Positions 1 through 64,000 of a stretch of 64,000 bases of DNA are shown piece by piece. Origin of the DNA: Pelosinus propionicus DSM 13327 (lineage in GTDB: Bacteria; Bacillota; Negativicutes; DSM-13327). Position 1 is the first letter of the stretch; the number at the start of each line of letters is the position of its first letter. The stretch is taken from NCBI RefSeq assembly GCF_900114615.1, contig NZ_FOTS01000013.1, positions 62,001 to 126,000 of the forward strand. The letters are read 5' to 3'. The position numbers and the translations under genes are program-made. Under the pieces are notes generated by a model. It had not been told where the DNA came from. It worked only from the letters and a program-made list of their open reading frames with translations, and did not search any database.

Positions 1-621
1 TTTATTCGCAGTATGGGTACAAGAGGCAGTTTAGGCGGATTATCTCGCAAAACATCAGAAGCTATTAAGATTCTAGATGCTTTTGGTTTTGATGTGGTTC
101 TTGTCGAAACTGTAGGTGTTGGGCAGTCAGAGGTTGATATTGTTAAAACTGCTGATACTACATTAGTAGTTTTAGTACCTGGTTTAGGTGATGATATTCA
201 GGCGATTAAAGCCGGTATATTAGAAATCGGTGATGTTTTTGCCATTAATAAGGCTGATCATGAGGGCGTTGATCGTCTTCACACCGAATTAGAAATGATG
301 CTAGACTTAAATCAGACTAAAATAGAGTGGCGTCCACCGATTCAGCGCGTTATAGCAAATCGTGGTGAAGGTATAAACGAGTTAGCTGAAGCGATTGAAA
401 AGCAGATCGTTCACTCAAAAGAATCGGGTCAATTTGTCAGTCGTCGCACCAATCGTACCAAGAATGAATTGTTAGCGATGCTTGATGAGCAGGTTGGAAG
501 ATATGTACGAAAACAGCTTTTGGCTTATGGGAAATTCGATGAATTAGTAATGAGTGTTGAAAAACGTGAGAAAAACCCATATGCTGTTGTTGACGACATA
601 ATGACAACTATTTTACGATAA
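1..621 (+). CDS. meaB: MeaB/ArgK-family G protein, 5' end outside window
   Basis: GTPase chaperone that protects and reloads adenosylcobalamin-dependent methylmalonyl-CoA mutase. The frame is open from base 1, so the P-loop part lies upstream and about 206 residues are visible. The sequence opens with FIRSMGTRGSLGGL, a hallmark of the MeaB/ArgK family; ETVGVGQSEVD is the switch/G3 region and NKAD the base-specificity motif. The C-terminal helical part is present. The next gene, methylmalonyl-CoA epimerase, follows directly, which fits a propionate/succinate pathway cluster; the mutase genes are probably just upstream. Confidence 0.93.
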   Translation, partial: FIRSMGTRGSLGGLSRKTSEAIKILDAFGFDVVLVETVGVGQSEVDIVKTADTTLVVLVPGLGDDIQAIKAGILEIGDVFAINKADHEGVDRLHTELEMMLDLNQTKIEWRPPIQRVIANRGEGINELAEAIEKQIVHSKESGQFVSRRTNRTKNELLAMLDEQVGRYVRKQLLAYGKFDELVMSVEKREKNPYAVVDDIMTTILR

Positions 622-642
622 GTGAAAAAGGAGGATTTAATT

Positions 643-1050
643 ATGTTTAAAACATTAAAGGTAGACCATATTGGTATTGCCGTAAAAGATTTAGAACAGG
701 CCAAAAAGTTTTACAGTGAAGTGCTTGGTATGGAAGCTGCAGGCGAGGAAACTGTAGAACAGCAAAAAGTAAAAGTATGTTTCTATCCTTGTGGAGATAG
801 TGAGATTGAGCTTTTAGAGTCCACTTCACCAGATGGTCCTATTGCGAAATATATTGACAAAAATGGTGAAGGTATACAGCATGTTGCTTTGCGTGTGGAT
901 AATATAGAAGCTGCGATTGCTGATTTGAAAGCAAAAGGCGTACGTATGATTGATGAAGTACCTCGTTATGGTGCAGGCGGAGCCTCAATTGCTTTTGTTC
1001 ATCCTAAAGCGACTGGCGGCATTTTACTTGAGTTATCAGAACGTAAATAA
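643..1050 (+). CDS. mce: Methylmalonyl-CoA epimerase
   Basis: VOC-fold metalloenzyme that interconverts (R)- and (S)-methylmalonyl-CoA. The 135-aa length is typical. VDHIGIAV and GIQHVALRV carry the two metal-ligand histidines and LLELSE the C-terminal glutamate. The ATG at 643 is chosen because AAGGAGG (628-634) lies 8 bases upstream; an in-frame GTG at 622 would put this ribosome site inside the gene. It directly follows meaB and precedes mmdA, so the genes form one pathway unit. Confidence 0.96.
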   Translation: MFKTLKVDHIGIAVKDLEQAKKFYSEVLGMEAAGEETVEQQKVKVCFYPCGDSEIELLESTSPDGPIAKYIDKNGEGIQHVALRVDNIEAAIADLKAKGVRMIDEVPRYGAGGASIAFVHPKATGGILLELSERK

Positions 1051-1146
1051 GAATCGGTAAAGTTATATAATGTATACAATTAGAAAATATTGCAAATTAT
1101 ATAGTCTTACTATATAGTGATATTTGAATGTTGTTGGAGGTGTAAA

Positions 1147-2676
1147 ATGGCTACAGTCCAAGAGAAGATTGAAGATTTAAAAGCAAGGCAGGAAAAAATC
1201 AAATTAGGCGGCGGTCAAAAGCGGATTGATAAGCAACATGCTACTGGCAAGTTAACTGCTCGTGAGCGTGTAGAAAAACTGTTAGATCCTAACACGTTTG
1301 TTGAATTGGATCAATTTGTTACTCATCGCTGTGTAAATTTTGATATGGCTTCCGTTAATGCTCCTGCTGAAGGCGTTGTTACTGGCTATGGAACAATTGA
1401 AGGACGTTTAGTATATGTATTTGCTCAAGATTTTACTGTAGTAGGTGGATCATTAGGTGAAATGCATGCAGCTAAAATTGTTAAAGTACAGCAATTAGCC
1501 TTGAAAATGGGTGCTCCTATTATTGGTATTAATGATTCAGGTGGTGCACGTATTCAAGAAGCAGTAGATGCTTTATCCGGATATGGTAAAATATTCTACA
1601 ATAATACACTGGCGTCAGGGGTTATTCCTCAAATTTCAGTTATTATGGGACCATGTGCTGGTGGGGCAGTATATTCTCCAGCTCTGACCGATTTCATTTA
1701 CATGGTTAAAAATACCAGTCAAATGTTTATTACTGGTCCGCAAGTAATTAAGTCTGTTACCGCAGAAGAAGTTACAGCTGAAGCGCTGGGTGGGGCTATG
1801 ACTCACAATACAACTTCTGGTGTAGCTCACTTTGTTGCGGAAAATGACGATGATTGCTTAGAGCAAATTCGTTGCTTGATGAGTTTCTTACCTGGCAATA
1901 ACTTGGAAGGATCTCCAGTTGCTCTAAATACAGACGATGTAAATCGTATGGATGATTCCTTAAACACGTTGTTGCCTGATAATCCAAATCAGCCTTACAA
2001 TATGAAAGATGTTATTTCTTCTATTGTTGATAATGGTGATTTTTATGAAGTACAGCCGTATTTTGCACAAAATATCATTACTTGCTTTGCTCGTTTCGAT
2101 GGTCAAACAGTTGGTATTATTGCAAATCAGCCGTCAGTAATGGCAGGTTGCTTAGATGTGGATGCTTCTGATAAGTCTGCTCGCTTTATTCGTTTTTGTG
2201 ATGCCTTTAATATTCCTTTGGTCAACTTAGTTGATGTTCCAGGATTCTTACCAGGTGTTAGCCAGGAATATGGTGGAATTATTCGTCACGGTGCTAAAAT
2301 GTTGTATGCCTATTCAGAAGCAACAGTACCAAAAGTGACAGTAATTACGCGTAAAGCTTACGGTGGTTCTTACTTAGCAATGTGTTCACAAGATTTGGGT
2401 GCAGATCAGGTTATGGCTTGGCCAACATCTGAGATTGCTGTTATGGGACCTGCTGGCGCAGCAAACATAATATTCCGTGGGGATCCAGATGTTAAAGCCA
2501 AAACTGAACAATATATAGCAGAATTTGCCACTCCATATAAAGCGGCAGAACGTGGTTTTGTTGATCAGGTTATTGAACCAAAAGAAACTAGACCTCGTAT
2601 CATCACTGCTTTAAGTATGTTGGCTAGCAAGCGCGAACAACGGCCACAAAAGAAACATGGCAACATTCCTCTATAA
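1147..2676 (+). CDS. mmdA: Methylmalonyl-CoA decarboxylase/carboxyltransferase alpha subunit
   Basis: Carboxyltransferase of 509 aa that moves CO2 between (methyl)malonyl-CoA and biotin. It has the two crotonase-like halves of the propionyl-CoA carboxylase beta/12S family. Oxyanion-hole glycine motifs are visible in [17 protein letters not shown] and in [11 protein letters not shown]. Start ATG 1147 follows TTGGAGG (1134-1140); a further upstream in-frame start at 1117 lacks a ribosome site. It is followed by an epsilon-like small subunit and the biotin carrier. Whether it acts as a Na+-pumping decarboxylase, a transcarboxylase or a propionyl-CoA carboxylase cannot be decided here because no beta, 5S or biotin carboxylase gene is present. 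Confidence 0.93.
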
Positions 2677-2694
2677 AGGAAGGTGTGGAATAGT

Positions 2695-2841
2695 ATGAAG
2701 ATAAATGCAAAAGGTGTTTCTCCAGAAGTAGTAGCTGTGATTACTGCGGCTATTTATGAAATGTTAGGCACAGGTTTTCAGGCTGTAAAAATTATACGTA
2801 ATAGTAATGAATGGTCTATTGCTGGTCGCAAAAACGCATAA
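2695..2841 (+). CDS. mmdE: Small subunit like methylmalonyl-CoA decarboxylase epsilon (OadG C-terminal type)
   Basis: A 48-aa ORF between mmdA and mmdC. VSPEVVAVITAAIYEMLG followed by a basic, Trp-containing tail (NEWSIAGRKNA) resembles the cytoplasmic C-terminal part of OadG/MmdD proteins and the small MmdE of Veillonella. There is no membrane segment. The ribosome site is AAGGAAGG (2676-2683). The position, between the alpha and biotin-carrier genes, is the position of mmdD/mmdE in known operons. The gene name rests on this context and resemblance. Confidence 0.72.
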   Translation: MKINAKGVSPEVVAVITAAIYEMLGTGFQAVKIIRNSNEWSIAGRKNA

Positions 2842-2876
2842 AATAAGCATATTATAAATATTTGGAGGTTAGTAAA

Positions 2877-3263
2877 ATGAAGAAATTTAATATTACTGTG
2901 AATGGTACTGCATATCAGGTTGAAGTAGAGGAAGTAAAAGAAGCAAAAGCTGTGGCTGCTCCTGCAGCAAAGCCTGCTGCTGCACCTGCTGCTCCTAAGG
3001 CAGCTCCAGTTGCTGCTGCAGCACCTGCTGCTGCTGAAGTTGGTGCTGGTGAAACTGGTGTTCCTTCCCCAATGCCTGGAAAAATTGTAAAAGTACTTGC
3101 TCAAGCAGGACAAGCGGTGAAAAAAGGCGACGTTTTGTTAATTCTTGAAGCAATGAAAATGCAAAATGAGATTACTGCTCCTGTTGATGGTACTGTAAAA
3201 TCCATTAATGTAGCAGCTGATCAAAGTGTAAAACCTAACGAAGTTTTGGCTGTTATTAAGTAA
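2877..3263 (+). CDS. mmdC: Biotin carrier (gamma) subunit
   Basis: Biotinyl carrier of 128 aa. A short N-terminal beta segment (1-24) is followed by an Ala/Pro-rich flexible linker (about 25-58) and a biotinyl domain with EAMKM, biotin being attached to Lys94. Start ATG 2877 sits 8 bases after GGAGG (2864-2868); an earlier in-frame TTG at 2862 overlaps that ribosome site and is rejected. It ends the operon: a strong terminator follows and mmdB is absent. Confidence 0.95.
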   Translation: MKKFNITVNGTAYQVEVEEVKEAKAVAAPAAKPAAAPAAPKAAPVAAAAPAAAEVGAGETGVPSPMPGKIVKVLAQAGQAVKKGDVLLILEAMKMQNEITAPVDGTVKSINVAADQSVKPNEVLAVIK

Positions 3264-3266
3264 ATA

Positions 3267-3296
3267 AAGATTATTTAATATAAATTAAATAATCTT
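3267..3296. repeat. Perfect 30-bp inverted repeat just upstream of terminator
   Basis: Arms 3267-3279 and 3284-3296 are perfect 13-bp complements around a 4-base loop (ATAA). It is A/T-rich, without a U-run of its own, and sits 3 bases after the mmdC stop codon and directly before the GC-rich terminator. It could be a tandem terminator part or an mRNA 3'-end stabiliser. Confidence 0.7.
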
Positions 3297-3298
3297 AA

Positions 3299-3343
3299 GG
3301 GCTGTCTTAGGGATTTCTAAAATCCTTGAGGCAGCCCTTTTTT
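3299..3343 (+). terminator. Rho-independent terminator after mmdC
   Basis: GGGCTG (3299-3304) pairs with CAGCCC (3332-3337), with an inner GGATT/AATCC stem, followed by TTTTTT (3338-3343). Confidence 0.9.
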
Positions 3344-3595
3344 ATTAAGAACATAAAAGAGTTAATCGTTGTAAAAGGAGTATAATGTACAAGTTATAAA
3401 AGGAAATTGTTAGAATTATCGAACAATAATTATAATAATAGAATAACAAATAGCGGCAAATAACGTGAAAAAAGTAACTGCTGTAGGATTCAGAATATTG
3501 CTTCTGAATGATTGACAGAGGCTAATTAATTGGTGTAGAGTAAACCTATGTGATTTATATTCCAACAGGCAGTAATGTAGAAAGGAGCTCTTTTT

Positions 3596-4021
3596 ATGGA
3601 TAAGCAACAAGAAGGAATTGTTCTTGAAGTGGTTGGCAATCATTTGGCAAAAGTAAAGACAAGTCGCCATAATGATTGTGAAAACTGTGGAGCTTGTCCC
3701 GGAAATTCGGCATTGGTACTAGAGGCTAGAAATGATATAGGAGCCAAGATTGGTCAGCGTGTAGCTATCGAAGTCAAAGAAGTGAATATGTTAAAAGCTG
3801 CTTTTATTGTGTATATTTTGCCACTAATGTTAGTTTTTATTGGTGCGGTTATCGGCGGAAGCTTTGCCGATCATTTAAACTATCAGCCATTATGGTTTCA
3901 GGTTATTGGTGGTACAATTGCTTTTATTTTATCAGTAGTGTATATTAAGTTTTTCGATTCTGCTGCTAGGTCCGATAGTAAGATGCAACCGATGATTGTA
4001 CGAATTTTATCTAATGACTAG
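3596..4021 (+). CDS. rseC: RseC/MucC-family protein upstream of Rnf
   Basis: Small membrane protein (141 aa) of the RseC family, which is often linked to Rnf/Rsx electron transport. An N-terminal cytoplasmic domain carries CENCGAC with Cys28, Cys31 and Cys34, a likely metal or redox site, followed by two membrane segments at about 69-90 and 96-115. It precedes rnfC by 150 bases in the same direction, so a role in Rnf assembly or redox coupling is the natural inference. The exact function is not settled for this family. Confidence 0.85.
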   Translation: MDKQQEGIVLEVVGNHLAKVKTSRHNDCENCGACPGNSALVLEARNDIGAKIGQRVAIEVKEVNMLKAAFIVYILPLMLVFIGAVIGGSFADHLNYQPLWFQVIGGTIAFILSVVYIKFFDSAARSDSKMQPMIVRILSND

Positions 4022-4175
4022 AGCTTTCAAGGCCTTGATCTGTTCTAGGCCAGAGTTAAGTTAAAGGGTAAGAGGGGATGAGATTTTATGGAGAAAAGCT
4101 TCCAGTTGAATCTAGCCTTCTTTTAGCAGGCTGAGGAAAATAAATGACATTAGTTAGTTTAAGAGGGGTGAAATT

Positions 4176-5498
4176 ATGGCAAAAAGCTTTCGTGGGGGTG
4201 TACATCCCGACGACCGTAAAAGGTATACCGCAAGTAAGGCGATTGAAGTTGCGCCTATACCTGAGAAAGTCATTATTCCTGTGAGACAACATATTGGTGC
4301 ACCATGTTCACCAATAGTAAAAGTTGGGGATCTTGTTAAAAAGGGACAAGTGATAGCTGAAGCTCAGGCTTTCGTTTCAAGTCCGATTCATGCCTCTACC
4401 TCAGGCAAGGTAGTAGAGCTTGCAGAGTATCCTCATCCAGTTTTTGGTGCCTGTATGTCTGTTGTTATTGAAAGTGATGGGCAAGATGAATGGGTAGAAG
4501 GGCTGCCTTTGCAACGTGACTGGAAAACTTTAGAAGCAACAGAAATTAAGGAAATTATTCGTCAGACAGGTATGGTTGGCATGGGTGGAGCAACCTTTCC
4601 CACACATGTAAAGATGGCTCCACCTGCAGAAAAACCAATTCATACCTTTATATTAAATGCGGCAGAATGTGAACCTTTTCTTACTGCCGATCATCGGGTG
4701 ATGTTAGAACAGTCAGAAAGAATTGTGACTGGTATGCAGATTGCGATGAAAGTATTGGGCGTAAATAAAGGATATATAGGTATAGAAGAAAATAAACCTG
4801 ATGCAATTGCTGTAATGAATAAAGCCTGTACTGGAATTGCCGGAATTGAAGTAGTATCCCTTCAGACGAAATATCCTCAGGGTGCAGAAAAAACATTGAT
4901 TGGTGTAATTTGTGGCACAGATGTACCTTCTGGTGGATTGCCTATGGATGTTGGTGTAGTGGTTCAAAATGTTGGCACTGTGGTAGCTATTGCAGATGCT
5001 GTAGAAAAAGGAATCCCATTGATCGAACGAGTAACAACCGTCACTGGTGGTGCGATTTCTCAGCCTAAGAACTTATTGCTGCGAATTGGTACTACATTTG
5101 CTCAAGCTGTAACATTATGTGGTGGATTTAATGAAGTACCAGTTAAAGTGATCATGGGTGGACCTATGATGGGAATGGCACAACGTACGCTTGATGTGCC
5201 CATTATAAAAGGGACTTCAGGTATTTTGGCCTTGAGTGAGACTGATGTTAATGTTGGTCCCGAGCGTCCCTGTATACGTTGTGGACGTTGTGTTGAGGCA
5301 TGTCCAATGGGATTGGTGCCTAGCATGCTGAGCATATTAGCTGAACGTGATGCATACGCAGTTGCTAAAGAAGAATATGATTTATTGGATTGTGTGGAGT
5401 GCGGTTCTTGTGTATACGTGTGCCCTGCAAAACGCAATATTGTTCATTATATTAAATTGTCCAAAGCGCAAAATGCAGCAATGGCGGCGAAGAAATAA
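4176..5498 (+). CDS. rnfC: Rnf complex subunit RnfC
   Basis: Peripheral NADH-binding subunit (440 aa) of the Rnf ferredoxin:NAD+ oxidoreductase. The order is an N-terminal barrel-sandwich region, an FMN/NAD domain of the NuoF type (GMGGATFPTHVK, ECEPFLTADHRVM), a SLBB-like segment, and two 4Fe-4S motifs, CIRCGRCVEACP and CVECGSCVYVCP, near the C terminus. AGAGGGG precedes the ATG. It is the first gene of the canonical rnfCDGEAB order. Confidence 0.97.
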   Translation: MAKSFRGGVHPDDRKRYTASKAIEVAPIPEKVIIPVRQHIGAPCSPIVKVGDLVKKGQVIAEAQAFVSSPIHASTSGKVVELAEYPHPVFGACMSVVIESDGQDEWVEGLPLQRDWKTLEATEIKEIIRQTGMVGMGGATFPTHVKMAPPAEKPIHTFILNAAECEPFLTADHRVMLEQSERIVTGMQIAMKVLGVNKGYIGIEENKPDAIAVMNKACTGIAGIEVVSLQTKYPQGAEKTLIGVICGTDVPSGGLPMDVGVVVQNVGTVVAIADAVEKGIPLIERVTTVTGGAISQPKNLLLRIGTTFAQAVTLCGGFNEVPVKVIMGGPMMGMAQRTLDVPIIKGTSGILALSETDVNVGPERPCIRCGRCVEACPMGLVPSMLSILAERDAYAVAKEEYDLLDCVECGSCVYVCPAKRNIVHYIKLSKAQNAAMAAKK

Positions 5499-5510
5499 GG
5501 AGGTGGCTGT

Positions 5511-6500
5511 ATGAGCATAGAAGCAAAAACAAAAATAGAAATAGATAATTTAATGGTCTCGGCATCACCCCACATCCGGTGTGATGAATCAATTTCAAAG
5601 ATTATGTGGAGCGTTAACGCAGCGCTAGCGCCTGCAGCACTTTTTTCAATCTTTAATTTCGGGATGCCTGCATTTATTAATTTTGCTGTTTGTATTGTTG
5701 CCGCAGTGGTAACAGAATATTTAATTTTAAAATGGCAGAATAAGCCAATGGTTATAGGCGATGGCAGTGCATTTTTAACAGGTTTGCTGCTTGCCATGAA
5801 TATTCCGGCAACATTACCGTGGTATATGCCGCTGGCTGGTTCCATTTTTGCCATTGCTGTTGCAAAACATACAATGGGTGGTTTAGGATTTAACATTTTT
5901 AATCCTGCTCTTATTGGGCGTGCATTTATTCTTGCATCCTGGCCGATTGCCATGACTACTTGGCCAATCTCAAGAGATATGGTTGGCAAAGTAGACGGAT
6001 TAACATCAGCCACTCCTTTGGGTATTCTTAAGCTGCAAGGGTACGAAAAGCTTGTAGCAAGTTTCGGCGATCAAGCTACTATGTACAAGTCTTTATTTTT
6101 AGGTGAACGCGCTGGAAGTATGGGGGAAACCTCAGCGATTCTTTTACTTTTAGGTGGAATATATCTGATCTATAAAGGATATATCAAATGGCAGGTTCCA
6201 GTAATCATGATTGGTACTGTAGGAGCGTTGACTGCTGCTTTTGGTGGAGATCCACTTTTCCACATGATGTCTGGAGGTCTAATTTTAGGTGCCTTTTACA
6301 TGGCGACAGACATGGTAACCATTCCTATTACTACCAAGGGTCAAATTATATTTGCTGTGGGAGCCGGTGCTCTTACTGTCCTAATCCGTTTGCAGGGCGG
6401 TTATCCAGAAGGCGTATGTTATGCAATATTATTGATGAACTGCGTCACGCCCCTAATTGACCGTTTGGTAAGACCTGTAAAATATGGTGCAAGGAGGTAA
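5511..6500 (+). CDS. rnfD: Rnf complex subunit RnfD
   Basis: Integral membrane subunit (329 aa) carrying covalent FMN and contributing to the ion channel. Many hydrophobic helices are visible, and ATDMVTIP contains the threonine to which FMN is attached in this family. AAGGAGG lies just before the ATG, 12 bases after rnfC. This is the usual length for Rnf of anaerobic Firmicutes. Confidence 0.96.
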   Translation: MSIEAKTKIEIDNLMVSASPHIRCDESISKIMWSVNAALAPAALFSIFNFGMPAFINFAVCIVAAVVTEYLILKWQNKPMVIGDGSAFLTGLLLAMNIPATLPWYMPLAGSIFAIAVAKHTMGGLGFNIFNPALIGRAFILASWPIAMTTWPISRDMVGKVDGLTSATPLGILKLQGYEKLVASFGDQATMYKSLFLGERAGSMGETSAILLLLGGIYLIYKGYIKWQVPVIMIGTVGALTAAFGGDPLFHMMSGGLILGAFYMATDMVTIPITTKGQIIFAVGAGALTVLIRLQGGYPEGVCYAILLMNCVTPLIDRLVRPVKYGARR

Positions 6501-6505
6501 GGTAT

Positions 6506-7072
6506 ATGGCACATGATGCACATGAACAAAATGATAGTGTTTTTAAAGTAGGTATCAATCTTACTCTTGCCTGTTTGCTTTCAAGCGCAGTAATTGCAGG
6601 CACTTATGCCATAACGGCACCAATTGCTGCTAAGACAAGAATTCAGCTTGATAATCAGGCGCGTAAGGCACTTGTTGCTGATGCTCAGGATTTCAAAGAG
6701 ATTGACGGCAAAAAAGGCTGGTTTGCAGCGTTAAAGGATGGCAAAGTAATTGCTTATGTTGTACCAGCAGAAAGTAAAGGTTACGCTGGTGCCATAAATA
6801 TGTTGGCAGCTGTATCAGTTGATGGCAAAGTGATTGATTATGCGATTTTAAGTCATAAAGAAACTCCAGGTCTTGGGGATAAAGCAGAAAAGCCAGCCTT
6901 TCGTAAACAATTTGCTGGAAAGACTGCAGAAACGTTAGAAGTAGTAAAGGTTCCTACTGATAAAAATATTCAGGCATTAACTGGAGCAACAATTACTTCT
7001 CGTGCTGTGACCAAAGGAATTAAGGAAGCTGTGGAAGAAGTAAATGCTTTTACAGCCAACCAATCGAAGTGA
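6506..7072 (+). CDS. rnfG: Rnf complex subunit RnfG
   Basis: Single-pass subunit (188 aa) with an extracytoplasmic FMN-binding domain. A membrane helix lies at about 17-38. The covalent flavin motif is LTGATITS, with the second Thr as attachment residue. It starts 5 bases after rnfD, so the two are probably translationally coupled. Confidence 0.96.
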   Translation: MAHDAHEQNDSVFKVGINLTLACLLSSAVIAGTYAITAPIAAKTRIQLDNQARKALVADAQDFKEIDGKKGWFAALKDGKVIAYVVPAESKGYAGAINMLAAVSVDGKVIDYAILSHKETPGLGDKAEKPAFRKQFAGKTAETLEVVKVPTDKNIQALTGATITSRAVTKGIKEAVEEVNAFTANQSK

Positions 7073-7082
7073 GGTGCTGAAT

Positions 7083-7712
7083 ATGAAGAATTTATGGGAT
7101 ATCTTTTATAAAGGCTTGTTTGATCAGAACCCCATATTCCGCCTTGCCTTAAGCTTGTGTCCGGCGTTGGCGGTTACTTCCAATGTTACGAATGCATTGG
7201 CTATGGGGTTGTCAGTTATGTTTGTTATTACAGCAAATAATGTAGTCGTATCGATATTTCGTAGATGGGTGAATCCTAAAGTACGGGTTCCTGTATACAT
7301 TACGTCGATTGCAACGATTGTTACAGTACTTATTTTAACATTGCAAGCATATCTTCCAGATCTGTATAAAGAGCTTTATCTTTATCTAAATCTTATCGTT
7401 GTGTTTGCAATAATTCTAGCACGGGCAGAAGTTTTTGCAGCGAAAAATCCTGTGATTCCTTCGTTTTTTGATGGCTTGGGAATGGGAGCTGGTTTTGCGG
7501 GAGCCATGGTTTTCATTGGCATCATACGTGAAATATTTGGTAATGGTTCTATCATGGGAGTTAATATATTGGGAACGTCTTATGACCCTGCATTAATTAT
7601 GATTTTACCGCCAGGTGGATTTATTGTTATTGGGTTAATGATTGCTAGTTTTAATTTGATTGGAGAATACCAAGATAAGTTAAAGGCAGCAAAGCAAGGG
7701 AGTGATGCATAA
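7083..7712 (+). CDS. rnfE: Rnf complex subunit RnfE
   Basis: Multi-span membrane subunit (209 aa), homologous to NqrD/RsxE and pseudosymmetric with RnfA. It has about six hydrophobic helices. ATG 7083 follows GTGAGGTGC (7069-7077); an earlier in-frame start at 7044 would overlap rnfG and is not needed. It ends in TAATG, which overlaps the rnfA start. Confidence 0.95.
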   Translation: MKNLWDIFYKGLFDQNPIFRLALSLCPALAVTSNVTNALAMGLSVMFVITANNVVVSIFRRWVNPKVRVPVYITSIATIVTVLILTLQAYLPDLYKELYLYLNLIVVFAIILARAEVFAAKNPVIPSFFDGLGMGAGFAGAMVFIGIIREIFGNGSIMGVNILGTSYDPALIMILPPGGFIVIGLMIASFNLIGEYQDKLKAAKQGSDA

Positions 7713-8293
7713 TGGAGGAATATTTAAAACTATTTGTTGCTTCGGCAATCACGAACAATTTTGTGTTGACTCAATTTTTAGGACTATGTATTTTCTTCGG
7801 TGTATCTAAGAATCTTAACGCATCAATTGGTATGGGGATGGCAGTTACTTCGGTTATGACATTAAGCTCATTACTGGCTTGGGCAGCCTATAATTTTATT
7901 CTAGAACCATTGGGACTGCAGCCTTTAATGCTAATAACCTTTGTCGTACTGATTGCAAGTCTTGTACAATTATTGGAAATGATTATAAAAAAACATGCCC
8001 CAGCATTATATAATATGTGGGGGATTTATCTTGTTTTAATTGCTACTAACTGTATCGTAATCGCTGTGCCGATTACAAATGTAGAGCTTCATTCTAATTT
8101 TTTAACTAGCTTAGTACTTGCTCTCGGTTCTGGAGTTGGATTTGCTCTGGCTCTTATCTTAATGGCTAGCCTGCGGGAAAAACTACAATATGCAGATGTA
8201 CCAAAATCCTTACAAGGACTGGGTATTTCTTTCATTTTGGCAGGAATGTTGGCATTGTCATTCTTTGGTTTTTCAGGAATGATCACACTATAA
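7712..8293 (+). CDS. rnfA: Rnf complex subunit RnfA
   Basis: Six-helix membrane subunit (193 aa) of the RnfA/NqrE family. The N terminus (LFVASAITNNFVLTQFLG) is highly conserved and carries residues of the intramembrane iron-sulfur site; the cysteine is in GLCIFFG. It overlaps rnfE by one base (TAATG). Confidence 0.96.
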   Translation: MEEYLKLFVASAITNNFVLTQFLGLCIFFGVSKNLNASIGMGMAVTSVMTLSSLLAWAAYNFILEPLGLQPLMLITFVVLIASLVQLLEMIIKKHAPALYNMWGIYLVLIATNCIVIAVPITNVELHSNFLTSLVLALGSGVGFALALILMASLREKLQYADVPKSLQGLGISFILAGMLALSFFGFSGMITL

Positions 8294-8312
8294 TGATAGA
8301 AGGTGATGAAAA

Positions 8313-9194
8313 ATGAGTACACTGAGTACACCAATATTGATATTGATCGTATTGACGTCTCTGGGGGTATTTTTTGGTTTTCTATTGGCTTATTCAAACA
8401 AAAAGTTTTCCATCGAGGTTAATCCGCTCATTCATATCGTAGAGGATGTATTGCCGAAAGGGCAGTGCGGTGCTTGTGGTTTTGCAGGTTGTATGGCTTA
8501 TGCTGAGGCAGTTGTTTTAAATCCTGATGTAGCCCCAGATTTATGCATACCAGGTAAAGAAGCTGTGGCAAAGCTTGTTGCTGAGCTTACGGGTAAAGCT
8601 GCTGCTCCTATGGAACCGCAAATTGCTCAAGTGCAATGTGCAGGTACTCATGATAAGGCTAAAAGATCATATGCTTACACAGGTGTAGAAGATTGTGTTG
8701 CTGCTAACCTACTTTTTGGCGGACCAAAATCTTGTAAATTTGGTTGTTTAGGATTAGGTACCTGTGTTAAAAGCTGTCCTTTTGATGCCATGATTATGAG
8801 TCCAGAAGGATTACCTATCATCGACCCAGAGAAGTGTACTTCCTGCGGCAAATGTGTTAGCGTATGTCCTAAACAAGTCATTTCTCTTATGCCTGTTGGT
8901 GCAAGAGTGCGGGTTAATTGCAATTCAAAAGATAAAGGTGCTGTAGCGAAAAAGGCTTGTAGTGTTGCTTGTATTGGCTGCTCTCTTTGTATGCGTCAAT
9001 GTCCTTATGAAGCAATAAAGATGGGGAATAATTTAGCGATTGTGGATGCCAAAATTTGTGAAGAAAAGTGTTCAGATGCTGTATGCTTAAGTAAATGCCC
9101 GACAAAAGCGATCCGTCCTTTTGTAACAGGTATTGTACCTGGCACAGAAAATGAAGCAAGTATGTCTCTCGCCTGTGCATCTTGCGCAAAATAG
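8313..9194 (+). CDS. rnfB: Rnf complex subunit RnfB, polyferredoxin
   Basis: Ferredoxin-accepting subunit (293 aa). An N-terminal membrane helix (about 6-28) is followed by the 4Fe-4S motif CGACGFAGCMAYAEA and then several ferredoxin-type clusters, including CTSCGKCVSVCP, CIGCSLCMRQCP and a C-terminal CSDAVCLSKCP. The extra C-terminal clusters are typical of clostridial-type RnfB. It ends the rnf operon; a strong terminator follows. Confidence 0.96.
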   Translation: MSTLSTPILILIVLTSLGVFFGFLLAYSNKKFSIEVNPLIHIVEDVLPKGQCGACGFAGCMAYAEAVVLNPDVAPDLCIPGKEAVAKLVAELTGKAAAPMEPQIAQVQCAGTHDKAKRSYAYTGVEDCVAANLLFGGPKSCKFGCLGLGTCVKSCPFDAMIMSPEGLPIIDPEKCTSCGKCVSVCPKQVISLMPVGARVRVNCNSKDKGAVAKKACSVACIGCSLCMRQCPYEAIKMGNNLAIVDAKICEEKCSDAVCLSKCPTKAIRPFVTGIVPGTENEASMSLACASCAK

Positions 9195-9209
9195 AGGAAT
9201 ATACGAATT

Positions 9210-9242
9210 AACCGCAGAAGAAAAAATCTTCTGCGGTTTTTT
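9210..9242 (+). terminator. Terminator of the rnf operon
   Basis: 12-bp perfect stem, 9210-9221 with 9227-9238, followed by a T-rich tail. Confidence 0.92.
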
Positions 9243-9337
9243 ATATGTATCTCATTTGCATGTTAAGAGTTTTTGCGGTAAAATAATCTAGACTAACCGA
9301 CAAGGCAGTAAAGTAGATAACAAAGGCTGATAAATTT

Positions 9338-9859
9338 ATGAATCATACGAGACGGGTAGTGCTAATGGCTTTATTCGTGGCGATAGCCAGTGTACTGCAC
9401 ATTGTAGAATCTTGGATTCCATTGCCACTTCCCATACCTGGAATTAAATTAGGACTAGCAAATATTATATCTTTAATTACGATTGCAACTTTTGGTTGGC
9501 GTGATGCCATATATGTGGTAGTAATACGAGTTTTTTTAGCATCGTTATTTGGAGGTATTCTTCTTGGGCCGGCTTTTGCGATGAGTATGAGTGGCGCTAT
9601 TGCTAGTACCTTATTGATGTCTTATGCTTATAATGCCTGGCATTCCACTTTTTCTTTTATTGGAATTAGTATCATTGGTGCTGTTGTACATGGGGCAGCA
9701 CAAATCATAATGGCGTCGCTAGTGATATCTAGCCTAACTTTATTATGGTATTTACCGTATTTAGTATTATTGGCAGTGCCAACAGGTTGGGCGACAGGCA
9801 TGACTGTGGCTTATTTTTTAGCAAAGGCGCCAAGGTCTATGCCAAAACTATTACAATAA
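9338..9859 (+). CDS. Gx transporter family membrane protein (Hpre_diP_synt_I)
   Basis: Hydrophobic protein (173 aa) of the family annotated as heptaprenyl diphosphate synthase component I or Gx transporter. The family opening is clear: a basic N terminus, then a helix ending in PLPLPIPGIKLGLANI, the typical substrate-binding-like loop of small ECF-S-type proteins. About five membrane segments. It is commonly found downstream of Rnf-type genes in anaerobic Firmicutes. The substrate is unknown. Confidence 0.82.
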   Translation: MNHTRRVVLMALFVAIASVLHIVESWIPLPLPIPGIKLGLANIISLITIATFGWRDAIYVVVIRVFLASLFGGILLGPAFAMSMSGAIASTLLMSYAYNAWHSTFSFIGISIIGAVVHGAAQIIMASLVISSLTLLWYLPYLVLLAVPTGWATGMTVAYFLAKAPRSMPKLLQ

Positions 9860-9923
9860 GTACTTAACTACTATAGCATATGTATTTAGACTGTCTTATA
9901 ATAGGATGCAGGGGGGAATAATA

Positions 9924-10196
9924 TTGCGAGGCGCTAAAAGTAATGGATATGGTGTGGCTATCCTATTTTTGCTTACAGGTGCAGTTTTTGGAGGTATTTT
10001 AGGTGAAGTTATTTCTAATTCTGATATAGTAGCTGGTTTTGCTCCATATTTGGTAAAAACTTTTCTTGTCTTGGATGTGCCGCCTGTTACTATTAATCTG
10101 TATGTCATAAGGTTTATGGCTGGCTTTGCTGTGCAGCCTAACTTGATTAGCATTTTAGGTATGATAGTAGCTTTTTTGCTGTATCGGCGTCTTTGA
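9924..10196 (+). CDS. DUF4321-type small membrane protein
   Basis: 90-aa protein with two hydrophobic segments (about 10-30 and 65-88). GGILGEVISNSD after the first helix matches the small DUF4321 family. The likely start is TTG 9924, 7 bases after GGGGGGA (9911-9917); an ATG at 9906 would place the ribosome site inside the gene. It sits directly upstream of maf, as is common in Clostridia and Negativicutes. The function is unknown. Confidence 0.75.
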   Translation: MRGAKSNGYGVAILFLLTGAVFGGILGEVISNSDIVAGFAPYLVKTFLVLDVPPVTINLYVIRFMAGFAVQPNLISILGMIVAFLLYRRL

Positions 10197-10221
10197 TTGA
10201 CATTGATAGGAGGTTTTGCTA

Positions 10222-10791
10222 ATGACGATTATTTTGGCGTCAGCATCGCCCCGTCGTTATGATTTGTTGACCCAGGTTGGTTGTAAATTTATCGTAATGC
10301 CGAGTTCGGTTATCGAGAATAATGAGCAGGCTATGCTCCCTCATGAATTAGCGGTCTTACAAGCGAAAGAGAAGGCATTGGATGTATTTTCCAAAGTGCA
10401 AACTCATGATGTAGTGATTGGGGCTGATACCATCGTAGTTTTGGATGGGCAAGTCTATGGCAAGCCTGTGGATAAAAATGATGCAAGATCTATGTTAACT
10501 TCACTAGCAGGTAAAGAACATCAAGTGATTACAGGAATTGCTGTTGTAACGGCAAATGAAATTTGGAAGGATTTTGTTGTTACCAATGTGAGGATTGGGG
10601 ATATTGCAGCAGCAGAAATTGAAGCATACCTCACAACTGGTGAGCCTATGGATAAAGCAGGTGCATATGCGATTCAAGGAATGGGTGCGCTTTTTGTGGA
10701 GAGCATCAATGGATGTTATGCTAATGTTGTAGGTTTGCCGTTAAATAAATTATCTGAATTACTTAAGAAGGCTGGTGTCAAGTTATTATGA
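10222..10791 (+). CDS. maf: Maf nucleotide pyrophosphatase
   Basis: House-cleaning NTP pyrophosphatase (189 aa) that removes non-canonical nucleotides and dTTP/UTP. The signature ASASPRRYDLL is at the N terminus and GADTIVVLDGQVYGKP is the second conserved block. ATG 10222 follows AGGAGG (10208-10213); the TTG at 10216 is less favoured. The stop overlaps the radC start (ATGA). Confidence 0.95.
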   Translation: MTIILASASPRRYDLLTQVGCKFIVMPSSVIENNEQAMLPHELAVLQAKEKALDVFSKVQTHDVVIGADTIVVLDGQVYGKPVDKNDARSMLTSLAGKEHQVITGIAVVTANEIWKDFVVTNVRIGDIAAAEIEAYLTTGEPMDKAGAYAIQGMGALFVESINGCYANVVGLPLNKLSELLKKAGVKLL

Positions 10792-11489
10792 GTGACAACA
10801 AGCCGCTAATGATAAAAGAATTGCCTCAAGAGGAAAGACCAAGGGAGAAAATGCTAAAAAAAGGTGTTCAAGCCTTAAGCAATGCAGATTTATTGGCTAT
10901 ACTGCTTAGGACTGGTACCAAAAATGATTCTGTTTTGCGCGTAGCAGAACGGTTACTAAAAAAATATGAAGAGATGGGGATTACTGCTCTTTCTGGTCTT
11001 GGACCTCAAGAGATAAGTAAAATAAAAGGAATTGGCCCAGTAAAAGCAGTAACACTTGTTGCCGCCATTGAACTTGGTAAACGCTTAAATGGAGCGGTAG
11101 CAGAGCAACGAGCAATCATTCGTTCTCCCCAGGATGCTGTTGATTTATTAATGGCCAGGCTGCGTTATGAAGCGCGAGAGCATTTTATTGTACTTCTCTT
11201 GTCTACTAAGAATCATGTGATCGCGACTCCCACTATTTCCATTGGTAGTTTAAATGCATCGATTGTGCATCCCCGTGAATTATTTCGTGAAGTTATTAAT
11301 CATTCAGCGGCTTCTGTTATCTTGGCACATAATCATCCAAGCGGAGATCCTACTCCTAGCTCGGAAGACATTATTCTAACTCGAAAATTAGTTGATGCAG
11401 GGAAACTTTTAGAAATTCCTGTCCTTGATCATATAATTATAGGCGATAATAAGTATGTTAGTCTTAAAGAAAAGGGAATAATAAAATGA
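10788..11489 (+). CDS. radC: RadC/YsxA JAB-domain protein
   Basis: 233-aa protein with an N-terminal UPF0758 helix-hairpin region (GLGPQEISKIKGIGPVKA) and a C-terminal JAMM metallo-domain with HNHPSGDPTPSSED. It overlaps maf by four bases and precedes mreB, the same order as in Bacillus. Despite the name, no proven repair role exists for the family. Confidence 0.94.
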   Translation: MSDNKPLMIKELPQEERPREKMLKKGVQALSNADLLAILLRTGTKNDSVLRVAERLLKKYEEMGITALSGLGPQEISKIKGIGPVKAVTLVAAIELGKRLNGAVAEQRAIIRSPQDAVDLLMARLRYEAREHFIVLLLSTKNHVIATPTISIGSLNASIVHPRELFREVINHSAASVILAHNHPSGDPTPSSEDIILTRKLVDAGKLLEIPVLDHIIIGDNKYVSLKEKGIIK

Positions 11490-11527
11490 ATGTTAAGTAG
11501 CAAGATCGATATGTACTTGCTTATTGA

Positions 11528-12577
<1,050 letters not shown>

Positions 12578-12601
12578 TGGGATAGAGAGGAGATTACACC
12601 A

Positions 12602-13516
12602 GTGCGCTTGTTTCACAGAAAAATGGCCATTTTAGTAGTGGCTGTGTTACTCGTCCTTTGGCTGGCTAGTTCTCTCGCCCAGGGTAAATATAAGTTTGCC
12701 TTTATGGAGAAAACAATTACTGTTGTGTTGGCGCCAGTTCAATCGGTTGTTAGCAATGTTGGCTTTACCTTACGTAATATTGGTTTATCCACTGGAGAAT
12801 TGATGACAGTCTATCGTGATAACAAAGCGCTGCGAATAGAAAATGAAAATCTTCGTCAAAGTAATCTAAATGTGACTGAAATTATGGCAGAGAATGCGCG
12901 TCTTCGAGATATGTTAGAGTATAAAAAAGGGGCACCACAATTTGATTTAGTAACAGCTGCAGTTATTGGACGTGATCCTGGCAGCTGGACAAGTACCATT
13001 ATTATTAATCGTGGAACTGCCGATGGTATAGCTAAAGATATGCCTGTAGTTACTCCTCAGGGACTCGTTGGCAGTGTTGTGAGCGTATATGGAAATGTGT
13101 CTAAAGTAAATCTGATTCTTGACCCTCGAAGTGCAGTCGGTGCATTGGTACAGCGTCCAGAGTCTCGAGTTGCAGCTATTGTAGAAGGGTATAGCTCTAC
13201 TCCCTTGACACCAAGAATGGTAAATATTGCTCGTGATGCTGATGTGATAAAGGGAGATAAGCTTATTACATCAGGATTTGGAGGTATTTACCCTAAAGGG
13301 TTATTAATTGGTGAAGTAGTTGATTTGGTTAATGAAGAAGGTGGCTTGTTAAAATATGCTGTCTTGAATCCTGCGGTAGATTTTGATAGACTAGAAGAGG
13401 TCTCTATTATCGTACGTTCACGTGAGCCTATTCCTACTTTGCCTCCGACAACTCCAATTGTATCTCCGGATGCTGCAGGGAAAATACCTGTGCCAGCTCA
13501 GGGAGTAAAACCATGA
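12602..13516 (+). CDS. mreC: Rod shape-determining protein MreC
   Basis: 304-aa elongasome scaffold. An N-terminal membrane helix (about 8-25) is followed by a coiled coil (about 70-105) and the beta-rich periplasmic-type domain (VIGRDPGSWTSTIIINRG). The C-terminal tail is Pro/Thr-rich. The start is GTG 12602 after AGAGGAG. The stop overlaps the mreD start. Confidence 0.95.
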   Translation: MRLFHRKMAILVVAVLLVLWLASSLAQGKYKFAFMEKTITVVLAPVQSVVSNVGFTLRNIGLSTGELMTVYRDNKALRIENENLRQSNLNVTEIMAENARLRDMLEYKKGAPQFDLVTAAVIGRDPGSWTSTIIINRGTADGIAKDMPVVTPQGLVGSVVSVYGNVSKVNLILDPRSAVGALVQRPESRVAAIVEGYSSTPLTPRMVNIARDADVIKGDKLITSGFGGIYPKGLLIGEVVDLVNEEGGLLKYAVLNPAVDFDRLEEVSIIVRSREPIPTLPPTTPIVSPDAAGKIPVPAQGVKP

Positions 13517-13998
13517 ATATATTAATATGGGGTGGCGTGATTTTAATAACGATTATTATACAGTCTACGTTAATACCTCTTATTTCAGTTCGGGGTATTT
13601 ATCCTGATGTGCTTTTGATAATTGTGGTGTCCTATGCCCTGTTGTCAGGAAAAGAAAGTGGGGTAGGCATGGGTTTTTTTGCCGGATTATTACAAGACTT
13701 GGCATCTGGTGGTATTTTTGGGATTGGAACGTTGTCCAAATTATCAACGGGCTATATCTTTGGATTGGCAGAACGCAAAGTTTTTAAGGAACATGTACTG
13801 TTGCCAATTTTAGCAACGTTAGTTGCAACTATATTTAATGGGGTGGCTGGGTTGCTATTCTTAGTGATCTTTGATTATAAGGTTGACCTGATTGCCGCTC
13901 TAACACAGAATATAATGCCTCTTGTTTGCTATAATTTAATTGTGGCAGTTCCCATACATCATGTTGTATATCGGTTGATTCAATTTACTGCAGAATAA
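13513..13998 (+). CDS. mreD: Rod shape-determining protein MreD
   Basis: 161-aa integral membrane protein with about five helices. GIYPDVLLIIVVSYALLSG matches the conserved first loop and second helix of MreD. The ATGA overlap with mreC shows translational coupling. Confidence 0.93.
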   Translation: MNILIWGGVILITIIIQSTLIPLISVRGIYPDVLLIIVVSYALLSGKESGVGMGFFAGLLQDLASGGIFGIGTLSKLSTGYIFGLAERKVFKEHVLLPILATLVATIFNGVAGLLFLVIFDYKVDLIAALTQNIMPLVCYNLIVAVPIHHVVYRLIQFTAE

Positions 13999-14102
13999 AG
14001 CAAGAAATATAAGGTCTATGGCTTTCGTCTGTATCTAAGGACTTGGCACTAGCCAAGTCCTATTTTAAGTTTAAAAACATTAGGAGAAAGGAGGATGTTA
14101 TC

Positions 14103-15941
14103 GTGCTGGTAAAACGATCAAATTACAGGCTGGATGTACTGGCAATTATTATTATTTTAGTATTTGTAGCGTTGGTTAGTCGTTTAGGATATTTGCAAGT
14201 TGTCCAAGGAAAATATTATGGAGAAAAAGCAGATGGCAATCGCATCAGACTTGCTCCCATAATGGCTCCTCGCGGCATGTTTTATGATCGAAATGGTATA
14301 CCTCTTGTTTCGAATCGCCCTGGTTTTGCAGTATCATTACTTCCGATTTCCGGACCCGTTCCTGATGAGATTATTCTTAAAGTGGCCAGTATTTTAAATA
14401 TAGCTCCTGATGAAATCAAAAAGAAACTAAGTCAACATAGCGGTAGATTTGAGCCGATTCGCATTAAATCAGATATTGGTCCAGATATTGTAACAAAGAT
14501 TGAGGAACGTCGTGCAGAATTGCCAGGAGTAGTAATTGAAATTCAGCCGATTCGGAATTATATTAATAACGAGCTTGCTGCTCACTTATTTGGCTATGTC
14601 AGTGAAATCAATGATGTAGAATTGGAAAAGGCAAAAGCAAAATCCAATGAGTATAAGAGCGGCGATATTATTGGTAAATTTGGTTTAGAAAAAGTATATG
14701 ACCGTGAATTACGTGGGATAGATGGAGGAAATCAGGTTGAAGTAGATGTAACTGGTCGTCCTGTCAATGTATTAGGGCGAAAGGAAACTGTGCCAGGGAA
14801 AAACTTAACACTAACGATTGATTATAAAATACAAAAAGCAGCTGAAACAGCAATTGACGAACAACTTACATATTTGCAGACAAAGAGTGAGTTTCGGAAT
14901 GCAAAAGCAGCTGCTGCTATTGCGATGAACCCTAAGACAGGAGAAATCCTGGCAATGGTTAGTAGACCTACTTTTAATCCTAATTTATTTTCAGGTGGAA
15001 TTTCGAGTAAAGATTGGAAGGCACTAAATGAGAATCCTAACAATCCTATGAATAATAAAGCTATTTCAGGAGAATATCCACCGGGATCTACGTTTAAATT
15101 GGTAACAGGTGCCGCTGCTTTAGAACTTGGTAAGGTAACTCCTGAAGAAAAAATCTTAGATACTGGGAAGCATTGGATTATTCCGAAAGGAAATTCTGAA
15201 GGAGAAGCCTTGGGATGGATTAATTTCAAGGAGGCACTCACTAAGTCTGATAATGTTTATTTTTATGAAATGGGTAACCGTTTAGGAATTGATAATTTAG
15301 AAAAATATGCACGTATGTTTGGTTTAGGAGTCACAACAGGTATTAATTTGCCAGGAGAATCAGAAGGACTGGTTGCTAATCAACGCTATAAAGAGAAGGT
15401 ATATGGTGAAGAATGGTATCTATCAGAAACCTTTGATGCAGCGATTGGTCAAGGCTTTCAACTAACAACTCCCTTGCAGGTCGCTGTTTTGATGAGTGAA
15501 ATTGCTAACGGTGGTTACCGCTATCGTCCTTATTTAGTCAGTCAGATTAGTTCTGATAAGGGGGAAGTTATCAAGACCTTTGCTCCAGAGGAAGTAGGAC
15601 GAATACAAGTATCAGATAGAACCCTCACCCTTATTCGAGAGTCACTTCGAGACGTTGCCCTTGAAGGGGGCACGGCTGCGCAAGCATTTCGTGATTTCCC
15701 TATAGCCATTGCTGGTAAAACGGGCACAGCAGAAAATCCTCACGGAAGTGATCATGGGTGGTTTATTGCTTATGGCCCTTACGAAGATCCTCGAATTGTA
15801 GTTGTAGTGATTGTAGAACAAGGGGGATTTGGTGCAGGATCTGCTGCACCAATTGCCAGAAAAATTATGGAGGCTGCTTTTAACCTGAATCAAGCTCCTG
15901 CCGCAGCACAACAGACTCATAAACCTCAAACCGCACTCTAG
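14103..15941 (+). CDS. mrdA: Penicillin-binding protein 2, elongation transpeptidase
   Basis: Class B PBP (612 aa). An N-terminal anchor helix lies at about 10-30, then the pedestal domain (RLAPIMAPRGMFYDRNG) and the transpeptidase domain with GSTFK (active Ser), SDN and KTGTAE motifs. GTG 14103 is 9 bases after AAAGGAGG (14086-14093); the frame extends upstream to 14043 without a ribosome site. It follows mreD and works with RodA (18088). Confidence 0.95.
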   Translation: MLVKRSNYRLDVLAIIIILVFVALVSRLGYLQVVQGKYYGEKADGNRIRLAPIMAPRGMFYDRNGIPLVSNRPGFAVSLLPISGPVPDEIILKVASILNIAPDEIKKKLSQHSGRFEPIRIKSDIGPDIVTKIEERRAELPGVVIEIQPIRNYINNELAAHLFGYVSEINDVELEKAKAKSNEYKSGDIIGKFGLEKVYDRELRGIDGGNQVEVDVTGRPVNVLGRKETVPGKNLTLTIDYKIQKAAETAIDEQLTYLQTKSEFRNAKAAAAIAMNPKTGEILAMVSRPTFNPNLFSGGISSKDWKALNENPNNPMNNKAISGEYPPGSTFKLVTGAAALELGKVTPEEKILDTGKHWIIPKGNSEGEALGWINFKEALTKSDNVYFYEMGNRLGIDNLEKYARMFGLGVTTGINLPGESEGLVANQRYKEKVYGEEWYLSETFDAAIGQGFQLTTPLQVAVLMSEIANGGYRYRPYLVSQISSDKGEVIKTFAPEEVGRIQVSDRTLTLIRESLRDVALEGGTAAQAFRDFPIAIAGKTGTAENPHGSDHGWFIAYGPYEDPRIVVVVIVEQGGFGAGSAAPIARKIMEAAFNLNQAPAAAQQTHKPQTAL

Positions 15942-15963
15942 GAAAAACGTGATATGTTAAAAA

Positions 15964-16014
15964 GAGCTGTCCTTCTGCGAGTTAAATAAATCGCAGCAAG
16001 ACAGCCTTTTTTTT
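15964..16014 (+). terminator. Terminator after mrdA
   Basis: GCTGTC (15966-15971) pairs with GACAGC (16000-16005), with an inner TGCGA/TCGCA stem, followed by eight T. Confidence 0.92.
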
Positions 16015-16148
16015 GATCAGTGGTAGTCGGTTTGTCCCGTATTTTAGATTTAAAAATTAACTTGTTAAATTTGGCAGGATTATTGGCGAAAAGCGCGAAT
16101 TCTAAGTGGCAGATATATGTAACCTATAAGAAGACTTGGGAGATGGAC

Positions 16149-16787
16149 ATGCGAGAATATGTAGTATTTAAGGGCAGCAGAAATGGCTTACAATTAGTAC
16201 TTGATGCAACCGTAGATTTTGAAATACTTATAGAAAATTTAGCAGCTAAACTAGAATCGGCAGTTGATTTCTTCTCTCGAGGGACGACAGTAGAGCTGCC
16301 AGCCAAAGTGCGTAATCTTTCTTGTCAGGAACAGGAGGAATTAAGTAAGCTGCTGGCAAGTTATGGATTGGTCTTTCGTGAAGTTAATGAGCAGTGTACA
16401 GATGATATTGCGATGCCTGAGCCCAAAGAGATTGAAACGCTAATCGTTGCAAAAACCATACGCAGCGGTCAGGAAATTATCCATCAGGGGACCGTAGTGA
16501 TCGATGGCGATGTGAATCCTGGTGCAGAAGTAATAGCCGGTGGAGATATTATTGTAAATGGTACATGCCGTGGTGTGGTGCATGCGGGGGCTTATGGAGA
16601 TATAAGGGCTACGATTAAAGCCCAGCGTTTGCTAGCTTCGCAAATTAGAATTGCTGGACTCATTGCTAGGGCACCGGATCATCTGGATCAGCCTGATCAA
16701 GCTGAAGTAGCATTTATCGAAGATGGAATTGTCATCATAAAAACAGTTAGTATACAAGAAGATGAGATGCGCGAATTACAAGCATAA
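16149..16787 (+). CDS. minC: Septum site-determining protein MinC
   Basis: Division inhibitor that blocks FtsZ polymerisation away from midcell. 212 aa with an N-terminal MinC_N-like domain and a C-terminal right-handed beta-helix domain (HQGTVVIDGDVNPGAEVIAG). The start is taken at ATG 16149, 7 bases after GGGAG; ATG 16143 is also possible. minD and minE follow. Confidence 0.93.
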   Translation: MREYVVFKGSRNGLQLVLDATVDFEILIENLAAKLESAVDFFSRGTTVELPAKVRNLSCQEQEELSKLLASYGLVFREVNEQCTDDIAMPEPKEIETLIVAKTIRSGQEIIHQGTVVIDGDVNPGAEVIAGGDIIVNGTCRGVVHAGAYGDIRATIKAQRLLASQIRIAGLIARAPDHLDQPDQAEVAFIEDGIVIIKTVSIQEDEMRELQA

Positions 16788-16840
16788 GTAAAGTAGACGA
16801 TAGTCTTTGACATCGGTCTGCCATATATAGGAGGATCTAC

Positions 16841-17632
16841 ATGGGGGAAGTTATTGTAATAACATCGGGTAAAGGCGGCGTTGGAAAAACTACCACTTCA
16901 GCCAACCTGGGTACTGGTTTTGCGTTACAGGGAAAGAAAGTAGTGTTAGTTGATGCAGATATTGGATTGCGAAATTTAGATGTTGTGATGGGACTTGAAA
17001 ATCGAATTGTGTATGATTTAGTGGATGTTACAGACGGAAATTGCCGGTTAAAGCAAGCATTGATTCGAGATAAACGCTATGAATCTCTTTATCTTTTACC
17101 TGCAGCTCAAACTCGTGATAAAAATGCAGTAACTCCAGAACAAATGAAACAACTGTGTGATGAATTAAAACAAGATTTTGATTTTGTGATTATTGACTGT
17201 CCGGCAGGTATTGAACAGGGATTCAAGAATGCCATAGCTGGAGCTGATCGAGCAATTATTGTGACTACACCTGAGGTATCAGCAGTGCGTGATGCTGATC
17301 GTATCATTGGATTATTAGAGTCAGAGGGGAAACATAACCCTAAGCTGATTGTAAATCGAATTCGTCCTCGTATGGTTAAAAAAGGTGACATGATGAATAT
17401 CGATGATATTATTGAGATTTTAGCCATTGATTTGTTGGGCATTATACCAGAGGATGATTATATTGTCGTTTCAACTAATCGAGGAGAGCCGGCGGTTGTC
17501 AATCCTATTTCCCAGGCAAGTACAGCTTATAAGAATATTGTTAGGCGTTTAATGGGTGAAAATATACCATTAATGGTCATTGAAGATAACACTAGCTTTT
17601 TTAATAAACTGAAAAAAATATTTAATCTTTAA
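16841..17632 (+). CDS. minD: Septum site-determining protein MinD
   Basis: Membrane-binding ATPase (263 aa). The deviant Walker A is SGKGGVGKTT; DADIGLRNLD and the switch region DCPAGIEQGF are intact, and the C terminus (FFNKLKKIFNL) is the amphipathic membrane-targeting helix. AGGAGG lies upstream. Confidence 0.97.
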   Translation: MGEVIVITSGKGGVGKTTTSANLGTGFALQGKKVVLVDADIGLRNLDVVMGLENRIVYDLVDVTDGNCRLKQALIRDKRYESLYLLPAAQTRDKNAVTPEQMKQLCDELKQDFDFVIIDCPAGIEQGFKNAIAGADRAIIVTTPEVSAVRDADRIIGLLESEGKHNPKLIVNRIRPRMVKKGDMMNIDDIIEILAIDLLGIIPEDDYIVVSTNRGEPAVVNPISQASTAYKNIVRRLMGENIPLMVIEDNTSFFNKLKKIFNL

Positions 17633-17645
17633 GGGAGGAATAAAA

Positions 17646-17924
17646 ATGCTTGAATTGATTCAAAAACTTTTTGGCAAAGATTCTAACTCATCGAAAGATA
17701 TTGCCAAAGAGAGGTTACGATTGGTACTGGTTCATGATAGAGTTAATGTTTCTCCCCAATTGATGGAAACATTAAAAGATGACATGTTTAAAGCGATCTC
17801 GAATTACATGGATATCAATGAAAAGTGTATGGAAGTGAATTTGACTCATACCGAATCATCTGTCACTCTCGTTGCGAATATTCCTGTTACCAGTATGAAA
17901 AGAGGCGCTATGTCTAAGAGGTAA
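17646..17924 (+). CDS. minE: Division topological specificity factor MinE
   Basis: 92-aa oscillation partner of MinD. RLRLVLVHDRVNVSPQLMETLKDDM is typical of the anti-MinCD segment and start of the topological domain (split here: RLRLVLVHDR then NVSPQLMETL). Its presence means a MinCDE oscillator rather than the MinCD-DivIVA type of Bacillus. Confidence 0.95.
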   Translation: MLELIQKLFGKDSNSSKDIAKERLRLVLVHDRVNVSPQLMETLKDDMFKAISNYMDINEKCMEVNLTHTESSVTLVANIPVTSMKRGAMSKR

Positions 17925-17991
17925 GTAGACTGGTAATCATTTATTTTCTATTGAATGAGAGTAGTTTTATCACTGGATAAAAATTACCATC

Positions 17992-18019
17992 AGGCGCAGT
18001 ATAACATACTGCGCCTTTT
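17992..18019 (+). terminator. Terminator after minE
   Basis: AGGCGCAGTAT (17992-18002) pairs with ATACTGCGCCT (18006-18016), followed by a short T-run. Confidence 0.85.
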
Positions 18020-18087
18020 AAGTGGACGAAATTGGGAAATGATATTATAATATAGAAATGACTTGATATGGAAGGTATGTGTAAGGT

Positions 18088-19194
18088 ATGTTAAATCGGC
18101 GTCTATTACGAAATTTAGATTTTGTTACAATTACCGTAACGGTGATACTGATATTGATAAGTTTAGTAATAATTGGAAGCGCTACTCATATCAATACACC
18201 TGGTGAAGAGCGATATTGGTATGTTGAGCGTCAAGGAATGTTTGCCTTGTTTAATGTCATTTTCATAATAATTCTCTTGAATTTTGACTACAAAGTACTA
18301 AGCAAATTTGCTAATGGGTTGTATGGTATAAATTTAGTCATGTTATTAGCTGTTATGTTTATAGGTCAATCAGCTCTTGGCGCACAGCGATGGATACAAA
18401 TAGGTCCTATTAGCTTACAGCCTTCAGAGTTCTCCAAGTTAATTATGATCATTGCATTGGCAGATATGTTAGATAAAAAAAACGGAAAACTCAATTCATT
18501 TAAAGATCTAATACCCATTTTTTTATATGTTGGTGTACCTTTTTTGTTGATATTGAAGCAGCCTGATCTTGGAACATCTCTTGTATTTTTGGCGATTTTA
18601 TTTGGCATGCTCTTTATTGGAGGAATAAAAAGTAAACATCTTATGGCAATTTTTGGTGCTGGTGCTGCTTTCATGCCTATCTTTTGGCATTTTTTAAAGG
18701 ATTACCAAAAAATGCGATTGTCTGTATTTATTGACCCTAATGTGGACCCGCTGGGATCTGGTTATCATATTATACAATCTAAGATTGCTATTGGCTCAGG
18801 GATGCTATTTGGTAAAGGACTTTTTGGCGGCACGCAAAGTCAGTTAAATTTTTTACCAGAAAATCATACAGATTTTATTTTTGCTGTGGTTGGTGAAGAA
18901 CTCGGATTTATTGGAGCCGTTCTGATTTTATTGTTGTATTTTATTCTCTTATATCGGGGAGTAAAAATCGCTGGGGAAGCAAAGGATAATTTTGGGACTT
19001 TACTAGCGACAGGTATTACCTCGATGTTGACTTTTCATGTATTAGTGAATGTGGGCATGACTGCTGGTATTATGCCAGTTACAGGTATTCCCTTGCCTTT
19101 GATGAGTTATGGTGTTAGTGCTCTTACTACGAATATGATTAGTGTTGGTATTTTATTAAATATCTATATGCGTAGACAAAAAATTATGTTTTAA
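18088..19194 (+). CDS. rodA: SEDS glycosyltransferase RodA
   Basis: Peptidoglycan polymerase of the elongasome (368 aa, about ten helices). The SEDS signatures RWIQIGPISLQPSEFSKL and GIPLPLMSYGVSALTTN are clear, and the catalytic aspartate region VDPLGSGYH is present. The position in the mre/min cluster next to PBP2 supports RodA rather than FtsW. A terminator hairpin follows. Confidence 0.92.
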   Translation: MLNRRLLRNLDFVTITVTVILILISLVIIGSATHINTPGEERYWYVERQGMFALFNVIFIIILLNFDYKVLSKFANGLYGINLVMLLAVMFIGQSALGAQRWIQIGPISLQPSEFSKLIMIIALADMLDKKNGKLNSFKDLIPIFLYVGVPFLLILKQPDLGTSLVFLAILFGMLFIGGIKSKHLMAIFGAGAAFMPIFWHFLKDYQKMRLSVFIDPNVDPLGSGYHIIQSKIAIGSGMLFGKGLFGGTQSQLNFLPENHTDFIFAVVGEELGFIGAVLILLLYFILLYRGVKIAGEAKDNFGTLLATGITSMLTFHVLVNVGMTAGIMPVTGIPLPLMSYGVSALTTNMISVGILLNIYMRRQKIMF

Positions 19195-19245
19195 GGAATG
19201 CAGTTACCAACCTGTCAGAAATGTATATATGCTAATATAAAGGTA

Positions 19246-19282
19246 AGAGGATGTGCCCTTGGGGGTGCGTCCTCTTTGAAAT
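19246..19282 (+). terminator. Terminator after rodA
   Basis: AGAGGA and TCCTCT form the base of a stem with inner G-U-containing pairs, followed by TTT. Confidence 0.7.
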
Positions 19283-19353
19283 TCTAAGCATATATTGCAT
19301 TCTGGTTCTCATATATATTCTATAGTAATAGGTGCTGGTGTGGGGGGAACTAT

Positions 19354-20094
19354 ATGGCAAAGCTATGGAATAAGTTAAGAAAGAATCGTTGGGGCGAAAC
19401 AAGGGAAGTAGATTATTCCTGGCAGTATCCCGAGGAAGAGAGGAACTATAGTTGGCTTAAAAAGACAATTATAGCAGGCGTTTTGTTTGCCATTGTATAT
19501 TGTGCTCATATATCAGAAACAGCCATAGGGAAGATCATGGATGATGGAGTTCGTTATACCTTGACTGCGCAAACAGATGTGAATTATGTAGTAGAAAAAA
19601 TCATTAGTGTGGCTCCGGAAAATTTAGATCTATCATTGCTAAAAAGAGTTCAGACAACAATATCCAAACCTGCAGATCCTTTATTGTATATGCATACGCC
19701 CGTTCCAGGAAAAGTTATAGTTCCTTTTGGATGGGGTGTCCACCCTGTGTTAAAGCAAGAAAGAATGCATGAAGGAATCGAGATGGAAGCTGCTTTAGGG
19801 ACGAGTGTGCAGGCTGCTGCCCCTGGTAAGGTAAAAATGATTACGGATAGTGCTCAGTTGGGAAAGGTAGTAATCATCGAACATAGTCAGGAAATTGAAA
19901 CGCTATATGGCCATTTAGGCGAAGTGATTGTACAGCAAGGGGATGAAATTAGCCAAGGACAGATTATTGCTAAAGTAGGAAAAAGCGGTATGGTAACAGG
20001 ACCTTTGCTTTATTTTGAGGTGCGGGAAAATGGCAAAGCCATTGATCCAACTACGCGGTTAAAGGGAGAGCTTCCAAAGAGAGAGGAGAAGTGA
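19354..20094 (+). CDS. spoIVFA: SpoIVFA-like M23 (LytM) domain protein
   Basis: 246-aa membrane protein with one helix (about 36-56) and a C-terminal LytM/M23 domain. Synteny (min genes upstream, M50 protease downstream) points to SpoIVFA, which regulates the SpoIVFB sigma-K-processing protease. Of the zinc motif, HPV and YGHL are present but the usual HxGxD is HEGIE (Asp replaced by Glu), so it may be catalytically weak or inactive, as in SpoIVFA. A true endopeptidase cannot be excluded. Confidence 0.78.
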   Translation: MAKLWNKLRKNRWGETREVDYSWQYPEEERNYSWLKKTIIAGVLFAIVYCAHISETAIGKIMDDGVRYTLTAQTDVNYVVEKIISVAPENLDLSLLKRVQTTISKPADPLLYMHTPVPGKVIVPFGWGVHPVLKQERMHEGIEMEAALGTSVQAAAPGKVKMITDSAQLGKVVIIEHSQEIETLYGHLGEVIVQQGDEISQGQIIAKVGKSGMVTGPLLYFEVRENGKAIDPTTRLKGELPKREEK

Positions 20095-20099
20095 GTTGA

Positions 20100-20978
20100 T
20101 TGCGGGTTGCTAATGTAGCAGGGATAGACTTGATCGTGAGTTATTGGTTTATCGCAATGATCTTATTCTTCTCTTTAGCTGGCATGATGGTGAAAGTACT
20201 TCTGGTATTTAGTGCAGTACTTTGGCATGAATTAGCACACGCAGGCGCTGCTATGGCTTTAGGATTTTCGGTGCGTGAAGTTGAATTGCTGCCCTTTGGT
20301 GGTGTTGCACGAATCGAAGGGCTGGGGGCTGCCAGTTCAAAAAGTGAGATAGTAATAGCCGCCGCCGGACCAGCAGCAAGTGTGGTTTTGGCGGCTATTG
20401 TTTATAGTAGTATGTTGTATCTTGATTTGTGGACTGAGCTATGGGATTTCTTTTTAAAAGCGAATATCATGCTGGCAATTTTTAATATGATACCAGGCTT
20501 ACCCCTTGATGGTGGGCGTATTTTTAGAGCATGGCTGGCTTTATATGTAGATTATGGAAAGGCTACGACTATTACTGCTGGCATTAGTAAATGTGTAAGT
20601 ATTACATTGATAAGTGTTATGATTTTTCAATATGTGAAGGGGAGTACAGTTAATCTTTCTTTTTTAGTTGCAGCTATTTTTTTATATACCACCGCAAAGA
20701 GTGAACTAAAAGTCGCCGGATTTCGTACATTGCGCATCATGGCTCAAAAGAAAACCTTACTACGCTCAAGAAGAACAATGCCAACAGCGCATATTACAGT
20801 TATGGAAGGTGCATTGCTAAAGGATGTTGTTCGTTTATTTCGTCCCGATCAGTATTATGTGATGTTAGTGGTAAATGATGATTGCAGAGTCTGCGGTACT
20901 TTAACGGAGACAGAGGTATGGGAAGGGTTGCCAAAAAATGGTCTTCATGCTAGTATTGGTGAGCTGATTGATTCATAA
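20100..20978 (+). CDS. spoIVFB: SpoIVFB-like M50 intramembrane metalloprotease
   Basis: Site-2 protease (292 aa). HELAH gives the zinc histidines and catalytic glutamate, and GLPLDGGR gives the third ligand aspartate. About five membrane helices are followed by a C-terminal CBS-like region. Start TTG 20100, five bases after the partner gene, with AGGAG upstream. In Bacillus SpoIVFB cleaves pro-sigma K in the mother-cell-derived membrane; the same job is inferred here from synteny. Confidence 0.85.
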   Translation: MRVANVAGIDLIVSYWFIAMILFFSLAGMMVKVLLVFSAVLWHELAHAGAAMALGFSVREVELLPFGGVARIEGLGAASSKSEIVIAAAGPAASVVLAAIVYSSMLYLDLWTELWDFFLKANIMLAIFNMIPGLPLDGGRIFRAWLALYVDYGKATTITAGISKCVSITLISVMIFQYVKGSTVNLSFLVAAIFLYTTAKSELKVAGFRTLRIMAQKKTLLRSRRTMPTAHITVMEGALLKDVVRLFRPDQYYVMLVVNDDCRVCGTLTETEVWEGLPKNGLHASIGELIDS

Positions 20979-21192
20979 AGTTTCTGCACTGAATAAATAC
21001 ATCTATAAGATTATTCGCAAAGTTAGCATTTTTGGCAGGATTTTTTCTTATTATGTAGAACGTAAGGTAGGATATCTGACTAAACCTTGGATATTTTTGG
21101 GCAGTATATATATAATTGAGTAAAATAAACAATGTTCATTACTTAATTCTATTAATAATTTTTGAAGCAAAAGTTGGAGGTTAATATTACTT

Positions 21193-23046
21193 ATGATAAA
21201 TTTAGATCCTGCCATGTTAAATCGGGTCATAAAACCTGCCCGATACACAGGGAATGAATGGAATAGTATAAAGAAAGATCATGATAAGGTTGCAGTCACC
21301 GTGGCTTTATCATTACCGGATGTATATGAAGTCGGCATGTCAAATCTGGGATTGAAAATCTTGTATCAAATACTGAATAATAGAGTGGATACTGCTGCAG
21401 AACGAGTATATGCACCTTGGGTTGATATGGAAGCTGAGATGCGGGAACGTAACATTCCTCTTTATACCTTAGAAAGTTTAAAACCAGTTAAAGAATTTGA
21501 TATAGTTGGTTTTTCCCTGCAATATGAAATGAGTTACAGCAATGTACTAAACATGTTGGATTTAGCAGGGATTCCTTTGTTTACAGCAGAACGGGATGAA
21601 CACATGCCAATTATTATTGGGGGCGGACCTTGCACCTTTAATGCAGAACCTGTTGCAGACTTCTTTGACTGTCTTGTCTTAGGAGAAGGTGAAGAAGTAA
21701 TGGAAGACATTATTGCGGCAGTTTCTTCCTGGAAAAAAGCCGGCAAAATAAATGGTAGATCAGGAATTCTGAGGAGCTTAGCTCAGATTGGTGGAGTTTA
21801 TGTACCATCACTTTATGATGTAACATATCATGAAGATGGTACAGTCGCTAAAGTGCTGCCTAATTGTCCAGAAGCACCTTTGGTTGTGACCAAGAGGGTA
21901 GTAAAAGATCTGAATACGGTTGAATATGCTACAAGACCTATTGTACCATTTTTGGATATTGTTCATGATCGCATTATGTTGGAATTGTTCCGTGGCTGTA
22001 CCAGAGGGTGCCGTTTTTGTCAAGCCGGAGTACTGTATCGTCCAGTACGAGAACGTCGTCCAGAATTACTCTTGAAAATGGCTAAAGAAATGGTAGACAG
22101 TACAGGATATAATGAAATATCACTTACTTCCCTCAGTTCAGCAGACTATTCTTGTTTGCCTGATCTTGTTGACTCTTTAATGGGAGAGCTGAAAGAGCAG
22201 GGCGTAAGTGTATCTTTGCCATCTCTTAGGATTGATAGCTTTTCCATTGACCTTGCACAAAAAGTGCAGCAGGTTCGGAAAAGTGGCCTGACTTTTGCTC
22301 CCGAAGCAGGATCTCAGCGTATGCGGGATGTGATTAATAAAGGGGTAACGCAAAAAAATCTAGAGGATGCTGTGAGTGCTGCTTTCCAGGCGGGGTGGTC
22401 CACCGTAAAATTATATTTCATGATGGGATTACCGACGGAAACCGATGAGGATGTGTTGGGAATTGCAGATTTGGCTTACAAGGTACTTGATCTATATAAA
22501 GAAATAAAAGGACGCAAGGGTGCAAAAGTAACTGTTAGTGTGTCTTGTTTTGTACCCAAACCCCATACTCCTTTTCAGTGGTTCGGCCAAGATCTTGCTA
22601 GTGAATTTGAACGTAAACAGCAACTATTAAAAGCGCGCCTTCGGGATAGAAATATCACCTTTAACTGGCATGATGCTCGTACCAGCTTCTTAGAAGGAGC
22701 CTTTGCCCGTGGGGATAGAAGGTTAGGACAAGTACTGCTAAAAGCTTGGCAGAATGGTGCTAGGTTTGATGGGTGGTCAGAGTACTTTAAATACGATGTG
22801 TGGATGGATGCTTTTAACACCTGTGAAATTGATCCTTATTTTTATGCAACCCGTCATCGCGATTTCGATGAAGTGATGCCATGGGATCATTTGTCTTCAG
22901 GGGCGTCAAAAAGCTTCTTGCAGCGCGAATATGAGCAGGCTGTAACAGAAGAATTAACTTGTGATTGTAGAAGGGAACACTGTAGTGCTTGTGGTGTATG
23001 TCCAGGGCTAGGTGTTGAGGTACTAGATTGGGGGAGTCGGGCATAA
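21193..23046 (+). CDS. TIGR03960-family B12-binding-like radical SAM protein
   Basis: 617-aa protein. An N-terminal cobalamin-binding-like domain (about 20-200) precedes a radical SAM core with RGCTRGCRFCQAGV (CxxxCxxC). A C-terminal Cys cluster, CDCRREHCSACGVCPG, may hold a metal. It overlaps the TIGR03936 gene by three bases, and RNase G follows, a conserved trio in anaerobes. The reaction is not known; a role in RNA or ribosome modification is a guess from neighbours. Confidence 0.88.
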   Translation: MINLDPAMLNRVIKPARYTGNEWNSIKKDHDKVAVTVALSLPDVYEVGMSNLGLKILYQILNNRVDTAAERVYAPWVDMEAEMRERNIPLYTLESLKPVKEFDIVGFSLQYEMSYSNVLNMLDLAGIPLFTAERDEHMPIIIGGGPCTFNAEPVADFFDCLVLGEGEEVMEDIIAAVSSWKKAGKINGRSGILRSLAQIGGVYVPSLYDVTYHEDGTVAKVLPNCPEAPLVVTKRVVKDLNTVEYATRPIVPFLDIVHDRIMLELFRGCTRGCRFCQAGVLYRPVRERRPELLLKMAKEMVDSTGYNEISLTSLSSADYSCLPDLVDSLMGELKEQGVSVSLPSLRIDSFSIDLAQKVQQVRKSGLTFAPEAGSQRMRDVINKGVTQKNLEDAVSAAFQAGWSTVKLYFMMGLPTETDEDVLGIADLAYKVLDLYKEIKGRKGAKVTVSVSCFVPKPHTPFQWFGQDLASEFERKQQLLKARLRDRNITFNWHDARTSFLEGAFARGDRRLGQVLLKAWQNGARFDGWSEYFKYDVWMDAFNTCEIDPYFYATRHRDFDEVMPWDHLSSGASKSFLQREYEQAVTEELTCDCRREHCSACGVCPGLGVEVLDWGSRA

Positions 23047-23741
23047 TGGCAAAATTGCGTTTAGAGATTACAAAAGGGGAAGAAATACGTTATATTTCTC
23101 ATCTGGATTACGCCAGTGCTATGGAAAGAGCGATTATAAGAGCCAAATTGCCTGTGGCCTATTCGGAAGGATTTAATCCTCATATGAAACTATCTTTTGC
23201 TTCTGCGTTAGCTGTAGGAGTAACAAGTCAAGCTGAATATATTGATATTGAATGCAAGGAAGAGATTGATATAAATCAGGCAGTAGAGCGTCTCAAGGCT
23301 GTATTGCCCATGGGGATTCGTATAAAAGGTGCAGCCTATATGCAAGGAAATGTTTCTGCATTGATGGCTATTGTCAACCTAGCTACTTATGAAATAACAG
23401 TACCGTTGTTAGCAGAAGATATTGGGATTATCGAAGATAGTATCCGATGGTTCAATAATGCTGAATCTGTTTTATATACCAGAGAGTCTCCTAAAGGCAA
23501 AAAAGAAATGGAAATAAAGCAATATATGGCAAAACCCATTGCTATAACAGTCCTGGAAAAGGCCGTGCGCCTTATATTGGAGATACGCATTACTCCGACA
23601 GGCAGCATTAAGCCAGGAGAAGTATTAGGAGCCTTGGTGGCAATGTTTGATTTACCTATAGACATTGATAATCTATTGATTCATCGTACTGGACTATATA
23701 TTAGTAATGCAGGTAGACAGGTATCGCCTGTAGAGCTGTAG
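23046..23741 (+). CDS. TIGR03936-family (DUF2344) protein
   Basis: 231-aa protein with the DUF2344 opening (RLEITKGEEIRYISHLDY) and SEGFNPHMKLSFASALAVG. In many genomes this domain is fused to the C terminus of the TIGR03960 radical SAM protein; here it is a separate gene starting inside the stop codon of that gene (TAATG), so the two probably act together. The start is ATG 23046, not the upstream TTG 23028. Confidence 0.87.
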   Translation: MAKLRLEITKGEEIRYISHLDYASAMERAIIRAKLPVAYSEGFNPHMKLSFASALAVGVTSQAEYIDIECKEEIDINQAVERLKAVLPMGIRIKGAAYMQGNVSALMAIVNLATYEITVPLLAEDIGIIEDSIRWFNNAESVLYTRESPKGKKEMEIKQYMAKPIAITVLEKAVRLILEIRITPTGSIKPGEVLGALVAMFDLPIDIDNLLIHRTGLYISNAGRQVSPVEL

Positions 23742-23827
23742 TAGAGAGAGAGCAGTAAGCATAATAATTTTTTTGAAATCAGAGAGGGTTTAAGATGTTA
23801 TAGAAAGCGAAGAAAGGAGGGAATAAA

Positions 23828-25270
23828 ATGGGAAAAACAATTGTGGTAAATATGACACCCGAAGAAACAAGAATGGCAATTTTAGAAGATAAAAAATTGA
23901 TTGAAGTTACTATAGAACGAACTAAAAGTGGTCACAGTGTTGGCAATATATATAAAGGAAAAACAAAGAATGTATTGCCTGGTATGCAAGCGGCATTTAT
24001 TGATATTGGAAAAGATAAAAATGCTTTTCTATATATCGGCGATGCATTGCCGCAAGGAGCTGCTCAGGCACTTGCTGATACTGCCTTAACAGTAGGTAAA
24101 GATCTTATGGTTCAGATTGTGAAAGATGCAATTGGCACCAAAGGACCTCGGGCGACTACACATTTAACCCTGCCAGGACGATATGTCGTATTAATGCCTA
24201 CAGTAGATTATATTGCAACCTCAAGACGCATAGGGAATGAAGAGGAACGGATGCGGCTAAAAAAAATTATCGAGAAAGTGCGGCCGGAAGGTATGGGGGT
24301 TATTGTTCGTACCATGTCTGAAGGTAAAAGTGAAGAGGATCTGCAAAAAGATCTTGAGTATCTTTATAACCTATGGAAAGCACTCGTTGCTAGGAGTAAA
24401 AGAGCTGCTGCGCCGATCTTGCTGTATCGTGATGTGGATTTGGTAATTCGTATCGTACGTGATTACTTAGCAGATGATGTAGAAACCTTTATTTTAGATA
24501 ATCAAGATGCGTATGGACGAGTTTGTGACTTGCTTAATTATATGTCACCTGAATTGGTGAGCAGAGTTACCCTCTATCAAGGGAAAGAAGATATTTTTAC
24601 TCATTTTGGGGTTGATGAAGAATTACAGAAAATTGGTCAGCGTTCCATTTGGCTTGCATGCGGCGGATATATTGTAATTGATAAAACAGAAGCATTAACG
24701 GTTATTGACGTAAACACAGGAAAGTTTGTCGGATCTACTAATTTATCCGATACTGTTTTTCGAACTAATTTAGAAGCAGCAAGCGAAATTGTTAGACAAA
24801 TACGTTTGCGAGATATTGGCGGCATTATTATTATTGATTTTATTGATATGGATAAAGAAGAACAGAAACAGGCAGTATTAGCTGCACTCGCAGAAGAATT
24901 TAAAAATGACCGTACAAAAACAAATATACTCGGTTTTACTGGCTTGGGCTTAGTAGAGATTACACGAAAAAAAGTTCGGCAAAATGTTGAAGGGATGCTT
25001 TATAATGAATGCCCATGCTGCGAAGGACGTGGCAGGGTACAGTCTCCTGAAACAGTAATAATTAACATCTGGCGCAAGATGCGCTATATCATGAGCCAGC
25101 CTAGGCGGCAGGGACGCCTTGTCATACAAGTACATCCTCTTGTTGCGGAAATGATTAAAAGTCAGGGGGAGTTAACCCGTTTGGAGCATGAACTGGCTTG
25201 TTCATTACGTGTAGAAGCATTGTCTGAAATGAATCCTGAAATGTTTTCCATTTTACATGAAAGTGATTGA
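23828..25270 (+). CDS. rng: Ribonuclease G/E
   Basis: Endoribonuclease of 480 aa. An S1 domain (about 35-125) is followed by the catalytic DNase I-like part with VIDVNTGKFVG and IIIIDFIDM, holding the metal-binding aspartates. CPCCEGRGR is the zinc-link motif for dimer pairing. It lacks the long C-terminal scaffold of RNase E, so it is of the RNase G size. AAGGAGGG precedes the start. Confidence 0.95.
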   Translation: MGKTIVVNMTPEETRMAILEDKKLIEVTIERTKSGHSVGNIYKGKTKNVLPGMQAAFIDIGKDKNAFLYIGDALPQGAAQALADTALTVGKDLMVQIVKDAIGTKGPRATTHLTLPGRYVVLMPTVDYIATSRRIGNEEERMRLKKIIEKVRPEGMGVIVRTMSEGKSEEDLQKDLEYLYNLWKALVARSKRAAAPILLYRDVDLVIRIVRDYLADDVETFILDNQDAYGRVCDLLNYMSPELVSRVTLYQGKEDIFTHFGVDEELQKIGQRSIWLACGGYIVIDKTEALTVIDVNTGKFVGSTNLSDTVFRTNLEAASEIVRQIRLRDIGGIIIIDFIDMDKEEQKQAVLAALAEEFKNDRTKTNILGFTGLGLVEITRKKVRQNVEGMLYNECPCCEGRGRVQSPETVIINIWRKMRYIMSQPRRQGRLVIQVHPLVAEMIKSQGELTRLEHELACSLRVEALSEMNPEMFSILHESD

Positions 25271-25282
25271 TTAGGAAAATAA

Positions 25283-25311
25283 TTGACAAAGCCCATTGCA
25301 TATGCTATTAT
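25283..25311 (+). promoter_or_regulatory. Sigma-A promoter of the rplU operon
   Basis: TTGACA (25283-25288), a 17-base spacer and TATTAT (25306-25311). Confidence 0.85.
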
Positions 25312-25550
25312 CATTCAATGTAGGCGATTATGCTTATGTGTGTCCCAAACCGCACGGAGAGGTTCCATAAACTTACTTTGAGATTGCTCAAAAAGCGTCA
25401 GGTGCTAGGCGCGACGAGAAGCTGAGTGAAGGCGTACATATTGTACGTTGAACGAAGATTCGCAGGAAGCAACGACGCAGATGATGTTTTTTCAGCAATC
25501 TCAAGTGATACCACATTCGGCGAGTACTAGAACGAGGGAGGTGTAATATA
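25312..25550 (+). promoter_or_regulatory. L21-type ribosomal leader, split by a hairpin element
   Basis: The mRNA leader before rplU. Two conserved-looking blocks, AAACCGCACGGAGAGGTTCC (25349-25368) and ACATTCGGCGAGTACTAGAA (25513-25532), resemble the Rfam L21 leader that precedes rplU in Firmicutes. They are separated by a MITE-like insert. In related genomes such leaders are thought to allow autogenous control by L21. The identification is by eye. Confidence 0.6.
25379..25503. repeat. MITE-like hairpin element inside the L21 leader
   Basis: About 125 bp bounded by near-perfect 23-bp terminal inverted repeats: TTGAGATTGCT plus AAAAA...TCA at the left and its complement at the right (AGCAATCTCAA). 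Inside lies a smaller palindrome, GTACATATTGTAC. It encodes nothing and looks like a non-autonomous palindromic repeat. Confidence 0.75.
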
Positions 25551-25862
25551 ATGTACGCAATTATTCAAACTGGTGGTAAACAATATCGCGTTTCTGAAGG
25601 TGAAGTTGTTTTCATTGAGAAAGTTGAAGCTGCAGAAGGCGAAGCAGTAGAATTTGATCGTGTACTTACTGTCGTAACAGAAGGTAATGTAGTGATTGGT
25701 CAACCTCTAGTAGCAGGTGCTAAAGTAACTGGTAAGGTTCTTTCTCAAGGTAAGGAAAAGAAGATCTTTGTTTTTAAATATAAAGCAAAATCGAATTACC
25801 GCAGACGTCAAGGTCATCGTCAACCGTTCACTAAAGTTGTGATCGAGAAGATTGAAGCATAA
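25551..25862 (+). CDS. rplU: 50S ribosomal protein L21
   Basis: 103 aa, complete; [14 protein letters not shown] is the family opening and [19 protein letters not shown]-type C terminus binds 23S rRNA. GAGGGAGGTG precedes the ATG. It heads the rplU-prp-rpmA unit. Confidence 0.98.
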
Positions 25863-25864
25863 GA

Positions 25865-26185
25865 ATGATCAAGATTAAGATTATTCGAAACCCAGAACAA
25901 GGTATCGTTGAGTTTCATGTTACTGGACATGCAAATCAAGGTCCTCATGGGCAGGATATTGTATGTGCTGGAGTATCAGCTTTGACGCAGACTGCTGTGC
26001 TGGGCTTGGATCGTCACTTAGGAGCCAGAATACATCTGGATATTGCCAGTGGTAATTTAAAGATGTGTTTATTAGATAATCCGGATCGATTAACGAATGC
26101 TGTGTTGGAAACGATGCTAATTGGTTTAACCGAGATTGCAAAGGCAAATCCGCAAAGTGTCCGTATCTCTGAACACAGGAGGTGA
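25865..26185 (+). CDS. prp: Ribosomal-processing cysteine protease Prp
   Basis: 106-aa protease (YsxB) that removes the N-terminal extension of L27. The catalytic pair His22 (VTGHANQG) and Cys34 (DIVCAGVS) are at the positions known from Staphylococcus Prp. It starts 2 bases after rplU and is followed by rpmA, whose product has the matching cleavage site. Confidence 0.95.
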
Positions 26186-26192
26186 AGTACAA

Positions 26193-26483
26193 ATGTTTAA
26201 TTTTAATTTACAGCTATTTGCTCATAAAAAGGGTGTAGGTAGTACTCGTAACGGTCGTGACAGTGAATCCAAGCGTCTTGGCGTTAAACGTCACGCTGGT
26301 GAAGTTGTGACTGCTGGCAGCATTTTGGTTCGCCAGAGAGGTACTCATTTCCATACTGGTCAAAATGTTGGCATTGGTAAAGATGATACCTTATATGCTA
26401 AAATTGCTGGACGTGTGGCTTTTGAACGCAAAGGCCGTAACGATCGTCAAGTAAGCGTATATCCTACAGAAGAAGCTATCTAA
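26193..26483 (+). CDS. rpmA: 50S ribosomal protein L27 with cleavable N-terminal extension
   Basis: 96 aa. The extension [10 protein letters not shown] precedes HKKGVGST, the mature start, and LQLFA/H is the Prp cleavage motif. Start ATG 26193 follows AGGAGGTGA; the upstream in-frame start is inside prp. A terminator follows. Confidence 0.97.
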
Positions 26484-26490
26484 TCATTAC

Positions 26491-26528
26491 ACCTGCGGCT
26501 ATCTTAAAGCCGCAGGTATTATTTTTTT
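26491..26528 (+). terminator. Terminator after rpmA
   Basis: ACCTGCGGCT pairs with AGCCGCAGGT, followed by ATTATTTTTTTT. Confidence 0.92.
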
Positions 26529-26533
26529 TGAAG

Positions 26534-26547
26534 TTGTCTACTTCAAA
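26534..26547. repeat. Left arm of inverted repeat flanking the spo0B-like gene
   Basis: TTGTCTACTTCAAA; its exact complement lies at 26900-26913 on the other side of the gene. Confidence 0.6.
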
Positions 26548-26658
26548 GTAGTTGTCGTATGTACAGCAGACAAAAAAATCTATAAAACCACACTGGATTG
26601 TTGTATAATAGTATAAAATAGTTTAAGATGGGGCTTACAATAGAAGGGATGATTGAAA

Positions 26659-26883
26659 ATGGAAAATCATGAAGTGTGTGAAGAAATTGTTACTTTATTG
26701 AGAAAGCAACGGCATGATTTTGTAAACCATTTGCAAGTTATTCATGCCATGCTGCAGATGGGCCGTAGGGAAAAAGCTCTTTTATATATTGAAGAGTTGG
26801 CAAAAGATCCTGCTTTAGTATCTGATGCCGTAAAAGCTTATGAAGAACGTTGTGCTTACCTGCATAAAGCTGACCCTTCGTGA
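26659..26883 (+). CDS. spo0B: Minimal Spo0B-like phosphotransferase (helical hairpin only)
   Basis: 74-aa protein matching the SPOB_a dimerisation/phosphotransfer hairpin. RHDFVNHLQVIHAMLQMG aligns with the Bacillus Spo0B segment HDWMNKLQLI that holds the phosphorylated histidine. Bacillus Spo0B is about 190 aa with a second, ATPase-like domain; that domain is missing here. The location between rpmA and obg is exactly that of spo0B. Start ATG 26659, 9 bases after AAGGGA. It may pass phosphate to Spo0A, or have degenerated. Confidence 0.8.
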   Translation: MENHEVCEEIVTLLRKQRHDFVNHLQVIHAMLQMGRREKALLYIEELAKDPALVSDAVKAYEERCAYLHKADPS

Positions 26884-27182
26884 TGGTTACAACCACTTTT
26901 TTGAAGTAGACAAGTTCTGCCAAAATGCTAGCATTCTATTTTTGAGTTGGTAAAGCTTTTTTAATGAGGAGGATTTTCTTCTTAATTAATGCTTCTAAAT
27001 CTTTGCCTCTAAAGAATAGAGTTGGAGTGTAATTTATTGCATATTGACATATATTACAGATAGTAGGGCATGACGAAAAAGCATGCAGCCTTATGAAGGA
27101 GTTGCTTTCAAAATTACAGTTTTTGAAAGCAACTCTAATGATGAATACATAGATAGGTTGATACCTAAAGGGGTTTTAAAAA
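26884..27182 (+). other. Intergenic region before obg
   Basis: 299 bases with no credible gene. It holds the right arm of the spo0B-flanking repeat (26900-26913) and, at about 27100-27135, a strong hairpin (GAGTTGCTTTCAAA with TTTGAAAGCAACTC around an A/T loop) that is not followed by a U-run. Confidence 0.7.
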
Positions 27183-28454
27183 ATGTTTATTGATAGAGCA
27201 AGAATTCATGTTGTATCTGGTAATGGCGGTAATGGTATGTCTAGCTGGCGCCGGGAGAAGTTTGTTCCAAAAGGCGGTCCAAGCGGTGGGGATGGTGGGC
27301 GAGGGGGAGACGTTATATTAATCGTTGATGCCAATACCAACACCCTGATTGATTTTCGTTATAAACGTAAATTTGTTGCCAATAATGGTGTCAGCGGTCA
27401 AACAAAAAATATGCATGGGCAGCATGCAGAGCATACCTATATCAAAGTACCACCTGGTACATTGGTAAAAGATGCTGATACAGGAGAAGTAGTAGCCGAT
27501 TTGACGAAAGTAGGTCAGCAGGCTGTTATTGTAAAAGGCGGTCGCGGTGGTCGAGGGAATGCTAGATTTGTTAATAGTGTTAACCGAGCACCTACTTTTT
27601 CTGAAAATGGTGCACCTGGCGCGGAACGTTTCTTACAGTTAGAGCTTAAATTGTTAGCAGATGTTGGATTAGTAGGATATCCTAGCGTAGGAAAATCCAG
27701 CATTATATCTGTCGTATCTGCTGCTAAGCCTGAGGTAGCAGCATATCATTTCACAACCTTAACGCCAGTTCTTGGTGTGGTAAGTCTTGATGAAGGTCAT
27801 AGCTTTGTACTGGCTGATATTCCCGGTTTAATTGAGGGAGCCAATGAAGGTATTGGTCTGGGACATGATTTTCTTCGTCATATTGAACGCACCAAGGTTA
27901 TTCTTCATGTGCTGGACGTGTCTGGCTTGGAAGGTCGCGATCCCATAGATGATTACAATAAGATAAATAATGAGTTAAAACTGTACAATGAGAAATTAGC
28001 TACTCGTCCGCAGCTGATCGTTGCTAATAAAATGGATCTGGCAGAAGCCAAAGAGAACTATCCAAGAGTGGCTGAGTATATGAAAAAACTAGGGCATGAA
28101 CTGTATCCTGTTTCAGCAGCTACAGGAGAAGGCCTACCGGAACTTATGCAGCAGACTGCGAAATTATTACTAGAGCACGTAGAAGTTCCAGAAGAAGCAG
28201 AAGATACAATTATATATGAAGCAAAACAAGAAGAAGACTTTACCATCGGTCGTGATGGAGATGGGGCATTTCTAATTCGTGGCAGAGGAATTGAAAGATT
28301 AGTAGCGATGACTAATTTTGATAATGATGAAGGTGTACGACGCTTTCAGCAGCTCTTTAAACGTATTGGTATTGAAAGTGCTCTTAAAGAGAAAGGTGTT
28401 CAGGAAGGTAATACGGTACGGATTGGTGAAATGGAATTCGAATTTAGAACATAA
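27183..28454 (+). CDS. obg: GTPase Obg
   Basis: 423-aa ribosome-associated GTPase. The glycine-rich Obg fold (about 1-157, GGNGGNGMSSWRREKF) is followed by the G domain with GYPSVGKSS, DIPGLIEGA and NKMD, and a C-terminal OCT domain (about 345-423). It follows the spo0B-like gene as in Bacillus, where Obg influences sporulation. Confidence 0.97.
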   Translation: MFIDRARIHVVSGNGGNGMSSWRREKFVPKGGPSGGDGGRGGDVILIVDANTNTLIDFRYKRKFVANNGVSGQTKNMHGQHAEHTYIKVPPGTLVKDADTGEVVADLTKVGQQAVIVKGGRGGRGNARFVNSVNRAPTFSENGAPGAERFLQLELKLLADVGLVGYPSVGKSSIISVVSAAKPEVAAYHFTTLTPVLGVVSLDEGHSFVLADIPGLIEGANEGIGLGHDFLRHIERTKVILHVLDVSGLEGRDPIDDYNKINNELKLYNEKLATRPQLIVANKMDLAEAKENYPRVAEYMKKLGHELYPVSAATGEGLPELMQQTAKLLLEHVEVPEEAEDTIIYEAKQEEDFTIGRDGDGAFLIRGRGIERLVAMTNFDNDEGVRRFQQLFKRIGIESALKEKGVQEGNTVRIGEMEFEFRT

Positions 28455-28467
28455 AGGGGAACAATAA

Positions 28468-28785
28468 GTGGAAGAAATTACAACATTAACAGGTAAGCAA
28501 AAACGCTATTTGCGTTCATTAGGAAGTACTATGGATCCTGTAGTGCAGATTGGTAAAACAGGATTGTCAGGTAGTTTGCTAGATAGTACGAAAGATGCTT
28601 TAATTGCACGCGAGTTAATTAAAGTGCGTGTGCTTCAAAATTGCAGTGATGCTCCAAAAGAAGTAATTACACAATTGGCTGAGGCAGCAGATGCTCAATT
28701 AGTACAGGTTATAGGGCGCAATGGTCTTTTATATAAACGAAATCGCAATCCAGAAAAAAATCATAAAATAGAATTACCTAGTTAA
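28468..28785 (+). CDS. yhbY: YhbY-family RNA-binding protein
   Basis: 105-aa CRM-domain protein linked to 50S assembly. LTGKQKRYLRSLG at the N terminus and GRNGLLYKRN near the C terminus are family signatures. GTG start after AAAGGGGA. Confidence 0.93.
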   Translation: MEEITTLTGKQKRYLRSLGSTMDPVVQIGKTGLSGSLLDSTKDALIARELIKVRVLQNCSDAPKEVITQLAEAADAQLVQVIGRNGLLYKRNRNPEKNHKIELPS

Positions 28786-28794
28786 GAAAAACGT

Positions 28795-28838
28795 AACCAC
28801 AAAGGCACAAGAGAAGATTCTTTTATGCCTTAGTGGTT
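28795..28838 (+). promoter_or_regulatory. Hairpin between yhbY and proB
   Basis: AACCAC (28795-28800) pairs with GTGGTT (28833-28838) and AAGGCA with TGCCTT inside. There is no U-run after it. It may be a processing site or an attenuator; no T-box features are seen. Confidence 0.5.
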
Positions 28839-28865
28839 CAAATTTTAGATACGGGTGGGAGCGGC

Positions 28866-29993
28866 ATGTTTACCAGAGAAAATTTGACAAGAGCTAAGCG
28901 AGTAGTGGTTAAAGTTGGAACCAGTACGTTAACACATAGTACTGGTAAATTAAACTTGTGGCGAATTGAAAAATTAGTTAGAGAGTTAGCAGATCTTGCT
29001 AATCAGGGAAAAGAAATTATTCTAGTTTCTTCAGGAGCAGTTGGTGCTGGTATGGATGTTTTAGGTCTCGCAGAGCGGCCGAAAACGATTCCTGAAAAAC
29101 AGGCTGCTGCAGCCGTTGGTCAAGGCAGACTCATGCATACCTATGATAAATTATTTGGTGAGTATGGGCAGGTAGTAGCGCAAGTACTTCTAACTCGTGA
29201 AGATTCAGTAAAGCGGACTCGGTATACTAATTCTCGCAATACCCTATTAACTCTTTTAAAAATGGGAGTTATTCCAGTAATTAATGAAAATGATGTTGTA
29301 GCTATTGATGAATTAAAAATTGGCGATAATGATACACTGTCAGCCATGGTGGCTAGTATAGTGGATGCTGATGTACTGATAATCTTGTCGGATATCGAAG
29401 GTGTATTTACGGATAATCCTCAAATCAATCTAGACGCAAAGCTTATTAGTGAAATTTCAGATATTACTCCAGAGATTGAAGCCTTAGCTGGTGGTGCAGG
29501 GACTCTGCGAGGAACTGGCGGTATGTATACCAAAATCCAAGCCGGAAAAATAGCTGTTAATTCTGGAGTTACGATGATTATTGCATCAGGATTGCAAGAG
29601 GGCATTCTGCGCCAGGTACTAGGTGGGGAAAATGTGGGAACCCTCTTTCTTTCTAAAGAAAATCGTTTGCATGTACGAAAAAAGTGGTTAGCCTTTGGTG
29701 CACGTATTCAAGGAGTGCTCACTGTGGATAAAGGCTGTGAGCAGGCTCTATTATCCGGAGGTTCTAGTCTGCTGGCGGCAGGTATCACTGCAGTCACAGG
29801 AGAATTTGAACATGGCAATACAATTAGCGTTGTTGCTTCTGAAGGCAGAGAAATTGCCAGAGGAATAGCCAATTATAGCGGTACGGAAACTAAAAAGATT
29901 ATGGGACTTCATACCAATGAAATTAGTGCGATATTAGGGGCAAAGCCCTACGATGAAATTATTCATCGGGACAATATGGTATTATTAGTGTAA
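28866..29993 (+). CDS. proB: Glutamate 5-kinase
   Basis: First enzyme of proline synthesis (375 aa). The amino-acid kinase domain starts VVVKVGTSTLT and contains INENDVVAIDE and GTGGMYTKIQAG; a C-terminal PUA domain follows from about residue 285. Start ATG 28866. It is followed 13 bases later by proA. Confidence 0.96.
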   Translation: MFTRENLTRAKRVVVKVGTSTLTHSTGKLNLWRIEKLVRELADLANQGKEIILVSSGAVGAGMDVLGLAERPKTIPEKQAAAAVGQGRLMHTYDKLFGEYGQVVAQVLLTREDSVKRTRYTNSRNTLLTLLKMGVIPVINENDVVAIDELKIGDNDTLSAMVASIVDADVLIILSDIEGVFTDNPQINLDAKLISEISDITPEIEALAGGAGTLRGTGGMYTKIQAGKIAVNSGVTMIIASGLQEGILRQVLGGENVGTLFLSKENRLHVRKKWLAFGARIQGVLTVDKGCEQALLSGGSSLLAAGITAVTGEFEHGNTISVVASEGREIARGIANYSGTETKKIMGLHTNEISAILGAKPYDEIIHRDNMVLLV

Positions 29994-30006
29994 AGGAGAG
30001 AGGTAT

Positions 30007-31263
30007 ATGGATCATCTTACAGAACTGCAAATGAAAGGTAAGAATGGGAAGCAAGCAGCAAGAAAGCTTGCAACGCTATCCACTCTAACTAAAAATCAAG
30101 CACTTGAAAAAATGGCAGAGGCATTAGAAAAAGAATATCCTGCTATTTTAACCGCGAATGCCATAGATATAGAAAACGGCAGAACCAAAGGCTTATCTCA
30201 GGCCTTGCTTGATCGTTTACTTTTAACTAAAAGTAGAATTGAAGCCATGGCAGATGGCTTGCGGAAGGTTACTACATTACCCGATCCGATTGGTGAATTA
30301 CTAAGTAAAGATAAACGCCCTAATGGGCTAGAAATTAGCAAAGTTCGTGTACCATTAGGCGTAATAGGAATTATCTATGAAGCTCGTCCAAATGTTACTG
30401 TGGATGCGGCAGGACTTTGTTTAAAAACAGGAAATGCGGTGATTTTACGTGGCGGATCAGAAGCGATTCATTCAAATCAAGCTATTATTCAAATCATTGC
30501 GCAAGCCGCTTATAAGGCTGGAATTCCAACAGGATCTCTTCAGTTAGTTGAAACTACAGATCGGCAAGCTGTAAATGAAATGTTAAAGCTGAATCAATAC
30601 CTGGATGTCATTATCCCTCGTGGTGGTGCAGGGCTCATTAAAACGGTGGTGGAAAATAGCACAGTACCTGTAATTGAAACAGGTACTGGTATCTGCCATA
30701 CTTTTGTTGATGAATCTGCGGATCTGAAGATGGCGGCGGCTATTGCATTTAATGCTAAGGTTTCTCGCCCAGGGGTATGCAATTCCATGGAAACACTACT
30801 AGTGCATGAGAAAATAGCACAACAGTTTTTGCCGGAAATGCTTGAAAAATATCAGCAAGCTGGTGTGGAATTAAGAGGATGCCCCCTAACAATTCAGTTT
30901 CATCAAAGAGTAAAGCCGGCTATTGGTGAGGATTGGGCTACTGAATACTCTGACTTCATCTTATCTATAAAGGTAGTTAAGAATCTCGATGAGGCGATCG
31001 AACATATTGATCAATACAGTACTCGTCATTCAGAAGCCATTGTTACCAAAAACCCTGAAAACGCTAAACGCTTTCAGCATGAAGTGGATGCAGCAGCTGT
31101 ATATGTAAATGCTTCAACTCGTTTCACGGATGGATTTGAGTTTGGCTTTGGCGCTGAAATTGGCATTAGCACACAAAAACTGCACGCCCGCGGCCCTATG
31201 GGCTTACCAGAACTTACTAGCAGTAAATATATCATTTCTGGTAATGGACAAATAAGAGAATAA
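30007..31263 (+). CDS. proA: Gamma-glutamyl phosphate reductase
   Basis: 418-aa aldehyde-dehydrogenase-fold enzyme, second step of proline synthesis. The catalytic cysteine is in RPGVCNSMETLLVH. GFEFGFGAEIGISTQKLHARG near the end is the family signature (read as GFEFGFGAEIG and LHARGPMGL). A terminator follows, closing the obg-proBA block. Confidence 0.97.
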   Translation: MDHLTELQMKGKNGKQAARKLATLSTLTKNQALEKMAEALEKEYPAILTANAIDIENGRTKGLSQALLDRLLLTKSRIEAMADGLRKVTTLPDPIGELLSKDKRPNGLEISKVRVPLGVIGIIYEARPNVTVDAAGLCLKTGNAVILRGGSEAIHSNQAIIQIIAQAAYKAGIPTGSLQLVETTDRQAVNEMLKLNQYLDVIIPRGGAGLIKTVVENSTVPVIETGTGICHTFVDESADLKMAAAIAFNAKVSRPGVCNSMETLLVHEKIAQQFLPEMLEKYQQAGVELRGCPLTIQFHQRVKPAIGEDWATEYSDFILSIKVVKNLDEAIEHIDQYSTRHSEAIVTKNPENAKRFQHEVDAAAVYVNASTRFTDGFEFGFGAEIGISTQKLHARGPMGLPELTSSKYIISGNGQIRE

Positions 31264-31282
31264 CCATATAGTTTGAAGTACC

Positions 31283-31325
31283 AAAAAGCCTAAAAATCAG
31301 TATCTACTGATTTTTAGGCTTTTTC
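31283..31325 (+). terminator. Terminator after proA
   Basis: AAAAAGCCTAAAAATCAGTA pairs with TACTGATTTTTAGGC and the following Ts; an almost perfect palindrome ending in TTTTT. Confidence 0.92.
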
Positions 31326-31447
31326 TTTTTTATAGGCTCTCACCAAAGTTATGATGATTACATATATTATAATACATATTTGGCAACACCTTATTGCTAG
31401 ATGCAAAGTTTGCTGGTCATCAATTAAGTACAAAGGAGTTGATATTT

Positions 31448-32296
31448 GTGATTTTGGCTAATGGTGAGCCTATGCACTCGTTCGATATACAGCAGCTTAA
31501 ATGGGCTCTACGTAGAGGGCAAATGGATATCTGGGAAAGTACTCCCGCCGAGAGTCAGCCCGCTGCCGATGTAGAGACTGTTAGTAGTACTGGAGAAAAT
31601 CCTCCTGTATGTACAACCGTTTTAGATCAGATTACTGCTATGGAGAAAATGATGAATCAGCAAATTGCCTTATTCAGAAATGAATTTGCTGTTTTTATTC
31701 AAGCACAAGTCAATCAAGAAAAAGCACTGCGTCTTTCTGAGACAGAGTGGCAAAAAAGGCTTGTAGAGCATGAAAGTAAAATGTTAGCCGAGATGTGGGA
31801 GATGCGCCAAAGTATAATCGGGGAATTTACTACGTATTTTCAATTGATTGCAGAGCAGCTGCAGAATCGAGATCACTTAATACATAAGGAAATATCTTTG
31901 CTTAAAGAACAATTAAATGAGATGCACCAGTATCAGGAGTATCATAAAGAACAGGATTTAGCTTTAGCTAAGGAATGGAATGAAAAGATTGAACAATGCC
32001 AAATACAGCTGATAAATTGCATGCAGCACATACAAACCGTACTCGAAGAAATAAATACAAACGGCATTAGCAATCAGAAACAAGAAGATTTTTTCCTTAA
32101 AGAAATTGCAATTGTAAAAGATGAAGTAGAGCATTTACAAAAAGTATATCAGATAAAAGAAGTAAGACCTATGGTATTAGAGGCTGAGCCTTGTGAAGGT
32201 AATTTATTGGAAGCAAATCAAATCGATATGCTGCAGATAGTAGAGTTTAAAGAAGATATGAATAGAAAGAAAAAACGAAGACAGCGGAGAGGATAA
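31448..32296 (+). CDS. Coiled-coil protein, function unknown, first gene of glycan island
   Basis: 282 aa from GTG 31448 (AAGGAG at 31433-31438, 9 bases upstream). Not recognised. Residues about 1-30 form a compact segment (GEPMHSFDIQQLKWALRRGQ), followed by an acidic/Pro linker and a long Gln/Glu-rich helical region (about 60-250) with heptad-like spacing. The end is strongly basic (RKKKRRQRR). No signal peptide or membrane segment. It is the first gene of the glycan block, 6 bases before gmd, so a scaffold or regulator of the pathway is conceivable. Confidence 0.7.
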   Translation: MILANGEPMHSFDIQQLKWALRRGQMDIWESTPAESQPAADVETVSSTGENPPVCTTVLDQITAMEKMMNQQIALFRNEFAVFIQAQVNQEKALRLSETEWQKRLVEHESKMLAEMWEMRQSIIGEFTTYFQLIAEQLQNRDHLIHKEISLLKEQLNEMHQYQEYHKEQDLALAKEWNEKIEQCQIQLINCMQHIQTVLEEINTNGISNQKQEDFFLKEIAIVKDEVEHLQKVYQIKEVRPMVLEAEPCEGNLLEANQIDMLQIVEFKEDMNRKKKRRQRRG

Positions 32297-32302
32297 GATG
32301 TG

Positions 32303-33400
32303 ATGGAGAAAGTTGCATTGATTACAGGAATAACAGGTCAAGATGGTGCCTATCTGGCTGAATTTCTACTAAAGAAAGGCTATATTGTTCATGGTATAAA
32401 AAGGCGTAGCTCTTTAATTAATACGGCACGAATTAATCATCTCTATCAGGATTTTCACGAACAACAAGTTAAATTCTTTTTGCACCACGGTGATATGACA
32501 GATGCTACAAATTTAATTCGGATTATACAGGAAGTACAGCCCGATGAAATATATAATTTAGCAGCACAAAGTCATGTGCAGGTCTCATTTGATACGCCGG
32601 AATATACTGCAAATGCAGATGCCTTAGGAACCTTAAGATTATTAGAAGCATTACGCATATTAAACATGACGGACAAAGTTAAGTTTTATCAAGCGGCTAC
32701 TAGTGAATTGTTTGGAAAAGTTCAAGAAACCCCTCAGAAAGAAACGACTCCTTTTTATCCCCGTAGTCCTTATGCTGCAGCTAAATTATATGCTTATTGG
32801 ATTGTTGTTAATTATCGAGAAGCGTATAACATGTTTGCTTGTAATGGAATTTTATTTAATCATGAATCACCAATCCGTGGTGAGACGTTTGTTACTCGCA
32901 AAATTACGAGAGCGGTAGCCCATCATAAACTGGGAGTAGGCAATATTTTATATTTAGGAAACTTAGATGCAAAAAGAGATTGGGGATTTGCTGGTGATTA
33001 TGTAAAGGCTATGTGGCTTATGCTGCAGCAAGAAAAACCGGAGGATTATATCATTGCTACAGGCGAAACCCATTCTGTACGTGAATTTGTAGAATTAGCT
33101 TTTCATAATATTGGAACAAGTATTGAGTGGCAAGGAACAGGAGTTGCAGAAAAGGGGATCAATCGTGCTACCGGTCAAACTATAATCGAAGTAGATGCAC
33201 GCTATTTTCGGCCAACAGAGGTGGATCTTCTGCTTGGTGATGCGACAAAAGCAAGAGAAAAGCTCAAATGGCAGCCGGAAGTTAGCTTAAATGAAATGGT
33301 CGAACAAATGGTATGTCAGGATATTAAACTGGTTGAACGTGAATTATTATGTACAGAGCATGGATATAGTGCCGAAAGTATACGGAGTGGTAAAGGGTAG
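32303..33400 (+). CDS. gmd: GDP-mannose 4,6-dehydratase
   Basis: 365-aa SDR enzyme making GDP-4-keto-6-deoxy-mannose. Nucleotide motif [15 protein letters not shown], catalytic Thr in [11 protein letters not shown], YxxxK as [10 protein letters not shown], and [16 protein letters not shown], a GMD hallmark. GTG 32300 is an alternative start one codon earlier. The fucose synthase gene follows. Confidence 0.95.
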
Positions 33401-33439
33401 AAAAGGGGTTCCGTAGGATATCAATGATGGAGGCGGATT

Positions 33440-34381
33440 ATGGATCAGCATGCCAAAGTGTATATCGCTGGACATCGAGGGTTAGTAGGTTCTGCTATTT
33501 TGCGTAAACTGACCCGCGATTTTGATACCGAAATTATATGTCGTACCAGGCAAGAGTTAGATTTGTGTAATCAGGCTGAAGTCATGAAATTCTTTGCAGA
33601 AAAAAAGCCTGAATATGTATTTCTGGCAGCTGCAAAGGTAGGAGGAATACTTGAGAACCAAACCTATCCTGCTAAATTTATATATGAAAATGTTATGATG
33701 CAATCAAACCTAATTCATGCTGCCTACAAGTACAATGTGAAGAAATTACTGTTTTTAGGAAGCTCTTGTATTTATCCTAAATTAGCCCTTCAGCCAATAA
33801 AAGAAGAGTATTTGTTGACTGGTGAATTAGAGCCTACAAATGCTGCTTATGCAGTTGCTAAAATTACGGGGATACAGATGTGTCAAGCGTATAATAGCCA
33901 ATATGGGACAAAATTTATATCGATCATGCCGACCAATTTATATGGCCCTAATGATAATTTTGATTTAACATCATCTCATGTTCTGCCTGCTCTGATACGA
34001 AAATTTCATGAAGCAAAAATCAATCATTTGCCAAATGTTGAAATATGGGGTACTGGCAAGCCACGGCGGGAATTTTTGCATGTAGATGATCTGGCGGATG
34101 CCTGCTTATTTCTAATGGATATCTATGAAGGTAATCAACCAATCAATGTTGGAGTTGGCAAAGATATTTCGATACAAGAACTAGCTGCATTGGTTGGAGG
34201 AGTTATAGGATATTCAGGAGAGATTCTCTATAACTGCGCCATGCCGGATGGAACCCCTCGTAAATTACTGGATATAGCGAAGATCACAGACCTTGGCTGG
34301 CAGTCAAAAATAAAATTAGAAGATGGTATAGCCAATACCTATCAATGGTATCTGAACAGCCTAGCGAACCACAGAACCTAG
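33440..34381 (+). CDS. fcl: GDP-L-fucose synthase
   Basis: 313-aa epimerase/reductase (WcaG family) that turns the gmd product into GDP-L-fucose. YIAGHRGLVGSAILR is the NADP-binding start; GSSCIYPK and YAVAKITGIQMCQAYN hold the Ser/Tyr/Lys triad. AGGAGG-like site (GGAGGCGG) upstream. With gmd and the GT11 enzyme at 43423 it defines a fucosylation branch. Confidence 0.95.
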   Translation: MDQHAKVYIAGHRGLVGSAILRKLTRDFDTEIICRTRQELDLCNQAEVMKFFAEKKPEYVFLAAAKVGGILENQTYPAKFIYENVMMQSNLIHAAYKYNVKKLLFLGSSCIYPKLALQPIKEEYLLTGELEPTNAAYAVAKITGIQMCQAYNSQYGTKFISIMPTNLYGPNDNFDLTSSHVLPALIRKFHEAKINHLPNVEIWGTGKPRREFLHVDDLADACLFLMDIYEGNQPINVGVGKDISIQELAALVGGVIGYSGEILYNCAMPDGTPRKLLDIAKITDLGWQSKIKLEDGIANTYQWYLNSLANHRT

Positions 34382-34506
34382 TACCTCATCTGCGTTAAAA
34401 CGATAGATACTTTAGTGAGAATTTTTTCGACCTGCGGGGCGACGACAACGAAGTAGGATGGAAAAAGACTGCTAAAGTAGCGGAGTTATTAATGCAAATG
34501 AGGTAC
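34381..34506. repeat. 126-bp imperfect hairpin element downstream of fcl
   Basis: Outer arms 34381-34398 and 34489-34506 are complementary at 16 of 18 positions (GTACCTCAT...). A second pair, ACTTTAG / CTAAAGT, and a T-run/A-run pair continue the stem towards the centre. It begins right after the fcl stop codon. MITE- or REP-like; no ORF. Confidence 0.65.
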
Positions 34507-34550
34507 CAGAGCGCTGTAAAGATTCGTAAATCTAACCAAGGGAGGACTAC

Positions 34551-35423
34551 ATGTCGATTCCAATTGTTTTTATACATTATGGTGATAGTGATTACTTGCA
34601 GTATAGTCTACTGCAGGCAAAACGATCCAATAAAAATAAGGATATTATATTAATTGGTGATGAAAGTAATAATAAATATCCTTTTGTTAAACATTTTAAT
34701 GTGAGCGAAAGCAGCTCCATGAAGCAGTTTGCGAAAGTATATCAGCATATGAATTTTAATTCCCACGACTATGAATTGTTCTGTATACAAAGGTGGTTTA
34801 TATTACGGGATTTTATGATCTCCCATAACGTCGAGCAATGCTATTATCAGGATTCAGATGTTATGCTATATGAAGATATTGAAAAAGAAGATGTTGCAGG
34901 CTATGATTTTGGATTTTGCGGAAGTATCTCTGCGGGGATTTCTTATATTAATAATGTAGCAGCGTTAGATGCTTTTTGCGCATTTATTACCAGTTGCTAT
35001 ACGCAAGATGAGCTAAGACGGCAGCTTGAAAATATGTATCAGTCCATCATAGCCACGATCCCTCATGGGGGTATCTGTGACATGGTGTTTGTGAATTTAT
35101 ACTGCAATAACACCGATCCGGAAAAAATATATGATTTATCAATAATTCGTGATGGTGCTGTATTTGACCTGAATGTAAATCTGATTGATGAATATGAAGA
35201 ATGGCATGGGCGGAAAAAGATCTATTACACAAATAAAGGGGTTTTGTGTAAAAACCTAGCCCTTAATCAATTTATTCGGTTTAAAGCTCTTCATTTTCAG
35301 GGAGCAGCCAAAAGTTTCATGAGGTACTTTTTAGAAAAATCTTTTGAAGAATGTACGAATCCGCTAGTATTTGACTATTCTACTTGTCAATGGCAAGAAA
35401 TAAGTGATTTATATTTCAATTAA
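34551..35423 (+). CDS. Putative glycosyltransferase, family not recognised
   Basis: 290 aa. The opening IVFIHYGDSDYLQYSLLQAK and a central CYYQDSDVMLYEDI look like a GT-A fold with a DxD motif (QDSDV) for a nucleotide sugar. No membrane segment. CAAGGGAGG precedes the ATG. It lies between the GDP-fucose genes and the AMP-ligase gene, consistent with a cytoplasmic sugar transferase; the donor is unknown. Confidence 0.6.
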   Translation: MSIPIVFIHYGDSDYLQYSLLQAKRSNKNKDIILIGDESNNKYPFVKHFNVSESSSMKQFAKVYQHMNFNSHDYELFCIQRWFILRDFMISHNVEQCYYQDSDVMLYEDIEKEDVAGYDFGFCGSISAGISYINNVAALDAFCAFITSCYTQDELRRQLENMYQSIIATIPHGGICDMVFVNLYCNNTDPEKIYDLSIIRDGAVFDLNVNLIDEYEEWHGRKKIYYTNKGVLCKNLALNQFIRFKALHFQGAAKSFMRYFLEKSFEECTNPLVFDYSTCQWQEISDLYFN

Positions 35424-35484
35424 TCGCTATGGCGAGTAGTGGAGTGCAACGATTTTCATACGGCAAAGAGAGGTGCTTAAGATA

Positions 35485-38310
35485 GTGAATTCAGAAGTAA
35501 CACTTTTATATGATGATGAAAAGCAAGCAGGAAATATAAAAATTATAGTAAAGAATATTCCTGATATTACGATTGTAGATGAAAATAAAAGTGAAACCGT
35601 TAATTTTTCGGAATGTGGAAAACAAATCAGATGGCTGAGTACTAAAATATCACAAGATTTTCCGAATGAAAAGTACATTGGCCTGATCTTTAAAACATCA
35701 AGAGAATTGATTTTACACTGGCTTGCAGTGCTGGATGCTGGCAAGGAACCATTGATTATTCAATATCCAACTAAAAAGCAAAGTCTAATTTACTGGCATA
35801 ATTCAATTAGTCATACGATTTCTTCTGCGAACATTCAAGGAGTCATATGCGAAGAAGTTATTCGATCTTTAGAAATTGAAAAAAGAGTAAAGACCATTTT
35901 TTTTGATGGTCGGATTTTAGAAGCAGATACTAGCTGTGATGAAATTATCAATGGTGCCTTTATTCAACTCTCATCAGGAACCACTGGTATGAGAAAAGGC
36001 ATGAGATTTACTTTTCAACAACTTTATCAGTATATTCAGAGTTACAATCACATCATGGAAATGAAGAAAAGCGATTGTATTGTCTCTTGGCTGCCTTTAT
36101 ATCACGATATGGGATTTATTGCATGTTTCAGCATGCCTATTTTTTTAGGAATTAAGCTGGTTTTAATTGATCCGATTGTTTGGGTTAGTAATCGGTCCAT
36201 TCTATTTAAGACCATTGCCCATTATGGAGGTACACTTTGCTTTATGCCTAACTTCGGCTTTGAGGTCATGGCAAAAGAGCCGATAGCTGCTCCTATGACA
36301 ACAATGCGACGCTGGGTTTCAGGAGGAGAGCCTGTTAAGAAAGAAACAATGGTTCGATTTTCTCAGCATACCAATACAAAATTAGAATCTATATCTGTCG
36401 TTTACGGCTTTGCGGAAACAATTATGGCAATATCGCAAAGCAATGGTATTAAGACATATGTAAAAGAGGGCAGAGAAGTTACAAGCTGTGGAAGGATTAT
36501 TCCAGGAACGCTTGTTAAAATCATTGGCAATGAAGTGTACGCCAAAAGCGGTTATTCGATACATGCGTATTTGGATCAGATTCCAATAGTTGACAGCGAA
36601 GGATATATCCCTACTGGCGATATTGGATTTATTGAAGGCAACGAACTATTCATTGAAGGACGTAAACATGATGTCATGATTCAAGCAGGGCAAAAGTTTA
36701 TGTTAAATGAAATGGATACGATATTAGCTCATGTTGTTCCGGAATGGGAAGGACGTGGTGTATGTTTAGCAAAAGATGACGCGAGAACGGGTACACAAAC
36801 CCTTCTTATTTTATTAGAGAGAGAGGATATAACCGATACACGGCAATATAAAGAGCTGGCAAATCGCTTAAGCCACGCATTGCCAATGGGCAATTTTGAA
36901 TTTTATTTCGTGCCAGAAGAATTTGTTACAAAAACTTCATCAGGCAAGATCAACCGCAAGAAAACCTTGGAAGATTATATAAAGTATCAAAACTGGCAAG
37001 AGCGAGATAGAAAGAATGGTATGATTGCGGATATTAAATATGAAATCATGCGGTATTTTCATGGTTCATCCTTTGATACTCCTATTTCAAATACATTAGA
37101 TTCTTTGGGGATTATTATTTTAAACTCGATAGCCCAAGAACAGCATATCAGCATCTCAGGAGATATGAGCTTGCAGGATGTTATTCGAGCATGCAGTGAA
37201 AAAAATAAAGAAAACAATGGAAATATAAAAAAGGAAGTTATTTCTATTGTTTCTATTATGGATTATTCTGTGGTCGGAAAATTCACACCTCAAGATATGG
37301 AACGGATTGAAAGAGAAGTTGGAATGCCGGTAGAATTTGAACATGTTTGTATGCCGCCAGCACCGATTATTTATCAGGATTTAATATTTTATGATTATTT
37401 TATGTGTCGTGATTTTGATGAGCGTTATTCCTATTATTTGAATTGTGTACAAAAAATAAAAGAAGCCAGCGTATTGCTTTTAGACGATCATGGAGAATTT
37501 GCAGTTGGCGGTGCAGGTGCTTTTCCTGTTATGAGCAAAAAATTCAGCCGAAACCCATTAAGCGATTACGTGGTGTATCGGTGGCAGAAATATTCAAGAA
37601 ATCACCAATTGCTCCCAGTTGGGAATGTTGTTCACGGTCTTAGCCTTTCAGCAGAAATGCATTTAAAAGCAATACAACAAATCTCTTCTCACTTAGGAGT
37701 TCCGATTTTTCGAGCAGCAGTGTGTCAAAACTATCGCCATCTTACTAGTGACTGGGAATACAAAGACTATAAATATAGTTTTCAAATCATTCATGACAAA
37801 GTTCCGAATTATTCCAATCATGAGCAGCTGGTTACATCCTTATGTGAGTTTATAAAAAAACATAAGGATCATTTAAAGCGTAAGACAGTAAGCAGTGTAA
37901 ATCGAATTTTAGATTATAGTGATTTGTGGCACTTTTGCTCCTATTGTGTGAATCCTATCTTTTTAGATCAAGTAATCGATTCTTTTCAGAGCTTTATCAT
38001 TCATGGGCTGCCTGGAAGTTTGTATTACCTGCAGAAAAAGTTAGGTGAAAAAGGCAAAAAATACTGCTTTGTTCCTGCCTTAAATCCTAATGGCGGATTT
38101 GATCCTGGTTTAGAAACATCTTATGAATGCGTCTTGCAAACTGGCAGTTGGGGAGCGCCTAACACTAGACTGCCTGTTATTTCCTTAATGGCAGCAGGTG
38201 GCCCATTAGTAGCAAATTTACCAGCTAACTTTATCGTTGATCCAAATGTATTGGGAAATTCCTTCATTGCAATGCCAGAAGCCATAGCTGCATATTTAAA
38301 GAGATCTTAA
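35485..38310 (+). CDS. AMP-ligase / acyl-carrier domain / unknown C-terminal domain protein
   Basis: About 941 aa (GTG 35485 after AGAGAGG; GTG 35473 also possible). An acyl-AMP ligase (about 80-510) carries the P-loop QLSSGTTGMRKGM, YGFAET, GDIGF and the C-terminal lysine motif SSGKINRKK. An ACP/PCP-like domain (about 515-590) follows with TLDSLGII, Ser540 being the likely phosphopantetheine site. Residues about 600-941 are an unrecognised domain rich in His, Tyr and Trp. It may activate an acyl or amino acid and pass it to a sugar or other acceptor. It is encoded in a glycan island, so a glycan acylation role is inferred. Confidence 0.75.
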   Translation: MNSEVTLLYDDEKQAGNIKIIVKNIPDITIVDENKSETVNFSECGKQIRWLSTKISQDFPNEKYIGLIFKTSRELILHWLAVLDAGKEPLIIQYPTKKQSLIYWHNSISHTISSANIQGVICEEVIRSLEIEKRVKTIFFDGRILEADTSCDEIINGAFIQLSSGTTGMRKGMRFTFQQLYQYIQSYNHIMEMKKSDCIVSWLPLYHDMGFIACFSMPIFLGIKLVLIDPIVWVSNRSILFKTIAHYGGTLCFMPNFGFEVMAKEPIAAPMTTMRRWVSGGEPVKKETMVRFSQHTNTKLESISVVYGFAETIMAISQSNGIKTYVKEGREVTSCGRIIPGTLVKIIGNEVYAKSGYSIHAYLDQIPIVDSEGYIPTGDIGFIEGNELFIEGRKHDVMIQAGQKFMLNEMDTILAHVVPEWEGRGVCLAKDDARTGTQTLLILLEREDITDTRQYKELANRLSHALPMGNFEFYFVPEEFVTKTSSGKINRKKTLEDYIKYQNWQERDRKNGMIADIKYEIMRYFHGSSFDTPISNTLDSLGIIILNSIAQEQHISISGDMSLQDVIRACSEKNKENNGNIKKEVISIVSIMDYSVVGKFTPQDMERIEREVGMPVEFEHVCMPPAPIIYQDLIFYDYFMCRDFDERYSYYLNCVQKIKEASVLLLDDHGEFAVGGAGAFPVMSKKFSRNPLSDYVVYRWQKYSRNHQLLPVGNVVHGLSLSAEMHLKAIQQISSHLGVPIFRAAVCQNYRHLTSDWEYKDYKYSFQIIHDKVPNYSNHEQLVTSLCEFIKKHKDHLKRKTVSSVNRILDYSDLWHFCSYCVNPIFLDQVIDSFQSFIIHGLPGSLYYLQKKLGEKGKKYCFVPALNPNGGFDPGLETSYECVLQTGSWGAPNTRLPVISLMAAGGPLVANLPANFIVDPNVLGNSFIAMPEAIAAYLKRS

Positions 38311-38354
38311 TATAGAAGAATCCCCGCCTTAACAGCGGGGATTCTTCTATATTA
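38308..38354. terminator. Shared palindrome between convergent genes
   Basis: Perfect 20-bp arms (38308-38327, 38335-38354) around a 7-base loop, with a GC-rich core. The ends of the palindrome are the TAA stop codons of the two convergent genes. No U-run on either side, so termination strength is uncertain. Confidence 0.65.
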
Positions 38355-39323
38355 AGACTTAAAAAGATTGAGATCTTGAAGTACCATTTCTTTAACGATT
38401 TCTTCTAACCTAATTTTAGGACGCCATCCTAAGTCCTGGTAGATTTTAGAGGCATCTCCGAGTAAAGGGACTTGTTCGCTGGGGCGAAAAAAATTACTGT
38501 TGATCTCTAAATAGTTCGTATAATCAAGCCCTACAAATGAAAAGGCAATTGCTAATAAGTCACGGACAGTATGGGGAATACCAGTGGCAATAATATAATC
38601 TTTGGCTCCCAAAGGGTTATTAAGCATCATCCACATCGCTTCTACATATTCGGGAGCATAGCCCCAATCCCGAATCGCATCGACATTTCCTAATTGAATG
38701 TGGTTTTCCAGTTTTAATAGTATTTTAGCAGCTGCAGATGTAATTTTTCTTGAAACAAAGGCTGGATTACGACGTGGGGATTCATGGTTATAACAATAAC
38801 CTGTGCAGGCGTATAAGCCGTGATGCTCTCGATAATTCTTTACGACATAGTGGCTGGCTAATTTTGATATTCCATAGATCGAGCGAGGATTGAAGCGAGT
38901 ACCTTCTGTTTGAGGTGATAGTTCAGCATTACCAAAAAGTTCACTAGAACCAGCAAAGTAAAATCGGCATTGAGGCACCAATTCTTTTATGCTAGAAAGA
39001 AAATAATGTGTTGGATTTAAATTCGTAGCAAGAATGGAAGCTTCATCTTCGAAAGAATAACTTACAAAGCTAGCGGCTGCAAGATGATAGCATTCGTCAG
39101 GTTTTACAGCATCGATTAATTTATAGATGGATAAATGATTATTCAATGAACAGATGTGCAAGGTAATCCGATCAGAAATATCTTTCAGAAAAAAAAGCTT
39201 TTGATGGTTTTCCATACTGGATTGCCGGATCACACCGTGAACTTGGTAACCTTTTGCTAGTAAGAGTTCTGCTAAATAGGAACCATCCTGTCCGCTAATA
39301 CCTGTAATAAGGGCTTTCTTCAT
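38352..39323 (-). CDS. Second GDP-mannose 4,6-dehydratase-like NDP-sugar dehydratase
   Basis: 323 aa, from ATG at 39323 (site GGTGGG 8 bases upstream; ATG 39329 also possible). SDR with GISGQDGSYLAELLLAKG, YGISKLASHYVVKNYREHHG and NHESPRRNPAFVSRKI. It is clearly GMD-like but divergent from and shorter than the gmd at 32303. It could act on another NDP-hexose or supply a different GDP-deoxysugar. Transcribed with the downstream part of the opposite-strand pair 39340-41292. Confidence 0.82.
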   Translation of the reverse strand: MKKALITGISGQDGSYLAELLLAKGYQVHGVIRQSSMENHQKLFFLKDISDRITLHICSLNNHLSIYKLIDAVKPDECYHLAAASFVSYSFEDEASILATNLNPTHYFLSSIKELVPQCRFYFAGSSELFGNAELSPQTEGTRFNPRSIYGISKLASHYVVKNYREHHGLYACTGYCYNHESPRRNPAFVSRKITSAAAKILLKLENHIQLGNVDAIRDWGYAPEYVEAMWMMLNNPLGAKDYIIATGIPHTVRDLLAIAFSFVGLDYTNYLEINSNFFRPSEQVPLLGDASKIYQDLGWRPKIRLEEIVKEMVLQDLNLFKS

Positions 39324-39339
39324 AACCATCCCACCAATA

Positions 39340-41292
39340 TTAATTCATTCTATATTCAATGCTAGTTGAAGTTTTCTCAATTAGATCAAGGATATAATTA
39401 TTCAAATAACCAAGATAAATTTCATTTGCTTGCGGCGGTAAAGAAAAATGTTTCATCATTTCTAATGCGAGAGATTTCCAAGAAGCAATCGAATAGTTGC
39501 TAGGATGTATAATATGATAACAAATAGGAGTTGTTACTTTTTTTACTGACAGTTTAGCCAATAACGGAATTAAGGGCATCCAGTAATCCCACCATGGCAA
39601 GCCAATACAGAATTTTGCAGGGGGATATTGCTGAATAAAACTTCGGTCAAAGAAGAAATAGTCAAATCCTTTATAAAAAATGCCATTGCTAATTTTATCA
39701 AAAGATTCGACATCAAGGCGCGGGCCAAAAACCAGTGAGTCTGTTGCTTCTATATTCATGAATGCAGGAAGATCTTTTTTGAAAAAATGAATATCGGAGT
39801 TGACGATACCGCATATCCGATTCTCCCTTGCAGCAAAATACGCTAAAATATCATCGATATAGATATAAGGTTTACCATAGGTCTCTCTGGCATCTCTTTT
39901 AGCTGCAACAAATTCAATATTAGGGAAATAAGGTTGGATTGTATTTATTTCAGCCTGAGAGTTTATCGATACCACATTGAAACCAGAATGCATCCAGCTT
40001 TCGATTGCTTTTTTTTGTGTGGAAATATCTTTACCTGGTGCCAGAGAAGTAGCAATGGTTATTTTATCATGATGAAATGAGCTATGAGAGAACGTGGTGT
40101 TTTGTACCGGAGAACGATAGATTTCTCTAGCTGCCATGATGAACTGACAAAATTGCCAATTAAAATTAGTAATTTTCGCATTATATTCTAATTTAGATTC
40201 GTTTTCCTTTAAAAGATCAGGTCCAGGGTTCGTTGTTGGCAGTAATAATGATATTTTATTTGCTAAATCCTCTGCATCTGTTCTTGCAAAGTAGGTGCCA
40301 TAACCTTCTTCTTCATGTATGGGCAGATCGGATAAAATAATGTCTTTTCCTAATAATTGGCATTCTTGTATAATCAGACTCAAGCCCTCGAATAAGGAAG
40401 GCTGCACTACGAATAAACTGCGGCGCATAAGTTGCATTTGATCATGACGGGGAATCAGGCCAAGAATATGAATATGCTCTTTGAGATTAAGAACCTGAAT
40501 GTACTCCTGTAATTTATTAAAATAATTAGGGTTGCGATAATCGGTTGTTGATCCGGTGCATACTAGGTGAATTTCTTGACCTCTACTTTGCAAAATAGCT
40601 AACGCTTTAAATAAGACGGGATGATTTTTATGCATCCAGAATTGATTGGAGCATAATATAAATCGATCAGGTATTTTATATTTTGCTTGGATTTGATAAG
40701 GATCGCCTGTATACCATTCCTTTTTTGGATGAACAGGAAATGGTAATACCAGGGGAGTGGCGGGCGAGGATGGATATAGTTGCAAAAAATCTTTTTTTGC
40801 ATCATTGCTGGTGAACAATACCACAGGAGAGTTGTCGGCAATTTTTTGAAATAAAGTATTCCGTTTTGTAATTTCAGTAGCCGAAAAAAGTTGAGGCAGA
40901 TAATGATGCTGAAAGTCTGGTATCCATGGTATTGCAGGATAGCCAGGATACAATTCTGAGTTTATTGGTAGCATTAAATCAATATTATGGAAGAGGTGGT
41001 CTGTAGAGACATAATGGATAATTGGATGGTTAATTAAGTCTTTTGCTGTATCTATATTTGTACCTACATAAATTAAACCGTCGATTAATGGAAAAAGATG
41101 CTCATGGAGAGGGATTAAATCATACAAAGTCAAACATTCTAAATTTTCATCATTCATCACGAGAAAAAGTTGTGGGCGATTCTCTTCAGATAGCTGCGCA
41201 ACAGAGCTAATAATTGATTCTACTACCGTAACACCTGCATACCAGTATTTGCTTCCTATCATAGGTAGGCCTATGCGTATATTTTTAAGCAT
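39340..41292 (-). CDS. GT4-type glycosyltransferase fused to a C-terminal NSD-motif domain
   Basis: 650 aa. Residues 1-about 380 are a GT-B fold transferase: FILCSNQFWMHKNHPVLFKAL and PSLFEGLSLIIQE (donor-binding ExxxxxxxE type). From about residue 409 a second domain starts ITIATSLAPGKD and contains CGIVNSDIHFFK, a possible DxD-like site. That domain occurs alone in the protein at 47831. Two linked transferase activities are likely. It is co-directional with, and 16 bases upstream of, the second dehydratase. Confidence 0.8.
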   Translation of the reverse strand: MLKNIRIGLPMIGSKYWYAGVTVVESIISSVAQLSEENRPQLFLVMNDENLECLTLYDLIPLHEHLFPLIDGLIYVGTNIDTAKDLINHPIIHYVSTDHLFHNIDLMLPINSELYPGYPAIPWIPDFQHHYLPQLFSATEITKRNTLFQKIADNSPVVLFTSNDAKKDFLQLYPSSPATPLVLPFPVHPKKEWYTGDPYQIQAKYKIPDRFILCSNQFWMHKNHPVLFKALAILQSRGQEIHLVCTGSTTDYRNPNYFNKLQEYIQVLNLKEHIHILGLIPRHDQMQLMRRSLFVVQPSLFEGLSLIIQECQLLGKDIILSDLPIHEEEGYGTYFARTDAEDLANKISLLLPTTNPGPDLLKENESKLEYNAKITNFNWQFCQFIMAAREIYRSPVQNTTFSHSSFHHDKITIATSLAPGKDISTQKKAIESWMHSGFNVVSINSQAEINTIQPYFPNIEFVAAKRDARETYGKPYIYIDDILAYFAARENRICGIVNSDIHFFKKDLPAFMNIEATDSLVFGPRLDVESFDKISNGIFYKGFDYFFFDRSFIQQYPPAKFCIGLPWWDYWMPLIPLLAKLSVKKVTTPICYHIIHPSNYSIASWKSLALEMMKHFSLPPQANEIYLGYLNNYILDLIEKTSTSIEYRMN

Positions 41293-41763
41293 ATAATCCC
41301 TTCTTTATCATATTTTCATTTTTATCTTCTTATGTAGTATATTATTTTAGGCCTCTCTTGGTGCCTTACATGTGAAATGTATATAACTTATGTATAAAAA
41401 AATGTTAATCTGATAAATGGAATGTGATTTTAGCTCCCTTTAACTCATTGTACTTAACAGGCTAAAGAGTAGGATGATGCCATGAGTCGCTAGTGAAATG
41501 GTATAAAGGAACATCAGCTTCTTCATATGGGCATTCTATATTACAATAACAAATTTACAATATTATCCATGTTCGACACCTTTTTTTGTCAGTAGAATAT
41601 TATAAATTAAGTAAATCCGTTACAATAAGGTTTTAAATTATGTAGAGTAATTTGTGTAGTATGTGGGTAATTCCTGAATATCCTATTTGAGCTAGAGACA
41701 GTACAAGTAGACTCAAGTTATAAACAGGAGCCTGATAGTAAGAAAACTCGGAGGGGGGATGTT
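41293..41763. other. 471-bp divergent intergenic region
   Basis: A/T-rich region between the minus-strand pair and the plus-strand transferases. It must hold two divergent promoters, but no pair of -35/-10 boxes stands out with certainty and no ORF with a ribosome site is seen. GGAGGGGGG at 41750-41758 is the ribosome site of the next gene. Confidence 0.6.
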
Positions 41764-42438
41764 GTGAAGAAGATGTGCATTGTAAATTTTGCTACTGAGA
41801 CCGGTTGGTATAAGGGTGGTCAAATTCGGCTTTTGGAAAGTTTACATGCAGTTGGATATAAGGGGGACGTATTAACTTGGATTGGGGAAGAATCGTTAAA
41901 ATGCCCCTCTCATCAGCAAGTGCCATATGGATTCAAGACATACGCATTAGCAGAAGCATATTTTAAAGGGTATGAATTAGCCTTATTGCTTGATTGTTCC
42001 ATGGTAGCCATACAGCCGTTAGATAAAATTTTTAATCATATTGAAGAACATGGTCATTTTATACAGGATAGTGGGTATGATGTAGGTCAGTGGTGCTCTG
42101 ATGCGGCTTTAGGGACTCTTCAGATCACTAGGGAAGAGGCATTTTCTATTCGATGCTGCTCAGCAGGCTGTACGGGTTTAAATTTTAAAAACACTCGGTC
42201 AGTAGACTTTTTAAAGCAATGGCATGAAAAAGCGAATGATAATATTACGTTTATAGGTGCCTGGGATAATAAAGATGGGCAAGTTTCTACAGATAGCAGA
42301 GTACTAGGACATCGTCATGACCAGACAGCAGCTTCTGTACTTGCGCATAAACTAAATATGAAGATAATGCCTAGAGATTATTATTTTTCATACTATACTC
42401 CCCGCCATGAATCAATATGTATATTATGTTTGAGGTAG
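41764..42438 (+). CDS. Putative small glycosyltransferase-like protein
   Basis: 224 aa. ALLLDCSMVAIQPLDKIFNHI is typical of GT-A-like transferases in which the DxD position reads DCS. Late segments (VLAHKLNMKIMP) also fit. The C terminus ends shortly after YYFSYYTPRHES and may be shortened. GTG start after GGAGGGG. Donor and acceptor unknown. Confidence 0.6.
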   Translation: MKKMCIVNFATETGWYKGGQIRLLESLHAVGYKGDVLTWIGEESLKCPSHQQVPYGFKTYALAEAYFKGYELALLLDCSMVAIQPLDKIFNHIEEHGHFIQDSGYDVGQWCSDAALGTLQITREEAFSIRCCSAGCTGLNFKNTRSVDFLKQWHEKANDNITFIGAWDNKDGQVSTDSRVLGHRHDQTAASVLAHKLNMKIMPRDYYFSYYTPRHESICILCLR

Positions 42439-42482
42439 TATAGCATTAGCTTATAACCGGAATCTTCAAAGGGGGATATAAC

Positions 42483-43385
42483 ATGTTTGAACCCATCGTT
42501 ACAGTTTTGATGCCTGTGTATAATGGCGGTGCATATATTTCGCAAGCTATTGATAGTGTTCTTAGTCAAACCTTTCATAATTTTGAATTTTTAATTATAG
42601 ATGACGGCTCTACTGATAATTCTATAGCAGTTAGTAGTTCCTATCCGGATGGACGTATCCGCATTTTGAAGAATGATAAAAATCTTGGCATCTCTAAGGC
42701 TTTAAACATAGGCATACAGAATGCTAGAGGTAAATATATAGCCAGAATGGATTGTGACGATGTAAATGCAGCAGAACGATTCTATAAACAAGTGTTATTT
42801 ATGGAACAACATCCTGAAATTGGTGTCTGTGGATGCTGGGTTAATGCCATTGATGAAATGGGGAAAGGGCATTTATGGCGCTTTCCTATTGAGCCTGAAC
42901 AGATAAAATGCCAGTTGCTATTTTGTAACACGATGGCACACCCTTCTGTCATGCTGCGCCGAGATACTCTTGAAAAGACGGGAATTTATTATGATGCTTT
43001 GTTTCAGTATGCTCAGGATTATAAGTTATGGGTGGAATTAGCAAAAAAAATAGTACTCGCTAATATTCCTGAAGTTTTAGTAGCATACCGATTGCATTCT
43101 CATCAGTTAAGTGCAAAGAACTGGTGTGAAACCGTAAGTGAGCCTGATACAATAAAACGAGAACAATTACAGTTATTGGGCATTGTGCCGACAAAAGAAG
43201 AAATGGAGATACATCGGCAGCTTACTAATGCTAATTTGATGGTAACAAAAGAGTTTGTACAAAAGGCTGCTATATGGCTTTCGAAGATAGAGCAGGCGAA
43301 TCATGTTGCTGGTTGTTATCCTAGAATTCCATTTGCTCAAGTTGTTAACGATTATAGAGGCATAATTGGGTTAGTAGGCGATTAG
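42483..43385 (+). CDS. GT2 family glycosyltransferase (copy 1)
   Basis: 300 aa with the GT-A fold: VTVLMPVYNGGAYISQAI, IIDDGSTDNS, and the DxD motif in RMDCDD. The first about 220 residues closely match the gene at 44285; the C-terminal tails differ. No membrane anchor. AAAGGGGG precedes the ATG. Confidence 0.9.
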   Translation: MFEPIVTVLMPVYNGGAYISQAIDSVLSQTFHNFEFLIIDDGSTDNSIAVSSSYPDGRIRILKNDKNLGISKALNIGIQNARGKYIARMDCDDVNAAERFYKQVLFMEQHPEIGVCGCWVNAIDEMGKGHLWRFPIEPEQIKCQLLFCNTMAHPSVMLRRDTLEKTGIYYDALFQYAQDYKLWVELAKKIVLANIPEVLVAYRLHSHQLSAKNWCETVSEPDTIKREQLQLLGIVPTKEEMEIHRQLTNANLMVTKEFVQKAAIWLSKIEQANHVAGCYPRIPFAQVVNDYRGIIGLVGD

Positions 43386-43422
43386 TCTTCGTCTTCAATT
43401 AGCAAAGCAATCAGGAGGTATT

Positions 43423-44238
43423 ATGGTTATAGTACGGCTGTTAGGAGGTTTAGGCAATCAGCTTTTTCAGTATGCAATGGCTCGTAGAATTGCATATGAA
43501 CATCAAGTTCCTATCAAACTGGATGTATCTAGTTACGATATTTATAAATTGCGAACTTACCGATTGCATCATTTTAATATTATGGAGAATTTCGCTTCAG
43601 TAAAGGAAATAAATGATTTGATAGAAGCAGGAAAAATCGCTAAAGAACGTCAATTTTGTTTTGATGAACAAATGATGCATTTACCTGGAGACATATATTT
43701 AGATGGTTACTGGCAGTGCGAGAAATATTTTGAAAATGTTAGTAACTTGATTCGTCATGAATTCCAGCTAAAAGCAGCGCTAAGTGATCAGGACGAAGAA
43801 TTAATAAAAAAAATTAGGAATGTGCAGTCTATTAGTATACATGTACGCAGAGGAGATTATGTTTTTGATGAGTATAACCACCATATTCATGGTACGTGTT
43901 CATTGGAATATTATCATTTTTGTATAGAACAATTAGCAGCTGCTTTTGACAAGCCTAATTTTTTTGTATTTTCGGATGATAAACAATGGGTACAAGATCA
44001 TATTAAAGTGAAATATCCCATAACATTTGTAACCCACAACGACATTGACAAAGAGTATGCTGATTTATTTTTAATGAGTAATTGTAAGCATCATATTATC
44101 GCGAATAGTTCCTTTAGTTGGTGGGCAGCCTGGCTATGCACCTATGATAAAAAAAAGATTCTTTCACCTGCTAAATGGTTTCATAGTCACGATTATGATG
44201 GCAGAGATATTATTCCCAAAGGATGGTATCAGGTCTAA
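43423..44238 (+). CDS. GT11 alpha-1,2-fucosyltransferase
   Basis: 271 aa. RLLGGLGNQLFQYAMARR is the family opening and SIHVRRGDYV the GDP-fucose-binding motif; SNCKHHIIANSSFSWWAAWL is the last signature (SSFSWWAAWL). The substrate donor is supplied by gmd and fcl at 32303-34381. AGGAGG before the start. It sits between two paralogous GT2 genes. Confidence 0.94.
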   Translation: MVIVRLLGGLGNQLFQYAMARRIAYEHQVPIKLDVSSYDIYKLRTYRLHHFNIMENFASVKEINDLIEAGKIAKERQFCFDEQMMHLPGDIYLDGYWQCEKYFENVSNLIRHEFQLKAALSDQDEELIKKIRNVQSISIHVRRGDYVFDEYNHHIHGTCSLEYYHFCIEQLAAAFDKPNFFVFSDDKQWVQDHIKVKYPITFVTHNDIDKEYADLFLMSNCKHHIIANSSFSWWAAWLCTYDKKKILSPAKWFHSHDYDGRDIIPKGWYQV

Positions 44239-44284
44239 TAAAGTATCGTTGATTTATAACCACTAACTGTCAAGGAGGAATACA

Positions 44285-45190
44285 ATGTTTGAGCCGATAG
44301 TGACAGTTCTGATGCCTGTTTATAATGGCAGTCGATACCTTAGAGAAGCTATGGATAGCATTACTCGGCAAACCTTTTATGACTTTGAATTCTTAATCAT
44401 TAATGATGGTTCTGCGGATCATTCGAAGGATATTATTACTTCATACAAAGATGGACGTATTCGATTAATTGAAAATGAAAAAAATATTGGCATTTCTGCT
44501 TCCCTGAATAAAGGGATTGCGTTTGCGCGAGGGCGATATATAGCCAGGATGGACGGTGATGACATTAGTATGCCCGAACGCTTATATAAGCAAGTTCTGT
44601 TTATGGAAAGTCATCCTCAAATCGGTGTTTGCGGTAGTTGGGTTAAAACAATAGGAGAATGGTATCAAGGGCAATTATGGGAACTTTCTACAGAACCAGA
44701 GCAAATAAAATGTCAATTATTATTTACTACAAGCTTATCGCATCCATCCGTGCTGATTCGACGGGAAGTGTTAAAAAATACGGGATTAAGCTATAATGGT
44801 CGTTATAAATATGCTCAAGATTATAAATTATGGATGGAGCTGGCGAAGACAACACTATTAGCTAATATTCCGGAAGCTTTAGTGCAATATAGATTTAATG
44901 ATAATCAGGTAAGCACGAGATATCATCGTGAACAAATGCAAGAGGTTGATAGCATAAGGCTGGAGCAGCTGTATGCTTTAGGTATTGCTCCTACCTTGGC
45001 AGAGCTGGAAATTCACAGAAGAATTGCCTCAAATGCTGTGTTTGAAAATGAAGTCTTTTTGCAAATGGCAGATACATGGCTTAAAAAAATAGAAGAGAGA
45101 AATCAAATAGTAGAATATTATCCTAAAGCGGCATTAAGTCAGCTTCTTCATCGTTTCAAGGCTCGGTTGCACGAAAAAAGTGGCAACTAA
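44285..45190 (+). CDS. GT2 family glycosyltransferase (copy 2)
   Basis: 301 aa. VTVLMPVYNGSRYLREAM, IINDGSADHS and RMDGDD are the GT2 motifs. Strong similarity to the gene at 42483 over most of the length (for example EPEQIKCQLLF in both) shows a duplication. AAGGAGG precedes the ATG. A hairpin terminator follows. Confidence 0.9.
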   Translation: MFEPIVTVLMPVYNGSRYLREAMDSITRQTFYDFEFLIINDGSADHSKDIITSYKDGRIRLIENEKNIGISASLNKGIAFARGRYIARMDGDDISMPERLYKQVLFMESHPQIGVCGSWVKTIGEWYQGQLWELSTEPEQIKCQLLFTTSLSHPSVLIRREVLKNTGLSYNGRYKYAQDYKLWMELAKTTLLANIPEALVQYRFNDNQVSTRYHREQMQEVDSIRLEQLYALGIAPTLAELEIHRRIASNAVFENEVFLQMADTWLKKIEERNQIVEYYPKAALSQLLHRFKARLHEKSGN

Positions 45191-45204
45191 TGTATGCGAC
45201 GTGA

Positions 45205-45257
45205 TTACAATAAGGAAAAGAGGATTTGGCAGAAGCCAAATCCTTTATTTATTGTAA
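45205..45257 (+). terminator. Hairpin terminator after GT2 copy 2
   Basis: AGGATTTGGC pairs with GCCAAATCCT around AGAA; outer TTACAATAA pairs with TTATTGTAA. Confidence 0.8.
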
Positions 45258-45437
45258 GGGTGATAATTTTATGTTGCAGGGGAAAATCTTGTTTGCCATT
45301 TTACATAGTATGGGAACTATTCTCAATAACGGCTGCTTATGTCACCATTTTTTAGAATTCTGAATAACATAAACTAAGATGATAGATTTCAGAAATCGTT
45401 ATTTTGGATGATGTAAGAGAAGTTAAGGATGGTGCTT

Positions 45438-46778
45438 ATGAAAATTTGCATGATTGGAGTAGGCTATGTCGGCCTGGTAACAGGCACATGTTTTGCTGAT
45501 AAAGGGAATATAGTATGCTGTATTGATACAGATCAAGAAAAAATCAAGGCATTAAACTCTGGGATAATTCCTATCTATGAACCAGGGTTAAAGGACATGA
45601 TTTTAGACAATAAGCAGAATGGTCGATTAGAATTTAGTAGTGACTTACGCAATAGTATTGCGGATTCTTTATTGTGTTTTATTACGGTAGGTACGCCGCC
45701 TAATAAAGATGGATCAGCAGATTTGTCATATGTATTAAATGCTGCTCGTGAAATTGGTAAATGTATGGATAACTATTTGATTGTAGTTACTAAATCTACC
45801 GTTCCTGTCGGTACTACAGACGCGGTTAGAGATATGATTAATAGTGAATTAAAGGCTAGAGGCAAGGAGAAGTTAACATTTGATGTAGCTTCTAATCCTG
45901 AGTTTCTCAAAGAAGGAACTGCTGTTGCTGACTTTATGTGTCCTGATCGTATTGTGATTGGATGTGATAAGGGACCAATAGCTGTATGTATGAGAGAACT
46001 TTATAAACCTTTTGCTCATAGTGAGAATAAAATAATAACAATGGATATTAAGTCGGCTGAAATTACAAAATATGCGGCTAATGCTATGTTGGCAACTCGC
46101 ATTAGCTTTATGAATGAAATGGCTCAATTGTGTGATAAATTGGGCGGGGATATTGAGAATATTCGCAGGGGTATCGGCACAGATATGCGTATAGGCAGTC
46201 AGTTTTTATGCGCTGGTGTAGGTTATGGCGGTTCTTGCTTTCCTAAGGATGTTAATGAATTAATTCATACTGGTCAAAAAAATGGATTTGAGATGGCGAT
46301 AGCCAGTGCAGTGCATAAAGTCAATGAAGGGCAAAAAAAATATTTTGTTGATATGATTAAGAAGAAGTTAAGTGATAATCTTCAAGGCAAAAAGATTGCT
46401 GTATGGGGATTGGCGTTTAAAGCCCAAACGGATGACATGCGAGAAGCCCCTTCTTTGATGATTATTGAAGAACTTCTTAAAATGGGGGGGCAGATTGCTG
46501 TATACGATCCGGAAGCTATGGAGCAGGCAAAACAGGCTTTAAAGAAGGAGAATCATAAGATAGAGTATGCCAATGACATGATGAGAGCGGTTGCTCATGC
46601 GGATGTGTTAGTCTTGATCACTGATTGGCAGGAGTTTAGAGAAGTTGATTTAGATCAGTTGAAGAAAGTTATGAGGCAGCCTGTTATTTTTGATGGACGC
46701 AACCAATTTGATCCTTTAGAAATGGTAAAGCATGGTTTTCGATATTATTGCATAGGGAGAAATTGCTATGGCAAATAA
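45438..46778 (+). CDS. ugd: UDP-glucose 6-dehydrogenase
   Basis: 446 aa, makes UDP-glucuronate. N-terminal [19 protein letters not shown], catalytic cysteine in GGSCFPKDV, and [10 protein letters not shown]. The start is ATG 45438; an ATG at 45429 overlaps the likely ribosome site AAGG (45425-45428). It overlaps uxs by 11 bases, so the UDP-xylose branch is tightly coupled. Confidence 0.95.
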
Positions 46779-47709
46779 GCGAATCTTGGTCACAGGTGGT
46801 GCAGGTTTTATTGGTTCCCATTTATGTAAAAAACTTTTAGATAAGGGGCATGAAGTAATTTGCCTAGACAATTACTTTACAGGTTTCAAAGCAAATATTG
46901 AGGGCTTATTAAATCATCCGCTTTTTAGGATCATTCAGCAAGATATAATCGATCCATTAGATCTTGAGGTCGATCAGATCTATAACTTTGCTTGTCCTGC
47001 TAGTCCCCTGCATTATCAGCACGATCCGATAAAGACGCTGAAAACCAGTATACAGGGAACGATTAATATATTAGATTTAGCACAGAAAAATCAAGCCAGA
47101 GTACTTCATGCGTCAACGTCAGAAATATATGGAGACCCCCTTGTCCACCCCCAGAAGGAGGAATATTGGGGTAATGTAAATCCTATTGGAGTGCGAAGCT
47201 GCTATGATGAAGGTAAACGCTGTGCTGAAACTTTATGCTATGACTATTATCGTGCTCATGATTTAGATATTAAAGTAATACGCATATTTAATACGTATGG
47301 CCCTAATATGCATATCGATGATGGGCGGGTTGTAAGTAATTTTATTGTTCAGGCTTTAAGAGGTGAAGAAATTACTATTTATGGAGATGGAAAACAGACT
47401 AGAGCATTTTGCTATATTGATGATCTAATTGATGGGATTCTTAGAATGATGGAAACTAAGAAAGAATCTTTTGCTCCGGTAAATTTAGGAAATCCAGAAG
47501 CATTTTCCATTCTTGAACTAGCTGAAAAAGTAATAAGACTTACTGGTTCAGCATCGAAATTGATTTTTAAATCACTTCCTGAGGATGATCCTCGGCAGCG
47601 TTGTCCGGATATTAAATTAGCGGAAGCAAAAATTAATTGGAAACCTCGAATACGTTTAGACGATGGTCTGCAAGAGACGATAGCTTATTTTAAAAAGGTG
47701 TTAGGATAA
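46768..47709 (+). CDS. uxs: UDP-glucuronate decarboxylase (UDP-xylose synthase)
   Basis: 313-aa [44 protein letters not shown] and [11 protein letters not shown] are the UXS signatures, with catalytic Tyr and Lys in YDEGK. Its start overlaps the ugd end, so UDP-glucose is turned to UDP-xylose by the pair. Confidence 0.93.
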
Positions 47710-47739
47710 ACAATTTTGTATAGTAGTAAAAGCGCAGAT

Positions 47740-47795
47740 GACCAAGCCACTCTTAATTTCCATCTTTAAAGGTGGAAATTAAGAGTGGCTTGGTC
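47740..47795. repeat. Near-perfect 56-bp palindrome after uxs
   Basis: The left half GACCAAGCCACTCTTAATTT... is complementary to the right half over 28 bp with one T/G mismatch. There is no U-run, so it is not a typical terminator. It lies 30 bases after the uxs stop and 35 bases before the next start. Confidence 0.8.
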
Positions 47796-47830
47796 CCTAG
47801 AGTTATTCAATGAAAGACGGGAGGAAGGGT

Positions 47831-48661
47831 ATGAGTCAGCCTATTACGATTGCTACATCCTTAGCGCCAGGAAAAGATGTAAAGATTCAAAAAGAGGCAG
47901 TTAACAGTTGGCATAGACTGGGGTTTGTTGTAATATCTATCAATTGTGCAGAGGAAATAGCTGTTTTAAAATCATCTTTTCCAGAAATTGAATTTATTGA
48001 AGTTGCCAGAGATGCTAGACAACAATTTGGCAAGCCCTATATTTATTTTGACGACATATTAGCTTGTTTGTGGGAACGAGAATCTTCTTTATGTGGAATT
48101 GTTAATTCTGATATTTGCTTCTTGAAGCATGAGTTTTATTCTTTCCTGACGAAGGAGGGGCGTGATTCATTTATTTACGGATCTCGAATTGATATAAGTA
48201 CATTTAATCATGTTAATGGCAGAGTAATTCAAGATGGTTTTGACTATTTCTTTTTTGATCGAAAAGTGATTGCTGCATATCCTGCCTCGCAATTTTGTAT
48301 TGGTATGCCATGTTGGGATTATTGGGCGGTGCTATCTCCTTTATTCTTAGGAGTAGCCGTTAAGAAAGTCATGACAGCTCATGCATATCATATAATACAT
48401 AAAGTGAATTGGAACAATACAATTTCAAGCAGATTATTTCATGAACTGTTGCATCATATCAAACCGCTTTCGGCTGTTGCTGCTTCTGCCAACTATATGT
48501 TGAGTTTTATAGATCGTTATTCTCTAAAATTGAATTTGCAAAGCGAGGGAGGAAGCAGAAAACAACTGCAGAATTTGCTTCCTCAAATCAAAAAGGTACT
48601 TACAAAGGGAGATATTCAAGGGGAAATTATTGATGAACTATTATTTCTAAGAAGAAAGTAA
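47831..48661 (+). CDS. Stand-alone NSD-motif domain protein, paralogue of the 39340-41292 C-terminal domain
   Basis: 276 aa from ATG 47831 (GGGAGGAAG upstream). The same signatures as the fused domain occur in the same order: ITIATSLAPGKD, GIVNSDICF, QFCIGMPCWDYW, AYHIIHKVN. A putative glycosyltransferase; the family is not recognised. No signal or membrane segment. Confidence 0.75.
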   Translation: MSQPITIATSLAPGKDVKIQKEAVNSWHRLGFVVISINCAEEIAVLKSSFPEIEFIEVARDARQQFGKPYIYFDDILACLWERESSLCGIVNSDICFLKHEFYSFLTKEGRDSFIYGSRIDISTFNHVNGRVIQDGFDYFFFDRKVIAAYPASQFCIGMPCWDYWAVLSPLFLGVAVKKVMTAHAYHIIHKVNWNNTISSRLFHELLHHIKPLSAVAASANYMLSFIDRYSLKLNLQSEGGSRKQLQNLLPQIKKVLTKGDIQGEIIDELLFLRRK

Positions 48662-48727
48662 TATCATTTTTTACCAGCTCGAAGAATAAATTAAATTAGG
48701 TTGGAATAAGACAATGAGGTGGTTGGT

Positions 48728-49651
48728 ATGAAGGATTATATATGTACTACTCCCATAGCATTGATTATCTTTAATAGGCCAAATCTAACGCAGCAGGTGT
48801 TGGCAGAGATCCGCAAGGTTAGACCTGTGAAGTTACTAGTCATTGCAGATGCTCCTAGGACAGATCAAAGGGATGATATAGAAAAATGTGCTTTAGTACG
48901 GAATCTTATTGATGGGATTGATTGGGAGTGTGAGATTATAAAAAATTACTCTCCCGTTCATTTAGGCTGTGGCAAGCGTCCCGCTACTGGAATGGATTGG
49001 GTTTTTAGTTTGGTAGAAGAAGCAATCATATTAGAAGATGATTGTTTGCCACATCCGACATTCTTTCCGTATTGCCAGGAATTATTAAAAAAGTACTCTG
49101 ATGACCAACGTATTATGAGTATTTCGGGTAATAATTTTCAGTTTGGCAGACGACGAACAGCGGATAGTTATTATTTTTCCCGCTATACCCAGACCTGTGG
49201 TTGGGCAACCTGGAAAAGAGCATGGCGGCATTATGATTTTGACATGAAGCTCTGGCCTGAAGTTCGCGATGGGAAATGGTTATTTGATATCTTTGGTAGT
49301 ATGCAAGTGGCAAATCGCAGTGATCAGCCCCAATTTGAAGTGATTGGGGGAGTGCGAGTTGCCCAATATTGGCAGCGTGTCTTTGAGGCTGCCTATCAGA
49401 AAAAAATAGATGCTTGGGATTTTCAGTTTGCATTTTCCTGTTTTTTACAAAGTGGTTTGCATATCTTGCCGAATACGAATTTAGTATCCAATATTGGATA
49501 TGGCCCTGAAGGAACTCATACGAAAGATAAAGGAAGCTGCCTTGCTAATCTGCCAGTAGAAGAGATGGAATTTCCCTTAAAGCATCCGCGCTTTATCATT
49601 CGTGATGCCTGGGCAGATACTTTTTTACAGGCAAATAACTTTTCCTGCTGA
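48728..49651 (+). CDS. GT-A-type glycosyltransferase, HlpA-like
   Basis: 307 aa. PIALIIFNRPNLTQQVLAEI, a nucleotide-diphospho-sugar transferase start, then AIILEDDCLPHPTFFPY with the acidic metal site, and CGWATWKRAWRHYD. The nearest known type is the HlpA family of putative transferases. ATG 48728 after ATGAGGTGG. The donor is unknown. Confidence 0.8.
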   Translation: MKDYICTTPIALIIFNRPNLTQQVLAEIRKVRPVKLLVIADAPRTDQRDDIEKCALVRNLIDGIDWECEIIKNYSPVHLGCGKRPATGMDWVFSLVEEAIILEDDCLPHPTFFPYCQELLKKYSDDQRIMSISGNNFQFGRRRTADSYYFSRYTQTCGWATWKRAWRHYDFDMKLWPEVRDGKWLFDIFGSMQVANRSDQPQFEVIGGVRVAQYWQRVFEAAYQKKIDAWDFQFAFSCFLQSGLHILPNTNLVSNIGYGPEGTHTKDKGSCLANLPVEEMEFPLKHPRFIIRDAWADTFLQANNFSC

Positions 49652-49676
49652 TTGTTTGTATAGGGGGAGGAAAATA

Positions 49677-52600
49677 ATGAAGGTAGTACATATTAACCTT
49701 TTTGATAAACATGGAGGGGCAGCAAGAATTTCCTGGACTCTTGTGAACAACCTTAGCCAACGAGGGCATGAGGCTGTTACTTTTGCTCACCACACAGTAT
49801 CTTCTCAAGATGACCGAGTGATTCAGATTCCCTTTTTAAAAACTAGATGGCAAAAAGAACTGTTAGAACAGCAGCAGCAGCAAGGTTTATTTGATCTTTA
49901 TTCTGCAGCCTTGCTAAGGGTATTAAATCATCCTTTGTTTGAACAGGCTGATTTGGTTCATTTACATTGTATTAATGGAAATTATTTTTCTTTTTTGTTA
50001 TTGCCCTTTTTGGCATCTAAGCCTTTAGTCTGGACATTGCATGATCCTCTTGCCTTTACTGCCAAGTGCCTGTCTACGGATGTTTGTAATGGCTGGAAAG
50101 AAGATTGGTGTGCAGTATGTCCCCAAGATATTGAAAATAAAAACAAATTGCAGCGTGAGTTGGTACAGCTTATTAAAAGTTTAATGTATAAAGTATCTAA
50201 TTTTACCGTAGTATGCCCTTCTGCATGGTTAGGCAGGCAAGCAAAAGAAAGCCTGCTGCAAGAGAAAGAAATTCGCCTGATTTATAATGGTGTTGACATA
50301 AGTACATTTCAACCTGGCAGCAAAGAGGAATTGCGGTTTAAATTAGGTTTGCCGGCTTCTCAAAAAATAATCTTATTTGCAGCTCATGGTGGTTTGAATA
50401 ACCCCTATAAGGGAGGGGAGTTCTTACGCGAAGCATTATTAGAAATCTATAAACGGTATCCCGATATTGTTTTACTTACGATAGGGTCATACAGTACATC
50501 GACATTAGAAGACTTTCCGATCCGTCACATCGATGTTCCTTTTATTGATGACCACAAGCAGTTGGCACAGTATTATGCAGCTGTTGATCTTTATGTTTCT
50601 CCTACCCTAGCCGAGGTGTTTGGCCTTACTATTTGTGAAGCGATGGCATCAGGTACGCCAGTTGTTGCCTTTGCTGTAGGAGGAATCCCGGAGCTGATAA
50701 CTCATAAAGAAAATGGTTATTTGGCGGAACGGGGAAATGTAGGTGAATTGATTCAAGGCATTCTTTATTTCCTGGAAAATGAAGAGCTTAGACAATGTTC
50801 TGGTAGAGCTGCTCGACTCCGAGTAGTAGAAAAATTTAGCGAGAAGCGTATGGTAGATGAGTATGTAGCCTTATATGAAGAAGTATTGAAAAAAAGTAAG
50901 TCCATTAAAAGTGATACGAGTTCAAATTCTGATGATGAGGAGATCGCTCAACTAGTAGAAAGAGAAAAAAGTAAAGGATGGAGCTTTGTATGGAAAGCAT
51001 TTCATCATAAATATTCTCATTTTAAAATGGAAGAAAGCAGGGAAAAATTGCAGTTTGTAGATCGGTTTTGTGGCCACTGCCTCAAAAAAATCAATCCTCT
51101 TTTGGAAAGTCATGCGTTGTGGGATGTGATTACTTTGTGGCAAAGTTGTAGATCCATACCAGACAGCAGCAATCATTTACAGGATAAAGAAATGCAAGCT
51201 TTTTATGAATTTATTAAGACGCTGCGCAAATGTTTAACGATTTACTTCAGTAAAGTACCTCAAGGCAGATACGTTCAGCTCAAGGAGGATCAGCACCAAA
51301 AGCTTTACATGCTTTGGCAGCAAATCTTTTTAAATGACTTCTTATCGCTGCCAATAGAAGAAAATGAGAGCTTTGCATTTACGGATTCATCTGCGAGTTT
51401 TAAAGAATTCCTTTTAATCAGTATGTATCGGCCAATGGATGCGGAACAATTTAACATTAATGTTGTTCAATTATGGAAGGAAGAAGAAATTCCTGAATAT
51501 TATAAGGTGTTGATTACTTTTTGGCTGCTGCATGTCCCTTATTACAATATTGAAGGGAAACATCGAGATAAAGTTTTAAAATATGCTTCTGATCTATTTT
51601 CAGCGCATATCCCAACAAGTTCGTTTATTCCTTTGGTAAATGAGTGTACTAAAGTTCTTTGGCGTATTTCTTATAGTGGTGGTAATAATCTGCCTGCGTT
51701 GGCTCGATTTGGTGATTTTATTGCTGCTCATATGGAGCAGTATGTGTCTCGAAATAAAAAGTTAACTGCCAGTTTTAAGAAAAATAGAAAAAAGAAAAAA
51801 ATACGCATCGGCTATATTTCACGATTTTTTTACGGGCAGGCTGTTAGCTACTATATGGTAAATCGTGTGATTCATCATAATAAAGATAATTTTGAAGTAT
51901 ATACATTTGCTTTGGGAAGAGGTTATGATGAAATCACCAGTCTTTTTGAAAAATATAGTGACCGTTTTAAACAATTTAAACAGATAGATGCGATTGAAGA
52001 TGTATATTGTATCATGCAAAGTATCATAGATAGTAAGCTTGATATTTTAATTTATACAGATATAGGTATGGATCCTTTGACGTATATGCTGGCTGGGCTC
52101 CGATTAGTACCGATTCAGTGTGCATTAGTAGGCCATGGAACAACCACTGGTCTGCCGACGATTGATTATTATATCAGCGGTGATTTTGAACCGTCAGATG
52201 CTAGTTCTCATTACCGAGAGAAATTAGTAAAATTGCCGAACCTGGGAGCTGCGCAATTTCCCCCTCCTTTTACATCGTTTATCCCTGTCACTCGTAAAGA
52301 TTGGAAAATACCTGAAGAGGCTGTAGTTTTTGTTTCTTGTGCAAATGGTATTAAGCATAGTCCGTCGCGGGATCGGTTGTTAGTGGAAATCTTAAAGCGT
52401 GTTCCTAATGCCTGTATACTGCTCAAACCATGTCATTCAACGAATCTAGATAATCAGCTAGGAGAGCGGATCAAGCAGGCTGCCAGAAGTGCTGGAGTTG
52501 AAAGACAGTTGTTTATTGTACCTCCCTTAGGACGGGTTGATGCTTTGCTGGCAATTGCTGATATTCAATTAGACACATATCCTTACGGAGGCTGGACTAC

Positions 52601-52892
52601 ATCTCTGGAGGGATTTTATATGGGCTTGCCGATGGTCACCCAGGAGGGAGATATGGCTAGAAGCAGATGGGGGGCTCATATGCTTCGTGCTCTTGGGATA
52701 CAAGATGGCATAGGAAAGAATGAAGAAGAATATGTGGAGTGGGCCGTGAAATTAGCACAGAATAAAGAACTTAGAGAGCAGATAAAGAAAAAAATAACAG
52801 AGCAGGTAAAAGAGGTTTTGTTTAATGGCTCAGCAGCACAGCCCCACTATGAAAGTGCTTTACTAAAAATTTTTAAAAATCAATTCAAATAA
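49677..52892 (+). CDS. Bifunctional GT4 - GT41 (OGT-like) glycosyltransferase
   Basis: 1071 aa. An N-terminal GT4 enzyme (about 1-415: VHINLFDKHGGAARIS, SPTLAEVFGLTICEAMASG) is followed by an unrecognised helical middle (about 430-700) and a C-terminal GT41 catalytic region (about 705-1070) with IRIGYISRFF, ILIYTDIGMDP, VGHGTTTGLPTIDYY and DTYPYGGWTTSLEGFYMGLP. GT41 enzymes (O-GlcNAc transferase, SPINDLY, HMW1C) glycosylate proteins. The pair suggests successive sugar additions. No TPR repeats are obvious. Confidence 0.88.
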   Translation: MKVVHINLFDKHGGAARISWTLVNNLSQRGHEAVTFAHHTVSSQDDRVIQIPFLKTRWQKELLEQQQQQGLFDLYSAALLRVLNHPLFEQADLVHLHCINGNYFSFLLLPFLASKPLVWTLHDPLAFTAKCLSTDVCNGWKEDWCAVCPQDIENKNKLQRELVQLIKSLMYKVSNFTVVCPSAWLGRQAKESLLQEKEIRLIYNGVDISTFQPGSKEELRFKLGLPASQKIILFAAHGGLNNPYKGGEFLREALLEIYKRYPDIVLLTIGSYSTSTLEDFPIRHIDVPFIDDHKQLAQYYAAVDLYVSPTLAEVFGLTICEAMASGTPVVAFAVGGIPELITHKENGYLAERGNVGELIQGILYFLENEELRQCSGRAARLRVVEKFSEKRMVDEYVALYEEVLKKSKSIKSDTSSNSDDEEIAQLVEREKSKGWSFVWKAFHHKYSHFKMEESREKLQFVDRFCGHCLKKINPLLESHALWDVITLWQSCRSIPDSSNHLQDKEMQAFYEFIKTLRKCLTIYFSKVPQGRYVQLKEDQHQKLYMLWQQIFLNDFLSLPIEENESFAFTDSSASFKEFLLISMYRPMDAEQFNINVVQLWKEEEIPEYYKVLITFWLLHVPYYNIEGKHRDKVLKYASDLFSAHIPTSSFIPLVNECTKVLWRISYSGGNNLPALARFGDFIAAHMEQYVSRNKKLTASFKKNRKKKKIRIGYISRFFYGQAVSYYMVNRVIHHNKDNFEVYTFALGRGYDEITSLFEKYSDRFKQFKQIDAIEDVYCIMQSIIDSKLDILIYTDIGMDPLTYMLAGLRLVPIQCALVGHGTTTGLPTIDYYISGDFEPSDASSHYREKLVKLPNLGAAQFPPPFTSFIPVTRKDWKIPEEAVVFVSCANGIKHSPSRDRLLVEILKRVPNACILLKPCHSTNLDNQLGERIKQAARSAGVERQLFIVPPLGRVDALLAIADIQLDTYPYGGWTTSLEGFYMGLPMVTQEGDMARSRWGAHMLRALGIQDGIGKNEEEYVEWAVKLAQNKELREQIKKKITEQVKEVLFNGSAAQPHYESALLKIFKNQFK

Positions 52893-52994
52893 TGGCACCT
52901 ATTTGAGAGTAGTACATATACTACAGTACAAATAATGGTAAAGTAGATTTTATAAAGTGATCAAAAAAATTTGAACAAAAGGAGGAGAAACATA

Positions 52995-53411
52995 ATGGAA
53001 AATCCTCAGGAAAGTAAACTTTGGCAGCCGCCTGTTCCTCCGTTGGAAAAAGTAGCGCAAGAAACAATGTTGGAAAAAATAACGAATCGTGTTAAAAATA
53101 TGCAAAAGGATAGTACTTTTTTTTCGACATTAACAGAAGAAAAGTTAGGGCAGCTGCTAGGTGATGAAAATCTTGTAGCACAAGATGGTGAGCAAAAATA
53201 CTATCTCTTGCCAGATCAAAGTGCATTGCAAAAACTGATGGATATGATACCTGCTGTCGCATCCGGTGAAATGAGCCAAAATCGACGTTGGCATAAAACG
53301 AATGTGGAAATAAGTGATGAAGATCAGCCATGGAGTCATGTTATGGAAGTTCTGCAAAATATAGATAAGAGGTTAGAGCAAATTGAACTGTTATTACATA
53401 AAAAAGAATAA
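52995..53411 (+). CDS. Small acidic/helical protein, unknown
   Basis: 138 aa, ATG 52995 with AGGAGGAG just upstream. Not recognised. Opens KLWQPPVPPLEKVAQETMLEK, helical throughout, ending in a coiled-coil-like HVMEVLQNIDKRLEQIELLL. It is convergent with the Cys-rich gene and shares its terminator. Confidence 0.6.
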   Translation: MENPQESKLWQPPVPPLEKVAQETMLEKITNRVKNMQKDSTFFSTLTEEKLGQLLGDENLVAQDGEQKYYLLPDQSALQKLMDMIPAVASGEMSQNRRWHKTNVEISDEDQPWSHVMEVLQNIDKRLEQIELLLHKKE

Positions 53412-53440
53412 AAAGCAGACCAATCTGGTCTGCTTTTTTA
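53410..53440. terminator. Bidirectional terminator between 52995 and 53441 genes
   Basis: AAAAAGCAGACC pairs with GGTCTGCTTTTT around AATCT; poly-T on the plus strand and poly-A on the left give U-runs for both directions. Confidence 0.92.
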
Positions 53441-54199
53441 TTAGCTTGGAGGACAAATATCTGTACAAGGGCCAATTTGATGAGTGCTGTCGAAAGAGCC
53501 TTTTACAGTAAAAGAAGAGAAGCCATTAGCGATTGCTGCATCAGTTAATTCAAATGGACGAATTCCTTCTACCCACAAGTTCTCGCTTCTCCATAATTTA
53601 TCTATAATTTTTCCTGTAATTGTAATTTGTTGAGGACTGGTGACAACCGCATTAAATTGGGCGACAAGGCAGGAACCGTCAATTCTTGTCAGTTCATTCT
53701 TTAATTGCTGCCCAGTTACAGGGGTGCAATCTGGGAATCGGTAGAAAGTAGTAAAGGTTCTAGTAAAGGTTGGGAGCGGAAGAATGATTGGGTTTGAAGT
53801 GCAATTGCCGCAGATGATTACCAAACCAATTCTAACCGTTACCGTTTGACATCCTTCATCGATTTGTTCATCGGCGCACCATAGGATAACCTGGCAAGTC
53901 TCTCCTACGGTGAGTGTTGGGAAAGTAAAGGTTCCATTGCATTGAACACGGCATGGTCCTACTGGAGGGTAGGCTATGCATCTTGTAAATTCACCGGAAT
54001 TACCGATAAGTACGACTTCTTCTACACAAATGTCATGACATTCACATGTTGGTATTCTGCTTACTGGGGGAGTTGTAGTACCAAAAACAGGTCCGCAGTT
54101 GTTAAAGATACTAAGACAGCTATTGCATGGGCAATTTGGTTCACATTGGCGGGTCAATTCACAAAAATCAGGAATCTCAAAATACTTGCTGTCTATCAT
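53441..54199 (-). CDS. Cysteine-rich protein, possible spore-surface component
   Basis: 252 aa on the minus strand, from ATG 54199 after AGAGGAGG. Not recognised. The N-terminal third has several Cys pairs (TRQCEPNCPCNSC, PTCECHDIC, CRVQCNG), and the middle is Thr/Val-rich beta-like. No signal peptide. The pattern recalls cysteine-rich coat or exosporium proteins of spore formers. It borders the glycan island and the host carries sporulation genes, so a surface role is suggested but not shown. Confidence 0.55.
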   Translation of the reverse strand: MIDSKYFEIPDFCELTRQCEPNCPCNSCLSIFNNCGPVFGTTTPPVSRIPTCECHDICVEEVVLIGNSGEFTRCIAYPPVGPCRVQCNGTFTFPTLTVGETCQVILWCADEQIDEGCQTVTVRIGLVIICGNCTSNPIILPLPTFTRTFTTFYRFPDCTPVTGQQLKNELTRIDGSCLVAQFNAVVTSPQQITITGKIIDKLWRSENLWVEGIRPFELTDAAIANGFSSFTVKGSFDSTHQIGPCTDICPPS

Positions 54200-54352
54200 A
54201 GCAAAAGCCTCCTCTAAAATGTTGGATTTTTGTTGAGTATTTAGTATCTAAAGTAATAGGCATCCCTCCTGAAAAAATAAAGAATACTTATATACTCTTA
54301 ATACATAAGACTTTTATATTCTTAATTCATAATATGTTTTTTCTTCTGAAAG

Positions 54353-54499
54353 GTGCCAGTAAGAAGAAAAAATGTAATATTTTCGAGTGCAGTTGACATC
54401 TTAGTTATTTCGATTCTATTACTTGTTTTTATCTCATGGTATGCATACGAAAGTGTTTTGGGAACTAACATCAATGTTGGAGCGCCAGGATTTTCTTAA
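54353..54499 (+). CDS. Small single-span membrane protein candidate
   Basis: 48 aa, GTG 54353 (possible GAAAGG site overlapping the start). A basic N terminus (MPVRRKN) is followed by one membrane helix (about 12-30). It ends just before a terminator, which supports a real transcription unit; the upstream ribosome site is weak. Confidence 0.4.
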   Translation: MPVRRKNVIFSSAVDILVISILLLVFISWYAYESVLGTNINVGAPGFS

Positions 54500-54501
54500 A
54501 A

Positions 54502-54548
54502 GCTAAAAAGCAATAAAACAGCATCAAAATGCCGTTTTATTGCTTTTT
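54502..54548 (+). terminator. Terminator before the MacA-like gene
   Basis: AAAAAGCAATAAAAC pairs with GTTTTATTGCTTTTTT, with AGCATCAAAATGC as the apical part. Confidence 0.85.
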
Positions 54549-54642
54549 TATAAAAACGTAATTGACCATATAGTGGAAAGACCATACAATAAGAGTACAC
54601 CAAAACCTGATTCTAATGAATTTCAAACTGGGGAGGGATTTT

Positions 54643-55725
54643 ATGCAAGTTCAGACGTTATGGCAAAAAGGGTATCAGTATAAAAAAGTAATACTATTAG
54701 TAATCATTGTGAGTGTGGCAGCTGCATATGGAATTAGGATGTATTTAGATAAAAGTAAGCCCGTAGCAACAACGCAGTTAGTAGCAGTAGAGCGAGGCGA
54801 CATCGTATCCTTAGTATCAGCTACTGGTACGATCAAGCCTGTAAATATGGTAGATATTAGTTCAAAGATAACTGGTTTAATAAAGGAAGTCAGAGTGCTT
54901 GAAAATGAGCAGGTAAAAGCAGGGCAAATATTGATCTTACTGGATGATAAACGGCTCATGGCACAAGTATCTCAGTCGCGTGCCAAATTAGAAAACACTT
55001 CGGCAAATTATCAGCGAAATTTACAATTAAATCGTATCGGAGCGATTTCCAATCAGCAGCTGGATGCTTCGGTTATGGATTATAGTGTAGCGCAGGCAAC
55101 CTACGATGATGCTGTATCCCAATTAGATGATACGGTTATTAAAGCACCGATTGATGGTGTTATTATTGGTAAGCCGATTCCTGCTGGTCAGACGGTGGCT
55201 CCAGGGATTTCTACTCCTATGGTACTCATGAGTGTGGCTGACTTATCAAAAATGCAGATTGAAGCGCAGGTCGATGAATCTGATATTGGAAAAATTGCAT
55301 TAGGGCAAAGGGTGACGTTTACCGTAGATGCCTATATTGATAAAGTCTTTTCAGGCACAGTATCGAATATATCCCAGAAGGCGAATATAACGCAAAATGT
55401 AGTCTATTACGTAGTAACGATTGATGTTGAAGGACCTGGAACAATGCTCAAACCTACTATGACGGCAAGAGTATCAATACAAAGCGGGGAAAGTAAAAAT
55501 ACAATCCTTGTACCCCTGTCTGCTGTTAAAGAAAATAAAGGTCAGCCATATGTCCAGATAATGGTCAGCGGAAAGATTGAAAATATCAATGTTACGACTG
55601 GGTTATCGAACGAAGATAAAGTTGAAATTACCAGCGGTCTTGCGGATGGGGATCAAATTGTGCTTCCGCAGGCAAAAGCACTGCCTCAGGCTTCTGGGAC
55701 TATGCGCGGTCCACTTGGTCGCTAA
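54643..55725 (+). CDS. Membrane fusion protein (MacA-like)
   Basis: 360 aa. A membrane helix (about 12-32) is followed by a lipoyl-type half, a helical hairpin (about 105-165), and beta-barrel domains ([23 protein letters not shown]). It is the periplasmic-adaptor type of tripartite and, in Firmicutes, of MacB-like exporters. AGGGATTTT precedes the ATG. The ATP-binding and permease genes follow. Confidence 0.85.
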
Positions 55726-55738
55726 GGAGGGATCGGCA

Positions 55739-56416
55739 ATGAGTATTGTACTTTCCAACATAAAAAAGATATACCAGATGGGGGATGCCCATGTTGCTGC
55801 GTTGGCAGGAATTACACTGGAGATCTTCGCCGGAGAATTTACATCCATTATGGGGCCATCGGGGTCAGGTAAATCGACTTTGATGAATATATTAGGCTGC
55901 CTTGATAGGCCTACCAGCGGATCATACATGCTAGATGGAGAAGAGGTAGCTACCTTAAAAGATGATGAATTGGCAGTCACCAGAAATAAGAAAATTGGGT
56001 TTGTTTTTCAGAACTTTAATTTGCTGCCTCGTATGTCTGCTCAGCAAAATGTAGCTTTGCCTCTTGTATATGCAGGAGTAATGAAGCAGGAGCGAGATTC
56101 GATGGCTGCTAATGCTCTTTCTATGGTGGGTTTAGCCGATCGGATGTATCATCGTCCGAATGAGTTGTCTGGTGGGCAGCGCCAGCGTGTGGCAATTGCG
56201 CGGGCCTTAGTGAATAACCCTAGTATTATTATGGCAGATGAGCCTACAGGTAACCTTGACAGTAAATCTGGAAATGAGATCATGGAGATCTTTACGAATC
56301 TTAATAAAGAAGGGCGAACCATCGTTTTGGTTACACATGAAATCGAGATTGCTCAATACACAAGGCGAATCATTTCATTTCGTGATGGTCTAATTATGAG
56401 TGATGAGGCAGTCTAG
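55739..56416 (+). CDS. ABC transporter ATP-binding protein (MacB/LolD type)
   Basis: 225 aa. Walker [11 protein letters not shown]-loop FQNFNLL, signature [15 protein letters not shown], Walker [14 protein letters not shown]-loop VTHE. AAGGAGGG before ATG. It pairs with the downstream permease to form an exporter driven by ATP. Confidence 0.93.
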
Positions 56417-56428
56417 GAGGTGATCTTT

Positions 56429-57643
56429 TTGTTTTGGGAAAGCATTATTATAGCATTAGAGGGTTTAAAAGCGAATAAACTGCGTTCCATATTAACGATG
56501 CTGGGAATTATCATTGGCGTAGGTGCCGTGATTGCAATGGTGTCTATTGGTATGGGTGTGCAAAATAAAATACAAAACTCAATTGCTAGTTTAGGAAGCA
56601 ATCTTCTTATTATTACTCCTGGTGCCACATCACCTTCTGGTGTGAGGCTGGCTGCTGGTTCGAATACTACCCTTACCAATAAAGATGCCCAGGCGATTGG
56701 GCGTCAAATTGAAGGTATTAGCGCTGTTGCACCCAGCGTTAGTAAGCAATACCAATTGGTGTATGGGAATAAAAATTGGATGACAACGGTTCAAGGAACT
56801 ACGCCTGAGTTTGTGAGTGTTCGTAATTTTAATGTGGAGTTGGGACGATTCTTCTCCAATCAAGAGGTAGATACAAGAACGAGAGTTGCGGTTTTGGGGA
56901 AAACCACTGCAGAAAACTTATTCGGTGCAGTTTATCCAGTTGGGCAGACGGTACGAATTAATTCAGCTCCTTTTATCGTAGTTGGCGTATTTGAAGGAAA
57001 AGGGCAGTCAGCTGGTGGTATGGACCAGGATGATGTTGTGGTAATTCCCTTAACGACAGCTCAAGAACGCATGATGGGGATTAGCTATATACAAACCATT
57101 AGTGTACAGGCCGCTAATCCGGAAAGCATTAATCAGGTGCAAGAAGAAATTACCTCTCTTTTGCGTTCGCGTCATAAGTTAGCAAAAGATATGCCTGATG
57201 ATTTTACGGTTCGTAATTTAGCTGCAGTGATGGCTACGGCAGAGGAAACGACAAATACGATTACCTTGCTTTTAGGGAATATCGCTGCAATCTCTTTATT
57301 AGTTGGTGGTATTGGGATTATGAATATTATGCTGGTATCTGTAACGGAACGTACAAGAGAAATCGGCATTCGTAAAGCACTAGGCGCTACGTACCGCAAT
57401 ATTTTACTGCAGTTTCTTATCGAAGCCATTGTAATTGGCGTAACAGGCGGTTTAATGGGGATTGGATTAGGCATTGGCGCAGCGTATGCCATTTCAGCGA
57501 TAGCTGGCTGGAATACTGCTATTTCTTCAGGCTCTATTTTAGTGGCCTTTGGATTTTCTGTAGCCATTGGACTCTTTTTTGGTATCTATCCGGCCAGAAA
57601 AGCAGCATTATTAGATCCTATTGACGCATTGCGCTATGAATAA
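56429..57643 (+). CDS. ABC transporter permease (MacB type)
   Basis: 404 aa from TTG 56429, 7 bases after AGGAGGTG; GTG 56420 would overlap the ribosome site. A first helix (GIIIGVGAVIAMVSIGMG), a large extracytoplasmic MacB_PCD domain, and three C-terminal helices with VGGIGIMNIMLVSVTERTREI. The four-helix MacB architecture is complete. Confidence 0.9.
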   Translation: MFWESIIIALEGLKANKLRSILTMLGIIIGVGAVIAMVSIGMGVQNKIQNSIASLGSNLLIITPGATSPSGVRLAAGSNTTLTNKDAQAIGRQIEGISAVAPSVSKQYQLVYGNKNWMTTVQGTTPEFVSVRNFNVELGRFFSNQEVDTRTRVAVLGKTTAENLFGAVYPVGQTVRINSAPFIVVGVFEGKGQSAGGMDQDDVVVIPLTTAQERMMGISYIQTISVQAANPESINQVQEEITSLLRSRHKLAKDMPDDFTVRNLAAVMATAEETTNTITLLLGNIAAISLLVGGIGIMNIMLVSVTERTREIGIRKALGATYRNILLQFLIEAIVIGVTGGLMGIGLGIGAAYAISAIAGWNTAISSGSILVAFGFSVAIGLFFGIYPARKAALLDPIDALRYE

Positions 57644-57695
57644 AGTGAGTTGTTTGTGGTAAAATAGTTGAAAGGATATGATAAGGGGACAGACA

Positions 57696-57836
57696 ATGGG
57701 ATATTTCTATTCGTTAATGAATTACTTGAAAACAGACAAGGGAAGGCATGATTGCTTGGACTATATTCGGGCGATTGTGATTATGGCAGCGGTTATGGCT
57801 GGTATTCGAATACTGCTTTATACGTTATTGCAGTAG
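57696..57836 (+). CDS. Small membrane-anchored protein candidate
   Basis: 46 aa from ATG 57696 with AAGGGGA (57682-57688) upstream. A soluble N-terminal half (MNYLKTDKGRHDCLDYIR) is followed by one helix (about 26-45). Not recognised. Confidence 0.5.
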   Translation: MGYFYSLMNYLKTDKGRHDCLDYIRAIVIMAAVMAGIRILLYTLLQ

Positions 57837-57859
57837 AAGATGTAGTTTTATATAGGAAA

Positions 57860-57907
57860 AAATAGTCTTGTCTTTTTGAGGTGTGATATAATAAGACAAG
57901 ACTATTT
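57860..57907. promoter_or_regulatory. 15-bp inverted repeat over the nadD promoter region
   Basis: Perfect arms 57860-57874 (AAATAGTCTTGTCTT) and 57893-57907 around an 18-base loop that contains GATATAATAA, a likely -10 box. It could be an operator or an mRNA hairpin. It lies 20 bases before the nadD start. Confidence 0.6.
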
Positions 57908-57926
57908 GTATCGTGGGGAGAACCTT

Positions 57927-58544
57927 ATGTCACATAAAAAGCGTAAAATTGGTATCATGGGTGGTACCTTTGATCCAATACATACTGGTCATTTAGCGAC
58001 AGCTGAAGCAGTCCGTGTGGAATATGACCTTGAAAGAGTATTATTTATTCCAGCAGCAAATCCACCGCATAAACAGCATTTTCGGGTAACCAAACCACTT
58101 CATAGGTATATCATGACTGTATTGGCAACCTATTCCAATCCTCATTTTCATGTATCTCCTATTGAAATAGAACGGCCAGGGTTATCCTATGCGATTGATA
58201 CCGTATTAGAGCTAATTAAGCAATATGGGGATAACATAGAGTTTTATTTTATTGTTGGCTCAGATACCGTACAAGAATTAGCATCTTGGAAAGACATCGA
58301 TCGCCTTTTAGAAATATGTCATTTTATTGCTGCCAATCGTCCAGGCAGTGCTTACACACTAGAGGATATAATGAAATCGTTTGGGGAAAAAGGTTTTAAA
58401 CGGATTCATTCTTTGCCTACTCCTGAGTTAGAGATTTCCTCTACCGATGTACGAGAGAAAGTACGGCAGGGAAGATCAATTAAATATTTTGTTCCTGATA
58501 GTGTTGAGACTTATATCTGTAAAGAAAACTTATATAAGGAGTAG
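57927..58544 (+). CDS. nadD: Nicotinate-nucleotide adenylyltransferase
   Basis: 205-aa enzyme of NAD synthesis. GIMGGTFDPIHTGHL holds the nucleotide-binding (H/T)xxH motif and SSTDVREKVRQG the second. ATG 57927 follows GGGGAG. In this gene order it begins the nadD-yqeK-lytR-rsfS block. Confidence 0.95.
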   Translation: MSHKKRKIGIMGGTFDPIHTGHLATAEAVRVEYDLERVLFIPAANPPHKQHFRVTKPLHRYIMTVLATYSNPHFHVSPIEIERPGLSYAIDTVLELIKQYGDNIEFYFIVGSDTVQELASWKDIDRLLEICHFIAANRPGSAYTLEDIMKSFGEKGFKRIHSLPTPELEISSTDVREKVRQGRSIKYFVPDSVETYICKENLYKE

Positions 58545-58668
58545 TAGAAAAAAGCGTTAAACATACATATTGGGCTTTTGGCAAATAAAGTTAGGCATAA
58601 ATCCTATCGTTTCGTAGATAATGTTAGTACAATCGTTTTTAGAATTTAACAAAGAAAGGTGATTCCAA

Positions 58669-58920
58669 ATGTCAAAAACACTTTATGTAGGTAATTTACC
58701 TTGGTCAACGAGTGATAGTGATTTAGCTGATGTCTTCAAAGAGCATGGCAATGTAATCTCCAGCCGTATTATCACAGATAAGGAAACAGGACGTTCTAGA
58801 GGATTTGGGTTTGTAGAAGTAGATGATGCTGATGCTGATAAGATGGTTAGTATGATGAATGGCAGTGATTTTGGTGGACGGCAGATTGTTGTAAATGAAG
58901 CAAGACCACGGGAACAATAA
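58669..58920 (+). CDS. RRM-domain RNA-binding protein
   Basis: 83-aa single-RRM protein. RNP2 TLYVGNLPW and RNP1 RGFGFVEV are intact. GGTGATTCC with AAAGG upstream of ATG. Cold-induced RRM proteins of this kind are known in cyanobacteria and anaerobes; the RNA target is unknown. Confidence 0.9.
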   Translation: MSKTLYVGNLPWSTSDSDLADVFKEHGNVISSRIITDKETGRSRGFGFVEVDDADADKMVSMMNGSDFGGRQIVVNEARPREQ

Positions 58921-58928
58921 TTAAAATG

Positions 58929-58960
58929 TAAGCCTTCTTTATAGGAGGCTTTTATTTTTT
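58929..58960 (+). terminator. Terminator after the RRM gene
   Basis: AAGCCTTC pairs with GGAGGCTT around TTTATA, followed by TTATTTTTT. Confidence 0.75.
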
Positions 58961-59056
58961 AGCAGGGAAATCAACTATTTTGACGAAATGTATACTATTA
59001 CAGACATAGTTATTTGTGGAATAAATGGTTCAAATTTTAAATATTGTGGTGAAAAT

Positions 59057-59644
59057 ATGGATTATGAAGATATTCTAACGGAGCTATCAACACTGTTATC
59101 CCCAAAAAGACTGCAGCATTCGATTGGTGTCAGCAAAACAGCAGTGGAAATGGCTGAACGGTTTGGGGGAGATAAGGTTAAAGCCGGCTTAGCAGGTCTT
59201 TTGCATGACGCAGCCCGTGAAGTGCCTATCGCCGATCTCTTGCCAAGAGCGCAAGCCTTTGGTATAGTGGTGAGTGATATTGAAAAAGCGCAGCCTATAT
59301 TATTGCATGCTCCTATTTCAGCCAAGTTGGCTGAAATCAAATTCGGTGTGCGTGATGCAGAAATCTTACAGGCAATTTTTCTGCATACAACAGGAAGTGC
59401 GCACATGTCGTTATTAGATAAAATTATTTATTTAGCAGATGTGATTGAACCTAGTCGTAATTTTGAAGGTTTAGAAGAAATTAGGGAAATCGCGCAGAGA
59501 GATTTGGATAAGGCACTTCTATTAGCATTAGATCAAAGTATATTTTATATTTTAGAAGAAGGCGGCTTGATTCATCCAGTTACCATTGAAGCTCGAAATG
59601 ATCTTTTAATCAAGCAGCGTACATTGGTATTGCAAACTACATAG
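59057..59644 (+). CDS. yqeK: HD-domain hydrolase YqeK
   Basis: 195-aa Ap4A hydrolase of the HD family. HSIGVSKTAVEMA, the HD pair in GLLHDAARE, and LHAPISAKL and HTTGSAHM give the metal-binding histidines. The start is ATG 59057 (GGTGAA upstream); the open frame extends to 58988 without a ribosome site. It lies between nadD and lytR, as is common. Confidence 0.93.
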   Translation: MDYEDILTELSTLLSPKRLQHSIGVSKTAVEMAERFGGDKVKAGLAGLLHDAAREVPIADLLPRAQAFGIVVSDIEKAQPILLHAPISAKLAEIKFGVRDAEILQAIFLHTTGSAHMSLLDKIIYLADVIEPSRNFEGLEEIREIAQRDLDKALLLALDQSIFYILEEGGLIHPVTIEARNDLLIKQRTLVLQTT

Positions 59645-59681
59645 AAAAACTTTTGGTTATGTCTAGAGAGGAGGAAAACGC

Positions 59682-60659
59682 ATGTCACGCCTGCGTCCTC
59701 AGCGTCGTAAAATACGTTGGAAGCGATTGTTTTTGCTATTATTGATTTTGTTTACAATGATAACATCTTTATCTTGGGCAGCAGTATATACCTATCAGAA
59801 ATTTTCGGCAGCACCTGCCCTAAGTACAAAAGTAGAAAGCAGCAAAGTCACCGAAGATAGCCCATATATGAATATATTAGTGATGGGTGTAGATGACGGT
59901 GATAATGAGTATCCTGATGCACCTAGACGGTCAGACACAATGATTGTTATCAATATTAATAAAGAAAACGGTGCGCTGCATTTATTATCCATTCCGCGGG
60001 ATACCCGAGTTGCCATTCAGGGACATAAGGGTGCCGAAAAAATTACCCATGCCTTTTTTTATGGAGGATCTTCTTTAGCCGTAAAGACTGTTGAGCAGTT
60101 ATTGCAAATTCCCATTCACCAATATATCGTAATTGACTGGCAGGCATTTATTGAGGCTGTAGATATACTAGGCGGAGTTGATTTATATGTAGAAAATGAC
60201 ATGGATTATGAAGATCCTTACGCCGATTTAGCAATTCATCTGAATAAAGGCTACCAGCATTTAGATGGTAATAAGGCGGGCCAATATGTCAGATTTCGCA
60301 GTGATGAGCTGGGTGACATTGGCCGAGTACAGCGGCAGCAGCGCTTTTTAAAAGCTATGGTGGAAAAAACAATGAATATGAATACTCTTTTAAAAGTACC
60401 ATCTCTGCTGCATACGATGAATCAATATATAGCGACAGATATAACGACATTTAAGATGCTAAAGATCGCGAATTCTTTAAAATCCTTTAAGACAAGTGAT
60501 TTACATGTGGACATGCTGCCAGGAAAGTTTGCTACTATTGACGGTATCAGCTTCTGGAGTCATGACCAGCAGCAGACTCAGCAAATCGTGGATCGTATGC
60601 TAACTAGTGAAAATGCTAAGATGAGTGGTATATTTGCGGACCCAAAAAGCAACAATTAA
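59682..60659 (+). CDS. lytR: LytR-CpsA-Psr (LCP) family protein
   Basis: 325 aa. A basic N terminus and membrane helix (about 10-33) precede the LCP domain with LVMGVDDGDNEYPDAPRRSDTM and SIPRDTRVAI, whose Arg residues bind a lipid-phosphate sugar. LCP enzymes link glycopolymers to peptidoglycan. Given the glycan island upstream, it may attach that polymer, but this gene also belongs to the core block. AGAGGAGG precedes the ATG. Confidence 0.92.
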   Translation: MSRLRPQRRKIRWKRLFLLLLILFTMITSLSWAAVYTYQKFSAAPALSTKVESSKVTEDSPYMNILVMGVDDGDNEYPDAPRRSDTMIVININKENGALHLLSIPRDTRVAIQGHKGAEKITHAFFYGGSSLAVKTVEQLLQIPIHQYIVIDWQAFIEAVDILGGVDLYVENDMDYEDPYADLAIHLNKGYQHLDGNKAGQYVRFRSDELGDIGRVQRQQRFLKAMVEKTMNMNTLLKVPSLLHTMNQYIATDITTFKMLKIANSLKSFKTSDLHVDMLPGKFATIDGISFWSHDQQQTQQIVDRMLTSENAKMSGIFADPKSNN

Positions 60660-60744
60660 AAGATAAGAACGACATAACAATGTACTATGAAGTGTAATCG
60701 TTAAATCGAAAAAGATGAATATTTATTTTTTAGGAGGATTTTTG

Positions 60745-61113
60745 ATGAGTGATACAACTAAGAACTTAGAAGAAATGATTGTGGCGGCGGCTGAGGATAA
60801 AAAAGCAACGGATATTGTTGTTCTTAATGTGGATGGTATTTCGTCTGTCGCTGATTTTCATGTGGTATGCAGTGCGAAGTCTAGCATACAAGTACAGGCA
60901 ATTGCCGATAATATTGAAGATGAACTAAGAAAACAGGGAATTGATCTATTACATAAAGAAGGGCATCGTCAAGGACGCTGGATATTACTGGATTTTGGTA
61001 CTGGAATTGCGCATGTTTTTGTAGAAGAAGAAAGAGAATACTATAACCTAGAACGTCTTTGGGGGAAAGCGCGGTCAAACGATATAGAAGAGCCGTTGAG
61101 TGAAAATAAATAA
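60745..61113 (+). CDS. rsfS: Ribosomal silencing factor RsfS
   Basis: 122 aa. DIVVLNVDGISSVADFHVVC and GRWILLDFGTGIAHVF are family signatures; it binds L14 and blocks subunit joining. ATG 60745 after GGAGG. It ends the nadD-rsfS block. Confidence 0.95.
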   Translation: MSDTTKNLEEMIVAAAEDKKATDIVVLNVDGISSVADFHVVCSAKSSIQVQAIADNIEDELRKQGIDLLHKEGHRQGRWILLDFGTGIAHVFVEEEREYYNLERLWGKARSNDIEEPLSENK

Positions 61114-61169
61114 ATTGCCAATGCCTTGGATCGTACGTCTAAGTCTTGGTGGCATAGGTGGTAATTGTA

Positions 61170-62048
61170 ATGGAAACAACAAACAAGCTGACTCCAGGCA
61201 GTGTAGTAACGCTAAAAGCAGTCAGAGTGAGTGAATTTGGGATTTTTTTAGATGCTGGGACTGGCAATACAAGTGATGATATTTTACTGCATAAACAGCA
61301 GCAAACCACAGATACATTAGCCATTGGGGATGAAATTCCTGTATATTTGTATCAGGATCCTAAAGGGCGTCTGACTGCAAGTATGCGTTTACCTAAAATG
61401 CAGGTTGGGCAGGTGGCGAGAGTTACTGTAATCAATACTACCCGTGATGGAGCCTTTGTTGATATTGGTGCTGAGCGTGGCGTATTTATGCCATTTGCTG
61501 GTATGCGCGGGAATTTAAAACGCGGTGATAAGGTCTGGGTGAAGCTCTATATCGACAAATCAGGACGACCGGCAGTAAGCATGGAAGTAGAAGATGAGCT
61601 GAGAAGGGCTTCTGTCCCTGCAACCGATGCGAAAATTGGTGATATGGTTACTGGTTCCCTTTATAACTATAATGAAGAAGGGGCTTTTATTTTTACAAAA
61701 GAGCGCTATATTGCGTTTATGCATACGAGTGAAATTACGACAAGACCTAATGTAGGAGATGAGATTACAGCGCGTATTACTCATGTTCGTGAAGATGGGC
61801 GCATCAATGTTTCTATGCGTCCGCTTAAGCAGGATGCAATTGATACGGATGGAGACGCGATACTCTCACTGCTGCATTCTCGTAAAGGTAAAATGCCTTA
61901 TAGTGATGATACTTCACCTGAAATCATAAAGGAAAAATTTCATATTAGTAAGTCTGCTTTTAAGAGAGCCCTAGGAAGATTAATCAAAACAGGATATATT
62001 GAACAGCGTGATGGCTGGACTTATCTTTTAGAAAAAGAGGAAAAATAA
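61170..62048 (+). CDS. cvfB: CvfB-like S1 RNA-binding protein
   Basis: 292 aa from ATG 61170 (AGGTGG upstream; GTG 61158 alternative). Several S1-type OB folds are visible, including ARVTVINTTRDGAFVDIG and DEITARITHVREDGRINVS, and a C-terminal winged-helix segment (IIKEKFHISKSAFKRALGRL). The family modulates mRNA or ribosome function in Firmicutes. Confidence 0.9.
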   Translation: METTNKLTPGSVVTLKAVRVSEFGIFLDAGTGNTSDDILLHKQQQTTDTLAIGDEIPVYLYQDPKGRLTASMRLPKMQVGQVARVTVINTTRDGAFVDIGAERGVFMPFAGMRGNLKRGDKVWVKLYIDKSGRPAVSMEVEDELRRASVPATDAKIGDMVTGSLYNYNEEGAFIFTKERYIAFMHTSEITTRPNVGDEITARITHVREDGRINVSMRPLKQDAIDTDGDAILSLLHSRKGKMPYSDDTSPEIIKEKFHISKSAFKRALGRLIKTGYIEQRDGWTYLLEKEEK

Positions 62049-62124
62049 AATACATTAGAGATATCTGGACAAGTGATAAGTTGCCAGCCAGTAGAATTAT
62101 TATAGTATAGGTACGTTTACTTTA

Positions 62125-62167
62125 TATAAGATTATTGTCGTTAAAATGACAATAATCTTATATTTTT
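62125..62167 (+). terminator. Terminator after cvfB
   Basis: TATAAGATTATTGTC (62125-62139) pairs perfectly with GACAATAATCTTATA (62148-62162), followed by TTTTT. Confidence 0.88.
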
Positions 62168-62301
62168 GAGGAATTTTACCAGAAAATTAGTTTAAAAAGA
62201 AGGAATTATGGGTTTTTACGAGAAATTTAGAAAAGTAAGAAGGTAAACGTAATAGGCAATCGCAAATTGCGATAAGCAATATAAAAACTGGAGGCGTTTC
62301 T

Positions 62302-63219
62302 ATGGGTGAGGCTGCTAACGCTAAAAAAGGTATATTATTAGAAACGGGTACAAATGAATTTGAAATTGTAGAATTTACGGTTGGTAAAGTCAATTATGGA
62401 ATCAATGTTGCGAAGGTGCGAGAAGTAATTAATTTAGTTCCTATTACTCAAATGCCCAATTCCCATCCTTATGTTGATGGTATTTTTACCTTGCGTGGGA
62501 GGGTAATGCCATTAGTCAATTTACCACGCTGTTTGGGGACAGAAGATTTAGAAACCAGTACCAAAAATATTATTGTAAGTGAGTTAAATAATTATTTTAT
62601 CGGCTTCTTAGTCAATGAAGTTTCTCGCATTCATAGAGTTTCTTGGTCCGTTATGGAGCCGCCTCCTAATGTTACGAACTCGGATATGGTTGTCGGGATC
62701 ATAAAAATGGGCGAGAAAATGGTTATTTTGCTGGATTTCGAAAAGATTGTTGCAGACATTAATCCACAAATTAACATAAAACTGACAACCGTTCCTAAGA
62801 GTACAGATGAACTGAAAGAACAGCGGAAAACAAAGAATATCTTTGTAGCAGAAGATTCTAAGATGCTCAGAGACCTATTGGTTGAAACGCTTCATGAATC
62901 TGGTTATCTTAATATTACTGCCTATAATAATGGTAAAGATGCATGGGATGCACTAGAGTTATTGGCAAAATCGGAGGCTCCGATTGAAGAAAGCGTCAAT
63001 TTGCTGATTACGGATATTGAAATGCCGCAGATGGATGGTCATCATTTATTAAAACGCGTTAGGGATGATCGAGCCTTAGCGAAATTGCCAGTTGTTATCT
63101 TTTCCTCTTTGATTAACGAGGAAATGCGTCGTAAAGGTGAAGCGATTGGTGCTGACGGCCAGGTTTCTAAGCCTGAAATTGCGCAACTGATTGGTTTGTT
63201 AGATGAAAAGTGTCTGTAA
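62302..63219 (+). CDS. cheV: Chemotaxis protein CheV (CheW-receiver)
   Basis: 305 aa. A CheW-like domain (about 15-150: VGKVNYGINVAKVREVINL) is fused to a receiver domain (about 175-300). The phosphoacceptor Asp is in LLITDIEMPQMDGHHLL, with the Ser/Lys switch residues in VIFSSL and VSKPE. It couples chemoreceptors to CheA and helps adaptation. GGAGGCG before the ATG. Confidence 0.94.
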   Translation: MGEAANAKKGILLETGTNEFEIVEFTVGKVNYGINVAKVREVINLVPITQMPNSHPYVDGIFTLRGRVMPLVNLPRCLGTEDLETSTKNIIVSELNNYFIGFLVNEVSRIHRVSWSVMEPPPNVTNSDMVVGIIKMGEKMVILLDFEKIVADINPQINIKLTTVPKSTDELKEQRKTKNIFVAEDSKMLRDLLVETLHESGYLNITAYNNGKDAWDALELLAKSEAPIEESVNLLITDIEMPQMDGHHLLKRVRDDRALAKLPVVIFSSLINEEMRRKGEAIGADGQVSKPEIAQLIGLLDEKCL

Positions 63220-63241
63220 TAAAAATGTTTCAGCATTTTTA

Positions 63242-63270
63242 TTGACATTATGTAACTAACTATGATAATA
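63242..63270 (+). promoter_or_regulatory. Promoter of tRNA-Ala
   Basis: TTGACA (63242-63247) with TATGATAATA about 16-17 bases downstream. Confidence 0.8.
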
Positions 63271-63326
63271 TAGTTCATGTCGGTAAGAATTTATTGAAAT
63301 TATTACGGATGTAATAACTAAATTGT

Positions 63327-63402
<76 letters not shown>

Positions 63403-63410
63403 GTAAATGA

Positions 63411-63444
63411 TAGGCTTCGCGGTTTTTCCGTCGGAGCCTTTTTT
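63411..63444 (+). terminator. Terminator after tRNA-Ala
   Basis: AGGCTTCG pairs with CGGAGCCT, followed by TTTTTT. Confidence 0.75.
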
Positions 63445-63479
63445 GTTTAAAAATTTTATAATTCATTTAAGCAAAAAAA

Positions 63480-63511
63480 TAATGGTCAGAGAAAAAATCT
63501 CTGGCCATTTT
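63480..63511 (+). terminator. Second hairpin terminator
   Basis: AATGGTCAGAGA pairs with TCTCTGGCCATT, followed by TTAC. Confidence 0.7.
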
Positions 63512-63513
63512 AC

Positions 63514-63543
63514 TTGCAATCTTGTGTCATAAAGGGATATAAT
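63514..63543 (+). promoter_or_regulatory. Promoter of the structured RNA
   Basis: TTGCAA (63514-63519), an 18-base spacer and TATAAT (63538-63543). Confidence 0.7.
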
Positions 63544-63564
63544 TAGAAATAGATGGAAATTAAA

Positions 63565-63806
63565 ATATCGCCGTGTCTTGGGAGTGTTGTAGCACTCCCA
63601 AGCACGAGCAGGTGACCGAAGCACCTACACGTAACAGTAACTGTCCACGACGACAATTCTTATTATACCGTCATTTCATCCTAAATACAAGGATGCCATG
63701 GCCCGGATATAGGAATGACGCGGTTTGGCAGGGGCTGAGCGTCTGCATGCAATCAAGTCGAAGCAAAACGCATGTGTAGGTTGAAAAACCTGCACGCGCG
63801 TTTTTT
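63565..63806 (+). ncRNA. Structured RNA of about 240 nt with its own promoter and terminator
   Basis: No protein-coding gene is supported. A 3-way junction is visible: closing stem CGTGT/ACACG (63572-63576, 63627-63631), hairpin TTGGGAGTG/CACTCCCAA (63578-63602), hairpin AGGTG/CACCT (63610-63626). A second domain is closed by CGTCATT/AATGACG (63669-63675, 63714-63720) with inner CATCCT/AGGATG. It ends in a strong terminator (63769-63806, GTGTAGGTT/AACCTGCAC, then TTTTTT). It could be a riboswitch-type leader, a raiA/comFA-type motif or a 6S-like RNA; none is confirmed. Confidence 0.7.
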
Positions 63807-63837
63807 AATTTCCCTCTAAAACAGACTGCTGGTTGGC

Positions 63838-63903
63838 TTCTTCTATCTAAAGAGACGGTTTAGAACTGCAGTGTTTAACAGCACACTCCCGCCGATAGAA
63901 GAA
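63838..63903 (+). promoter_or_regulatory. Second structured leader before the next gene
   Basis: TTCTTCTATC (63838-63847) pairs perfectly with GATAGAAGAA (63894-63903), enclosing a 46-base region with GTGT/ACAC. It sits between the RNA terminator and the start of the next ORF. Confidence 0.5.
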
Positions 63904-63940
63904 ACCGCCTGCAGGATGAATAGATGGGGGGATATACATT

Positions 63941-64000
63941 GGTAGTAGTACAAGGTAAGACAAGGGCAGAATACGTAAGCCGCCGGAGAAGAAGCGCATC
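63941..64000 (+). CDS. Start of a gene running off the window
   Basis: From TTG 63941, 6 bases after GGGGGGA (63928-63934), the frame stays open to the end. Twenty residues are visible (MVVVQGKTRAEY...), with an Arg-rich stretch. Not recognised; ATG 63918 is in another frame and closes early. Confidence 0.45.

Follow-up and report, generated by a model that had tools for sequence, protein, structure and literature searches.

What reaction is catalyzed by a protein that joins an adenylating ligase and a carrier-like segment to a long C-terminal part resembling no known family, and why is it encoded among sugar-nucleotide genes? The question is raised by a gene at 35485..38310 (+ strand, 941 aa) of the 64,000-nucleotide stretch analyzed here (the window), which is contained in the 5.4 Mb genome of Pelosinus propionicus DSM 13327. 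An earlier reading of this DNA, made without database searches (the sequence-only reading), proposed that the third part might be a transferase and that the enzyme might acylate or aminoacylate a surface sugar. That interpretation is partly supported by our analysis: the conserved three-part enzyme is real and hitherto undescribed, activation and carriage of an acid are well supported, and the third step is most likely the transfer of this acid to a glycan.

Gene structure and distribution

The frame is open without interruption up to 38310, with a GTG start at 35485 that is to be preferred to another GTG upstream, at 35473, because it aligns with the ATG start of the Pelosinus fermentans JBW45 homologue (MKSAVAIQYDDEE versus VNSEVTLLYDDEK in that alignment). 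Counted from this start, the serine of the LDSLG motif in the carrier segment is residue 540 (codon 37102-37104). Comparison with four Pelosinus homologues by the Nei-Gojobori method gave dN/dS values of 0.05-0.39 in the carrier segment and of 0.04-0.16 in the other three parts (ligase, SGNH-like and C-terminal), apart from saturation in one comparison of the C-terminal part; strong purifying selection acts on the whole chain.

The sequence-only reading had suggested a search for homologues of the C-terminal domain and their neighbors, and this search yielded nine fusions, each encoded close to glycan enzymes or to modifying enzymes of another kind. The domain is present in seven of the eight Pelosinus genomes, in one additional genome of the Negativicutes (G020, E 5e-98) and in the alphaproteobacterium Propylenella binzhouense (32% identity). 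It was not detected in the remainder of the sample, which comprised 300 class, 398 phylum and 385 alphaproteobacterial-class genomes. In all nine homologues the ligase comes first, the carrier second and the C-terminal domain last, and the C-terminal domain never occurs separately in the searched genomes. A tblastn search of the C-terminal region against phages and plasmids produced no match, and two scans of viral contigs revealed no relative. The G020 homologue carries about 330 additional C-terminal residues (L030, 9970-10966) that look repeat-like by eye and have no Pfam match. One other match (G305, E 4e-4) was taken as chance, the frame resembling a spore-germination-type protein.

The ligase and carrier domains

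The assignment of an adenylating ligase to this chain in the sequence-only reading is borne out by a match to the Pfam AMP-binding family (PF00501; 101.6 bits against a cut-off of 29.9, E 5.3e-29, residues 31-354), within an acyl-AMP ligase domain that spans 35563..36972 (+) and resembles fatty acyl-AMP ligases (FAALs). The motifs SSGTTG (35971), YGFAE (36403), TGD (36613), GRKHD and TSSGK (36934), all on the + strand, are invariant or nearly so across the aligned homologues; the AMP-binding core motifs, together with the C-terminal catalytic lysine (in TSSGK), place the domain among the class I adenylate-forming (ANL) enzymes. Among the NCBIfam and PDB matches, FAALs and FAAL domains within larger synthases predominate, the top matches in the PDB profile search being 7r7g, 3kxw, 7r7f, 7r7e and 3pbk, and the scores fall far under the NCBIfam FAAL cut-offs. 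The ligase carries the motif PLYHDMG, not an aspartate-bearing A4 motif; the former is typical of acyl-activating ligases and the latter of amino acid A-domains. Given that FAALs predominate among the nearest families and PDB chains and that PLYHDMG is present, the ligase is less likely to activate an amino acid than a fatty acid or some other carboxylic acid.

Judged by its sequence, the ligase is nearest to FAALs yet lacks their insertion motif. The stretch from YGxAE to SCG, where this motif is located (36403..36507, +), comprises 35 residues as against 55 in a related FAAL (locus L045), that is, it is 20 residues shorter, and the profile alignment with 7r7g shows a long gap at the same site. 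The insertion, between subdomains B and C, is specific to FAALs (PMC4667280), and work on FadD28 cited in that paper suggested that it blocks the thioester step. The missing insertion would therefore fit a ligase that is free to rotate into the thioester-forming state and loads its own carrier.

The carrier-like segment (36988..37200, +) showed no match to HMMs including Pfam PP-binding. Nevertheless, Ser540 is invariant in a five-way alignment, where only the F, P, L, D and S columns are invariant, as well as in seven Pelosinus rows, and in the AlphaFold2 (AF2) model, which shows a helical bundle here (block pLDDT about 78-84), it lies where helix II begins. Thus, the phosphopantetheine site that had been read in LDSLG stands at the position given for it, its loss having been named beforehand as fatal to the idea, and the segment is probably a divergent short carrier domain, judging by its DSL serine and predicted structure. 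The genome encodes phosphopantetheinyl transferase-family genes.

The C-terminal domain

The lack of a recognizable fold in the third part holds for about 350 residues: searches of residues about 585-941 against Pfam, NCBIfam and PDB sequences, even at E-values up to 10, returned chance-level matches only. No condensation, ketosynthase or thioesterase domain was recognized in the chain by these searches, and hence the match to a condensation or thioesterase family that would have undone the sequence-only reading did not materialize. The same result bears on another possibility, namely a small loading or one-module enzyme of the NRPS/PKS type whose product would be a diffusible lipid or peptide with no connection to the sugars. 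FAAL-carrier pairs usually start PKS/NRPS lines, and further AMP-binding domains occur in a 2429-aa frame elsewhere on this contig; however, with none of the above domains in the chain and with a glycan context that recurs across unrelated gene orders, we consider this explanation quite improbable.

Structure prediction and fold search, the other check proposed at the outset, provided a lead rather than a fold. Confidence is low in both AF2 models of the C-terminal domain (pLDDT 58.6 and 59.9, pTM 0.50 and 0.61), the underlying alignments being shallow (6 rows, with homologues found only by genome searches left out). The model shows two beta-alpha units. We divide the region into a domain without a family name that is tentatively SGNH-like alpha/beta (37234..37983, +) and, from the second model, a C-terminal beta-alpha subdomain (37984..38307, +); the FIIHGxPxS and ECxLQTG motifs of the latter are conserved in Pelosinus and less so in distant homologues. 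Foldseek searches against PDB and viral models found nothing at E < 0.001. In the VIA-align search with the second model, SGNH (GDSL) hydrolases or O-acyltransferases account for 18 of the 50 listed rows, including ranks 1, 3, 4, 5, 8 and 9, with the O-acyltransferase PatB among those listed; the best SGNH match has a Z of 7.2 (8ik1, 155 residues, 4.6 Å), in a range (Z < 8) where a match may reflect merely a common arrangement. The list obtained with the first model contains two or three SGNH rows. The SGNH idea preceded the second fold search and came from these rows, from the strand order and from two invariant features, a serine that follows strand 1 and the sequence D-x-x-H-F.

The candidate residues of the SGNH-like domain are Ser590 (37252), Asp813 (37921) and His816 (37930), all on the + strand; Ser590 and the Asp813-x-x-His816 motif are invariant in three alignments (A1, A3 and A6). 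SGNH enzymes are defined by Ser in block I, Asn in block III and Asp-x-x-His in block V, and the block III position here is Asp (Asn in L029). The SGNH superpositions stop near model residue 212, short of model Asp230/His233 (the equivalents of Asp813/His816), which counts against the triad as drawn. The Pfam GSCFA family (PF08885) did not match, and hhalign comparison with GSCFA gave a P-value of 0.46, at the low power afforded by four sequences; nor did hhalign, with few sequences per profile, find anything against a 355-aa protein encoded beside an MBOAT gene in another genome (see below). Given that every Z is below 8, that flavodoxin-like folds tie with SGNH and that the superpositions end before D-x-x-H, an SGNH fold is a lead, not a finding.

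Accommodating the two beta-alpha units of the model, the third domain could alternatively be some other two-part alpha/beta enzyme, glycosyltransferase-like or reductase-like, that converts the carrier-bound group before release. GT-B glycosyltransferases do appear in the weak Foldseek lists, and FMN reductases, like TIR domains, are at most 1 Z unit away from SGNH in VIA-align; but the Foldseek matches all lie above E 0.001, mostly with TM-scores < 0.3, and we noticed no nucleotide-binding glycine motif in the conserved columns, which makes this option rather unlikely.

Genomic context

The sugar-island setting noted in the sequence-only reading is evident from the neighborhood. The island extends from about 31.4 to 53 kb, is flanked by proBA and a MacB-type exporter, and has a slightly lower G+C content (36-38% over most of it as against mostly 38-41% in the flanks). 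Upstream of the gene are those for GDP-mannose 4,6-dehydratase (Gmd) and GDP-L-fucose synthase (32300..34381, +; TIGR01472, 612.7 bits, over the cut-off, and NF047922, 493.8 bits, just under the cut-off of 500, respectively), followed by a 290-aa, probably glycosyltransferase-like protein without a significant family match (34551..35423, +). Downstream are a convergent pair encoding a Gmd-like paralogue and a 650-aa glycosyltransferase (38352..41292, -), UDP-glucose dehydrogenase and a UDP-xylose-synthase-like epimerase. The island also encodes glycosyltransferases of GT2, GT4 and GT11 (fucosyltransferase), and no flippase or polymerase was recognized among the proteins scanned.

Several other features of the island deserve mention. 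The Gmd-like paralogue (38352-39329) scores 329 bits against the gmd cut-off of 415 and may make a different GDP-sugar; a 1096-aa protein (49602-52892) combines a glycosyltransferase of GT4 and a part of the OGT/SPINDLY type (GT41); the products of 31394-32296, 41764-42438, 47810-48661 and 48719-49651 have no significant Pfam match, are in several cases conserved across Pelosinus and are probable divergent glycosyltransferases; and a cysteine-rich 252-aa protein (53441-54199), also without a Pfam match, has counterparts of about 92-93% identity at two other Pelosinus loci.

Gene order is fixed in the syntenic Pelosinus loci, where the gene is accompanied by that for the adjoining 290-aa upstream protein and by the convergent pair for the Gmd-like protein and the glycosyltransferase. 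Elsewhere the surroundings differ. One homologue (G006) forms a one-gene unit flanked by oppositely oriented genes, which implies that no adjacent partner is needed. The G020 homologue follows NeuB, cytidylyltransferase and WbqC, with a PIG-L deacetylase directly downstream, an arrangement compatible with acetyl removal followed by re-acylation. Near the Propylenella homologue are a sulfotransferase-like protein (by eye, no Pfam match), an FkbM methyltransferase and two frames of the GSCFA type; none of its neighbors is a clear sugar-synthesis enzyme. The obligate fusion in nine of nine homologues and the one-gene unit support action of the third part on a carrier-bound group; that this action is transfer, as the sequence-only reading had it, is plausible.

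The carrier-bound group might instead be hydrolyzed, with the C-terminal domain acting as a hydrolase or an editing/release enzyme and another enzyme performing the transfer to sugar. The SGNH neighbors in VIA-align are mostly esterases or thioesterases, such as TesA, and a related FAAL elsewhere adjoins a separate MBOAT acyltransferase. Spending ATP merely to release an acid would be futile, though, and Pfam recognized no separate acyltransferase among the window proteins scanned around the gene, several of which have no family; we regard this scenario as improbable.

Proposed mechanism and comparison with known systems

The reading that we prefer, with chances that we put at about even, is that of a single-chain enzyme for acyl activation, carriage and transfer that decorates a surface or protein-linked glycan, its third part being an SGNH-like acyltransferase. 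In the first, well-supported step, the FAAL-like ligase would adenylate a carboxylic acid with ATP. The acyl group would then be loaded onto the phosphopantetheine arm that Ser540 of this chain bears, a step supported by the conserved serine and the predicted helical fold. Finally, we infer that the C-terminal domain, probably an SGNH-like alpha/beta acyltransferase, takes the acyl group off the carrier and attaches it to a hydroxyl or amine, the acceptor being a sugar nucleotide or glycan that the neighboring genes produce. Somewhat short of even are the chances that these proteins constitute a new family of carrier-dependent glycan acyltransferases with their own ligase and carrier in one soluble chain. 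If so, neither CoA nor a membrane MBOAT partner would be needed to attach to a sugar any acid that the ligase accepts. Known glycan acylation systems mostly divide activation, carriage and transfer among several proteins, and a membrane enzyme is often one of them. A single chain that includes an undescribed transfer domain would lend itself readily to assays and could widen the chemistry of sugar decoration. The C-terminal domain marks a family missing from the Pfam and NCBIfam copies searched, and our literature search found no paper linking FAAL, SGNH and glycosylation.

With FAALs (PDB 7r7g and 3kxw, FadD32), the protein has in common the adenylation motifs, the best profile and PDB matches and a partner carrier domain; it differs in the lack of the insertion motif and in a fused C-terminal domain unlike the PKS/NRPS partners. 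A related FAAL occurs in a polysaccharide setting in another member of the Negativicutes (G015; L046, 7161-17756), where frames for the FAAL and, following it, an MBOAT acyltransferase, the 355-aa protein without a family and PgaA/PgaC/PgaB-like proteins may make up an acylation cassette that is fed by the FAAL and linked to a poly-GlcNAc operon; there, however, the FAAL is stand-alone, its insertion-site stretch is longer, and the membrane MBOAT is the likely transferase. SGNH-type glycan O-acyltransferases such as PatB transfer acyl groups to sugars and may have the same fold as residues 585-835, but the fold match is weak, the sequences are not detectably related, and the domain described here would be fed by an internal carrier. 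The Aeromonas group II flagellin glycosylation islands, which contain ACP and AMP-dependent synthetase genes (PMC7874193), likewise place acyl activation and carrier genes within a glycan island; in those islands the functions reside in separate genes, accompanied by LuxE/LuxC and a reductase, and the likeness to the three-part chain of Pelosinus drawn here is one of gene content.

Follow-up and report, generated by a model that had tools for sequence, protein, structure and literature searches.

What would one protein do with a GT4 sugar transferase at one end and a GT41 catalytic domain at the other? This question is raised by a gene of Pelosinus propionicus DSM 13327, which lies in the 64,000-nucleotide stretch that was analyzed as a whole (hereafter, the window). 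A sequence-only reading had described its product as a GT4 transferase, a helical middle, and an OGT/SPINDLY-type catalytic region in one polypeptide, which might prime a protein and extend the sugar. The reading frame runs from the ATG at 49677 to the stop codon at 52890-52892, the same limits as in that reading, with no internal stop, and is preceded by a clean ribosome-binding site (GGGGGAGG, 49663-49670). The source assembly has 134 contigs (5.4 Mb). We found full-length orthologues (55-87% identity) in five further Pelosinus genomes and one genome of a sister genus, among them single-contig and draft assemblies; in one more Pelosinus draft the gene was split over two contigs, and one compared Pelosinus genome (G008) did not have it. 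Since full-length orthologues recur, some of them in single-contig assemblies, the fusion is genuine and an assembly artefact is ruled out. Pfam and the AlphaFold model (built from a 20-sequence alignment; mean pLDDT 80.9 for the whole protein and 86.2 for the middle alone) bore out the domain order, with two GT-B domains and an all-helical middle (table 1). This was the only GT41 gene in the source genome, and a search of the open-access literature found no description of such a fusion. The earlier interpretation as a whole stood in part; the second architecture, the X domain, the partner-specific linkage, and the sigma-K-like promoters reported below were absent from it.

Table 1. Features of the fusion gene and its surroundings, in window positions
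Feature	Position	Strand	Basis or remark
Two SDR genes taken to be gmd and fcl, for GDP-6-deoxyhexose supply (GDP-fucose type)	32300..34381	+	Sequence and family knowledge
GT4 fused to X domain (650 aa), another member of the cluster	39340..41292	-	Sequence identity
GT11 fucosyltransferase-type protein	43423..44238	+	Pfam
UDP-glucose dehydrogenase and SDR read as UDP-glucuronate decarboxylase (UDP-GlcA/UDP-Xyl supply)	45429..47709	+	Second assignment inferred
X-domain protein, from the same family as the C-terminal X in architecture B	47810..48661	+	Sequence identity
Putative glycosyltransferase, 310 aa, with weak sub-threshold similarity to GNT-I	48719..49651	+	Directly upstream of the fusion, conserved
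GT4-middle-GT41 fusion protein, 1071 aa	49677..52892	+	Frame, Pfam, AlphaFold
GT4 (GT-B) domain, residues 1-405, E313-x7-E321 motif	49677..50891	+	Pfam, fold, motif alignment
All-helical middle domain, residues about 415-700	50919..51776	+	AlphaFold; no TPR
GT41 catalytic domain, residues about 705-1060	51792..52856	+	Pfam, 20-member alignment
Sigma-K-like motif before the 137-aa gene, CACC...CATATACTA	52896..52923	+	Similar motif at the corresponding position in L066, L069, L070, L106
Conserved small protein, 137 aa	52998..53411	+	Adjoins the fusion in compared architecture-A loci with the Cys-rich gene
Cys-rich protein, 252 aa, adjacent co-occurring partner; candidate acceptor or spore-surface lattice protein	53441..54199	-	Co-occurrence
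Sigma-K-like motif of the Cys-rich gene, CACC...CATATTATG	54328..54355	-	Conserved in all compared loci with the stand-alone gene

The C-terminal domain matched Glyco_transf_41 (PF13844; E 2e-32, 112.6 bits against a cut-off of 25) in two stretches, the best at residues 869-1050. By sequence, its closest solved chains were SPINDLY (E 5e-33) and then OGT; XcOGT and HMW1C/NGT were much weaker. The nucleotide-site residues K893, Y970, T974, and T975 and most of the SCANG-x-K motif were invariant in 20 family members, and the loss of such residues, which the sequence-only reading had named as refuting it, was not observed. The His/Lys pair of OGT/SPINDLY-type catalysis was recovered by half. Its essential lysine corresponds to the invariant K893, with counterparts K665 in SPINDLY, K441 in ApNGT, and K842 in OGT, the last of which we take to be the equivalent of SPINDLY K665. 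This lysine is essential in SPINDLY (K665) and ApNGT (K441) (PMC5303269, PMC9715652). In contrast, the active-site histidine (H498 in OGT, H495 in SPINDLY) is replaced by Gln721 in all 20 members. That histidine has been argued to be probably not the base (PMC9715652), so its replacement alone does not amount to a loss of activity. Compared with the SPINDLY protein O-fucosyltransferase and OGT (PMC9715652), which share the nearest catalytic domain by sequence and the equivalents of Lys, Tyr, and Thr, the fusion also has Ala722 in place of SPINDLY S496, no TPR, another middle, and an extra GT4. With regard to the donor, Y970 aligns with SPINDLY Y744 and T974 with SPINDLY T748. Y744 was proposed to set the size of the donor pocket, the tyrosine being a donor size gate (PMC9715652); because Y970 aligns with it, a donor of glucose or fucose size would be more likely than GlcNAc. 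An NGT model matched as well (E 8e-15, residues 728-1054), but the equivalog cut-off for NGTferase (NF049992) was not reached (54.4 bits against 1000). Since tests for defining features of HMW1C/NGT and of OGT/SPINDLY were negative, the fusion belongs to a distinct GT41 subfamily, neither OGT/SPINDLY nor HMW1C proper, which was encountered here in Negativicutes only.

The helical middle anticipated from the sequence was indeed all-helical in the model, but it is not the TPR region of OGT/SPINDLY, as no TPR family was found in the fusion at E values up to 0.1 in Pfam. Searched alone against solved structures, the middle gave no clear match by sequence or by fold; the HMW1C/NGT domain was missing from these match lists, an absence that does not exclude kinship. 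When the whole model was compared, the alignment with NGT structures took in 542-560 residues, starting at about 444-460 of the model and ending at 1071 (Z 33-34, rmsd 3.8-4.1), and OGT/SPINDLY aligned over fewer residues (about 420-490) with Z up to 38.5. Because the GT-B domain alone accounts for about 367 residues, the overlap with the all-alpha domain of NGT must take in no fewer than some 175-190 residues of the middle. This suggests, but does not prove, that the middle sits in the model where HMW1C/NGT has its all-alpha domain. In AaNGT, reading the acceptor is the work of that domain (PMC10507012), and an Arg/Asp pair (R177/D215) reads the sequon, while in FlmG the acceptor is selected by the N-terminal domain (PMC7591256). 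Because these domains do so, acceptor recognition is, by analogy, the likely role of the middle. No middle domain turned up outside the class Negativicutes when 398 genomes sampled from the phylum were searched.

A survey of 300 genomes of the class, together with BLAST of the fetched loci, revealed two forms of the core made of middle and GT41. Architecture A is GT4-middle-GT41 (1052-1123 aa), and architecture B is middle-GT41-X (about 911-947 aa), with X as a separate short frame in the copy of G122. In a maximum-likelihood tree of the core (root not known), A and B fell on opposite sides of one branch (support 98/97); because they separate in this way, a single origin for each would be the simplest reading of the sequences. 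The GT41 core is the constant part, and the GT4 domain varied more. In the Pelosinus protein, both GT4 matches were above the curated cut-offs (PF13439, residues 13-209, E 9e-14; PF00534, residues 216-380, E 7e-28), and the EX7E motif of the C-terminal Rossmann domain was present in the window and in close relatives. It was altered in more distant fusions (the second copy of G054, G015, G051, and partly G011), and the GT4 domain was barely recognized in one case (G051, L080). Two active sites are therefore not a universal property. These changes and the lack of GT4 in architecture B would fit a GT41 core that is the working enzyme, with GT4 as a mere accessory or a decaying scaffold; the intact EX7E motif and GT4 fold in Pelosinus argue against this, and we consider it unlikely. 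GT4 activity would be expected in Pelosinus, not in all relatives. The second fusion copy of G054 (L071:10415-13690) kept intact GT41 residues beside the altered GT4 motif, and G001 encodes a stand-alone GT4 (L016:1492-2721, 409 aa) that has 55% identity with the fusion's GT4 domain and lies near a ugd gene.

The X domain of architecture B had no Pfam match and no convincing PDB match. The free X-domain protein of the window shares 35-46% identity with the X of architecture B and 47% with the C-terminal portion of the GT4-X protein. Across genomes, X occurred fused to GT41, to GT4, or to tandem GT4, and also alone. Since the family is also encoded in the cluster of the window, both free and GT4-fused, X probably acts in the same pathway. 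It is perhaps a third transferase there, and possibly an undescribed transferase family.

The two architectures were found with different neighbors. The Cys-rich protein adjoins architecture A in Pelosinus, G001, G011, G031, and G054, and the FGLNEIKNEI-repeat protein adjoins architecture B. The Cys-rich family was present in 12 of the 300 genomes, namely 11 of 13 with architecture A against 1 of 287 others; the repeat protein was present in 9 genomes, namely 8 of 9 with architecture B against 1 of 291 others (Fisher P values of 2.5e-17 and 5e-14, respectively, which ignore phylogeny and are descriptive). The Pelosinus genome without the fusion was also without the Cys-rich partner. No convincing solved relative of either family was found by sequence. 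At L074:3-1949, L081:7109-9337, and L072:9999-11966 (minus strand), Asn-rich FGLNEIKNEI-repeat proteins with a conserved C-terminal domain were encoded directly upstream of architecture B. G015 and G051, which have architecture A but no Cys-rich protein, encode RTX-like proteins near the fusion together with type I secretion genes, and in G015 (L073, L108) a TPS/MBG/YDG adhesin was also beside it. The last arrangement is that of HMW1C/HMW1 (PMC3983070), where a GT41 gene stands beside the gene of a large surface protein of this TPS/YDG kind. In contrast, the Pelosinus neighbor is Cys-rich with a sporulation-type promoter motif, and a GT4 or X domain is fused to the enzyme. The linkage between architecture and neighbor yields concrete candidate enzyme-acceptor pairs.

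Could the sugar be N-linked? Sequons (NXS/T) in the Cys-rich protein of the window were few, at chance level, and not conserved. In three repeat proteins of architecture B they exceeded the shuffles (29 against 18.4, 17 against 9.9, and 8 against 3.5), and in others not clearly. Because of this difference, N-linkage appears unsupported for the system of the window and possible for architecture B. Of the proposal that the Cys-rich neighbor is an acceptor, co-occurrence supports that this protein is a linked partner; its sequons were neither enriched nor conserved. A bacterial N-glycosyltransferase acting on sequons in the manner of HMW1C/NGT overlaps with our main reading, which leaves the linkage open. 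The NGT model match, the NGT structures that cover the greater part of the core when the whole model is compared, and the two larger sequon counts in architecture B point to it, but the low NGTferase score (about 54 bits), the closer sequence relationship with SPINDLY/OGT, and the chance-level sequons of the window argue otherwise, and we regard it as somewhat unlikely. The coiled-coil protein encoded at 31394, which the sequence-only reading had also named as a possible acceptor, contained no sequons, and no specific link with it was found; this candidate was rejected.

With regard to the time of expression, a motif CAC-N15-16-CATANTAT, which we take to resemble the sigma-K consensus, was found at a similar position upstream of the stand-alone Cys-rich gene in every compared locus, covering three families. 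Window-wide, the strict motif was near chance (5 found against 3.45 expected), so only its conserved position counts. One such motif (31341-31369, plus strand) precedes the coiled-coil gene at the start of the cluster. No conserved sporulation promoter was found before the fusion gene itself, and scans for sigma-E and sigma-F/G-type motifs in the window were at or below chance. Genomic contexts also bear on the spore surface. In G006, a multicopper oxidase carries a second Cys-rich domain at its C-terminus (L104:5029-7518, minus strand), and enzymes of this type include the spore-coat laccase CotA. In G002, the Cys-rich gene was near a collagen-like gene, and the source genome contained 484 matches to a collagen-like G-X-T pattern against 0 for the reversed pattern. 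In other spore formers, Cys-rich exosporium proteins are encoded with glycosyltransferase and collagen-like genes (PMC7333573). The CsxA/ExsY-type clusters described there resemble the present locus in gene context, with a gene for a Cys-rich spore-layer protein beside glycosyltransferase genes, whereas the Cys-rich family studied here matches no solved chain.

Alternatively, growing cells might provide the acceptor, either flagellin or some other surface protein that they secrete. FlmG of Caulobacter is a modular cytoplasmic flagellin glycosyltransferase whose N-terminal region picks the acceptor (PMC7591256); the secretion and RTX-like genes beside the relatives in G015 and G051, and the position of the fusion as the sole GT41 of its genome, fit the same picture. 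The sugar of FlmG is pseudaminic acid, and its abstract mentions no GT4 fusion. Against this reading, the flagellin genes of Pelosinus are located on a different contig and the window showed no flagellar gene, so that flagellin was rejected as a linked acceptor and no link to flagella was found, while the genes linked to the fusion carry sporulation-type promoter motifs. An acceptor of growing cells is, in our view, quite improbable.

The surrounding cluster is rich in sugar genes. We take its two SDR genes to be gmd and fcl from their sequence and from family knowledge, and the GT11 protein could itself consume GDP-fucose. Between them lies a gene (35473-38310, plus strand) for a protein of 945 aa, whose N-terminal half resembles acyl-AMP ligases and whose long C-terminal part had no family assignment. 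The many glycosyltransferase and nucleotide-sugar genes, like the glutamine in place of the OGT/SPINDLY histidine, would also be expected if the fusion had lost the protein specificity of GT41 and made a polysaccharide or glycolipid of the spore or cell envelope. Nevertheless, no gene for a lipid-carrier transferase or flippase was noticed beside the fusion, the solved GT41 relatives found here act on proteins, the partner proteins are tracked by the architectures, and one context (G015) is the HMW1 adhesin arrangement. An envelope polysaccharide or glycolipid as the product is thus hardly probable.

The domain fusion, the intact sites, the architecture-specific partner linkage, and the sigma-K-like promoter motifs were computed directly. 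The best-supported reading, at about even odds, is that the fusion belongs to a distinct GT41 subfamily and works as a soluble protein glycosyltransferase in the cytoplasm, which decorates a spore-surface protein by priming with GT41 and extending with GT4. Protein catalysis, the order of the steps, the donor, the linkage, and the acceptor are what we infer in the following scheme. Late in sporulation, the helical middle and GT41 would together grip the acceptor polypeptide, a spore-surface protein, and attach the first sugar, which Y970 indicates may be a small hexose (of glucose or fucose size, not GlcNAc), and the N-terminal GT4 would put one or more further sugars onto it. The cluster would provide GDP-6-deoxyhexose and UDP-GlcA/UDP-Xyl, and the 310-aa glycosyltransferase, the X-domain protein, and GT11 would complete the glycan. 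As acceptor, the Cys-rich neighbor would be most likely, or else a partner from its spore layer, for example the collagen-like G-X-T proteins.

The two-step part of the sequence-only reading finds its precedent in Actinobacillus pleuropneumoniae, where NGT (GT41) and the alpha-6-glucosyltransferase AGT are a proven two-protein system that primes and then extends (PMC5303269). As there, a GT41 would prime the protein in the cytoplasm here and a second transferase would extend the sugar, and in both cases a helical domain stands before GT41. In contrast, two proteins do there what one polypeptide would do here, the sequence similarity is low, and the gene neighborhood is another. More tentatively, and with some doubt, we propose that the priming of a spore-surface protein and the next stage of its glycan are both the work of one polypeptide, from a GT41 subfamily that was met here only in Negativicutes and whose constant core is fused to GT4 or X, each pairing dedicated to its own linked surface protein. 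Cytoplasmic protein glycosylation of the GT41 type is already known for adhesins, flagellin, and eukaryotic regulatory proteins. If our proposal is true, a dedicated, partner-linked version in which a single enzyme primes and extends would take such glycosylation into a new setting, the spore surface, and would be a compact tool for protein glycosylation.

Weaker relatives also exist within the class. Family f11 (e.g., G068:C13) and G025:C1 contained many GT41-like genes of about 500 aa, together with frames of up to about 2000 aa, some of which had several GT41 matches; all of them matched the catalytic part of the query only.

Follow-up and report, generated by a model that had tools for sequence, protein, structure and literature searches.

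Background

The best-known examples of antisense attenuation come from the control of plasmid replication. In the sections of PMC5703833 used here, the 87-nt antisense RNA of pT181 is counter-transcribed to the leader, and systems of this type contain a pre-emptor that complements the 5' arm of a terminator-like hairpin preceding the target gene; the antisense RNA of pSK41, according to the same sections, works by sequestration of the SD sequence, without transcription attenuation (PMC5703833). Among type I toxin-antitoxin systems, excerpts of PMC4147584 describe SymR as overlapping the start codon and SD sequence of SymE and as thought to block translation, and the type I antitoxins tabulated there act on protein synthesis or mRNA degradation (PMC4147584). 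Clostridioides difficile, in the excerpted parts of a review, possesses many homologous antisense-controlled type I toxin-antitoxin modules, mostly with cognate-only action; the term "attenuation" is absent from this review (PMC6563280).

The window analyzed here, a stretch of 64,000 nucleotides from Pelosinus propionicus DSM 13327, contains near its end a structured region that looks like a pair of overlapping, opposite RNAs resembling a genetic off-switch. Our reading, to which we assign a probability of about 0.75, is that of a chromosomal, cis-encoded antisense-RNA transcription attenuator that would keep a small downstream gene off. By sequence, the locus shares with the pT181 type an antisense RNA that is counter-transcribed to the leader and has its own promoter and terminator, an intrinsic terminator that the leader carries ahead of the target start codon, and a pre-emptor, inside the antisense footprint, whose sequence complements the 5' arm of that terminator.

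Two putative convergent RNAs

The initial annotation had described positions 63565-63806 as a single RNA, independently promoted, structured and ending in a strong terminator, in a stretch without a convincing gene. This interpretation is partly supported. The terminator and the promoter, a sigma-70-like -10/-35 pair, were both recovered on the plus strand, and the region is indeed more organised than random, the minimum free energy of 63550-63810 (plus strand) being -97.4 kcal/mol compared with a mean of -68.0 (sd 4.7; z -6.2) for 200 dinucleotide shuffles. However, the locus appears to encode two convergent RNAs rather than one, and the conserved multi-branched fold, although real, belongs to the antisense RNA on the minus strand, as judged from the counts of G-U and A-C pairs. 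The only plus-strand ORF across the structured stretch, of 68 aa, is not needed to explain it because homologous copies vary in length there; the statement that no convincing gene is present holds for this ORF but overlooks the putative antisense-RNA gene on the opposite strand of the 5' half. The elements of the two RNAs are:

63514-63543, plus strand: sense promoter, with TTGCAA (63514-63519), an 18-nt spacer and TATAAT (63538-63543), from the promoter scan and the copies
63550-63806, plus strand: sense leader RNA of about 257 nt, its start inferred from the -10 box, its end at the terminator
63767-63806, plus strand: sense intrinsic terminator with a T run (hairpin 63773-63796 in the scan), upstream of the small-ORF start codon
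63556-63660, minus strand: antisense RNA of about 105 nt, with a closing helix, three hairpins and a U-run terminator, from the match to covariance model R1, covariation and the T run
63662-63690, minus strand: antisense promoter, with -10 TATAAT (63667-63662), 17 nt and -35 TTGTAT (63690-63685)
63577-63602: hairpin c of the antisense RNA; loop 1 (63587-63592) is hypervariable between copies
63609-63625: hairpin b; loop 2 (63615-63621) is hypervariable between copies

The promoter scan covered 2 kb and returned 10 promoter-like sites against 6.4 expected, so that the scan alone proves nothing about the sense promoter. Across 134 unique copies of the element, a TATAAT-type sense -10 box was placed in 114, as exact TATAAT in 107; a recognised box is missing in 17, mostly with TAATAT-like variants in its place, and the anchor is missing in 3. 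The best sense -35 box is TTGCAA in 86 of the 134. The parts conserved across copies are the 5' segment of about 125 nt and the terminator, with a middle of variable length. A near-perfect inverted repeat, AATGGTCAGAGA...TCTCTGGCCATT, occupies 63483-63511, between the tRNA-Ala region and the element, and is possibly a bidirectional terminator.

On the opposite strand, the window copy scores 114.7 bits against model R1, of which it is itself a part. TATAAT is present as the antisense -10 box in 77 of the 79 copies extracted from the loci of BLAST-positive genomes; as the box was part of the search pattern, its exactness in these 77 holds by construction, and it counts as evidence because the only copies that lack it are two that are cut off or broken. 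The antisense -35 box (CTTGT/TTGTNT) is weak, matching three of the six positions of TTGACA in most copies; CTTG(T/A) precedes the -10 box by 17 nt in 66 of the 77 copies and by 18 nt in 5, and in 6 the best-scoring -35 box is spaced by 15 nt. The T run at the antisense 3' end comprises at least three residues in 33 of 33 alignment rows and at least four in 22.

For one alignment, RNAalifold yielded -35.2 kcal/mol on the antisense strand versus -14.1 kcal/mol on the sense strand. All pairs of the antisense structure together include 316 G-U and 8 A-C cells. Because choosing a fold on a given strand biases the counts towards G-U there, the strand comparison was restricted to pairs whose commonest type is Watson-Crick; these retain 87 G-U versus 8 A-C cells, compared with 12 G-U versus 34 A-C cells on the sense strand for the best sense-derived structure of the same alignment. 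In alignment A1 (33 sequences), 99.4% of the cells pair and both sides change in 6 of 29 pairs, all of them in hairpin c (6 of its 10 pairs), the other three helices varying on one side only. Covariation among homologues, the check that had been suggested for the conserved fold, is real in this domain: the score for A1 is 0.163 versus 0.098 for shuffled alignments, none of 500 shuffles scored as high, and slid-partner controls reached 0.062 at most.

In the terminator hairpin, G-U cells outnumber A-C cells on the sense strand by 144 to 3 (96 distinct sequences drawn from the 128 of 134 copies in which a terminator was found; the pattern found none in 6). Together with the counts for the antisense domain, these numbers show that the two halves of the element are selected on opposite strands, the antisense strand for the 5' three-hairpin domain and the sense strand for the terminator hairpin. 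We consider the prediction of two convergent RNAs that form an antisense attenuator to be well supported by sequence.

Spread of the element

BLAST detected homologous copies, often several per genome, in 20 of 60 related genomes, the closest relatives being members of Pelosinus; the genome of the window itself contains 6. Within the class, model R1 had matches in 33 of 380 genomes, from 17 of 102 genera; in a sample of the phylum, it had matches in 3 of 398 genomes, including the window's own. Match counts in both samples include weak echoes on the opposite strand. A scan of a species-genome collection with the exact pattern yielded 78 stretches, in Pelosinus, Sporomusa, Propionispora, Propionispira, Anaerospora and Desulfosporosinus as well as in MAGs labelled Massilibacillus, Sporomusaceae, Selenomonadales, Firmicutes or Bacillota. 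A single genome carries up to 24 readable copies, and the hosts are Negativicutes (Pelosinus, Sporomusa and others) and Desulfosporosinus. In one copy of the window genome (L034, 151-288, minus strand), a group II intron (RF02003) directly follows the U-run of the terminator and separates the attenuator from any cargo.

A phage collection and a plasmid collection contained no match to the element. One IMG/VR contig (L214) carries, by eye, apparently the same sequence as a copy from another genome (L080 of G017), and is for this reason not taken as a sign of phage origin. At the Rfam gathering threshold, only the tRNA-Ala at 63327 matched; at a permissive threshold, the matches were at chance level, with no 6S, raiA, riboswitch or SymR above the curated score, so the comparison that the initial annotation had envisaged supplies no known-RNA name. 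A SymR-like Rfam match (E 1.6) was judged to be due to chance, and PADLOC gave nothing convincing, its one weak row being Cas1b (E 0.009). No description of the element turned up in searches of the open-licence literature on antisense RNA in Pelosinus and Sporomusa, on DUF6809, on SymE, or on attenuation and type I toxin-antitoxin systems.

A conserved pre-emptor and a predicted switch

Two short complementary segments would form the core of the switch:

63623-63632, plus strand: pre-emptor ACCUACACGU in the sense leader, within the antisense RNA footprint, exact in 70 of 75 copies
63772-63781, plus strand: 5' arm of the terminator, AUGUGUAGGU, complementary to the pre-emptor

The set of 75 is what remains of the 79 copies after omission of two truncated or broken copies, one that lacks an arm in range and one with a partly duplicated pre-emptor. 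Each of the five non-exact copies has one change, and the pre-emptor pattern is present in 51 of the 52 loci found by the covariance model. When folded, leaders that end after the 5' arm place the pre-emptor on the terminator arm with a mean probability above 0.5 in 68 of the 75 copies, the antiterminator not being favoured in 7, versus 0 of 75 full-length leaders, in which the terminator wins. For the window copy, the pairing probability is 0.87; shuffled arms have a mean of 0.05, and none of 200 reached 0.5 or more. Folding thus predicts an antiterminator in the nascent leader and a terminator in the complete one. The pre-emptor and the terminator arm hardly vary, so covariation cannot test their pairing.

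Complementarity beyond the terminator

The leader continues between the terminator and the small ORF with three further features:

63807-63818, plus strand: segment AAUUUCCCUCUA, complementary both to the transcript 5' end (63550-63561) and to the SD region, from the swap test
63835-63906, plus strand: leader hairpin before the SD sequence, GGCTTCTTCTATC (63835-63847) with GATAGAAGAAACC (63894-63906), from the sequence
63926-64000, plus strand: SD sequence GGGGGG (63926-63931) and a small ORF of 38 aa from TTG at 63939, which runs past the window

In the swap test, which covers 113 of 134 copies and the result of which is inflated by the relatedness of the copies, the native segment pairs with the 5' end at a mean of -10.44 kcal/mol versus -10.15 for the best of 20 random between-copy swaps, and with the SD region at -13.06 versus -12.82 kcal/mol. 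The UUCCCC:GGGG pairing between this segment and the SD sequence is standard or G-U in 415 of 424 cells (106 sequences). A second regulatory layer that acts through 63807-63818 is possible.

The UUUCCCC-SD complementarity also leaves room for translational control instead of attenuation. Conceivably, the same two RNAs would then act mainly after transcription, by forming a duplex that leads to RNase III cleavage or SD sequestration, and the sense hairpin would be mostly a stabiliser or a processing site. Apart from the 415 of 424 cells and the swap test, this possibility has precedents, as far as the excerpted sources go, in SD sequestration in pSK41 (PMC5703833) and in type I antitoxins (PMC4147584). 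However, such a mechanism needs neither a terminator with a U-run, nor strand-specific conservation of that terminator, nor a conserved pre-emptor, and we deem it rather unlikely.

Hypervariable loops

Within genomes, none of 189 copy pairs share both loops, with loop 1 alone shared in 6 and loop 2 in 2; between genomes, both loops are shared by 2 of 2737 pairs. In the 256 copy pairs that have diverged by at most 4% outside the loops, loop sites differ at 42-56%, compared with 17-18% for the middle, the leader and the ORF start; one of these pairs, from different genomes, has both loops identical, and identical copies were retained in this count because their prior removal would bias the divergence. 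The most copy-rich genome (G316) contains 24 copies of at least 85 bits and a decayed one; of the 25 loci taken, 24 are readable by the pattern, the decayed one included, and one is unreadable. The pre-emptor is identical in 24 of the 24 readable copies, and no two of them, in 276 pairs, agree in both loops: 9 pairs have loop 1 in common and 1 has loop 2, with loop 1 unparsed in two copies and truncated in one. These copies (L241-L265) are dispersed over one 5.18-Mb contig, and all readable ones have different loop pairs. A by-eye look at a few copies found no complementarity between loops 1 and 2 or between a loop and the leader. We infer that the diversity of the loops reflects selection for insulation between copies.

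The variability of the loops also bears on whether the plus-strand leader might be a ligand-sensing riboswitch, with the signals on the opposite strand as by-products. A long structured leader, a terminator and complementarity that could sequester the SD sequence would fit this idea; nevertheless, hairpin loops are the most variable sites, the 5' domain has its structure under selection on the minus strand, a minus-strand -10 box is present in all intact copies, and the cargo genes have no common pathway. We regard a riboswitch as very improbable.

Genes downstream of the element

The connection to the next gene, previously noted as a possibility, gains support from the leader, SD sequence and small ORF found downstream in most copies. 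At locus L081, the stop codon of the 38-aa TTG-start ORF overlaps the ATG of an 81-aa ORF (1049-1294), which suggests translational coupling; a TTG-start ORF overlapping the next small ORF (window 63939 onward, L081 935-1294) is what we take to be a mok/hok-like arrangement.

For 103 of 134 copies, BLASTP placed the ORF that follows in a family: 30 DUF6809-like, 21 YRTYRT (the window's own type), 21 SymE, 13 of a 55-aa Desulfosporosinus family, 10 of a family of about 105 aa and 8 of a family of about 135 aa. The remaining 31, classified from sequence by eye and not by program, include a 67-aa Sporomusa ORF (14), true DUF6809 (3, one at E 9e-24), ACT-PAS proteins (3), response regulators (3) and decayed, cut, disrupted or single cases (8). 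Both SymE representatives tested exceed the cut-off of Pfam PF08845 SymE_toxin (E 2.8e-11 and 1.1e-9); DUF6809-like proteins reach 2e-5 at best, below the cut-off, and the YRTYRT and 55-aa families have no Pfam match. Merging of the DUF6809-like group with the 135-aa family was rejected, given the low probability (16%) in profile comparison. The AlphaFold model of the DUF6809-like protein contains a helical hairpin only (pLDDT 76), and that of the YRTYRT family was too poor for use (pLDDT 49).

An ACT-PAS protein in place of the small ORF follows the attenuator at L049, L111 and L152, two of which are labelled Sporomusa acidovorans. In three copies of another genome (L207, L208 and L210 of G714), a short ORF overlaps the gene for a response-regulator receiver protein, as if the two were translationally coupled. 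The occurrence of regulators among the cargo speaks against an interpretation as toxin-antitoxin modules alone, and part of the cargo is probably toxin-like.

In 13 genomes chosen for carrying the RNA, 25 SymE genes exceed the cut-off, and 18 of these have an R1 match of at least 85 bits within 600 bases upstream in antisense orientation; for the others, a degenerate match (1), a terminator only (1) or neither (5) was found, the pairing having been done by hand from two lists. The recurrence of this arrangement at 18 of 25 SymE genes is at odds with a stand-alone, trans-acting small RNA on the minus strand that would be unrelated to the neighbouring small gene. Such an RNA would explain why the antisense RNA is conserved as a unit that has a promoter-like site and a terminator of its own, but not the conservation of a convergent sense promoter and of a sense terminator with its pre-emptor, nor the small ORF with an SD sequence downstream in most copies; we give this explanation hardly any credence.

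Proposed mechanism and implications

The attenuation scheme that we favor starts from what is seen in the copies, namely, both promoter-like sites, both structures with their selected strands, the complementarity, the multicopy spread and the diversity of the loops. The sense promoter would produce the leader, and a promoter facing it inside the leader would produce the three-hairpin antisense RNA. Without antisense RNA, the pre-emptor would pair with the 5' arm of the terminator, resulting in read-through and expression of the small gene. The antisense RNA would contact the nascent leader of its own copy, probably loop to loop, and pair across the pre-emptor, whereupon the terminator would form and transcription would stop near 63806. 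The two hypervariable loops would endow each paralogous copy with its own specificity. The sequences lead us to expect that both promoters are active, that the RNAs pair in the cell, that attenuation occurs and that the copies are insulated from each other.

The best reading of the element appears to be a family of insulated antisense attenuators that is, at least in part, toxin-antitoxin-like. The broader proposition, a chromosomal superfamily of mutually insulated attenuators with one conserved switch, two loops that serve as per-copy barcodes, two dozen loci in one genome and almost any small cargo (SymE toxin, DUF6809, unnamed proteins, regulators), seems to us an even bet. If these proposals are correct, up to 24 natural, apparently insulated copies within one genome would allow direct tests of the rules that govern RNA-RNA specificity and would amount to a naturally occurring set of orthogonal RNA switches that act on transcription; attenuation would be a new mode of type I toxin control, and several small-protein families without known function, DUF6809 among them, would acquire a regulatory context.

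Comparison with known systems

Like SymE/SymR of Escherichia coli, the element places a SymE-domain gene, in 21 of 134 copies, under a putative cis antisense RNA, and by sequence the RNA is antisense to the mRNA of the presumptive toxin, as in type I toxin-antitoxin systems. Unlike SymR, however, it is located in the far 5' leader, together with a terminator. The type I modules of Clostridioides difficile differ from the Pelosinus-type element in toxins, RNA and organisation. With pSK41, as far as the published description was consulted, the element has in common an RNA antisense to the leader about 100 nt upstream of the translation start and an alternative hairpin that involves the SD sequence, but, in contrast to pSK41, it conserves a terminator and a pre-emptor.

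The closest likeness is to pT181 and pIP501, in which, according to the sections cited, a counter-transcribed antisense RNA is likewise combined with a pre-emptor directed at the 5' arm of the terminator (PMC5703833). These plasmid systems control rep, whereas the Pelosinus element is chromosomal, with many dispersed copies per genome, and is followed by SymE, DUF6809-like and other genes instead of rep; it also differs in its exchangeable small cargo genes and hypervariable loops and has no sequence match in Rfam. Since there is no rep gene downstream and no match in the plasmid collection, the element would work like pT181 control without being a member of the pT181 plasmid family. As far as our searches go, a chromosomal, barcoded, multicopy and cargo-swapping family of this kind has no earlier description, and its mechanistic class is known from plasmids.
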